Source of the DNA: an uncultured Ruminococcus sp.
Lineage (GTDB): Bacteria; Bacillota; Clostridia; Oscillospirales; Ruminococcaceae
Length of the DNA: 33,236 bases
Assembly (NCBI GenBank): GCA_947176415.1
Contig: CAMWQJ010000012.1
Location: forward strand, 1 to 33,236
Direction: 5' to 3'
Numbering within the stretch: position 1 is the first letter of the stretch; each line of letters begins with the position of its first letter. Shown here piece by piece: positions 1 through 33,236 of this stretch. The notes under the pieces are model-generated. The model did not search any database. It was not told where the DNA came from and saw only the letters and a list, made by a program, of their open reading frames with translations. Position numbers and translations under genes: made by a program.

Positions 1-524
1 TCGTTTCTGTCATCCACATTGCCCGAAGTAAGGCAGAAAGACAGAATCTCACCTTTATCGTTGATAATCAGATGCAGTTTAAAGCCATAGAACCAGCCCA
101 TGGAACTTTTTCCTGTTTTTGCATATTCGCTGAAAACACGATGATTATGTATTCTGTGATTATCACATACTTTCAACGGAGTAGAGTCAACAAAAGATAT
201 TCCTGAGCACTTGCCAAAACGTGCTTTTATAGTGTATAATACAAGTGGGACAAGTGCGAACTGCATAATTTCTACAAACCGGTTATAACTTACAAGATCA
301 GGAAAATCTTTTCTCTGGTGTACCATTACATACTTTGTATAATACCATTTAAATGTCCTATATCCGGATAGATGATACATAATCAGTATTGTCATAATTT
401 CACTCAATGACATTCTTGTTCTGGAGACAACCTCCTCTTTATCTATCAACAGTCTGTCTCTGCAATAATCCTCATATGCTTTGCAAAAATCATCTGCATC
501 ATAAAAAATTGCTGTTTGTTTCAT
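1..524 (-). CDS. IS982-family transposase, C-terminus cut by window edge
   Basis: The reverse strand reads as one open frame from ATG (522-524) off the left edge, giving 174 residues without a stop. It begins MKQTAIFYDADDFCKAYEDY. Blocks typical of IS982 transposases are visible: 'SEIMTILIMYHLSGYRTFKWYY', then 'SFVDSTPLKVCDNHRI' with the first DDE Asp, then 'SSMGWFYGFKLHLIINDKG' and 'TSGNVDDR'. IS982 enzymes are about 290-300 residues, so roughly the last 40% lies outside the window. Nothing in the visible part is frameshifted, so the element may be intact. An extended -10 (TGTTATAAT, TATAAT at 569-574 on the minus strand) lies about 45 bp upstream of the ATG without a good -35. That fits IS elements whose promoter is completed only at a circle junction, but this is inference. 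Family assignment is confident; activity is unknown. Confidence 0.88.
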   Translation of the reverse strand, partial: MKQTAIFYDADDFCKAYEDYCRDRLLIDKEEVVSRTRMSLSEIMTILIMYHLSGYRTFKWYYTKYVMVHQRKDFPDLVSYNRFVEIMQFALVPLVLYTIKARFGKCSGISFVDSTPLKVCDNHRIHNHRVFSEYAKTGKSSMGWFYGFKLHLIINDKGEILSFCLTSGNVDDRN

Positions 525-600
525 AGAAGAAACCGTATTTCTGTTACTTTGGGTTTGTGGTTATTCTCATTATAACAGATTTTGGCGGTTCTTTCTTTTT
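1..600 (-). mobile_element. IS982-type insertion sequence (partial, outer boundary not resolved)
   Basis: The element includes the transposase frame plus the upstream segment with the -10 at 569-574. Only one end falls in the window, so the terminal inverted repeat cannot be confirmed by pairing and 600 is an approximate limit. The T-rich stretch near 592-603 may be flanking DNA. Confidence 0.5.
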
Positions 601-658
601 TTTCATCGAACACACATTGTTCCAAACAGTATAAAAATTTAAGTCTGAAAAACTTATA

Positions 659-694
659 GCCTGTGAAGTAAAAAACGCTTCACAGGCTCTTTTT
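659..694 (+). terminator. Orphan rho-independent terminator
   Basis: There is a perfect 10-bp stem, GCCTGTGAAG (659-668) with CTTCACAGGC (678-687), and a 9-nt loop, followed by TCTTTTT. It is oriented to stop plus-strand transcripts, but no plus-strand gene lies upstream in the window; the transposase there runs the other way. It was probably the terminator of a gene now displaced beyond the insertion sequence. Confidence 0.8.
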
Positions 695-844
695 GCGGAT
701 ATTAAAAAATTATGAATAAATGCACATTTTTTCAGTGAAAGTCAACAATAAGTATTATAATTTCAGAATTGACTTGAAAATCCAATCTATCGTTTCCGAT
801 TAAAAAATAAATCCGAAAATACGGAATCTTTGCAAAATAAAATA
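695..844. other. Intergenic, A+T-rich, no gene seen
   Basis: No ribosome binding site with a plausible frame, no RNA fold and no good promoter was recognised here. The stretch between the orphan terminator and the tRNA terminator appears to be spacer. Confidence 0.5.
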
Positions 845-873
845 CACCTAACGATTATATCATTCGTTAGGTG
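845..873 (-). terminator. Terminator of tRNA-Gln
   Basis: A perfect 10-bp stem, CACCTAACGA (845-854) with TCGTTAGGTG (864-873), starts 7 nt past the CCA end of the tRNA. On the minus strand it is followed by the T-rich tract TATTTTATTTT. Confidence 0.8.
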
Positions 874-879
874 CAATTA

Positions 880-955
880 TGGTTGGGGTGCAGGGATTTG
901 AACCCCGGAAATGACGGAGTCAGAGTCCGTTGCCTTACCGCTTGGCGACACCCCA
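880..955 (-). tRNA. tRNA-Gln (anticodon CUG)
   Basis: The reverse strand folds as a complete 76-nt tRNA with encoded CCA (880-882). The acceptor stem is TGGGGTG with CACCCCA and the discriminator is A. The anticodon stem ACGGA/TCCGT encloses the loop CTCTGAC, giving anticodon CTG, which reads CAG glutamine codons. The T loop has the standard GGTTCAAATCC form. It stands alone, with its own consensus promoter and terminator, divergent from the lipid kinase gene. Confidence 0.95.
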
Positions 956-994
956 GTGTCTTGAAAATCATGCTGTAAATCATTCAGCTTCTAT

Positions 995-1023
995 ATTATA
1001 TCACGGGAATTTAAAAAAGTCAA
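995..1023 (-). promoter_or_regulatory. Sigma-A promoter of tRNA-Gln
   Basis: On the minus strand, TTGACT (1018-1023), 17 bp, then TATAAT (995-1000), preceded by TG one base upstream (extended -10). It lies 40 bp before the mature tRNA 5' end and is back to back with the promoter of the lipid kinase. Confidence 0.85.
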
Positions 1024-1066
1024 GAGGTTTTTATATATTTTTTTATTTTAATTATATCGTGCCGTA

Positions 1067-1095
1067 TTGAAAAAATATTAAAATCGTTATATAAT
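1067..1095 (+). promoter_or_regulatory. Sigma-A promoter of the lipid kinase gene
   Basis: TTGAAA (1067-1072), 17 bp, TATAAT (1090-1095). The ribosome binding site AGGAGGG begins at 1103, so the untranslated leader would be very short. Confidence 0.8.
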
Positions 1096-1119
1096 AGTAT
1101 TCAGGAGGGTTTAAGGCTT

Positions 1120-2067
1120 ATGACTAAGATGTATTTGATAGTAAACCTTGTTGCAGGAAAAGCACTTATAAATGACAATCTCGGCTATATAATAGACGAA
1201 TTTACAAAGACGGGCTATGAAGTCACGGTACACACGACTCAGAACGGAGCGGACGCAACGGAATCGGCGGAATATGCGTGCGACAAGGAATTTGACATAA
1301 TCGTGTGTGCGGGCGGGGACGGCACGCTCAGCCAGTGTATGCAGGGGATTATGAAAAGCAGAAAAAAAATTCCTGTCGGTTATATTCCGTCAGGCTCTAC
1401 AAATGACTTTGCAAGAAGTCTTGACATACCGAAAAACACAATAAACGCTGTCCGTTGGATTATTGACGGAACGCCGACGGGGTGTGACGTGGGAAAATTC
1501 AATGATTCCTACTTTATGTATATATCGGCATTCGGTGCGTTCACCAACATAACATACGAAACGCCACAGCCTCTGAAAAACAGGCTCGGACATTCCGCCT
1601 ACATTCTGAATGGTCTTTTGCAGATAACAAGTATACGCTCCAAACGCATGAGGATTGAATATGACGGAAATGTCATTGAAGATGATTTCCTTTTCGGAAT
1701 GGTGACGAATACGGCTTCTGTTGCCGGTCTTCTTTCGTTAAATGATTTTATGTTTGACGACGGACTGTTTGAAGTAGTCCTTATAAAAAAACCGTCCAAT
1801 ATCGTTCAGCTGAGAGACATAGTTCAGTCACTTCTCAACATGAATGAGGAGATAGACAGGGACTATATAAAATTTTTCAGAACGGATTTAATAAAATTCA
1901 CCTGTCTTGACGAAGAGCCGGCAACGTGGACTATGGACGGCGAATATGGTGGCGACGCTATGGAATGCACAATCTCGAACTGTAAAAAAGCGGTTGAACT
2001 CATGATTTGCAAATGTGACGAGACAAAATTTTCTCCCGATGATACGGCTGACAAAGACAAAGCATAA
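1120..2067 (+). CDS. Diacylglycerol/lipid kinase family protein (DagK/YegS/BmrU type)
   Basis: This is a cytosolic ATP-dependent kinase of the diacylglycerol-kinase catalytic family, which phosphorylates diacylglycerol or related lipids so they re-enter phospholipid synthesis. The 315-residue length is normal. The nucleotide-binding signature 'CAGGDGTLSQ' (GGDGT at 65-69) and the family block 'PSGSTNDFARS' (90-100; usually G-T-G-N-D) are present. The C-terminal half is the beta-rich YegS-like domain. AGGAGGG is centred about 13 nt before the ATG at 1120; a second in-frame ATG at codon 4 (1129) gives the more usual 'MYLIVN' start and cannot be excluded. The exact lipid substrate cannot be read from sequence. 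The next gene starts 72 bp downstream with no clear terminator, so co-transcription is possible. Confidence 0.88.
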   Translation: MTKMYLIVNLVAGKALINDNLGYIIDEFTKTGYEVTVHTTQNGADATESAEYACDKEFDIIVCAGGDGTLSQCMQGIMKSRKKIPVGYIPSGSTNDFARSLDIPKNTINAVRWIIDGTPTGCDVGKFNDSYFMYISAFGAFTNITYETPQPLKNRLGHSAYILNGLLQITSIRSKRMRIEYDGNVIEDDFLFGMVTNTASVAGLLSLNDFMFDDGLFEVVLIKKPSNIVQLRDIVQSLLNMNEEIDRDYIKFFRTDLIKFTCLDEEPATWTMDGEYGGDAMECTISNCKKAVELMICKCDETKFSPDDTADKDKA

Positions 2068-2139
2068 AAAAAATGTCCGTTTAAGGCGTATCTCTACGAA
2101 TATATTATATATCAAAAAAACAGAAAGGAAAATTTTTTA

Positions 2140-3777
2140 ATGAAGTACAGCAGAAAAATCACGCTCTGTGCATTCACGGCACTTCTCGGTATGGCTACTG
2201 CCGTTCCGTCCGTGTCGTATGCGGAGGCGGAGCATATTTCCGAATGGGTTACCGATGAAAACGGCAGAATCTTCTATTATGATGTCAACGGTGATTTACT
2301 GACGGGAGAACAGGAAGTAGACGGGGAAAAATATCTTTTTTCCGCAAACGGAGTATTAAAAACAGGCTGGCGTACTGTTGACGGACAGCGACGTTATTAT
2401 GATACAAAGACGGGAAAAGCCTTATATGGCTGGGTTGACTACTGCGGAAACAAGTACTATATAGACTCCGAAAAAGGCAAAACCACAGGTTTTTTCCACG
2501 ACAGCGAAAGCAACAGTGCCTATATTACGAATGAAAAAGGCTCGGCAATAGCTGAAGAGGGTTTTACGGAATTAAACGGCAGTACATATTACGTAAACGG
2601 CAACGGCAACGCAGAAACAGGAATTGTTGAAGTAGACGGAAAAAATTATTTCTTTTCAGAAGATGACGGCTGTATGAATATATCGGACTGGATAACCACA
2701 GAGGACGGACGTACCTGTTACAGCAACAAGGACGGCTCTTTGCTTGTCGGCTGGTGGAAAATCGGCGAGAGTACATATTATTTCAATAAAGACTGCTCGC
2801 TTGCAAGGGGCGTTACGGAAATTGACGGAGAAGGAATTTACTGTCTTGACGACACGACTGGCGAAAGAAAAACAGGTTGGCAGACAATAAATGACGAGCA
2901 ATATTATTTCAGCACGTCAAACGGTAAAATGCTTGTCGGCTGGTGGAATATCAGCGACGAGACGTATTATTTCGACCAGGACGGCGTACTTATGAAAGGT
3001 CTTGTAAAAATTGGCGACGGTACATATTATCTTCTTGACGATACAACAGGCGCAAGGCTTACGGGCTGGCAGAACATTGACGGAAACGGCTATTATTTCA
3101 GCGAGGAAGACGGAAAAATGCTTTTCGGATTTCAGACAATCGGAGAAAATAAATTTTTCTTCAACAATGACGGAACGCTTGCGAGAGACATGTTTTTAAC
3201 AGACAGCAACGGAAAGTATTATGTAGACAATTACGGCGTTGTTGCAACAGGCTGGCAGACCGTCGGCGATGATGAATATTTCTTCGACGAAAACGGAATA
3301 ATGGTTACAGATACGACAATAGACGGAAAAATTATCGGTGCGGACGGAAAAGTGCAGAAATTGTCGGCAATACAGAAAAAAGGCAACGAAATAATAGCAC
3401 AGATTGGCACGTCTACAGAGGCTATATTTAATTTTGTCCGTCTCAATAACAAGTATTATAAAATTGAAGAGACAAGAAGCCTCGCACAGATTAATTCTAT
3501 AGGCTGGGGGTATTTTGCGGAATACGCCCTTAACAACAGATTTATCGTCTGCTACTACTTCGCAGGACTTACTGACCTGCTCTTAAAACAGGCGGGCTGG
3601 CAGTCAAGAATAGTCTACGGCACGGGCACAGGTGCAGGTGACCACTACTGGAATGAAGTCTATGCCAACGGCACATGGTATGCAATAGATACGTGCAACG
3701 GTCATCATATGGTTAGTTTCAGTCAGCTACAGGCATACGGCTACACTTTCTATCAGTATGTATATCCCACTTATTAA
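2140..3777 (+). CDS. Secreted wall-binding repeat protein with C-terminal transglutaminase-like domain
   Basis: A signal peptide (about 1-28, ending 'VSYA') is followed by many roughly 20-residue aromatic repeats (about 35-400) of the glucan/choline-binding type, with patterns such as 'GWQTINDEQYYF', 'GWWNISDETYYFD' and 'GWQNIDGNGYYF'. Such repeats bind wall polymers or glucans. The last ~140 residues look like a transglutaminase/protease fold, with Cys471 ('FIVCYYFAGL'), His502 ('DHYWNEVY') and Asp517 ('AIDTCNG') in the order and spacing of the catalytic Cys-His-Asp triad. It could crosslink or cleave surface proteins. It has no sortase motif or dockerin, so attachment would rely on the repeats. 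The gene has a GAAAGGA site before the ATG and is followed 28 bp later by the lipoprotein gene. The domain reading is confident; the substrate is unknown. Confidence 0.82.
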   Translation: MKYSRKITLCAFTALLGMATAVPSVSYAEAEHISEWVTDENGRIFYYDVNGDLLTGEQEVDGEKYLFSANGVLKTGWRTVDGQRRYYDTKTGKALYGWVDYCGNKYYIDSEKGKTTGFFHDSESNSAYITNEKGSAIAEEGFTELNGSTYYVNGNGNAETGIVEVDGKNYFFSEDDGCMNISDWITTEDGRTCYSNKDGSLLVGWWKIGESTYYFNKDCSLARGVTEIDGEGIYCLDDTTGERKTGWQTINDEQYYFSTSNGKMLVGWWNISDETYYFDQDGVLMKGLVKIGDGTYYLLDDTTGARLTGWQNIDGNGYYFSEEDGKMLFGFQTIGENKFFFNNDGTLARDMFLTDSNGKYYVDNYGVVATGWQTVGDDEYFFDENGIMVTDTTIDGKIIGADGKVQKLSAIQKKGNEIIAQIGTSTEAIFNFVRLNNKYYKIEETRSLAQINSIGWGYFAEYALNNRFIVCYYFAGLTDLLLKQAGWQSRIVYGTGTGAGDHYWNEVYANGTWYAIDTCNGHHMVSFSQLQAYGYTFYQYVYPTY

Positions 3778-3805
3778 TTGACAGGAAAAACGGAGGAAAA
3801 TTATT

Positions 3806-4708
3806 ATGAATTTAAGAAAATTACTTTTTATATCGGCACTTGCTGTTACTGTTTCGGCTGTTTCATGCGGAAAAGACAACGAAAACACAGTATCTTCTGT
3901 TGAATTTTCGTTAAACGAAAGTTCAGCTACGGAGGAAACGACGGAAGCGACAACCGAGACGGAAGAAACCACGACAACGGCAGTTACAACAACAGGCACG
4001 GAGACAACAACCACTGCCACGGATACGACAACCGAAACAACGGCGGAGTCCACGACAACTGAAACTTCAACAACGAAAAAAACGACAAAGACAGCAAGAA
4101 CAACAACAATTCCGAGAACAAATAACAATGAAAACTCTAATAATATTTCTGACGGAAACGAAAATAACTCGACATCTGATAATGTTGACGATAACAACGA
4201 ACAGCAACAGGACAGTCAGCCACAGGACACCACCGCACCCGACGACACACAGCAGGGTGAAGAAAATACTACCGAGCCTGATACTACTGAGCCTGTCACC
4301 GAGCCACAGCAGAACAGTTTACAGTTCAGCCTTGATAACCTGCTGAGTAACGCTTCGGGAATCATTTCTTCGCTCGGTACTCCTGACTATGAGGGCGTAA
4401 GTCCTGCCTGCACCTCAAATGGAAAAGATGTCAAGACCTATCAGTATAAAGGACTTGAAATACAATGTTACGTGGACGGCGGAAGTGAATATATATTCAG
4501 CATTGAAATAACTGAAAACATACACAGCACAGACAAGGGTATTACTGTGGGAAGCTCACGTGCGGAAGTTGAGACGGCTTACGGCACGGGAACGGAAAGC
4601 GGTGGCTATACTGTTTACGAGTCCACGGCAGACAACGTAACACGTGAAATCGATATAAAATACAGCGGTGATACTGTTGTGTCCGTAATTTTCTATACGC
4701 CCGTATAA
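3806..4708 (+). CDS. Lipoprotein with Thr-rich stalk and small C-terminal domain
   Basis: The 300-residue product starts with a lipoprotein signal whose lipobox is 'SAVSC' with Cys21, so it should be lipid-anchored on the outer face of the membrane. Residues about 42-100 are almost all Thr/Glu/Ala ('TTTATDTTTETTAES'), and about 100-170 are Asn/Asp/Gln/Pro-rich; together they form a flexible wall-spanning stalk. The last ~125 residues are a compact domain containing 'KGITVGSSRAEVETAYG', a helix entry resembling SmpA/BLIP-like repeats. That resemblance is tentative. It lies 28 bp after the transglutaminase-like gene and 16 bp before the acyltransferase gene, so it is probably the lipoprotein of this surface operon. 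Function unknown. Confidence 0.75.
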   Translation: MNLRKLLFISALAVTVSAVSCGKDNENTVSSVEFSLNESSATEETTEATTETEETTTTAVTTTGTETTTTATDTTTETTAESTTTETSTTKKTTKTARTTTIPRTNNNENSNNISDGNENNSTSDNVDDNNEQQQDSQPQDTTAPDDTQQGEENTTEPDTTEPVTEPQQNSLQFSLDNLLSNASGIISSLGTPDYEGVSPACTSNGKDVKTYQYKGLEIQCYVDGGSEYIFSIEITENIHSTDKGITVGSSRAEVETAYGTGTESGGYTVYESTADNVTREIDIKYSGDTVVSVIFYTPV

Positions 4709-4724
4709 TTAAGGGGGAAAAGTA

Positions 4725-6131
4725 TTGGTTTTCAGCAGTCCGGTATTTCTTTTCATATTTCTTACGGCGGTATTTATACTTTATCGTGTAATACCGTCCG
4801 TCACGGCTAAAAACATTCTTCTGCTTGTTTTCAGCCTTGTATTTTACGCCTACGGCGAGCCGAAAGCTATAGTTCTCATGATTATTTCAATCGCTATGAA
4901 TTATATCTTCGGTATCGCAATGAAAGAGACAAACAGGTCAAAAAAGACTGTACTTATAATAGGTATAGCATCTAATCTTCTTATGCTCGGTATATTCAAA
5001 TATGCGGGATTCGGTGCGGAGATTCTGAACCGTCTGCCTTTTCTGAATATCGGTATACCGCATATCGCACTGCCTGTGGGAATAAGTTTCTACACTTTTC
5101 AGGCAATGTCATATGTTATAGACGCATATAAAAATCCCTCATACATACAGAAAAATTTATACAAGCTCGCACTTTATATAACTTTTTTTCCACAGCTTGT
5201 CGCAGGTCCTGTTGTAAAATACTATGACTTTGCGGAACAGATTGACAGCAGAAAAACAACTCCCGAAAAAACCGCTAAGGGCATAAGGCGGTTTATAACG
5301 GGGCTTTCAAAAAAACTTCTCATAGCAAATACAATGGCTTTGTGTGCGGACTTTGTATACGGTCTTGAAATAAAAGAAATAACATTTCCGCTTGCATGGC
5401 TCGGTGCTGTATCGTATATGATGCAGATTTATTTTGATTTCAGTGGTTACAGCGATATGGCTATAGGTCTCGGAAAGATGTTCGGATTTGATTTCAGGGA
5501 GAATTTTGACTATCCGTATATTTCGGGAAGTATGCAGGAGTTCTGGCGGAGGTGGCATATATCCGTATCGACATGGTTTAAAGAGTATGTATATATTCCG
5601 CTCGGCGGAAACAGAAAAGGAAAAGTCCGCACCGCAGTAAATAAATTAATAGTGTTTTTCCTGACAGGTTTATGGCACGGTGCGAGTTTTAACTTTATCA
5701 TATGGGGACTTATAAACGGTGCTTTTATGATGGCGGAATCCTACAAAATAATCAACACAGACAAATGGCTGAAACCTTTCCGCCATATCTACGCACTTTT
5801 TGTCACGGTTACTGCATTTGTTTTTTTCAGGGCTGACAATCTTTCCACAGCCTTCGGATTTATCGGTAAGATGTTCAGTTTTTCGGAAACAAACAGTGAA
5901 AGCACAGCAGTTTTCATACAGCAACTCACACCCATGTATATAATAATGCTCGTGACGGCAGTTGTTTTTTCGATGCCCGTGTGGCAGATGATAAGCAGTA
6001 GAATAAAATCCGAAAAAATAATATCCTGTGGCGAAACGGCTTATTATATAGTTTCTCTGATACTTCTGCTTGTCTGCATTCTGACACTTTCGTCTGCTTC
6101 ATATAATCCTTTTATTTATTTCCGATTCTGA
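4725..6131 (+). CDS. MBOAT-family membrane O-acyltransferase (AlgI/DltB/PatA type)
   Basis: This polytopic membrane protein of 468 residues moves acyl, usually acetyl, groups across the membrane for O-acylation of an exported glycan or wall polymer. The family core is plain: 'IYFDFSGYSDMAIGLG' (235-250), 'MQEFWRRWHIS' (His278), 'YIPLGGNRKG' and 'FLTGLWHGASFNF' with the invariant catalytic His318. Hydrophobic segments run through the whole length. Translation most likely starts at TTG 4725, which follows an AGGGGGA site by about 8 nt and gives the expected 'MVFSSPVFLF' start; no ATG or GTG fits as well. It is 13 bp upstream of an AlgJ/AlgX-like gene, the usual partner. The acceptor polymer is unknown. 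Confidence 0.92.
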   Translation: MVFSSPVFLFIFLTAVFILYRVIPSVTAKNILLLVFSLVFYAYGEPKAIVLMIISIAMNYIFGIAMKETNRSKKTVLIIGIASNLLMLGIFKYAGFGAEILNRLPFLNIGIPHIALPVGISFYTFQAMSYVIDAYKNPSYIQKNLYKLALYITFFPQLVAGPVVKYYDFAEQIDSRKTTPEKTAKGIRRFITGLSKKLLIANTMALCADFVYGLEIKEITFPLAWLGAVSYMMQIYFDFSGYSDMAIGLGKMFGFDFRENFDYPYISGSMQEFWRRWHISVSTWFKEYVYIPLGGNRKGKVRTAVNKLIVFFLTGLWHGASFNFIIWGLINGAFMMAESYKIINTDKWLKPFRHIYALFVTVTAFVFFRADNLSTAFGFIGKMFSFSETNSESTAVFIQQLTPMYIIMLVTAVVFSMPVWQMISSRIKSEKIISCGETAYYIVSLILLLVCILTLSSASYNPFIYFRF

Positions 6132-6144
6132 CGGGGGTGCATTT

Positions 6145-7542
6145 ATGAAAAAAAATTTATTATATAGAATATATTCAGCAATCTTTGTCGTAATATGCCT
6201 CGTTCCGTCTGTTCTTGCACCTTTTATAAAGTCCGATTCTTCAGGCGAAAAACGTCGTCTTTCCGAACTTCCGAGAGCAACCAACGATGACGGAACGGTG
6301 AATTTTGACTTTTTCAGCGAGTTTGAAACATATTTTTCCGAGCATTTCGCTTTCCGTCAGCAACTTGTAACTCTTGACGGAAAATTAAAGTCCGCCGTAT
6401 TCGGAACTTCTTCCAATCAGGACGTTATTGTCGGCAAGGACGGCTGGCTTTATTACGGCGAGACGGTAAATGATTTTCTCAACATCAAAACGCTCAGCAG
6501 ACGTGGCATAAACAACATAAAAAACAATCTTGATATGATGTATAAATATTGTCAGCGAAACAATGCGGATTTTATCTTCACAATTGCACCCGATAAAAAT
6601 TCCGTATATCCCGAATATATGCCGTATAATTACGTTCCTGACGAAAACGTAAAGGGAAATTATGAAAATCTTTCGGAAAGTCTGGAAGAAGATTTTCCTT
6701 ATTGTGACATGAAAGAAGTTATTTTAAATACAAAGGCGAATATACCGCTTTATCACAAAAAAGATACCCACTGGAATAATCTTGGTGCTTATGCAGGACA
6801 CGCACGCCTTATGGAAATGCTCGGCAGGGAAAAATGCCCATCAGGCAACTGGACAATTTCCTACAACCACAAGGGCGATTTGTCGGATATGATTTTTCCG
6901 ACCGAAAAAGCAGATGACATACAGGTTTACAGCGACTATAATTATAAATATCAGTATCTCGGACGGTTTACTTCGTTTGATGATATGACTATAAAAACTT
7001 TCTGCGAGGGAAAAAACGGAAATTTATTGATGTACCGTGATTCCTACGGAGAAGCCATATTGCCGTTTATTGCGGAGTGTTTCGGCACGGCGGAGTTTTC
7101 ACGAACAGTGCCTTACCGCATGGACAATATCGGCGAAAACGGTGCAGATACTGTTATACTCGAAATTGTCGAAAGAAATATTCCTAACCTCCAGAAATAT
7201 GCTCCGCTTATGCCCGCACCCGTTGCAGAAAATTTAAGTTTTAACACTCTTGAGGTATGCAGGGACTTTACGGCTATGAGCGAGCAGAGCGGAAATTTTA
7301 TTCACATTTTCGGAGAACTCGGCGAGGAATTTTTTAAAAGCGACAGGGCGGAAATTTTCATAACCGCAAACGGAGTTACATATAAGGCTTTTAATGCTTT
7401 TGAAGACAGGCTTATGGGACGTGAGGGAGAAACAAGCGACAACGGATTTTCGCTGTATATTCCGTCAGATACGGGGGTTAATCCCGACAATATAACAATA
7501 ATATCTGTGAATGAGGACGGCAGTGCCGTTTCGTCACAGTAA
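6145..7542 (+). CDS. AlgJ/AlgX-like SGNH acetyltransferase, partner of the MBOAT protein
   Basis: An N-terminal membrane anchor (about 8-28) is followed by an extracytoplasmic domain of the AlgX/AlgJ (DHHW-type) SGNH-like family. The features are 'VGKDGWLYYGE' (96-106), 'FIFTIAPDKNSVYPE' and the Asp-His pair in 'KKDTHWNNLGAYAG' (Asp207, His209). The nucleophile Ser300 lies in 'MYRDSYGEAILPF'. Asp-His before Ser is the circularly permuted order known for AlgX. In characterised systems the MBOAT protein passes acetyl to this partner, which places it on the polymer outside the cell. Spacing of 13 bp to the acyltransferase and 18 bp to the next gene indicates one transcript. The catalytic triad is complete. 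The glycan acceptor is not evident. Confidence 0.87.
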   Translation: MKKNLLYRIYSAIFVVICLVPSVLAPFIKSDSSGEKRRLSELPRATNDDGTVNFDFFSEFETYFSEHFAFRQQLVTLDGKLKSAVFGTSSNQDVIVGKDGWLYYGETVNDFLNIKTLSRRGINNIKNNLDMMYKYCQRNNADFIFTIAPDKNSVYPEYMPYNYVPDENVKGNYENLSESLEEDFPYCDMKEVILNTKANIPLYHKKDTHWNNLGAYAGHARLMEMLGREKCPSGNWTISYNHKGDLSDMIFPTEKADDIQVYSDYNYKYQYLGRFTSFDDMTIKTFCEGKNGNLLMYRDSYGEAILPFIAECFGTAEFSRTVPYRMDNIGENGADTVILEIVERNIPNLQKYAPLMPAPVAENLSFNTLEVCRDFTAMSEQSGNFIHIFGELGEEFFKSDRAEIFITANGVTYKAFNAFEDRLMGREGETSDNGFSLYIPSDTGVNPDNITIISVNEDGSAVSSQ

Positions 7543-7560
7543 AAACGAAAGGAAAAATTT

Positions 7561-10011
7561 ATGATAAAAAATAAAATGACGGCTGTACTCTCAGCCCTTA
7601 TCATGTCTGCAACGGCTGTTTTCCTACCTATTGATTCGGCTTATGCGGACAATGCCGTTACATCGGTTTATGAGTATTTCAATAAAAATGATGTCAACGG
7701 AAAAATAACAATTGAAGTCCCCGAAAATACAACCGCACTTATAAGTATAAAGTTTACATCACCCGAGGTTACGGACGAGCCTTATTATGAACTCCATGCG
7801 GAAAAAGGCACTTACTCGTTTGACATTGAGGGCATAGACACAACAGAATACGACTACAGGAACTACTCACTTATTGCGAGCATATCGGACGGCGACAACA
7901 GCGTTGTGTACGAAGATACATTCAACGTCCCTGACGGAAACGACCACCCAGACAGTTTTTATAATTTTACATACTCTTTCAGCGTTGACGAAAATCAGTT
8001 GTCTGATTCGTGGCGGATTATTTCTGAAACTGAAACTCAAAAAAATATAGCAGTGAATTTCAGTGGCTACATAAAAGGAGATGTAAACGGCGACGGATTT
8101 GTTGACACTGTAGACGCTTCACAGGTACTTGCGGAGTATTCACGTATATCAAATGACGGTACTGCAACTTTTTCCGAAAAACAGAAACTTTCAGCTGATG
8201 TAAACGGCGACGGCTGGATGGATTCCGTTGACGCTTCAAGGATTCTTGCCTACTACTCCAATATCTCAAGAGGCGGTACGCCGACATGGAATATTTTTGA
8301 GCAAACACAGGAAACCACAACAACAAGTGCCACAACTTCCGAGACTGTCACAACCACAACAAAAGCAGTTACTACAACGAGCAGTGCGACAAATTCAGGT
8401 AATGCCACAACCACAACAAAAGCAGTTACTACAACAGGCAGTGTGACAACTTCAGGTCCTGCCACAACCACCACCAAAGCGGTTACTACAACAGGCAGTG
8501 CAACAAATTCAGGTACTGTCACAACCACCACAAAAGCGGTTACTACAACAAACAGTGCTACAACTACTACAGAAAGTACAACAACTACAACGACAGAAAC
8601 CACCACAGAAAATACAACAACTACCACATCAACAACGGTACAGGTTATTGACTGGGAAATGGCTTATCAGAAAAAACTTCAGGCTCTCAGCAGTGAGTAT
8701 AATTTTACCGCCGATGAAGATTCAGACAAGGCAATGTATGATTTGGCGGATATAAACGGCGACGGCATTCCTGAACTTATTATATCTGAAAGTTCTTATC
8801 ACTCATCTGTATGTACTGTTTACGTATATTCGGACGGTTCTTACGTAAATGCAACTGGCGCTTCGTACGACGCTTACATGCATGCAACTGTCGGTTACGA
8901 GAAACTGGAATTTTATGAAAACGGCGTAATGGGCATTGACTTGAAAAATCACATAGCCAAAAGCTACTATAAAGGCACAGGGCATGAAGCACTTGTTTTT
9001 TACCGGCTTGAGGGTACGGAATTTGTCGTTGTTGCCAACTTTGTAAACAAATTTGCAGACGGTGCTGAATACGGAACATACAACGACAATATCGTTACAA
9101 AGGAAGATTATTATGAATATCTCGGACAGTATGACTATAAATTTGAGAACTTCGGCAGAAAGTACGCTTATGACATCTCACGTCCTGTAGGCAGACTTAC
9201 CGCAGATGCACACATAGAAACAACAACCAATGCTGACGGAAAAAACGTCTACTGGCTTGTTGCGGACGGTCGCTTTGACGAACTTGACGTTTATGTGCTT
9301 GACATGGAAGGCGACAACGACACTTATCTTGATACTTTTACGGAAAACAGTCTTAAAATAAATCTCAGCGGACTGTATGACTTAGACCCTGAAAAACATA
9401 TGATTTACCTAAGTGCAAGCGACAGCAATTTTAATGAGGGCTGTATAGTTTCAATTCCGCTTCTCCACGGTGACGTGTATGCAGACGCACACGTTGAAAC
9501 TTATTACTGCACCCCTTATAACAGAACTCAGAGTTATCTTTTTCTGAAAGGCAATTACTCATACGTTGAGGTGACAATTACAAACGAGGACGGCAATGAA
9601 TCGGATATAGGAACGTTTGAAAATACTTCTGTGCCGATACGCCTTGCGTACAATGCACAGGCACATTCTGAGTCGTTTTTAAGCATAGTTTCCTATGACG
9701 AAAACGGAAACGCAGGAAATTTTGTGACGTGTGTAATTCCACGTGAAAAACTGCCCGTTGTAAGCATGAATCCAATAAATATCAGCGGTGTGACGGATAC
9801 TTCTTACGGCGATGTATCGGGATATACATACAGCTATATAAGCAACAGGGAGTGCAATAATTACGTAGTATGCGAGAAAATCGCAGACGGCTGTAATGTT
9901 ATTGCCAGAAATGTTTATTACAGTTACGACATAATATGGTGTGAAGTCTGGGACTCTGATACGGGCGAATATTACGGCTGGGTTGACAGCAGTTTTATAA
10001 ATTTCAGCTGA
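7561..10011 (+). CDS. Large secreted dockerin protein with internal dockerin and Thr-rich repeat linker
   Basis: This 816-residue exported protein has a signal peptide (about 1-29, 'DSAYA'), an N-terminal beta-rich domain (about 32-165) and a type I dockerin (about 172-236) with two calcium loops, 'DVNGDGFVDTVDAS' and 'DVNGDGWMDSVDAS'. A Thr-rich linker (about 248-360) follows, then a C-terminal region with an isolated calcium-loop-like segment 'DINGDGIPELII' (397-408). The protein ends in a small SH3-like domain ('YYGWVDSSFINFS'). Dockerins normally sit at the C-terminus; here the module is internal, so the protein would hang from a cohesin with long arms on both sides. No catalytic domain was recognised. 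It closes the acyltransferase operon, 18 bp after the AlgJ/AlgX-like gene. A structural or binding role on the cell surface is inference. Confidence 0.82.
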   Translation: MIKNKMTAVLSALIMSATAVFLPIDSAYADNAVTSVYEYFNKNDVNGKITIEVPENTTALISIKFTSPEVTDEPYYELHAEKGTYSFDIEGIDTTEYDYRNYSLIASISDGDNSVVYEDTFNVPDGNDHPDSFYNFTYSFSVDENQLSDSWRIISETETQKNIAVNFSGYIKGDVNGDGFVDTVDASQVLAEYSRISNDGTATFSEKQKLSADVNGDGWMDSVDASRILAYYSNISRGGTPTWNIFEQTQETTTTSATTSETVTTTTKAVTTTSSATNSGNATTTTKAVTTTGSVTTSGPATTTTKAVTTTGSATNSGTVTTTTKAVTTTNSATTTTESTTTTTTETTTENTTTTTSTTVQVIDWEMAYQKKLQALSSEYNFTADEDSDKAMYDLADINGDGIPELIISESSYHSSVCTVYVYSDGSYVNATGASYDAYMHATVGYEKLEFYENGVMGIDLKNHIAKSYYKGTGHEALVFYRLEGTEFVVVANFVNKFADGAEYGTYNDNIVTKEDYYEYLGQYDYKFENFGRKYAYDISRPVGRLTADAHIETTTNADGKNVYWLVADGRFDELDVYVLDMEGDNDTYLDTFTENSLKINLSGLYDLDPEKHMIYLSASDSNFNEGCIVSIPLLHGDVYADAHVETYYCTPYNRTQSYLFLKGNYSYVEVTITNEDGNESDIGTFENTSVPIRLAYNAQAHSESFLSIVSYDENGNAGNFVTCVIPREKLPVVSMNPINISGVTDTSYGDVSGYTYSYISNRECNNYVVCEKIADGCNVIARNVYYSYDIIWCEVWDSDTGEYYGWVDSSFINFS
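8347..8560 (+). repeat. 57-bp tandem repeat, about 3.8 copies, coding the Thr linker
   Basis: Units begin at 8347, 8404, 8461 and 8518, exactly 57 bp apart. Each encodes a 19-residue unit of the form xTTTTKAVTTTxSxTxSGx. The copies are nearly identical at DNA level ('AAAGC(A/G)GTTACTACAAC' recurs), which suggests recent expansion by slippage or recombination. The period is a multiple of three, so copy changes alter linker length without breaking the frame. Confidence 0.9.
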
Positions 10012-10021
10012 CGGAAATTAT

Positions 10022-10050
10022 TTGACATAAAAATAAATTTATATTATAAT
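10022..10050 (+). promoter_or_regulatory. Perfect-consensus sigma-A promoter of the small dockerin gene
   Basis: TTGACA (10022-10027), 17 bp, TATAAT (10045-10050). It separates the small dockerin gene from the operon before it. Confidence 0.87.
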
Positions 10051-10080
10051 AATGTTATCAATAAAAAAGGCGGTAGCATT

Positions 10081-10644
10081 ATGAAAAATAATATTATTTC
10101 AGCTATCGTTGCAGGTATTTTGCTTGCAACGACTTTTTCTTATCATGTTGCAAAGGCTGAAAGTCTTAAAAAAGGCGATGTTAATGGCGACGGGCGTGTT
10201 GATTCTGTTGATTCCTCAATTACTCTTGCCGAATATTCCTTAATGTCGACGGACGGAAAAACTTCTTTCACGGAAGAACAGAAAATTTCTGCCGATGTGA
10301 ATAATGACGGTTTTATAAATTCCGTAGATGCATCCATGATTCTTGCTTACTATGCCGAGGCATCAACGGGCGGGAATCCGGCGTGGGAAAATAAAAATAT
10401 TGACTATTCGGATTATTATCAGGCTGTACAGATTTTGGCAAGCGTTGATGACAATACAAAATATGGTATAGCCGACCTTGACGGTGATATGATTTTTGAA
10501 CTTATAACCCTTACTGACGGCGAAATAAGTGTATTCAGCATTGAAAACGGCGAAATGGTTGTATCTGACGTGGAATTGTCGGAAGACAGTCTTCCGCAGA
10601 TGTATTATTGCAGTGATATGACAGCAGTTGAAAAACTTATGTAA
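10081..10644 (+). CDS. Small secreted dockerin protein
   Basis: The 187-residue product has a signal peptide (about 1-26, 'HVAKA') and a type I dockerin (about 31-93) with loops 'DVNGDGRVDSVDSS' and 'DVNNDGFINSVDAS'. A short tail follows containing 'IADLDGDMIFELITL' (120-134). The tail matches, in order and spacing, the part of the preceding 816-residue protein just after its Thr linker ('LADINGDGIPELIIS'). It therefore looks like a shortened paralogue that lacks the N-terminal domain, linker and C-terminal domains. It ends soon after the calcium-loop-like segment without a recognisable enzyme. A T-rich stretch follows the stop (10647-10657), but no hairpin was seen. Confidence 0.8.
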   Translation: MKNNIISAIVAGILLATTFSYHVAKAESLKKGDVNGDGRVDSVDSSITLAEYSLMSTDGKTSFTEEQKISADVNNDGFINSVDASMILAYYAEASTGGNPAWENKNIDYSDYYQAVQILASVDDNTKYGIADLDGDMIFELITLTDGEISVFSIENGEMVVSDVELSEDSLPQMYYCSDMTAVEKLM

Positions 10645-10666
10645 AAATTTTTTTTTTAAAATCCTC

Positions 10667-10695
10667 TTGACAAATCTAAAAATATGTGTTATATT
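10667..10695 (+). promoter_or_regulatory. Sigma-A promoter of the NAD operon
   Basis: TTGACA (10667-10672), 17 bp, TATATT (10690-10695). The expected transcription start is near 10702, directly at the palindrome. Confidence 0.87.
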
Positions 10696-10702
10696 AGTTA
10701 TA

Positions 10703-10727
10703 AACTAAAAGTTAATAACTTTTAGTT
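10703..10727 (+). promoter_or_regulatory. 25-bp palindromic operator, probably for the NrtR-type regulator
   Basis: Perfect 12-bp arms AACTAAAAGTTA (10703-10714) and TAACTTTTAGTT (10716-10727) flank one central A. The site covers the predicted transcription start, where a bound repressor would block initiation. NrtR regulators are known to bind 21-23-bp palindromes upstream of NAD genes and to release DNA on binding ADP-ribose or related ligands. Assignment to the adjacent regulator gene is inference from position. Confidence 0.8.
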
Positions 10728-10742
10728 GCTATCACAAAAGGA

Positions 10743-11510
10743 GTGATTGCTATTTATTCGATAGAAAATTTTGACAGACCGTCAGTTGCTTCGGACTGCG
10801 TTGTATTTGGCATAGACGTTGAGGAATCGGAGTGCAAAAGAAGTCTGAAACAGCGTTCACTTAAAATTCTGCTCGTAAAGAGGGGCGAAGAGCCTTTTAT
10901 AAATCACTATTCGCTTGCGGGCGGATTTGTCCGCAGGGGTGAAACGGTTGAAGAAACGGCTTTGCGTGAACTCGGGGAAGAGGCTGGAGTAGCCGAGCCG
11001 AAAATTATTAATTTCGGGGTTTATAGCCGTGCCGACCGAGACCCTCGTGGCTGGATTATATCATGTGCTTTTCTCGCTCTCACAAAGACCGTTTCGCTAT
11101 GTACCGCCGACAACTCAGATGCAATTGAAGCACACTGGCTTAACTTTAAATATGACGATACCGACGGCGAGAAGATTATTTTGACGGACGACAGGCAGAG
11201 TATAGTTATTAATTATAAAAATCATGTTCCCGAGGAAAATATTCTTGCCTTTGACCACGCAAAAATTATTTACGACGCTTTTATGCGTTTGCGTGACGAG
11301 GTTGTGAATCATGATTTGATATTTGACTTAATGCCTCCGCTTTTCGCCGTTTCAGACCTCCAACAGCCTTACGAGATAATAACGGGGCGGAAAACCTCTC
11401 CGCAGAATTTCAGAAAAAAAATATTATCAAAAATCAGAGAAACAGAATTTTTTGACGAGAGGTCGGCTCACAGAACGTCACGCCTTTACGAAAAAATACA
11501 GGGGGAATAA
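10743..11510 (+). CDS. nrtR: NrtR-type regulator of NAD metabolism (Nudix domain + winged helix)
   Basis: The N-terminal Nudix domain (about 15-150) is followed by a winged-helix DNA-binding region (about 170-250), the architecture of NrtR, which represses NAD genes and senses ADP-ribose or NAD-related ligands. The Nudix box is complete, 'GFVRRGE' then 'RELGEEAGV', matching GX5EX7REUXEEXGU; many NrtR proteins have lost it, so this one may also hydrolyse a nucleotide. It is the first gene of the operon, and the 25-bp palindrome upstream suggests autoregulation. The start is uncertain. GTG at 10743 overlaps the AAGGAG site (10738-10743), while an in-frame ATT at 10752 sits 8 nt after that site and would be an unusual initiator. 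No in-frame ATG occurs near the start. Its stop is 2 bp before the nicotinamidase gene. Confidence 0.86.
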   Translation: MIAIYSIENFDRPSVASDCVVFGIDVEESECKRSLKQRSLKILLVKRGEEPFINHYSLAGGFVRRGETVEETALRELGEEAGVAEPKIINFGVYSRADRDPRGWIISCAFLALTKTVSLCTADNSDAIEAHWLNFKYDDTDGEKIILTDDRQSIVINYKNHVPEENILAFDHAKIIYDAFMRLRDEVVNHDLIFDLMPPLFAVSDLQQPYEIITGRKTSPQNFRKKILSKIRETEFFDERSAHRTSRLYEKIQGE

Positions 11511-11512
11511 TT

Positions 11513-12037
11513 ATGAAAGTTTTAATTATTGTTGATATGCAGAACGATTTTATAACCGGAGTTCTCGGAAATCCCGAAACACAGGCGATTGTCGGAAAAG
11601 TTGCGGAGAAAATCAAAAATTTCAGAAAGACCGAAAAAGACGGAAAAATTATTGCAACGCTCGACACGCATAATGAAGATTATCTTAATACTCAGGAAGG
11701 GCGTTTTCTGCCTGTACCGCACTGTATAAGAGGTACTCACGGCTGGGAAATTATTCCCGAAATATCGGCACTTCTTGACGACTGCATAAAGCTCGAAAAG
11801 ATTACATTCGGTGCGGTTGACTTGCCGTATGCGGTCGGACGTGACGAAATTATTGAAAAAATAGAAATAGCGGGGGTTTGTACAGATATATGCGTTATTT
11901 CAAATGCCATGATTCTGAAGTCAGCGTTTCCGGAAGTGCCGATAGAAATTATATCAGACTGCTGTGCAGGCGTTACTCCCGAGGCACACAGGACGGCTCT
12001 TGACGCTATGAGGGCTTGCCAGATTACAGTGAGGTGA
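11513..12037 (+). CDS. pncA: Nicotinamidase-like isochorismatase-family hydrolase
   Basis: The 174-residue product belongs to the cysteine hydrolase (isochorismatase) superfamily. The catalytic triad is Asp8 ('IVDMQNDF'), Lys96 ('KLEKITFG') and Cys127 ('GVCTDICVIS'). Metal ligands of the nicotinamidase type are visible: Asp51 and His53 in 'LDTHNEDY', and His70 in 'PHCIRGTHGWEI'. Nicotinamidase converts nicotinamide to nicotinate and ammonia in the cytosol. Its place between the regulator and two further NAD-type enzymes supports nicotinamide as substrate. A GGGGGAA ribosome site precedes the ATG, and the next gene starts 4 bp after its stop. It is slightly short for PncA. It would compete with the NAMPT-like enzyme for nicotinamide. 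Confidence 0.82.
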   Translation: MKVLIIVDMQNDFITGVLGNPETQAIVGKVAEKIKNFRKTEKDGKIIATLDTHNEDYLNTQEGRFLPVPHCIRGTHGWEIIPEISALLDDCIKLEKITFGAVDLPYAVGRDEIIEKIEIAGVCTDICVISNAMILKSAFPEVPIEIISDCCAGVTPEAHRTALDAMRACQITVR

Positions 12038-12041
12038 TTTT

Positions 12042-12872
12042 ATGATTTTACTTGAATACAGAGGAAAAACTTTTCAGCCTGAAATTATAAACTATCCCGA
12101 CGGCACGCCGAAAATAGACATTCCCGAAATGAATATAGAAGACAACTCGGAAATAAATATTACATGGCTTTACAGGGGCGAGGAGGAGCTGTTTATTTTA
12201 GCCTGTATTTCGGAGAATCTGAGGGAGAATTATTCAAATCGGATTAGCCTTTATATGCCTTATCTGCCGAATGCAAGAATGGACAGGGTACATGACAGGG
12301 GCGAAGTTTTCACGCTGAAATATTTCTGCAAAATAATAAATTTTCTTGAATTTTCGTCGGTAAGCGTGCTTGACGTGCATTCGTCCGTCGGCGTTGCACT
12401 TATCGACAGGGCAAGAAATATATCCCCCGAAAAATATATAAAAAAAGCACTTATGCTTTCGGAAACAGACAGCAAAAAAGATTATATATTCTTTGCAGAC
12501 GAGGGGAGTTTCAAGAGATATTCTCCGCTTTTTAAAGACTTCGGGCATATGGGTTTCGGCATAAAAAAACGTGACTGGAAGTCGGGAAAGATAACAGGGC
12601 TTGACATTCACGGAGATTCGCCGACGGGAAAAAATATTTTTATAGTTGACGATATATGCTCGTATGGCGGTACGGTGTGGCACTCCGCACTTAAACTTAA
12701 AGAACTCGGCTGTAAAGATATTTCCGTGTACTTCACCCACTGCGAAAAGTCGATATTTTCGGGAAAACTTCTCGGCGAAGATTTGATAATGCACATATAT
12801 ACAACAAACTCAACGGCGGATTTTTCGCATAATAAAATAACTGTTTTTGACTGTACGGAGGGATATTTATGA
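12042..12872 (+). CDS. Prs-like pyrophosphokinase (ribose-phosphate or ADP-ribose pyrophosphokinase)
   Basis: The 276-residue product is related to ribose-phosphate pyrophosphokinase but shorter than standard Prs (about 310-320). Recognisable family parts are 'YMPYLPNARMDRVHDRGEV' (E. coli Prs has 'IPYFGYARQDR'), 'SVLDVHSS' (usually 'DLHA') and the phosphoribosyl loop 'IFIVDDICSYGGTVWHSA'. In standard Prs that loop reads DD-x-x-DTGGT and holds the 5-phosphate of ribose-5-phosphate; here Ser-Tyr replaces Asp-Thr. The changed loop and short length suggest a divergent substrate. It overlaps the NAMPT-like gene by 4 bp (ATGA), so translation of the pair is coupled. The simplest role is supplying PRPP to the neighbour. 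An ADP-ribose pyrophosphokinase (Adps-like) role is an alternative. Confidence 0.8.
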   Translation: MILLEYRGKTFQPEIINYPDGTPKIDIPEMNIEDNSEINITWLYRGEEELFILACISENLRENYSNRISLYMPYLPNARMDRVHDRGEVFTLKYFCKIINFLEFSSVSVLDVHSSVGVALIDRARNISPEKYIKKALMLSETDSKKDYIFFADEGSFKRYSPLFKDFGHMGFGIKKRDWKSGKITGLDIHGDSPTGKNIFIVDDICSYGGTVWHSALKLKELGCKDISVYFTHCEKSIFSGKLLGEDLIMHIYTTNSTADFSHNKITVFDCTEGYL

Positions 12873-14338
12873 CAGACTATATAAATCCGATGCTGATGTG
12901 CGATTTTTACAAGACGGTACACAGCGATATGATTAATCCGAAAATGACAAAATCCGTTTCTTATTATACACCACGCATGACACGTGTAAAGAGGTGGGAC
13001 AGCGTTGTCAATTTCGGTTTGCAGATGTTTATAAAGACTTATCTTGTTGATTATTTCAATAAATATTTCTTTGAGAGACCCGAAAACGAAGTTACGGGGG
13101 AATTTGAAAGGGTATTGAGTGCGACTCTCAGCAATGTGTACAATTCGGAGAAAATAAGAAAACTTCACAGACTCGGTTATCTGCCTGTTGAAATTGATGC
13201 ACTTCCCGAGGGGGAGAAAGTGCCTGTACACGTGCCGATGTTTTCGATAACAAATACTCACCCCGATTTTGCGTGGCTTCCGCAGGCACTCGAAAGCCTT
13301 ATAAGTGCGGAAGTCTGGTATCCTCAGATAACCGCAACGGTCGGTGCAACGTATCGTGATATAGTAAATAAATATTACTCGCTGACTTGTGACGATGATG
13401 TAAAGCGTTCAAAGGCTTTGGGAGCGTTTGACTTCCGTGGCGATTACTGCCTTGATTCAGCACTGAAAGCCTCAGCAGGCTGGTGCTTGTCCTTTGAGAA
13501 TACCGCTACTGTTCCGGCAATTCCGTATCTTGAAAAGATGTTTGACTGCGACTGCACGGAAAATTCCATTGCATACGGCTCGGTAAGTACAGAACATTTC
13601 GTTATGTGTTCCAACTATGCTTACGACGGCGACGAGGTGACTTTTTTAAGAAAAATGCTTACTGAATTATACCCGAATACGAGCTTTTCGGCGGTGCTGG
13701 ATTCATATGACTACTGGAATGTCATTGACAATATTCTTCCGCAGATACACGACGAGATTATGAATCACAACGGCTGTATGCTTATGCGTGGAGACTCAGG
13801 AGACTGCACGGAAGTTGTTACGGAAACTGTTTTCAGGCTGTGGGAGCAGTTCGGCGGAACGGTAAACAGCAAGGGGTATAAAGTCCTCGACCCCCATGTA
13901 AAAGCCATTTACGGCGACAGCATAACTATACAGAGATGTGAGAAAATATATGAAATTCTTATGGAAAACGGTTTTTCATGCTGTAACGTCGCACTCGGTG
14001 TAGGGTCTTTTTCAATGCACTGTATAGAGGAGGACGGCGTTCTTAAACCATTTACACGTGATACTTTCGGCTGTGCTGTAAAAGCCTGTTATGCGGAGAT
14101 AGATGGCAGGGAATATCCTGTTTTCAAAAATCCGAAGGGCGAGAGTTTCAAAAAAAGTCAGAAAGGACTTTGCTTTGTATATCGTGACGGAGACGGAAAA
14201 CTTGCTTATAAGGACGGTTTTACATCTTCAACTATTCCAAAAGGGAATTTATTAGAGCCTGTTTTCAGGGACGGAAAAATTTTAAAGCAGTACACACTTG
14301 ACGAAATAAGGCATAAACTCAATGGCGGTTATTTCTGA
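12869..14338 (+). CDS. nadV: NAMPT-like nicotinamide phosphoribosyltransferase (NadV; or Namat-like)
   Basis: The 489 residues match the length of nicotinamide phosphoribosyltransferase, which joins nicotinamide and PRPP to make NMN. Family features are the N-terminal 'LMCDFYKTVHSDM', 'ALGAFDFRGDYCLDSALKAS' (184-202), 'YGSVSTEHFVMCSN' with His243 in the place of human His247, 'MRGDSGDCTEVV' (306-317, the RPDSG-type phosphate loop) and 'YGDSITIQRCEKI'. NAMPT-like proteins paired with a Prs homologue can instead be nicotinamide ADP-ribose transferases (Namat), which make NAD+ directly. Sequence reading alone cannot decide between the two. Translation is coupled to the Prs-like gene. No NMN adenylyltransferase gene lies in the operon, which matters for choosing between the two functions. 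Confidence 0.88.
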   Translation: MTDYINPMLMCDFYKTVHSDMINPKMTKSVSYYTPRMTRVKRWDSVVNFGLQMFIKTYLVDYFNKYFFERPENEVTGEFERVLSATLSNVYNSEKIRKLHRLGYLPVEIDALPEGEKVPVHVPMFSITNTHPDFAWLPQALESLISAEVWYPQITATVGATYRDIVNKYYSLTCDDDVKRSKALGAFDFRGDYCLDSALKASAGWCLSFENTATVPAIPYLEKMFDCDCTENSIAYGSVSTEHFVMCSNYAYDGDEVTFLRKMLTELYPNTSFSAVLDSYDYWNVIDNILPQIHDEIMNHNGCMLMRGDSGDCTEVVTETVFRLWEQFGGTVNSKGYKVLDPHVKAIYGDSITIQRCEKIYEILMENGFSCCNVALGVGSFSMHCIEEDGVLKPFTRDTFGCAVKACYAEIDGREYPVFKNPKGESFKKSQKGLCFVYRDGDGKLAYKDGFTSSTIPKGNLLEPVFRDGKILKQYTLDEIRHKLNGGYF

Positions 14339-14396
14339 TACACTTGACATATTAACGAATATGAACTATAATTATAAAAAAACGGAGGTTTTGTAT

Positions 14397-15140
14397 ATGA
14401 AAAAATTTGATGCACAGTCTGTGGCACAGCGTATTATATGCTGGATTCAGGATTATTTCAGAGAAAACGCAACTCCCGAAACAAAGGCTGTTATCGGAAT
14501 TTCAGGCGGTAAGGACAGCTCTGTTGCCTCGGCTTTATGCGTAAAGGCTCTCGGAAAAGAAAGAGTTATAGGCGTACTCATGCCACAGGGCGAACAGTCG
14601 GATATTTCATACAGTCGTCTGCTTGTCGATACCCTAGGAATAAAAAGCTATACCATAAATATCGGCGAGACTGTAAAATCATTTATGGGTGAACTGGGAA
14701 GTCATCTTGAATTATCAAATCAGGCTGTTATCAACACTCCTGCACGTATCAGAATGGCAACACTCTATGCCGTCGGTGCGACGGTCGGCGGACGTGTTGT
14801 AAATACCTGTAATCTTTCGGAGGACTGGGTAGGATATTCAACAAAATTCGGTGACTCGGCAGGGGATTTTTCACCGCTTTCCGACCTGACTGTAACAGAA
14901 GTTATTCAGGTCGGCGACGCTCTCGGACTGCCGTATGAACTTGTACACAAAGTCCCGATAGACGGACTCTGCGGAAAGACAGATGAGGAAAATTTAGGCT
15001 TTACGTATGCGGAGCTTGATACCTATATAAGAGGTATTACAGACCTTTCCGACAAACCTGAACTCAAAGAAAAAATTGACAGAATGCACAGGAATAACAT
15101 TCACAAACTCCAACTCATGCCGAAATTTGTTCTTGAATAA
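14397..15140 (+). CDS. nadE: NH3-dependent NAD+ synthetase
   Basis: The 247-residue, ammonia-dependent form (no glutaminase domain) amidates nicotinate adenine dinucleotide to NAD+ using ATP. The PP-loop is 'GISGGKDSSVASAL' (SGGKDSS at 36-42). Further family blocks are 'INTPARIRMATLYAVG', 'NTCNLSEDWVGYSTKFGDSAGDFSPLSDLT' (only in part conserved), and 'CGKTDEENLGFTYAELD', the usual P2-loop region. I chose ATG 14397 because GGAGG (14384-14388) sits 8 nt before it. The frame is open upstream to 14322 inside the preceding gene, but that ATG has no ribosome site and would add 25 unlike residues. It is the last gene of the NAD operon, closed by a terminator. Confidence 0.92.
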   Translation: MKKFDAQSVAQRIICWIQDYFRENATPETKAVIGISGGKDSSVASALCVKALGKERVIGVLMPQGEQSDISYSRLLVDTLGIKSYTINIGETVKSFMGELGSHLELSNQAVINTPARIRMATLYAVGATVGGRVVNTCNLSEDWVGYSTKFGDSAGDFSPLSDLTVTEVIQVGDALGLPYELVHKVPIDGLCGKTDEENLGFTYAELDTYIRGITDLSDKPELKEKIDRMHRNNIHKLQLMPKFVLE

Positions 15141-15147
15141 AAAATAA

Positions 15148-15170
15148 AAGCACTGTTTAATGCAGTGCTT
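15148..15170. terminator. Bidirectional terminator between nadE and the SNF2 gene
   Basis: An 8-bp stem, AAGCACTG (15148-15155) with CAGTGCTT (15163-15170), is followed by TTTTTG on the plus strand. The minus-strand continuation TTTTATTTTTTATTC is also T-rich. It separates two convergent genes. Confidence 0.85.
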
Positions 15171-15190
15171 TTTGTTGTATTTTATACTTG

Positions 15191-18100
15191 TTATTCTAAA
15201 AGTTTCAGAATGTCGCCGGCGTTCATGTGCATAATATCGCTGTCACCTGTTACTGCTATATCAAAAAGTTCTGACTTATCTTCCTGAATTTTGATAATCT
15301 TCTCTTCAATGGAATTTACGGCAATCAGCTTATATATCTGAACATTATGCTTCTGACCAATCCTGTATGCACGGTCTGATGCCTGATTTTCGGCTGAAAC
15401 ATTCCACCAAGGGTCGTAATGAATAACAATATCCGCACCTGTCAGATTCAGACCTGTTCCGCCTGCTTTCAATGAAATCAGAAATACCTTTGTATCATCT
15501 TCATTAAAGCTGTTCACCAGCTTCATTCTTGTTTTCGGACTTGTTTTTCCCGTAAGCATATAATAGCTTATTTCGTTTTCCGTCAGCTTTTTTGAAATTA
15601 TATCCAGCATAGAAGTAAACTGTGAAAATATCAGTATCTTGTGTCCGCCCTGAACGCAGTCGCTGACAAGTTCCAGGCACTGTTCAAGCTTGGCACTTCC
15701 TCCGCTGAAATTTTCGTAGACAAGAGCAGGGTCGCAACAAATCTGACGGAGCTTGGTTATCATAGAAAGTATCCTGAATCTGTCAGCCTGTGAATCGAAT
15801 TTCTGAGACAGCAGAAGTTTCATTTCCGCAACATTGGCTGAATAAACTTTACTCTGCTCGTCGTTCATTTCTGCACGGAGTACAGTTTCAGTTTTATCAG
15901 GAAGTTCATTCAGAACGTCTTTTTTAAGTCTCCTGAGAATAAACGGAGAAACGATTTTTTGCAGTGCCTTGACTTGTTTTTCGTCCTTTTTCAATACAAT
16001 TGGAGATTCATAATTCTTTTTAAAATAATTGTAACTGAACAGATAGCCTTGCATAATAAAATCAAAAATACTCCACAATTCTGCAAGACTGTTTTCCACA
16101 GGCGTTCCGGTAAGGGCAAACTTTATGTCTGCATTGATTCCCTTAACGGCTTTTGACATCTGTGTTGTGTGATTTTTTATATACTGTGCTTCATCAATAA
16201 ACTCATAGTAGAATTTTATCTGCTCATATTCAGCTATATCCCTGATTATCAGCGAATATGACGTAATTATAACATCATATTCCATTATATTATTCAGGAG
16301 TTCACTTCTTGCCGACGCAGTACCTGAGATTATAAGACTTTTCAGTTCAGGAGCGAATTTTCGTATTTCATTCTCCCAGTTCAGCATAAGGGACGATGGA
16401 CAGACCACAAGACAAGGTTTATGTTTTGAATTACTGTTTTTATATTCAAGCATAAGAGCAATAGCCTGTATGGTTTTGCCCAGTCCCATATCGTCTGCAA
16501 GAATACCACCGAAACCGTAATTTGCTATTACCTTGAGCCAGCGATATCCATATTTTTGGTAATCACGCATAGTTTCATCAAGAACATCTGGAACGGAAAT
16601 ATTTTCCGTATCTTCAACAGATGTCTTATATTCTTTCAGCATCTTTTTAAATTCACGGCTTCTGTCAATACGAACGGCTTCACAATCATGTTTCAGATTG
16701 TCAAGATACAGCATACGATATTTAGGAATACTGATTTTTTCTTTAAGCAGTGCTTTATCGGTGATGTTAAGACTTTCGGTTATCTCCGCAAGTTCTCCTA
16801 TAGAATTATCAACAGATGCAAACGAACCGTCTTTCAGACGATGATATTTCTTGCCTTTGCGATACGCTCCGAGCAGGGAAATAAGTTCATCTATTGTGTA
16901 TCCTTCTGCTGTTATATCAAGTTCCAAGAGATTTCCGGAGCCAGGTCTGATTCCTACAACTGTTCTGGCAGGAGGTCTGACAGATATTTTATTGAAACTG
17001 TCTGTTGTGTATATTTCCATTATTTTTGAAAGTTCCGGTATTCCCTCATTCATAAGGCGATAAATATCGTTTTCTTTTTTTACCGTAAGAGGATACAGAC
17101 TGTCATCATCATTTTTAGAAAAATATTTTAAAATCGACTTTTCTGCAATGTTCTCCCCCTCATAATCGCAGAACAGATTTTTATGACGGTCGTAAAATAT
17201 CGGAAATATTTCACTGTCATAGGAATACTCCGCTTTTGCAGAAACTGTACTATCATCTGCTGTATCTATATACAGACGGCATATCATTTCAGGAGGGAGG
17301 TATTCTTCCAGCCTGTCCATGCCTGATATGGCGATATATTTACTCAGTGGCTTGAGAACGGAATTATAGAATATCTTCATATCATCTTCGGCAATATACA
17401 GCACATCGTCACTTCCGAAAGCAAGATAGAGTTTATAGATATTTTTAGAAAAATCCGCATCTGCCATGTAAAATGTATGTAGTTCATTATTTATAAAACA
17501 GCCACGTCTTCCGATACAAACCAAAATTGAATTTGTTTCTATTTTCAGGCTGTATCTGCTGTTTTTTACTTTACGTATTTTCAGCGTGATTTCAGGATTT
17601 GCATATTTTACAAGATAAGGCGTTCCATTATATGTAACATAATCATCCTTAAACAATTCAAAGAATGAATCAGCAGAATACTTAGTTATGGCAAATATTT
17701 TCCCGTCAGAGTAATAACCCGTTTCGCTGTTGACAATTGATACAGACAGATTAAGAAGTCGATAACTTCGTTCATCTATGCTGTTGAAATCGTGGGTAAA
17801 CTCAAAGCACTTGCCATAGGAATATTTTTCACCATACAGGAAGCGATTCATCAGTTCAATCACATTTGAAACGGTATAAAGACGTTCCCGTCCGATTTTA
17901 AGGGAATAGTTTAACTCATTGCCATATTTTGTGTACAATTCCGGCACGATTCTTGCCTTTGTCTCCGCATCTGAATTAAGTACAAGTTCCTCCGCAAGTT
18001 TTCTGAATTCTGTGATAAGAACTTTTGTTTTTCTGGAACTTCCGTTGGAAATAATTGATTTTTCGCTTGTTATTGGTATCTGTGGAAAATAATTATCACG

Positions 18101-18361
18101 GGTATATAATATCAGTGCAACGATATGCTTGCACAACCTGCTGGGAGCTTTCAAGTGCAGGCATGAACAGCTGTATTTTTTTATATTTCCTGATTTTTCA
18201 TATGTCAAAGTAGTTATATTTGCAATGTTTTCTGAACATATCAATGCACTTATCGTGTTTCCGTTTTCACGGACACCAACTATATTCCCTTCAGAATAAA
18301 GTTCTTCACCACTCTTTAATATCTTGCTGTCTATATAGTCTTGAAAATTATTAAAATTCAT
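15191..18361 (-). CDS. SNF2-family helicase with SWIM zinc finger
   Basis: The 1056-residue product is an ATP-driven DNA translocase of the bacterial SNF2 type. An N-terminal SWIM zinc finger has C-x-C-x9-C-x-H form (Cys65, Cys67, Cys77, His79). A long SNF2-associated region (about 120-590) follows, then the helicase core: Walker A 'ADDMGLGKTIQAIA' (about 622-635), 'FIDEAQYIKN' (DEAQ box, about 723-726), 'LTGTPVENSLAELWS', 'LKAGGTGLNLTGADIV' and 'QASDRAYRIGQKH'. All motifs look intact. The start is ATG at 18361, preceded by GAAAGG 7 nt upstream; the frame extends 15 bp further to a TTG that overlaps that site. It stands alone with a strong promoter. Such proteins occur singly in many Firmicutes, and some SNF2 proteins belong to phage-defence systems. 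No defence partner is seen here. Confidence 0.92.
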   Translation of the reverse strand: MNFNNFQDYIDSKILKSGEELYSEGNIVGVRENGNTISALICSENIANITTLTYEKSGNIKKYSCSCLHLKAPSRLCKHIVALILYTRDNYFPQIPITSEKSIISNGSSRKTKVLITEFRKLAEELVLNSDAETKARIVPELYTKYGNELNYSLKIGRERLYTVSNVIELMNRFLYGEKYSYGKCFEFTHDFNSIDERSYRLLNLSVSIVNSETGYYSDGKIFAITKYSADSFFELFKDDYVTYNGTPYLVKYANPEITLKIRKVKNSRYSLKIETNSILVCIGRRGCFINNELHTFYMADADFSKNIYKLYLAFGSDDVLYIAEDDMKIFYNSVLKPLSKYIAISGMDRLEEYLPPEMICRLYIDTADDSTVSAKAEYSYDSEIFPIFYDRHKNLFCDYEGENIAEKSILKYFSKNDDDSLYPLTVKKENDIYRLMNEGIPELSKIMEIYTTDSFNKISVRPPARTVVGIRPGSGNLLELDITAEGYTIDELISLLGAYRKGKKYHRLKDGSFASVDNSIGELAEITESLNITDKALLKEKISIPKYRMLYLDNLKHDCEAVRIDRSREFKKMLKEYKTSVEDTENISVPDVLDETMRDYQKYGYRWLKVIANYGFGGILADDMGLGKTIQAIALMLEYKNSNSKHKPCLVVCPSSLMLNWENEIRKFAPELKSLIISGTASARSELLNNIMEYDVIITSYSLIIRDIAEYEQIKFYYEFIDEAQYIKNHTTQMSKAVKGINADIKFALTGTPVENSLAELWSIFDFIMQGYLFSYNYFKKNYESPIVLKKDEKQVKALQKIVSPFILRRLKKDVLNELPDKTETVLRAEMNDEQSKVYSANVAEMKLLLSQKFDSQADRFRILSMITKLRQICCDPALVYENFSGGSAKLEQCLELVSDCVQGGHKILIFSQFTSMLDIISKKLTENEISYYMLTGKTSPKTRMKLVNSFNEDDTKVFLISLKAGGTGLNLTGADIVIHYDPWWNVSAENQASDRAYRIGQKHNVQIYKLIAVNSIEEKIIKIQEDKSELFDIAVTGDSDIMHMNAGDILKLLE

Positions 18362-18374
18362 CTTATTGCCTTTC

Positions 18375-18398
18375 AACCGGCAAACTGGTTTTCCGGTT
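18375..18398 (-). promoter_or_regulatory. Inverted repeat abutting the SNF2 ribosome site
   Basis: AACCGG (18375-18380) and CCGGTT (18393-18398) are separated by 12 nt. In the mRNA they would form a hairpin ending right at the GAAAGG ribosome site (18369-18374). It could be an operator or a translational control hairpin; function is inferred from position only. Confidence 0.45.
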
Positions 18399-18438
18399 AG
18401 ATATAATCTAAAAGAGTACAGTGACTCTCTAATTGATA

Positions 18439-18467
18439 ATTATATCACATATGACAGTATTTTTCAA
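18439..18467 (-). promoter_or_regulatory. Sigma-A promoter of the SNF2 gene
   Basis: On the minus strand, TTGAAA (18462-18467), 17 bp, TATAAT (18439-18444), with TG one base before the -10. The leader to the ATG is about 70 nt. Confidence 0.82.
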
Positions 18468-18612
18468 GTGCTGTAGAAAAAATTTCATGGAAATCAAGTT
18501 ATATATTAAAATAATACCGATATCTGATAAAAAATATTGATAAAATAAGAGAAGTAAGGTAAAATAAATAGGGTGATAAAACATGGGAAAATACACATTA
18601 TAGTTATCCTAT

Positions 18613-18641
18613 TTGACAACAGAATAAAAATATGGTATAAT
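18613..18641 (+). promoter_or_regulatory. Perfect-consensus promoter without an evident gene
   Basis: TTGACA (18613-18618), 17 bp, TATAAT (18636-18641) on the plus strand. Downstream is only a 21-codon frame and then the 3' end of a gene on the other strand. It drives either a transposase remnant or a small RNA. Confidence 0.75.
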
Positions 18642-18648
18642 AAAAAAT

Positions 18649-18714
18649 ATGAGTAAAAGTAAAGATTTAAGAGAAGCAGTAGCATTTGAAATTTCCCTAT
18701 TACTGCTAATCTAA
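18649..18714 (+). pseudogene. Possible 5' remnant of a transposase (21 codons)
   Basis: ATG at 18649 opens a 21-residue frame beginning MSKSKDLREAVAFE, which resembles the start of IS630-type helix-turn-helix transposases and then ends early. It lacks a ribosome site and lies at about +1 of the promoter, as in a leaderless message. The 18701-18707 segment (TACTGCT) pairs with AGCAGTA (18675-18681). The match is short, so an accidental frame over a small RNA is a real alternative. Confidence 0.35.
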
Positions 18715-18739
18715 CATGGTATGATGCTTTTGTATTTTG

Positions 18740-19390
18740 TCATTTTTCTGGTTTGACTTCAGTTGCTTCAACTTTAATATAATTGAAAAAGTCTTTTATT
18801 TCATCGGCAGAATTGCAGGTAAATTCATCATACATTACAAAAGTACCGTTGGCGGACACTGAATTATCATCACCCGTTATGAAAGTTACCGCTACAGGAA
18901 CAGCGTTATCATACGTGTAAAGATATATAACATTTCCATCAGCATTTTCATTAACAAAAGTTTTTCCGACAGTACACAAGCTTGCAACGGCTATATCATC
19001 AACTCCGCCCAAACTGTTGAGACGAGTTATCAACGCACCATATAGTTTGGATAATATGAAAGGTTTCAGACTGTTTGGAATGTCATCAAAACCGCTGAGT
19101 TCTGCAATTTTTGCAAGTTCTTTATCAGAAGCGGAAACAGAGTAAACAGCTTTTGGAGTCGAATAGTCTTTATCTGCAAGCTCCTGAATAATAGATTTTA
19201 TATTATCAGGTGCAACTGCATTGATGTATTCTTCAGTTTGTGTGATTTCAGTCATAAGCTGAACGACTTCCAAACCTTGTACATATAATGACTTTGTTTC
19301 CGTATTGCTTTTGCTGTTTCCGCAGGCAGATAAGCCAAGTACTGATACAAGTGAAATAGTAGCTATTGCGGTTCGGATTGCTTTTTTCAT
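18740..19390 (-). CDS. Putative lipoprotein, unknown function
   Basis: The 216-residue product starts MKKAIRTAIA and has a clear lipobox 'LGLSAC' with Cys23, so it should be anchored to the outer face of the membrane. The rest is soluble and acidic, with no motif I recognise. ATG at 19390 is preceded by AAGGAG with 7-nt spacing; a longer TTG start at 19414 would overlap the ispE stop and lacks a site. It is the last gene of a five-gene operon, 13 bp after ispE. The hairpin AGCAGTA/TACTGCT (18675-18707), followed by TCTCTT on the minus strand, is a weak candidate terminator. Confidence 0.78.
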   Translation of the reverse strand: MKKAIRTAIATISLVSVLGLSACGNSKSNTETKSLYVQGLEVVQLMTEITQTEEYINAVAPDNIKSIIQELADKDYSTPKAVYSVSASDKELAKIAELSGFDDIPNSLKPFILSKLYGALITRLNSLGGVDDIAVASLCTVGKTFVNENADGNVIYLYTYDNAVPVAVTFITGDDNSVSANGTFVMYDEFTCNSADEIKDFFNYIKVEATEVKPEK

Positions 19391-19403
19391 CTGACTTCTC
19401 CTT

Positions 19404-20258
19404 TTATGTTTCAATAAATGACTTATTTACAGATTGACATATTTCCACATAGAATCGTGAATGTAAAAGTTGATTGGAACAAATCTCAGCCATATAATAG
19501 TTTGAAAACAGTCCGAAAACTGCCGAACCGCTCCCCGTCATTACTGCCGAAAGTGCATTATTTTCAAGCATAATTGATTTTATGGTGTTTACTTCGTCAA
19601 GTTGTATGGCATCTTCAAAGAGATTTCCGAAATACTTATAAGCATTTGCGGGGTAATTTTCAATAGCATCGACAAGTTTATTTACTTGTGGGTGGACGGG
19701 ATTTACAACAGAATCAATTTTCCTGTAAGCCTCGGCAGTCGAAACACCCTCTTTTCCTTTTGCGACAACAAAATATCCCGAATAATCGGAAATAGGAGTT
19801 ATTTTTTCACCTATTCCCGAAACGTAAGCCGTTCCGCCCGTAAGGAAAAAAGGCACGTCCGCACCGAGTTTTTCAGGGGAAATAATTTCCTTGCCTGTCA
19901 TCTTTGAAAGACAGTACAGGACAGCAGCAGCGTCAGAACTTCCACCGCCCATACCAGCCTGTGAGGGAATACCTTTTTTTATGTGTATTCTGCAACCAAT
20001 ATCAAGATTATTATCATCAAAAAATTTCCTTGCGGATTTGTAGGCTATGTTTCTTTCGTCGCACGGTATAGGGTCGGACTGTGCGAAATGTTCAGGCACT
20101 TCACACGAAACGACTATATCGGATTCAGTAAGTTCAACTGTTATTTCGTCATAAATGCTTACTGTCTGGAAAACGCTTTCAATTGAGTGATAGCCGTTTT
20201 CAAGTCTGCCCGTAACGTCGAGTGCAAGATTTATTTTTGCTGAAGTTTTAACCCTCAT
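19404..20258 (-). CDS. ispE: 4-diphosphocytidyl-2-C-methyl-D-erythritol kinase
   Basis: This GHMP-family kinase phosphorylates CDP-methylerythritol in the non-mevalonate (MEP) route to isoprenoids. The 284 residues match the family. It has the N-terminal 'SAKINLALDVTGRLENGYHSI', the GHMP glycine-rich loop 'GIPSQAGMGGGSSDAAAVL' (about 95-113), 'LGADVPFFLTGGTAYVSGIGE' in part, and the C-terminal 'AVMTGSGSAVFGLF'. The start ATG overlaps the aminotransferase stop region by 11 bp and has AAAGG 7 nt upstream, so translation is probably coupled. It is an essential housekeeping gene lodged in an operon with amino-acid-type genes. Confidence 0.95.
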   Translation of the reverse strand: MRVKTSAKINLALDVTGRLENGYHSIESVFQTVSIYDEITVELTESDIVVSCEVPEHFAQSDPIPCDERNIAYKSARKFFDDNNLDIGCRIHIKKGIPSQAGMGGGSSDAAAVLYCLSKMTGKEIISPEKLGADVPFFLTGGTAYVSGIGEKITPISDYSGYFVVAKGKEGVSTAEAYRKIDSVVNPVHPQVNKLVDAIENYPANAYKYFGNLFEDAIQLDEVNTIKSIMLENNALSAVMTGSGSAVFGLFSNYYMAEICSNQLLHSRFYVEICQSVNKSFIET

Positions 20259-21432
20259 TTTTTTCGCCTTTCAGCTTTTCAACGAATTTTTCTATTCTCT
20301 CCATTGCCTCCATGAGATGTTTAAGCGAATAGGCATATGAAATTCTTATATAGCCCTCTCCGCTGTCGCCGAAAGCACTTCCGGGGACTACTGCCACTTT
20401 TTCTTCATAAAGCAGACGTTCACAAAATTCCTCGCTTGTCAGTCCTGTACTCTTTATGCACGGAAATACATAAAATGCACCCTCAGGGTTGAAACAGGTT
20501 AGACCTATACGGTTAAATTCGCTTACAAGATAACATCTTCGTGTGTTGTATTCGTCAACCATTTTTCTTATTTCCTTGTCACACGAATTAAGTGCAACAA
20601 CAGCGGAGTTCTGGCTGATATATGGACTGCACATTATAGCGTACTGATGAATTTTTGAAATCTGTGATATAATCGGCTCGGGAGCTGTTACATATCCTAA
20701 ACGCCAGCCTGTCATGGCATAAGCCTTTGAAAAGCCGTTTACATATATAGTACGTTCTTTCATTCCGTCAAGCTCTATAATGGAAAAATGTTTTCTGCCG
20801 TAAGTAAGTTCCGAATAAATTTCATCTGAGAGTACCATTATGTTTGTGCCACGGAGAAATTCGGCTATCGGCTCTAAATCCTTCCTCGTCATAACCGCAC
20901 CCGTCGGATTATTCGGAAAAGGCATTATAATCATTTTTGTGCGGTCTGTAACTTTATCTTTGAAGTCCTCAAGAGTAAGTTTGAAGTTGTTTTCAATCCT
21001 TGTCGGAACAGGTACAGCCACACCGCCGACAAGTTCGACAAGAGGAGCATAGCAAACAAAACAAGGTTCAACAACAAGCACCTCGTCGCCTGGGTCTACT
21101 ATTCCACGGACAGCGAGGTCTATACCCTCCGAGCCTCCGACAGTTACAATAACTTCATTTTCATAGTCATACTCAACGCCGTGTTTGCTTTTTATTCTGT
21201 CACATATAGCCTTGCGGAGCGGTTCTACGCCCTTGTTAGGACCGTATATTATCTGTTTTCTTTCAAGCACCTGCACAGCCGTTTTTCTGATAACCCACGG
21301 AGTTGAGAAGTCAGGTTCACCCACGCCGAGACTGATAACGTCTTTCATAGTGCCTGCAATGTCAAAAAACTTTCTTATGCCTGAAGGTTTTGTCTTCTTG
21401 ATTTTTTCCGAAAGAATTTTATCATAGTCCAT
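20248..21432 (-). CDS. PLP-dependent class I/II aminotransferase
   Basis: The 394-residue fold-type I aminotransferase has 'SLGVGEPDFSTP' (34-45), 'YGPNKGVEPLRKAI', 'FPNNPTGAVM' (172-181), 'LSDEIYSEL' with Asp203 (pyridine N contact) and Tyr206, and the PLP lysine Lys236 in 'NGFSKAYAMTGWRLGY'. This set is typical of the aspartate/aromatic/alanine group (PatA/AspC-like). The amino donor cannot be fixed from sequence. The gene starts 3 bp downstream of the Lrp-type regulator stop and overlaps ispE by 11 bp, so it is inside an operon and may be under that regulator. Its AAAGGGG ribosome site lies somewhat far (about 13 nt) from the ATG. Confidence 0.92.
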   Translation of the reverse strand: MDYDKILSEKIKKTKPSGIRKFFDIAGTMKDVISLGVGEPDFSTPWVIRKTAVQVLERKQIIYGPNKGVEPLRKAICDRIKSKHGVEYDYENEVIVTVGGSEGIDLAVRGIVDPGDEVLVVEPCFVCYAPLVELVGGVAVPVPTRIENNFKLTLEDFKDKVTDRTKMIIMPFPNNPTGAVMTRKDLEPIAEFLRGTNIMVLSDEIYSELTYGRKHFSIIELDGMKERTIYVNGFSKAYAMTGWRLGYVTAPEPIISQISKIHQYAIMCSPYISQNSAVVALNSCDKEIRKMVDEYNTRRCYLVSEFNRIGLTCFNPEGAFYVFPCIKSTGLTSEEFCERLLYEEKVAVVPGSAFGDSGEGYIRISYAYSLKHLMEAMERIEKFVEKLKGEKNEG

Positions 21433-21435
21433 AAA

Positions 21436-21909
21436 TCAGCCCAGACCCCTTTCGTCAATTTCCTCACGGTCTATAAATATACCTTTTTCCTTGTAACGCT
21501 TAAGAATAAAGTGCGTAGCGGTTGAGAGTACACCTTCTATTGTTGATAGTCTTTCAGAGACGAAAAGTGCAACATCACGGAGATTATTACCCTTTACCTC
21601 AACAGCCAAATCATAAGAACCTGACATAAGGCTTACACTCTCCACCTCGTCGTACATCATGATTGTCTTTGCTATGTCGTCAAATCCGCAGTCACGCTGA
21701 GGAGTAACTTTCAGTTCGATAGTAGCATATACTGTTGATTTGTCATAAAGTTCCTCATCAACTATAACGCTGTATCCTCTTATAATTCCGCTGTGTTCAA
21801 GGCGTTTTATTTCGGAATAAGCCTCCTCGGCGGATATTCCGAGAATCTCGCCAAGCTCCGTATTTGATATACGTGCATTCTGCTGTAAAATCTTTACAAT
21901 ATCACTCAT
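21436..21909 (-). CDS. Lrp/AsnC-family transcriptional regulator
   Basis: The 157-residue product has an N-terminal winged helix ('NTELGEILGISAEEAYSEIKR', helix-turn-helix about 18-40) followed by the RAM ligand-binding domain ('VESVSLMSGSYDLAVEVKG'). Such proteins sense amino acids and commonly control amino-acid metabolism; here the next gene is an aminotransferase, the likeliest target. I chose ATG 21909 because AAGGAAAGGAAG lies just upstream. A longer TTG start at 21939 would run into the preceding gene and lacks a site. No separate operator was recognised, and the operon promoter lies upstream of the phosphatase gene. Confidence 0.9.
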   Translation of the reverse strand: MSDIVKILQQNARISNTELGEILGISAEEAYSEIKRLEHSGIIRGYSVIVDEELYDKSTVYATIELKVTPQRDCGFDDIAKTIMMYDEVESVSLMSGSYDLAVEVKGNNLRDVALFVSERLSTIEGVLSTATHFILKRYKEKGIFIDREEIDERGLG

Positions 21910-21931
21910 AAAAAAATCTTCCTTTCCTTGT

Positions 21932-22780
21932 TTAATCAATATTTATAAAATGCGGTTTTCTTTCCATGAAGTAACACAGACGTGAAAATCCTGCATTTTT
22001 CGCCGTAATAATTCCTTCGGATATATTCTTTCCTATATCTTCGGGAGTGTGAGAATCAGAACCGACCGAGAGAATCTCTCCGCCGAGTTCCTTAAAAAGC
22101 CTGACATATTTCAGCGACGGAAAACAGTCGCCGAAACCCTGTCTGATACCCGAAGTATTTATTTCAATGCCCTTTCCGTTATTTGCGAGAGTGCGGAAAG
22201 TCTCTGCTATTATGTCGTCAAATCTGCTTATGTCGGGAGTTATATTATTTCTGCACTTCATGTATCTGAGACAGTAGGTTATATGTCCGAGAACGTCAAG
22301 ACAGCCGAGACGGCACATCTCGTAAACCTCTGTAAAGTATCTTTCAAGAAGATTATAGATTTCCTCCATAGTCATGTTGTCATAGTCGATATAATAGAAG
22401 TCCTTTTCACCTTTAAGCTGGTGTAAAGAGCCTATTATAAAATCAAGCCGTCTGTCACGGTTAACCATTTCGGCTATTTCTTTTTCCTGTGTAGCCTGAC
22501 CAAGTTCAACTCCGCATATAAGATTTATTTTTTTACTGTATTTTTCTTTCAGTTCGGTGACAGCAGAGACGGATTTTTCAAAATCAGCCGAATAATTGAA
22601 ATAGTCCATATTTTCAGTGGACATATAGTGTTCCTTTGTATACCATGCGTTGCACTCGCAGTGGTCTGTTATCGCATAAGCCGAAAGACCGAGTGTTACT
22701 GCTTTTTCTATACATGAATTTATATCAGCCTCTGAGTCCATGGAAAATTGTGTGTGTGTATGGCAGTCGATAATATTCAA
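21932..22780 (-). CDS. PHP-domain phosphoesterase, histidinol-phosphatase (HisJ/HisK) type
   Basis: The 282-residue PHP-fold metal-dependent phosphatase has metal-ligand motifs 'DCHTHTQFSMD' (His7, His9), 'AITDHCE' (Asp39, His40), 'CGVELGQ', 'FIIGSLHQLKG' and 'SVGSDSHTPEDIG'. The family hydrolyses histidinol phosphate in histidine synthesis, but no his genes are near, so the substrate is uncertain. The start is TTG at 22780, 9 nt after AAGGAG. An ATG a few bases upstream is in another frame. It leads a five-gene operon (this gene, Lrp-type regulator, aminotransferase, ispE, lipoprotein) with its own consensus promoter. Confidence 0.86.
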   Translation of the reverse strand: MNIIDCHTHTQFSMDSEADINSCIEKAVTLGLSAYAITDHCECNAWYTKEHYMSTENMDYFNYSADFEKSVSAVTELKEKYSKKINLICGVELGQATQEKEIAEMVNRDRRLDFIIGSLHQLKGEKDFYYIDYDNMTMEEIYNLLERYFTEVYEMCRLGCLDVLGHITYCLRYMKCRNNITPDISRFDDIIAETFRTLANNGKGIEINTSGIRQGFGDCFPSLKYVRLFKELGGEILSVGSDSHTPEDIGKNISEGIITAKNAGFSRLCYFMERKPHFINID

Positions 22781-22804
22781 GAAACATCACTCCTTCTTCT
22801 GTAT

Positions 22805-22833
22805 ATTATATCATGTATGAAATAAATTTGCAA
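22805..22833 (-). promoter_or_regulatory. Sigma-A promoter of the PHP-ispE operon
   Basis: On the minus strand, TTGCAA (22828-22833), 17 bp, TATAAT (22805-22810), with TG one base upstream of the -10. Confidence 0.82.
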
Positions 22834-22879
22834 TATCTGAAAAAAATATATTTTACCCCTTTATTTTTTTAAAGAACTA

Positions 22880-22888
22880 TGTTATAAT
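22880..22888 (+). promoter_or_regulatory. Extended -10 promoter of the ACT/DUF711 pair
   Basis: TATAAT (22883-22888) is preceded by TG (22880-22881). No good -35 was found, so it is an extended -10 promoter. It is divergent from the PHP operon promoter. Confidence 0.6.
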
Positions 22889-22922
22889 TAGAATATCACA
22901 ATTAAACGGAGGTATTTTATAT

Positions 22923-23192
22923 ATGAAAGCAGTAGTAACTGTAATAGGCAAGGACAATGTGGGCATTCTCCACAGGGTAAGTGGTGTGTGTTCGGAATAT
23001 AAGGCTAATGTCCTTGAGGTGACACAGAGCGTATTGCAGGATATGTTCGCTATGATTATGCTTGTCGATATATCGGAGATGACGGCTGATTTTTCACAGC
23101 TTGTCGACAGCATGGAGGCTCTCGGAAAAGAACTCGGACTCTCTATACATACCATGCACGAAGATATTTTCAACGCTATGCACAGCATATAA
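22923..23192 (+). CDS. ACT-domain protein, UPF0237 type
   Basis: The 89-residue product is a single ACT domain, starting 'MKAVVTVIGKDNVGILHRVSG' in part, with the Gly-containing ligand-binding turn 'GKDNVGIL'. ACT domains bind amino acids or other small molecules and form dimers. It has a CGGAGG ribosome site and lies 17 bp before a DUF711/UPF0210 gene. This two-gene pairing recurs across many Firmicutes and some archaea. It is probably the regulatory or sensing partner of that protein. Biochemical function not established. Confidence 0.88.
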   Translation: MKAVVTVIGKDNVGILHRVSGVCSEYKANVLEVTQSVLQDMFAMIMLVDISEMTADFSQLVDSMEALGKELGLSIHTMHEDIFNAMHSI

Positions 23193-23209
23193 AACGGAGG
23201 GGCTTTTGA

Positions 23210-24568
23210 ATGCTTAACGTATACGATATACTCGAAACAATCAGAATGATTCAGGACGAATGCCTTGATATACGCACCATAACAATGGGTATCTCTCTTC
23301 TCGACTGCATAGATACCGATATAGACAAGGCTTGCGGAAAAGTCTACGAGAAGATTGTAAGGCATGCCGAAAGGCTCGTGCCTGTAGGACAGCAGATTGA
23401 AAAGGAATACGGCATACCAATAATAAACAAGCGTATTTCCGTTACGCCGATATCAATGCTCTGTGCCGTATGTCCCGACGGAAATCCCGTAAAGTTTGCA
23501 AAGGCTTTACAGCGTTGTGCAGATACGTGCGGAGTTAATTTCATAGGCGGTTATTCAGCACTCGTGCATAAAGGGTTCAGTGCAGGCGATATGGCTTTGA
23601 TAAAATCAATCCCCGAAGCTCTCGACGTTACGGAGAATATCTGTTCTTCCGTAAATATAGGCAGTACAAAGTCGGGTATAAATATGGACGCTGTAAAGCT
23701 GATGGGACAGATTGTAAAGGAATCGGCAGTCAGAACTGCTGACAGGGATTGTATAGGTCCTGCAAAACTTGTTGTTTTCTGCAATGCCGTTGAGGATAAT
23801 CCTTTCATGGCGGGTGCATTTCATGGCATCGGCGAGCCTGACTGTGAAATCCATGTAGGCGTTTCAGGTCCAGGGGTTGTAAGGTCTGCACTCTCGAAAT
23901 ATCCTGACGCTTCTATAAACGAACTTGCAGATATAATTAAAAAAACCGCATTCAAGATTACAAGAATGGGTCAGCTTGTCGGAGCGAGGGCTTCCAAAGA
24001 ACTCGGCGTGCCTTTCGGCATAGTAGACCTTTCGCTTGCTCCGACCCCTGCCATTGGCGACAGCGTGGCACATATACTTGAGGAAATGGGTCTTGAGATG
24101 TGCGGTACTCACGGTACAACGGCTTGCCTTGCTATGCTGAACGACGCTGTAAAAAAAGGCGGTGTTATGGCTTCTTCGACGGTCGGCGGACTTTCGGGTG
24201 CGTTCATTCCCGTATCGGAAGACGCAGGAATGATTGACTCTGCCGTTGCTGGCGTACTCTCCCTTGAAAAACTCGAGGCTATGACGGCTGTATGTTCTGT
24301 TGGTCTTGACATGATTGTTGTACCGGGGGATATATCTCCCGAAACTATCTCGGCTATTATCGCAGATGAAGCATCTATAGGCATGGTAAATTCAAAAACA
24401 ACCGCTGTCAGACTTATTCCTGCCATAAATAAAAAAGAAGGTGAAATGCTTGAGTTCGGCGGTTTGCTCGGAAGCGGACCTGTCATGTCGGTAAGGGATA
24501 AATCCCCAGCAAAGTTCATAAACCGTGGTGGACGTATTCCTGCACCTATGCAGAGCCTTAAAAACTGA
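23210..24568 (+). CDS. PFL-family (DUF711/UPF0210) protein
   Basis: The 452-residue, cytosolic, Gly/Ala-rich protein belongs to the DUF711/UPF0210 family, which is distantly related to pyruvate formate-lyase-like folds. Recognisable parts are '[25 protein letters not shown]' in part, '[14 protein letters not shown]', '[18 protein letters not shown]', '[19 protein letters not shown]' and the C-terminal '[12 protein letters not shown]'. Length is normal and the ORF intact. No glycyl-radical loop was seen. A CGGAGGGG ribosome site precedes the ATG at 23210. It follows the ACT protein with which it forms the conserved pair. Its reaction is unknown. Confidence 0.9.
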
Positions 24569-24599
24569 TATATTATTCATGCCATAAGGAGTTTTATTT

Positions 24600-25877
24600 A
24601 TGGACAACAAATCTGCATTTAATGTCAGTCAGTATGATGACAATGTGCGTAAAGTAATACCTTTCTATGATGAAATCTACAGTCAGATTTTTGATATTAT
24701 ACATACGTACTATGCCCAGCATGAAAAATATAAAGCACCGTTCAGTATACTTGACACAGGTTGCGGAAGCGGTACATTTGCAGTCAGGGCTTATAAAGAA
24801 CTTAATATAGATGAAATGGTTCTTTGCGACCCGTCCGAAAATATGCTGTCTGTTGCACGTGAAAAACTCAGTGGAAAAAATTGTACTTTCAGGTGTATCG
24901 GCTCGGAAAATCTTGACTATACAGAAAAGTTTGATATTATTGTTGCGGTACAGTCGCACCATTATTTCAGCCGTGAAATGCGTGAACGTGCGGTTATGAA
25001 CTGTTTCAGGGCTTTGAACTCAGGCGGTATATTCATATATACTGAAAATACCGCACCTTTTTCAGAAATCGGAAAAGATATTGTTCTTAAAATGGTTGAG
25101 AACTACGGAATAAATTCAGGGCGTACAGGTGAAGAGGTTACTTCACATTCGGCAAGGTACGGCAAGGAATATTTTCCGCTCAATATTTCGGAACATCTTG
25201 AACTGCTGAGGAAAACAGGTTTTGAAACGGCGGAAATTTTCTGGCATTCATATATGCAAAGCGGATTTTATGCAGTCAAACCGAATTATTATATGTCAGG
25301 AAATGCAAAAGTATATTATGAATATTACGGAGAAGGCTATATGCTTTTGTCCGTAGTGGGCAAAACAGATAATTTTATAATTCCTGATACTATAAACGGC
25401 ATTGACGTTATATATATGGACAGCGATTGTATACGTGAAGACGGAAATTTCAGCAGAATAACAGTAAGTGAAGATAATAGATATTTTGTCCTGAAAGATG
25501 ACGTGCTTTTTTCACGTGACGGAAAAAACCTCTTTATATACAACAGGAAAGAGAATGACAGTTATATTATTCCGTCGGGAGTTGAAGTAATAGAACCTTC
25601 TGCTTTTTCCGGATTTAAACTGAAAAGCATAGTAATTTCGGAGGGTGTGAAACGTATATATCAATATGCCTTTGCAGCGTGCCATGATGTTGAAAAAATA
25701 TACATTCCGTACACACTTGAAATGATTTCACTTAAAAGTTTTTACTTTTTCGGCACTGATAATTTACAGGTATTCTATGGCGGTACTCCTGAACAGTGGA
25801 AAAATATAGATGTCTGTTTTGGAAATGACGAACTTATGAATGCCGAAATTCATTATAACTGTGAGGAAATCTCATAA
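24600..25877 (+). CDS. SAM methyltransferase fused to BspA-like leucine-rich repeats
   Basis: Residues 1 to about 228 form a class I SAM-dependent methyltransferase: motif I 'ILDTGCGSGTFAV' (50-62), the acidic end of strand 2 'LCDPSENML', and 'FDIIVAVQSHHYFS' (111-124). Residues about 245-420 are BspA-type (LRR_5) repeats: 'FIIPDTINGIDVI', 'YIIPSGVEVIEPSAFSG', 'IVISEGVKRIYQYAFAAC' and the usual capping segment 'VFYGGTPEQWKNI' with 'AEIHYN'. BspA repeats are normally found in secreted proteins, yet no signal peptide is present, so the product should be cytosolic. There is no frameshift at the junction, so the fusion is real in this sequence. A TAAGGAG site precedes the ATG. The substrate is unknown; the repeats may bind it. 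Confidence 0.85.
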   Translation: MDNKSAFNVSQYDDNVRKVIPFYDEIYSQIFDIIHTYYAQHEKYKAPFSILDTGCGSGTFAVRAYKELNIDEMVLCDPSENMLSVAREKLSGKNCTFRCIGSENLDYTEKFDIIVAVQSHHYFSREMRERAVMNCFRALNSGGIFIYTENTAPFSEIGKDIVLKMVENYGINSGRTGEEVTSHSARYGKEYFPLNISEHLELLRKTGFETAEIFWHSYMQSGFYAVKPNYYMSGNAKVYYEYYGEGYMLLSVVGKTDNFIIPDTINGIDVIYMDSDCIREDGNFSRITVSEDNRYFVLKDDVLFSRDGKNLFIYNRKENDSYIIPSGVEVIEPSAFSGFKLKSIVISEGVKRIYQYAFAACHDVEKIYIPYTLEMISLKSFYFFGTDNLQVFYGGTPEQWKNIDVCFGNDELMNAEIHYNCEEIS

Positions 25878-25924
25878 AAGAAAAAATTTTTTCTTAAAAT
25901 ATTGTCTGAAAAACTTATATATTA

Positions 25925-25965
25925 TTCCGGTTTATTTTTGAATTATACTCAACAGTAAACCGGAA
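25925..25965 (+). promoter_or_regulatory. 10-bp inverted repeat around a -10 like hexamer, upstream of the Vat-like gene
   Basis: TTCCGGTTTA (25925-25934) and TAAACCGGAA (25956-25965) are perfect arms separated by 21 nt containing TATACT (25944-25949). No clear -35 is seen. The arrangement suggests an operator spanning the promoter of the acetyltransferase gene, or a leader hairpin. Confidence 0.55.
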
Positions 25966-26002
25966 AATTTAATTATGTAAAAACGTTAAAGGAGTTGATT
26001 TT

Positions 26003-26650
26003 ATGAAAAATGGAATAATACCTAATCCGGACAAAATTTTTCCTGTACCGAATTGTGATACTGTAACTTACGTTAAACCAACGATAAAAAATCCTAATAT
26101 AATCGTCGGGGACTTTACATATTTCAGCGATGTTGATTTTGAAAAACACGTTACACATCATTACGGATTCAACGGCGACAGGCTTATAATAGGAAAATTC
26201 TGTCAGATAGCGTCCGGAATTAATTTCGTCATGAATGGTGCTAATCATCAGATGAACGCAGTTTCAACGTATCCGTTTTACATTATGGAGGGCTGGGAGC
26301 AGGAAGTTCCACCGCTTAGCGAAATGCCCATAAAAGGTGATACCATTATAGGCAATGATGTATGGATAGGACAGAATGTCACTATTTTAGCCGGTGTACA
26401 TATCGGTGATGGTGCAATTATCGGCATGAACAGCGTTGTCGGAAGTGATATTCCACCTTATACTATAGTTGCAGGAAATCCAGCCCGTACAATAAGAAAA
26501 CGTTTTGACGACGAATTAATAAACCTTATGCTTGAGTTTCGCTGGTGGAACAAGAGTATTCAAGAAATAAATAAATTAATACCTTTGTTGTCGTGCAGTG
26601 ACCTTGAAAAAGTAAAGTCTGAAATAAAAGGGTATTTAAATCATGAATAA
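26003..26650 (+). CDS. Vat-like xenobiotic O-acetyltransferase (hexapeptide repeat)
   Basis: The 215-residue left-handed beta-helix acetyltransferase belongs to the xenobiotic group that includes the streptogramin A acetyltransferases VatA-E and CatB chloramphenicol acetyltransferases. Signature parts are '[24 protein letters not shown]' (first and last parts conserved), with the catalytic His82 in 'NGANH' at the same position as in VatD. The hexapeptide coil '[18 protein letters not shown]' follows, then '[25 protein letters not shown]' and the C-terminal '[12 protein letters not shown]'. It would acetylate a hydroxyl on a small antibiotic-like molecule in the cytosol using acetyl-CoA. Whether it confers resistance cannot be told from sequence. 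AAAGGAG precedes the ATG. It probably has its own promoter with an inverted repeat. Confidence 0.88.
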
Positions 26651-26683
26651 TAAAATATTATTTGTAAAGTGTTCCGATTTATA

Positions 26684-26712
26684 TTGACTTTTCGTTTTTT
26701 TAATGATAGAAT
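26684..26712 (+). promoter_or_regulatory. Sigma-A promoter of the GH5 cellulase gene
   Basis: TTGACT (26684-26689), 17 bp, TAGAAT (26707-26712). Flanking 7-bp arms TTCCGAT (26672-26678) and ATCGGAA (26744-26750) form an inverted repeat around the promoter and could be a regulatory site. The leader also holds GATAC/GTATC. Confidence 0.7.
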
Positions 26713-26763
26713 ATAATTAAAAGATACGTTTTAAAAAATTTGTATCGGAAAGAGGAATTTATC

Positions 26764-28665
26764 ATGAACAGATTAAAAAAATTAACTGCTTTGCTGTCCG
26801 TCGGAATGCTTGCTGTGACGGCAGTGCCGTATGCTGTTATAAGTCCTGATACGGCGATAAGTGCAAACGCTGTTGACGACAATAACGATGACTGGCTTCA
26901 TGCCGAGGGTAGCCGTCTTTATGACATGAACGGCAACGAAGTATGGCTGACGGGTGCTAACTGGTTCGGTCTTAACTGTATCGAATATTCACCGCACTAT
27001 CTTTATGCAGGCGATATTGACGATATGCTTTCGGAAGTTGCTGACAGGGGTATAAATGTTATACGTTTTCCCGTTTCGACGGAACTTCTCCTCTCGTGGA
27101 AGAACGGAACGCCTTTTCAGATTAGTTCAGGCGGTATGCAGGCAGTATATAATCCGCCTGAAGACCAGTCCGACGGAAACGGCGGAGTTGTAAAGGCTGG
27201 TACTTATGGAAATCTCAACAAGGATTTCGTGGAGGCAGACGGCAAGACTCTTATTACCAGCGACAAGGGATTTGACATAATTTTACAGAAGTGTAAAGAT
27301 TACGGAATAAAGGCGTTTATCGATATACACAGCCCTCATGCAGACAATTCGGGTCATAACTATAACCTCTGGTACGGCAAGGAAACAAAAAGCGGTACTA
27401 TGGTTACGACTGAAATATGGCAGGATACTCTTGTATGGCTTGCCGAAAAGTACAAGGACAATGATACACTGCTCGGATATGACCTTAAGAATGAACCTCA
27501 CGGAAAAGGACAGGAAGGCGACAAGGCTGCAAAGTGGGACGGCTCTACAGACGAAAATAACTGGGCATACGCTGCAACAAACTGTGCGGACGCTATTCTT
27601 GATGTAAACCCTAATGCCCTTATATTTATAGAGGGTGTCGAACAGTCACTCAGCGGAGCAATGGCTGGCGACTACTGGGGTATAGAAGACAGACAGCACA
27701 ATTCCCCCTATATCGGAGCATGGTGGGGCGGAAATTTCCGTGGAGCAAGAGAATATCCCATTACACCCAAACATGGTACAAGTCAGATAGTTTATTCACC
27801 GCACGACTACGGTCCGTCGGTTTACGCACAGACATGGTTTGACAAGGACTTTACAACGCAGACTCTTCTTGACGACTACTGGTATGAGACATGGGCTTAT
27901 CTGAACGCCGAGGAAATAGCACCGCTTTTGATAGGCGAGTGGGGCGGACACATGGACGGCAAGGAAAATCAGAAATGGATGGAGTTGCTCCGTGACTACA
28001 TGATTGAAAATCATATAAATCATACTTTCTGGTGTCTCAATACAAACTCAGGCGATACGGGCGGTTTGTGGGCTAACATTTCGTGCGGACAGCAGAGAGG
28101 TTCAACGCAAATCACATGGGAGGAAAACAAGTATGCCCTTATGGAAAAATCGCTCTGGCAGACTCAGAAAACGGGTAAATATATAGGTCTCGACCACCAG
28201 AAAGCACTCGGAAACAACGGCACGGGTCTTTCGCTTAATGAGTTCTATGCTGAATACGCCTCGACGGAGGGAAGCAATCTTGACGGCGGTACAATAGTAG
28301 AGAACGGCAAACCCGTTGAGTCCGACAAGAAAGAAACCACAACGACCGCAAATGCAGGTGACAAAACTACAACCACTACAACAACTGCCACCACATCGGA
28401 AAAGCCTTCGGACGAAATTCTTTACGGCGATGCCGACGAAAGCGGAGAAGTCAATATAAATGACTGTGTACTGATTATGCAGTCGATAGCAAATCCCGAC
28501 AGATATCATCTCACAGAGAACGGGCAGAAAAATGCAGATGCCATTGATACAGGCGACGGCGTGACAAACTCTGACGCTCTCGCTGTACAGTACATCGAGT
28601 CAAGGACTATATCGCCTTCCGATTTTCCTATGACTTCGGCAGAACTTGACAAACTCGGTCAGTAA
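26764..28665 (+). CDS. Cellulosomal GH5 endoglucanase with C-terminal dockerin
   Basis: The 633-residue secreted protein has a signal peptide (about 1-36), a glycoside hydrolase family 5 catalytic domain (about 43-480), a short Thr-rich linker (about 523-547) and a type I dockerin (about 553-613). The acid/base is Glu244 in 'YDLKNEPHG' and the nucleophile Glu392 in 'LLIGEWGGHMDG'. Others are 'VIRFPVS', 'IDIHSPHADN' and 'FWCLNTNSGDTGGLW'. The pattern is closest to the bacterial endo-beta-1,4-glucanases of the GH5_1/E1 type, cutting cellulose or related glucans. The dockerin ('YGDADESGEVNINDCVLI', 'IMQSIANPD') is of the R. flavefaciens/R. champanellensis kind and unlike the DVNGDG dockerins elsewhere here. 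ATG 26764 follows AGAGG; an upstream TTG at 26740 was rejected. Confidence 0.93.
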   Translation: MNRLKKLTALLSVGMLAVTAVPYAVISPDTAISANAVDDNNDDWLHAEGSRLYDMNGNEVWLTGANWFGLNCIEYSPHYLYAGDIDDMLSEVADRGINVIRFPVSTELLLSWKNGTPFQISSGGMQAVYNPPEDQSDGNGGVVKAGTYGNLNKDFVEADGKTLITSDKGFDIILQKCKDYGIKAFIDIHSPHADNSGHNYNLWYGKETKSGTMVTTEIWQDTLVWLAEKYKDNDTLLGYDLKNEPHGKGQEGDKAAKWDGSTDENNWAYAATNCADAILDVNPNALIFIEGVEQSLSGAMAGDYWGIEDRQHNSPYIGAWWGGNFRGAREYPITPKHGTSQIVYSPHDYGPSVYAQTWFDKDFTTQTLLDDYWYETWAYLNAEEIAPLLIGEWGGHMDGKENQKWMELLRDYMIENHINHTFWCLNTNSGDTGGLWANISCGQQRGSTQITWEENKYALMEKSLWQTQKTGKYIGLDHQKALGNNGTGLSLNEFYAEYASTEGSNLDGGTIVENGKPVESDKKETTTTANAGDKTTTTTTTATTSEKPSDEILYGDADESGEVNINDCVLIMQSIANPDRYHLTENGQKNADAIDTGDGVTNSDALAVQYIESRTISPSDFPMTSAELDKLGQ

Positions 28666-28718
28666 TGACAGAAATAAAACGGAACACCATAAGAGTGATA
28701 CTAATATAGAAATTTTTA

Positions 28719-28757
28719 GCCATAGTATTTTTGATTATAATTCAAAGATACTATGGC
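28719..28757 (+). terminator. 39-nt near-perfect inverted repeat, candidate terminator after the GH5 gene
   Basis: The arms GCCATAGTATTTTTGA (28719-28734) and TCAAAGATACTATGGC (28742-28757) pair over 16 bp with one G-T pair and a 7-nt loop. It lies 54 bp past the GH5 stop. The following tract is only GTTTATATTG, not a strong T-run; the minus-strand side (TAAAAATTTC) is similar. It could be a terminator, an mRNA-end stabiliser or an operator for the next small gene. Confidence 0.55.
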
Positions 28758-28812
28758 GTTTATATTGATGTATAAGATAAATCGGAATTTAGAAAGGAGA
28801 AATGATAAAGAT

Positions 28813-29094
28813 ATGAAATTAAGAAAAACAAAGAAAGCAAAAATAATTCTGCTGATTATAATAATTATCTTGCTTTGTCCTTTTCATTTTTCTTACTCTG
28901 AAACAGATGATACATTTCAATACTCATCAATTCTTTTTTCATACGAGAGAATGCTGTTAGGCACTAAAGAGCCACATTCTGTTAATGAAAACGTTGCCGT
29001 TGTAAATTACAGTATTGAAACAAAAGTGAAAATTTTATTTTTAACAGTATATGACCATTATATAGATTATGAAGCATCGTTCCTCCGTCCGTAA
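28813..29094 (+). CDS. Small membrane or secreted protein, unknown function
   Basis: The 93-residue product starts MKLRKTKKAKIILLIIIIIL, a basic N-terminus followed by a strongly hydrophobic segment (about 10-27), then a ~65-residue polar tail with no motif I know. It is either a signal peptide ending near 'SYS' or a single anchor with an outside tail. ATG 28813 follows AAAGGAG (28794-28800) with a rather long 12-nt spacing; the frame is open further upstream but without a site. Its stop (29092-29094) directly touches the stop of the convergent DUF3810 gene. Confidence 0.6.
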   Translation: MKLRKTKKAKIILLIIIIILLCPFHFSYSETDDTFQYSSILFSYERMLLGTKEPHSVNENVAVVNYSIETKVKILFLTVYDHYIDYEASFLRP

Positions 29095-30207
29095 TTATTC
29101 GGGATAATAGAAATCAAGAAGCAGTTCAACCATAAGCGAATAACTCTCTATGCCCTCTGTACGTCCGTTCATTTTTATGTTTGTGTCAATTGCAGTTGTT
29201 GAGACTGTACTTACCTTTTCTGTCGGGATAACCTCTTTTTCCGCATTGTCCTCCCAGTAGGTATCGGGCAGAAATTTAAACCAGTCGCCACGGACTTTTT
29301 CTGATATTCTGTCAGTTAAATAATATGCGTCCGTCATGTTGTTTTCGTAAATCTGATTATGGACATATTCGAGTGCCTCGATATATCCCGAATATTGAAA
29401 ATTAATATCGTCACTGCAATGTGTTGTGGCGAAAAAAGAAATAAAATTTGCTTCGTCTTCCTGAATAAAGCCCTTGAGGTGTGCTAACTCGTGGCAGACC
29501 GTTTCGGGCAGTTCTGAACTTATCATGTCGGTATTATAGTTTGATTCAAGCGAAAACGGAAAATAAATTCCCGAAAGATGAGACTGACTCATAAAGTATG
29601 AAAACTGTATCGGTTTGGCTTTCGGATAATAGCCTTTCAGCTGTGAAAAAGTCTCGCCCGCTTTTTTCATTGACTTTCGAGCCTCGGAATTTACGTCGCC
29701 GTTGTAGACAAAGCAATTATTATTGTCTCGGTCGACTTCTTCCGCAAGTGCGTTTACCTCATCAATCAACAGTGTGTACAGGTCTTTCAGCTGGCTTCTC
29801 GTATGTCCTGAATGGCTGAGATATTTTTCTGAAAAAGGCGTACACTGATACATTATAAAACAATTCATTGTTTCGGTCGTGAGGATATATGTGAACACCG
29901 ACAGGTATACGCAACAGGCGGTTGACAAAGTTTTTTTTCTGAAATTTTTTCCTAATATAAGCAGAATTACGGCAAGGGGAATGCCGACCGCAACAAGAAT
30001 TATTGCAAGTATAATCATTATTTCGCCGACCGAAAACGGAAATATTCCGCTTATAAATGAGAATGTATTTGTTATGACGGGAAATATTCTGGCAACATAG
30101 AAGTCTGCAAAAGGAGTTGAGAGACGTGCAATGACGTTCAGAAGAGCCATGAGAATACAGAGGGCAAGAGGAATTGCAAACTGCTTTTTTATTTTAATAA
30201 ATTTCAT
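29095..30207 (-). CDS. DUF3810 membrane protein with HExxH zinc-protease motif
   Basis: The 370-residue product has three or so hydrophobic segments in its first 120 residues (about 10-30, 60-87 and 98-115). A soluble domain follows, carrying 'PETVCHELAHLKGFIQEDEANF', only partly conserved: the HExxH is His239-Glu240-His243, with downstream Glu residues (250-253) as candidate third ligand. This matches DUF3810, predicted membrane-bound zinc metalloproteases of unknown target. Its ATG overlaps the stop of the SGNH-dockerin gene by one base (TAATG), and I see no ribosome site of its own, so it probably depends on translational coupling to that gene. Confidence 0.82.
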   Translation of the reverse strand: MKFIKIKKQFAIPLALCILMALLNVIARLSTPFADFYVARIFPVITNTFSFISGIFPFSVGEIMIILAIILVAVGIPLAVILLILGKNFRKKTLSTACCVYLSVFTYILTTETMNCFIMYQCTPFSEKYLSHSGHTRSQLKDLYTLLIDEVNALAEEVDRDNNNCFVYNGDVNSEARKSMKKAGETFSQLKGYYPKAKPIQFSYFMSQSHLSGIYFPFSLESNYNTDMISSELPETVCHELAHLKGFIQEDEANFISFFATTHCSDDINFQYSGYIEALEYVHNQIYENNMTDAYYLTDRISEKVRGDWFKFLPDTYWEDNAEKEVIPTEKVSTVSTTAIDTNIKMNGRTEGIESYSLMVELLLDFYYPE

Positions 30208-31625
30208 TATTCAAGCGGAATTGTAGCAGTGAAACCTGTTTCGAGAAGATACATATATTCATATAGATTTCCGCTGTTGCCTCTCGAAAGCCACGAATAA
30301 TAGGCAAGCATATTTGAAGAATCGATAGAATCAACGTCTCCGTCGTGGTTGATATCTGCCATAGTCCATAATCTGTTATCGAAAGTCCTTGATTTTCCTG
30401 TTGAAATTCTCGAATATTCCGCAAGTACATTTGAAGCGTCAACGGAATCTATATGGGTATCGCCTGTTATATCCCCGGGGATGATGTCAATATTTTTAAG
30501 ATAGTCCCTGTAGGCTATCAGGGGATATTTCTTATTGTCCTCGATACTTCTGAAAACGCTTGCGTAAAGGGTATCAAGCGAAGTATTTTTAATGCCTATG
30601 GTGTCAAGAATAACGGAGGAGATAGCGAGATGTCCTTTCTGATTAGGGTGTATGTCCTTTGTTTTTCCGCCCTCTTGAGTGGCTTTCATTGGACATTGTA
30701 TATTCGTGAAGTACCACGCATAACCGGGGGTTTTATTGAGTTTCGGAGTGGTTGAGTCAAGGGCGGTAAATTCATAAAAAACGTCTGCTATTTCTATTCC
30801 GTCAAGCTGTCCGAGTTCTTTTCTGAATGTATCCATTATTTCATGGTACGTAGTTCGCAGAGTTGTCAGCATTGTGGCATAATTGCTTCCTGCACCGTAT
30901 TCAGAATTGACAAACTCCTGAGAAAACTGCAACGGCTGATAGACTGTCTGAACTATAATTCTGACATCGGGATTTATTTCCCTTATATCAGTGACAGAAG
31001 TCTTTATATTCTCCATGATTTCATTGTGTATTATGCCCTTGTTCTGACCGTATTTGTTACTGCCTGTAGTAAGGCGGAGGTCTTTGGATATTGCCGAAAG
31101 TTCGGATACAACGTTGTTGAGTGCAACATAACCGCCGTTTTCAACGTATTCCTGAAGGCTTCCCTTGCCTTTGAAATTAAGCATCTTCATCATGTCAGAA
31201 ACTCCGGGGTCTTCCGGAATATCGTCTTTTGTGTAGCCTTCGTTGAGGAATCCGTTATTGCCTGCAAAATTAAGCAGACGTAACGAGGTAAGCCCTATAA
31301 TATCATTACCACCTGTCGAGATTATTACAATGTCCGTATCTGCGAGGGTTTGTTTCTGCACGTCGTCAAGGGACTTTATCTGTTCAACAAGTCCTGCCGA
31401 GTCCTGACCGCTTTGTGCGTAGTTGAAAACATCACAGCCGAGATAGTCTCCGCAAATCTGACCGTATGTATATTCTTTGTCGGGGTCGAGACCATAGCCT
31501 GATGCTATGCTGTCGCCGAAAATAACCATACTGCCGACTTCTCCGCTGTCTGCATATGTATCTGCCACTGTAAGCGGAACAGCCGAAAGGCATACCGACA
31601 TTAAAAGTGAGAGTAATTTTTTCAT
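30207..31625 (-). CDS. Secreted SGNH/GDSL esterase with C-terminal dockerin
   Basis: The 472-residue protein has a signal peptide (about 1-22) and an SGNH hydrolase domain (about 32-345) with nucleophile Ser39 in 'VIFGDSIASGYGL', the oxyanion block 'ISTGGNDI' (Asn107), and the Asp324-His326 dyad in 'KDIHPNQKGHL'. A type I dockerin (about 383-448) follows, with loops 'DITGDTHIDSVDAS' and 'DINHDGDVDSIDSS'. It is probably a cellulosomal carbohydrate esterase, for example a xylan or pectin deacetylase; the exact ester is not evident. ATG 31625 follows CGGAGG; the frame is open upstream but the promoter lies in that extension. It is coupled to the DUF3810 gene downstream. Confidence 0.9.
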   Translation of the reverse strand: MKKLLSLLMSVCLSAVPLTVADTYADSGEVGSMVIFGDSIASGYGLDPDKEYTYGQICGDYLGCDVFNYAQSGQDSAGLVEQIKSLDDVQKQTLADTDIVIISTGGNDIIGLTSLRLLNFAGNNGFLNEGYTKDDIPEDPGVSDMMKMLNFKGKGSLQEYVENGGYVALNNVVSELSAISKDLRLTTGSNKYGQNKGIIHNEIMENIKTSVTDIREINPDVRIIVQTVYQPLQFSQEFVNSEYGAGSNYATMLTTLRTTYHEIMDTFRKELGQLDGIEIADVFYEFTALDSTTPKLNKTPGYAWYFTNIQCPMKATQEGGKTKDIHPNQKGHLAISSVILDTIGIKNTSLDTLYASVFRSIEDNKKYPLIAYRDYLKNIDIIPGDITGDTHIDSVDASNVLAEYSRISTGKSRTFDNRLWTMADINHDGDVDSIDSSNMLAYYSWLSRGNSGNLYEYMYLLETGFTATIPLE

Positions 31626-31661
31626 TCTGTTTACCTCCGTTATTTTTATTTTTATAATTTG

Positions 31662-31690
31662 ATTATATACCATTGTCACGATATTGTCAA
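31662..31690 (-). promoter_or_regulatory. Perfect-consensus sigma-A promoter of the SGNH-dockerin gene
   Basis: On the minus strand, TTGACA (31685-31690), 17 bp, TATAAT (31662-31667). Confidence 0.87.
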
Positions 31691-32098
31691 GCGGAGAAAC
31701 ATGGCAACTCAGACCATACACATGAAAAAATTGTGAAATTTTGCGAAAAATAATAATAATTTTTAATTATAATTAAAGTAATTCCATTTAGAACAGACAG
31801 AAAAGAAGTTGAATAATAATTTTTCACAGCAAGGACTATAATACAGTCTGTGGAGAAATTTTATCAGAAAAGCCCTTTTCATTTCAAGTGTAATTGCTGT
31901 AAATCAGTAAATGATTTTCTGAAAAACATCTGTGATACATAGTAGTCCCGTCATCATAGTATAATCAGTTTCCTTGTCAGTTTGATTTTTTCTGTCGAAC
32001 TCATGTTAAAATATCAAGTAAAAATACTGCTTATCTGAATAGAATAACATACAAAAATCGTGCATATCTTTTATAAAAAAGGTTAAGGAGAAATAACT
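31691..32098. other. Long A+T-rich intergenic region upstream of the amidase
   Basis: No gene is seen. It contains a 16-bp A+T palindrome (TTTAATTATAATTAAA, near 31763-31778), a short CACAG/CTGTG inverted repeat near 31825-31852, and several TATAAT-like hexamers (31837-31842, 31960-31965) lacking a -35. The best promoter candidate for the amidase is TTGATT (31982-31987) with TAAAAT (32007-32012) after TG, but with a 19-bp spacer. Confidence 0.45.
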
Positions 32099-32830
32099 AT
32101 GAACAGAATAGCACGTAAAATTATAGGCGGAACAGTCATTTTCGGCTGTGCGGTTTTTGCACTGACTGCCCTGACCCATATAAGCCGAAAAAACGACTCT
32201 TCATCAGTAGCGGTCTCGACGATGTACTATGAAGAACAGAAACCGATTATTATTCTTGATGCGGGACATGGCGGAATAGACGGTGGCTGTACAGCTGTTG
32301 ACGGCACGTCTGAAAAAGGCATAAACCTTAATATAATGCTTATGCTGAGAGATTTGCTTACTGTCTCGGGATATGATGTTGAAGTGACACGTGACACGGA
32401 TATTTCAATACACGACAAGGGAGTTGAGGGAATAGCAAATCAGAAGAGTTCGGACATGGATAACAGGCTTAAACTTTTTAACAAGTATGACAATGCCGTA
32501 TGTATTTCCATACATCAGAATCAATTTACAGACTCACGCTATCACGGTGCACAGATGTTCTATTCCGAAACAAACCGCCGTAATGAAAATCTTGCACGCT
32601 CGATACAGAATAAATTTGTTGAGTTTCTACAGCCTGACAATACCCGTGAAATAAAGCAGTGCGGAAAAGAGCTTTTCCTTTGTTATTACAGCGAAAACCC
32701 GACCGTAATGGTTGAGTGCGGATTTCTTTCCAATCCCGAAGAGGCCTCGCTTCTGACAACGGAGGAGTACCAAAGCAAAGTAGCTTTCACTATCTTTGCA
32801 GGAATAAACAGCTTTATAAATTCAAAATAA
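32099..32830 (+). CDS. N-acetylmuramoyl-L-alanine amidase (Amidase_3, CwlD-like)
   Basis: The 243-residue product has an N-terminal membrane anchor or signal (about 8-27) and a zinc amidase domain that cuts the bond between MurNAc and the peptide stem of peptidoglycan. Zinc ligands are His57 ('ILDAGHGGIDGG'), Glu72 ('TSEKGINL') and His139 ('CISIHQNQF'), with catalytic Glu206 in 'VMVECGFLSNPEE'. The order 'DAGHGG', 'SEKGINL', 'RLKLFN', 'SIHQN' and 'VECGFLSN' fits CwlD, which makes muramic lactam in spore cortex, but related amidases act in cell separation, so I leave the symbol blank. AAGGAG sits 8 nt before ATG 32099. Confidence 0.92.
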   Translation: MNRIARKIIGGTVIFGCAVFALTALTHISRKNDSSSVAVSTMYYEEQKPIIILDAGHGGIDGGCTAVDGTSEKGINLNIMLMLRDLLTVSGYDVEVTRDTDISIHDKGVEGIANQKSSDMDNRLKLFNKYDNAVCISIHQNQFTDSRYHGAQMFYSETNRRNENLARSIQNKFVEFLQPDNTREIKQCGKELFLCYYSENPTVMVECGFLSNPEEASLLTTEEYQSKVAFTIFAGINSFINSK

Positions 32831-33021
32831 TACATAGATTTCCAAAAAAATATTACCGCCCACATAACTGACTGATTTTTTTGGAGCGGACAAAATAAGG
32901 TTTCTGTCGTGTTGCAGACAAAATATCGTCGGGCTGTTTTTTGCTATATGTAAGGAACATGACGATATGACGATAATATTGGTATTTTTTATAAACTCAT
33001 TTATTAGATCTGTTTAATAAC
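32831..33021. other. Intergenic spacer before the transposase remnant
   Basis: No gene was recognised. There is a TCTG/CAGA pair near 32902-32919 and an 8-bp inverted repeat ATATCGTC (32923-32930) with GACGATAT (32961-32968). Neither is a convincing terminator. Confidence 0.4.
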
Positions 33022-33170
33022 CTAATTTTGAAAATTACAAATACCTCAAATCAAAGCAACGCGGAGACCGAAATATCTTCTTTTATTTCTGTAGCGGGAG
33101 GATAAGATTTTAAATCTTTTTATGTAACGATTAATGTGTTCAACATAAATACGTCTTTTAAAGTACTGCA
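33022..33170 (-). pseudogene. C-terminal remnant of an IS5-type (DDE) transposase with in-frame stop
   Basis: The minus strand reads 'FKRRIYVEHINRYIKR', 'FKILSSRYRN', 'KRRYFGLRVALI', then a TGA (33046-33048), then 'GICNFQN' and TAG (33022-33024). The conserved end of IS5-type transposases is '...RIKRFRILS...RNKR...F...L-I-x-GIYNFEL', so the Ile-stop-Gly-Ile-Cys-Asn-Phe order shows a nonsense change inside the conserved tail. Upstream of the 'FKRR' segment the homology stops, and the N-terminal catalytic part is absent. It is a dead fragment. Confidence 0.7.
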
Positions 33171-33196
33171 CAGAATATATCGGCAACACCGCACAG

Positions 33197-33225
33197 TTGC
33201 AAAAGAGGAAAAAAAGTGATATAAT
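33197..33225 (+). promoter_or_regulatory. Sigma-A promoter reading out of the window
   Basis: TTGCAA (33197-33202), 17 bp, TATAAT (33220-33225). An ATG (33232-33234) follows six bases after the -10, so a gene with almost no leader may begin at the right edge. Confidence 0.65.
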
Positions 33226-33236
33226 ATAGATATGGA

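What the first reader, a model, noticed from the sequence alone, without database searches (positions are those of the whole stretch)
10667..15140. NAD operon that may encode a chromosomal NARP1-like ADP-ribose to NAD+ pathway
Seen: a Prs-like gene and a NAMPT-like gene overlap by 4 bp, preceded by a nicotinamidase-like gene and a Nudix/winged-helix regulator, and followed by nadE. There is no NMN adenylyltransferase in the operon. The Prs-like protein is short (276 residues) and its phosphoribosyl loop reads DDICSYGGT instead of DDxxDTGGT, at the part that normally grips the 5-phosphate of ribose-5-phosphate. Known: in the phage NARP1 pathway a Prs homologue (Adps) pyrophosphorylates ADP-ribose, and a NAMPT homologue (Namat) joins it to nicotinamide to give NAD+ directly, undoing NAD depletion by immune NADases. 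Known too: NrtR-type regulators respond to ADP-ribose. Inference: this operon could sense ADP-ribose and rebuild NAD+ from it. The rival reading is plain salvage, with Prs giving PRPP and NAMPT giving NMN.
Basis: partly seen in the sequence, partly recalled or inferred. Interest (0 to 1): 0.78.

Follow-up and report, generated by a model that had tools for sequence, protein, structure and literature searches.

The report
Deamido-type NARP1-like NAD+ salvage operon
A gut bacterium's gene cluster looks like a relative of the phage pathway that rebuilds NAD+ from ADP-ribose, but its key enzyme has lost the residue that recognises nicotinamide and travels with genes that make and use nicotinic acid, so it probably rebuilds NAD+ by a somewhat different route that I did not find described.

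Summary
The operon is real: nrtR, nicotinamidase (pncA), Prs-like, NAMPT-like, nadE. The Prs-like protein groups with tested phage Adps, not Prs; the NAMPT-like protein falls inside the Adps-linked Namat family. But it is no plain Namat. It belongs to one clade (50 of 88 tree rows, SH-aLRT 99) in which Asp215, which holds the nicotinamide amide, is Ala or Ser and Ala242 is Ser, in 141 of 141 fetched members. These loci hold pncA (125 of 141) and nadE (119 of 141); fetched Asp/Glu215 relatives hold neither (0 of 39, 37 with a locus). In viral contigs from one scan: pncA 47 of 56 vs 0 of 24, nadE 52 of 56 vs 0 of 24.

Best reading: ADP-ribose + ATP -> ADPR-PP (Adps); nicotinamide -> nicotinic acid (PncA); nicotinic acid + ADPR-PP -> deamido-NAD (Namat variant); deamido-NAD -> NAD+ (NadE). 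Main rival: Preiss-Handler salvage from PRPP; the genome has nadD. The donor is inferred from clamp residues, ancestry and partner exchange, not shown. The base switch arose once on the tree. Bacterial NARP1 is published; my searches found no nicotinate version.

The parts
10667..10695 (+). promoter-like -35 TTGACA / -10 TATATT of the operon
   Evidence: 11 of 12 matches, 17-nt spacer; promoter-like sites overall are at chance number, 12 vs 11.5 expected; a like layout stands in the 18 related loci that I chose to print
10703..10727 (.). 25-bp palindrome AACTAAAAGTTA-A-TAACTTTTAGTT just after the -10 box: likely operator of the NrtR-like repressor
   Evidence: 12-nt arms, 100% complementary; 11 sites with at most 5 mismatches in 2.30 Mb of fetched DNA, and they are one each in the window and ten related loci, before nrtR or pncA of this operon (related, not independent). 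That NrtR binds it is inference
10743..11510 (+). NrtR-like regulator (Nudix domain + NrtR winged helix); true start may be an ATT at 10752
   Evidence: PF21906 50.8 bits, PF00293 50.2 bits; Nudix box GX5EX7REUXEEXGU intact by eye (motif recalled)
11513..12037 (+). nicotinamidase-like protein (PncA), nicotinamide -> nicotinic acid (inferred)
   Evidence: PF00857 99.9 bits; best PDB match 1ilw/1im5, named pyrazinamidase/nicotinamidase (E 4.4e-17); D, D-x-H, H, K and C of the site aligned, read by eye with residue roles recalled
12042..12872 (+). Adps-like protein (Prs homologue), ADP-ribose + ATP -> ADPR-PP (inferred)
12648..12674 (+). phosphoribosyl-type loop DDICSYGGT; Prs Thr replaced by Tyr, as Phe replaces it in SPbetaL1 Adps
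12869..14338 (+). Namat-derived transferase, proposed nicotinate ADP-ribosyltransferase (nicotinic acid + ADPR-PP -> deamido-NAD)
13421..13423 (+). Gly185 (SPbetaL1 His187; by residue offset human NAMPT His191, hydrogen-bond partner of Asp219)
   Evidence: fixed difference; PMC4186856 passages
13505..13507 (+). Ala213 at the position of SPbetaL1 Asp215 / human Asp219, which holds the nicotinamide amide
   Evidence: PMC12774641, PMC10907753
13586..13588 (+). Ser240 at the position of SPbetaL1 Ala242, a nicotinamide-pocket residue
14009..14062 (+). selectivity-clamp helix region GSF...PFTRD with a 9-residue insertion relative to Namat; Phe381 (=Phe392) kept, Tyr396 replaced, an aromatic stands before TRD
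14344..14372 (+). promoter-like TTGACA-17-TATAAT (12 of 12) in front of nadE, suggesting nadE is also transcribed alone
   Evidence: consensus match only
14397..15140 (+). NadE, ammonia-type NAD+ synthetase by family, deamido-NAD -> NAD+; the only one over the cut-off in the genome
15146..15172 (+). terminator-like hairpin

Best explanation
The operon is a chromosomal NAD+ salvage module derived from NARP1 but moved to the deamidated branch. PncA turns nicotinamide into nicotinic acid. The Adps homologue pyrophosphorylates ADP-ribose with ATP to ADPR-PP. The Namat-derived transferase joins nicotinic acid, not nicotinamide, to ADPR-PP and releases deamido-NAD (NaAD). NadE amidates NaAD to NAD+. 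NadD is bypassed and the ADP half of ADP-ribose is kept. An NrtR-type repressor acting on the palindrome after the -10 box would let go when ADP-ribose rises. Shown here: gene content, ancestry, residue replacements, conserved co-occurrence. Inferred: every substrate and product, and the regulation.
For: (1) Tree of 88 NAMPT-like rows rooted on NadV: the window lies in a 50-row clade (SH-aLRT 99) nested in Adps-linked Namats; the clade stays (99) when the 8 fixed-difference columns and the clamp insert are dropped. (2) Base: among 180 aligned rows Asp215 is Ala in 125 and Ser in 16 of 141 clade-type rows and Ala242 is Ser in 141 of 141; the other 39 have Asp (38) or Glu (1) and Ala. Only 8 of 469 columns are fixed differences; they include 2 of the 7 nicotinamide-pocket residues and also 187, 239, 240. 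PMC10907753 (passages): this Asp becomes Ser in NAPRT and is taken to favour nicotinamide, not nicotinic acid; PMC4442680 (two sections) puts Ser214 there in human NaPRT. (3) Context: pncA 125 of 141 vs 0 of 39, nadE 119 of 141 vs 0 of 39 (37 of the 39 have a locus). Viral contigs from one scan, up to 6 kb of flank: pncA 47 of 56 vs 0 of 24, nadE 52 vs 0, adps 49 of 56 vs 24 of 24. Collapsed at 90% identity: pncA 82 of 94 vs 0 of 34, nadE 79 of 94 vs 0 of 34. (4) Donor: the Adps tree joins the window protein with tested SPbetaL1 Adps (62-row clade, 98) apart from 4 Prs; the Prs loop Thr stands in 0 of 131 clade and 0 of 35 other Adps; the genome has a housekeeping-type prs elsewhere; Arg40, an aromatic at 392 and Thr398-Arg-Asp are kept in most rows; basal L089 has Ala215/Ser242 with an unaltered Namat clamp and an Adps 47% identical to SPbetaL1's; L121 pairs a clade transferase with an Adps nearer SPbetaL1 (42%) than the window (33%). 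(5) 44 of 56 viral loci carry pncA, adps and nadE with the transferase; BLAST found an NMNAT-like gene in the flanks of 3.
Against: No assay. The genome has nadD, so a PRPP route to NaMN would also work; 44 of 51 operon-bearing genomes have nadD over the cut-off. The Namat motif GSX..TRD is broken by a 9- to 26-residue insertion in 139 of 141 members, and Tyr396 is Cys or Ala in 136 of 141; the Ser215 branch has Met at Arg40 in 14 of 16. Namat can also use PRPP in vitro (PMC12774641), so ancestry does not fix the donor. PDB 9ke8, named an NAMPT, also falls among the Namats. Three viral loci (L108, L143, L154) do carry an NMNAT-like gene; distant NMNATs could have been missed, and one BLAST listing was cut at 40 rows. 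The base switch happened once on the tree, so the co-occurrence is one event kept in many lines. The samples are capped lists ranked by likeness to the query (80 of 92 genome hits; 80 of 574 viral hits). The Adps tree has few Prs (four, three of them fragments), long branches, and L089/L121's grouping with the SPbetaL1 side is only 93. 22 of 141 members lack nadE and 16 lack pncA in the fetched stretch, and four of the 16 are not cut by a contig end.
Confidence: 0.55

Rival explanations
1. Preiss-Handler salvage with its own PRPP supply: the Prs-like enzyme makes PRPP, the transferase is a nicotinate phosphoribosyltransferase evolved from Namat (NaMN), NadD makes NaAD, NadE makes NAD+.
For: The base-site changes fit nicotinic acid whatever the donor. 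The genome has nadD and nadC and no other PF04095 protein that could be pncB (likewise 17 of 51 operon-bearing genomes; but the control rings in only 6 of 14 known genomes). The clamp is modified by an insertion. NCBIfam names the protein nicotinate phosphoribosyltransferase (421 vs 405 bits).
Against: The Prs-like protein groups with Adps and lacks the Prs loop Thr; the genome has another gene that passes the phosphoribosylpyrophosphate synthetase cut-off; clamp residues Arg40, Phe392, Thr398-Asp400 are kept in most rows; L089 has the switched base site with an intact Namat clamp; BLAST found an NMNAT-like gene beside only 3 of 56 viral copies.
Confidence: 0.27
2. Mixed donor: the transferase takes nicotinic acid with either PRPP or ADPR-PP, so the operon feeds NaMN and NaAD at once and NadD is used when ADP-ribose is scarce.
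For: SPbetaL1 Namat keeps about half the NMN activity of human NAMPT with PRPP (PMC12774641); nadD is present.
Against: Nothing here tests it; an Adps-type partner is found in 131 of 141 loci.
Confidence: 0.1
3. Ordinary NARP1: nicotinamide + ADPR-PP -> NAD+ directly, with pncA and nadE as a parallel branch.
For: Best PDB matches of the transferase are SPbetaL1 Namat 9W5X/9W5W (368 bits; 9ke8 308; human NAMPT 6e68 157); pfAdps/pfNamat from a bacterium work this way (PMC12774641).
Against: Asp215 and Ala242 are replaced in 141 of 141; D215A lowers SPbetaL1 NAD+ output about 8-fold (PMC12774641).
Confidence: 0.06

Closest known systems
NARP1 (Adps + Namat), phage SPbetaL1 and bacterial Paenibacillus foliorum version (PMC12774641)
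   Same: adjacent adps and namat genes; the pair descends from the same families; ADPR-PP clamp Arg, Phe and TRD kept in the window
   Different: nicotinamide-holding Asp is Ala/Ser and Ala242 is Ser; long insertion in the clamp helix; pncA and nadE linked; NrtR-type regulator in the window; predicted product NaAD, not NAD+
NadV/NAMPT salvage (NadV beside a NadM/Nudix enzyme, e.g. loci L189, L190)
   Same: same type II transferase family and the catalytic His of the T-E-H motif
   Different: lies on the other side of a branch with support 100; no Asp219-type residue; no NMNAT in the operon
Preiss-Handler pathway (PncA, PncB, NadD, NadE; scheme recalled)
   Same: PncA and NadE steps, nicotinic acid as base (inferred), non-Asp base site as in NAPRT
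   Different: transferase comes from Namat; Adps-type partner; NadD not in the operon
NrtR regulons (Nudix-related regulators that respond to ADP-ribose)
   Same: NrtR winged helix and Nudix domain over Pfam cut-offs; palindrome at the operon promoter
   Different: below the NCBIfam cut-off of the ADPR-responsive repressor (88 of 400 bits)

Membership tests
NARP1 | adjacent adps and namat genes | tested here: met
   an Adps partner in 131 of 141 clade loci
NARP1 | Adps groups with tested Adps apart from Prs | tested here: met
   (98 and 95 SH-aLRT; four Prs only, short alignment, long-branch warning)
NARP1 / Namat | clamp motif GSX-phi-X-phi-X-phi-TRD | tested here: not met
   window reads GSFSMHCIEEDGVLKPFTRD, 15 residues from Phe to TRD instead of 6
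NARP1 / Namat | SCL stacking residue (Arg40) and Phe392, Thr398, Asp400 | tested here: met
   window row; frequencies
NARP1 / Namat | Asp that binds the nicotinamide amide | tested here: not met
   Ala213 in the window; 141 of 141 clade rows lack it
NARP1 | NAD+ made from ADP-ribose, ATP and nicotinamide | not testable with these tools
   needs an enzyme assay
NAMPT/NadV | Asp219-type residue and place in the NadV clade | tested here: not met
NAPRT (PncB) | place in the PncB family | tested here: inconclusive
   PF04095 over cut-off, NAMPT_N 21.8 of 25 bits; no PncB was put in the tree
nicotinamidase (PncA) | isochorismatase-fold hydrolase with the D-K-C triad and D-H-H metal site | tested here: met
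   alignment to 1ilw, read by eye; residue roles recalled; activity not tested
NrtR | Nudix + NrtR winged helix, palindrome at its own promoter | tested here: met
   binding and ligand not tested

The most novel reading that the evidence does not exclude
An undescribed enzyme reaction, nicotinic acid + ADPR-PP -> deamido-NAD + PPi, carried by a four-gene cassette (pncA, adps, namat variant, nadE) shared by gut and rumen Clostridia and by large phages, which rebuilds NAD+ from both products of NAD+ cleavage without any mononucleotide adenylyltransferase.
Probability: 0.55. Interest if true: 0.8.

Novelty: new variant of a known kind. Interest (0 to 1): 0.66.

Why it matters
If right, NARP1 has a second chemical version working through the deamidated branch, found in bacterial chromosomes and in contigs classed as viral, up to 418 kb long (L144). 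It would show that NAD+ can be rebuilt from ADP-ribose even where nicotinamide is deamidated, would add a transferase specificity set by a few residues, and would correct the automatic name 'nicotinate phosphoribosyltransferase' for a whole clade. It also makes more testable what bacterial NARP1 is for, a question PMC12774641 leaves open, since named strains such as Ruminococcus flavefaciens FD-1, R. albus 8 and Thomasclavelia cocleata DSM 1551 carry clade members.

Tried and rejected
Rejected: plain Prs + NAMPT salvage through NMN (base-site Asp absent, Adps ancestry). Rejected as proof: absence of nadD from operon-bearing genomes; it is missing over the cut-off in 7 of 51, but most are MAGs and incompleteness could explain it. 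Rejected as proof: a single PF04095 match, because the control rings in only 6 of 14 known genomes. Considered and not pursued: Nudix cleavage of ADP-ribose to ribose-5-phosphate feeding the Prs-like enzyme; no NrtR-like gene was found in the 80 viral loci, so it is not a core step there. Structure prediction was never obtained.

Paper searches (listings capped at 12-15 papers each) showed no report of a nicotinate version;'s counts the two papers on NARP1/Namat (PMC12774641, PMC13232231) hold none of 'nicotinic acid', 'nicotinate', 'NadE'. The original NARP paper and the survey by Tesson et al. are not held, so I know them only through citing papers. What PDB 9ke8 comes from was not found.

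Rows left out of counts: L005, L008, L186 (copies of the window); L169 Adps (weak, 48 bits) from the Adps tree; L103 and 9ke8 from the D group (put back). Trees use rows that I chose: 82 of 180 plus 6 others. L009/L016 and L010/L075 appear to be the same contigs (equal contig lengths), SPbetaL1 Namat is counted twice (PDB and L105), and several viral loci are near copies; collapses at 90%. pncA, adps, nadE and nrtR were called by blastp at E<=1e-5 from ORFs of at least 90 aa anywhere in the fetched stretch; stretches differ (8 kb flanks for genome loci, 6 kb viral, 2.5-6 kb for most phage and plasmid references).


Full report
WHAT IS THERE. Family searches agree. A terminator-like hairpin follows at 15146-15172, and a perfect sigma-70-like match stands before nadE at 14344-14372 (consensus matches only). 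The flanking genes are chromosomal in kind: SNF2 helicase, cellulase, dockerin-bearing lipase, diacylglycerol kinase. The genome has another gene that passes NCBIfam's phosphoribosylpyrophosphate synthetase cut-off, nadD and nadC, one nadE over the cut-off (this one) and one PF04095 protein (this one).

THE PRS-LIKE PROTEIN IS ADPS-LIKE. The tested SPbetaL1 Adps reads DDLSSFGGT where the window reads DDICSYGGT; Prs have Thr at the changed place. In an alignment of all Adps-like neighbours that Thr stands in 0 of 131 from the window's clade and 0 of 35 readable others (36 rows, one gap), while the four Prs have T, T, T, S. In a tree of 80 rows the window protein sits in a 62-row clade with SPbetaL1 Adps (SH-aLRT 98), away from the four Prs (95). 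The protein is short, branches are long, three of the Prs are fragments, and the program warns of long branches.

THE NAMPT-LIKE PROTEIN IS NAMAT-DERIVED. Its best solved structures are SPbetaL1 Namat 9W5X and 9W5W (368 bits), then 9ke8 (308) and, much lower, NAMPTs such as 6e68 (157) (entries identified in PMC12774641). I aligned it with 80 loci from bacterial genome contigs (the best 80 of 92), two loci of related genomes, phage and plasmid relatives and 80 viral contigs (the best 80 of 574), 180 rows in all. In a tree of 88 rows (82 of the 180, chosen by me, and 6 others) rooted on NadV it lies in a 50-row clade (99) inside the Adps-linked Namats. Dropping the telling columns does not change this.

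THE BASE SITE HAS CHANGED. PMC12774641 (abstract, introduction, methods, results, discussion, data note and part of the references read) lists seven nicotinamide-pocket residues. Five are kept in the clade. Asp215, which bonds the amide, is Ala in 125 and Ser in 16 of 141; Ala242 is Ser in 141. The 39 other rows have Asp (38) or Glu (1) and Ala. Between the 141 and 37 other rows only 8 of 469 usable columns are fixed differences: 33, 168, 184, 187, 215, 239, 240, 242. Groups were drawn by residue 215, so that column is circular, and the Fisher value there (0.005 for 2 of 7 pocket residues) should be read with this in mind; but the same rows form the clade in a tree without those columns. PMC10907753 (passages) says that this Asp becomes Ser in NAPRT and suits nicotinamide but not nicotinic acid; PMC4442680 (two sections) puts Ser214 there in human NaPRT, from docking. 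In human NAMPT His191 bonds Asp219 (PMC4186856, passages); by offset this is SPbetaL1 His187, Gly in 87% of the clade.

THE GENES THAT TRAVEL WITH IT. pncA was found in the fetched stretch of 125 of 141 clade loci and 0 of 39 others, nadE in 119 of 141 and 0 of 39, adps in 131 of 141 and 36 of 39; two of the 39 are PDB sequences without a locus. pncA, adps and nadE together: 105 of 141. Bacterial genome loci alone: pncA 75, adps 78, nadE 62 of 80. Viral contigs from one scan with up to 6 kb of flank: pncA 47 of 56 vs 0 of 24, nadE 52 of 56 vs 0 of 24, adps 49 of 56 vs 24 of 24, all three 44 of 56. After collapsing at 90% identity, 128 rows: pncA 82 of 94 vs 0 of 34, nadE 79 of 94 vs 0 of 34. 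Of the 16 members without pncA most are cut short by a contig end or a short fetch, but L070, L108, L120 and L139 have over 3.8 kb upstream. The state of residue 215 changes once on the tree, so this is one event with long retention.

WHICH DONOR. This is the weak point. For ADPR-PP: descent from Namat; an Adps-type partner although the genome has another prs; Arg40 in 123 of 141, Phe392 in 138 of 141 (Tyr in one more) and Thr398-Arg-Asp in 140 of 141 with one gap; the basal L089, which has Ala215/Ser242 but the plain Namat clamp GIGSYTYQYNTRDTF, with an Adps 47% identical to SPbetaL1's; partner exchange in L121, whose Adps is 42% identical to SPbetaL1's and 33% to the window's (tree support for L089+L121 97, for their place on the SPbetaL1 side 93); and phage cassettes that hold every step from nicotinamide and ADP-ribose to NAD+ only if the donor is ADPR-PP. 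Against: the clamp helix carries an insertion in 139 of 141 (15 or more residues from Phe392 to TRD, not 6), Tyr396 is lost, the Ser215 branch has Met at Arg40 (14 of 16), nadD is in the host, and three viral loci (L108, L143, L154) have an NMNAT-like gene (PF01467 in the two that I scanned). An aromatic residue stands just before TRD in 122 of 125 Ala215 members and might replace Tyr396; that is a guess.

REGULATION. A perfect 12-1-12 palindrome lies 7 nt after the -10 box. In 2.30 Mb of fetched DNA there are 11 sites with at most 5 mismatches; they are the window and L011, L012, L017, L018, L020, L021, L023 (before nrtR) and L024, L027, L028 (before pncA, no nrtR found in the fetched stretch). 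R. albus strains L025, L026 and L031 have a weaker form (6-7 mismatches) at the same place. These loci are kin. NrtR regulators are described as ADPR-responsive (NCBIfam name; otherwise recalled).

SOURCE OF ADP-RIBOSE. The genome has a TIR-domain protein on C8 (526 aa, TIR at 159-287; no PADLOC hit) and a macro-domain match. Neither is shown to be an NADase or to feed this pathway.

HOW COMMON. By the window protein, 3 of 148 genomes of the family, own included; by the alignment at E<=1e-80, 1 of 398 genomes drawn from the phylum, the own one. The 80 genome loci, a list biased to close kin, are mostly titled Ruminococcus or Lachnospiraceae.

VERDICT. Not a plain NARP1 and not a plain salvage operon: a NARP1-derived, deamidated variant, with the base switch well supported by sequence and context and the donor inferred. 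Bacterial NARP1 is known (PMC12774641); the mBio paper PMC11559045 (passages) first took its phage pair for Prs and a nicotinate transferase and then gave that up for Adps/Namat. PMC13232231 (abstract start and passages) uses NARP1 with nicotinamide. I found no report of a nicotinate version in the searches named.

Noticed in passing
window 10743-10754: The NrtR gene's likely start is an ATT (10752) where close relatives have ATG or ATT (by eye); the listed GTG at 10743 touches the Shine-Dalgarno-like GGAG.
   Followed up: partly
window 14344-14372: A 12-of-12 sigma-70-like match before nadE, just after the end of the transferase gene; the only nadE of the genome may be transcribed alone.
   Followed up: no
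L091 (MT835544.1, 35-kb human faecal phage scaffold): Carries the namat variant (62% identical to the window), adps, nadE and pncA, and heads the phage-collection hits for both proteins.
   Followed up: partly
L143:5365-5952, L108:8234-8821, L154:10213-10788: NMNAT-like nucleotidyltransferase genes near the clade's transferase in three viral loci (PF01467 in the two scanned).
   Followed up: partly
L088, L090, L138, L141, L143, L144, L146-L152, L154, L157, L162 (Ser215 branch): A sub-branch of 16 rows with Ser at 215 and Met at the Arg40 place in 14; adps often lies further from namat; its donor may differ.
   Followed up: no
PDB 9ke8: Named nicotinamide phosphoribosyltransferase but lies among the Namats in the tree, with the clamp aromatics lost (GAQTYQRNTRD).
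   Followed up: partly
L193:3389-4969 (own genome, C8): TIR-domain protein of 526 aa next to a radical-SAM/SPASM protein; no PADLOC match for the TIR protein.
   Followed up: partly
window 7561-10644: Two proteins with signal-peptide-like starts and GDVNGDG dockerin-like repeats, one Thr-rich, directly upstream of the operon, read by eye.
   Followed up: no
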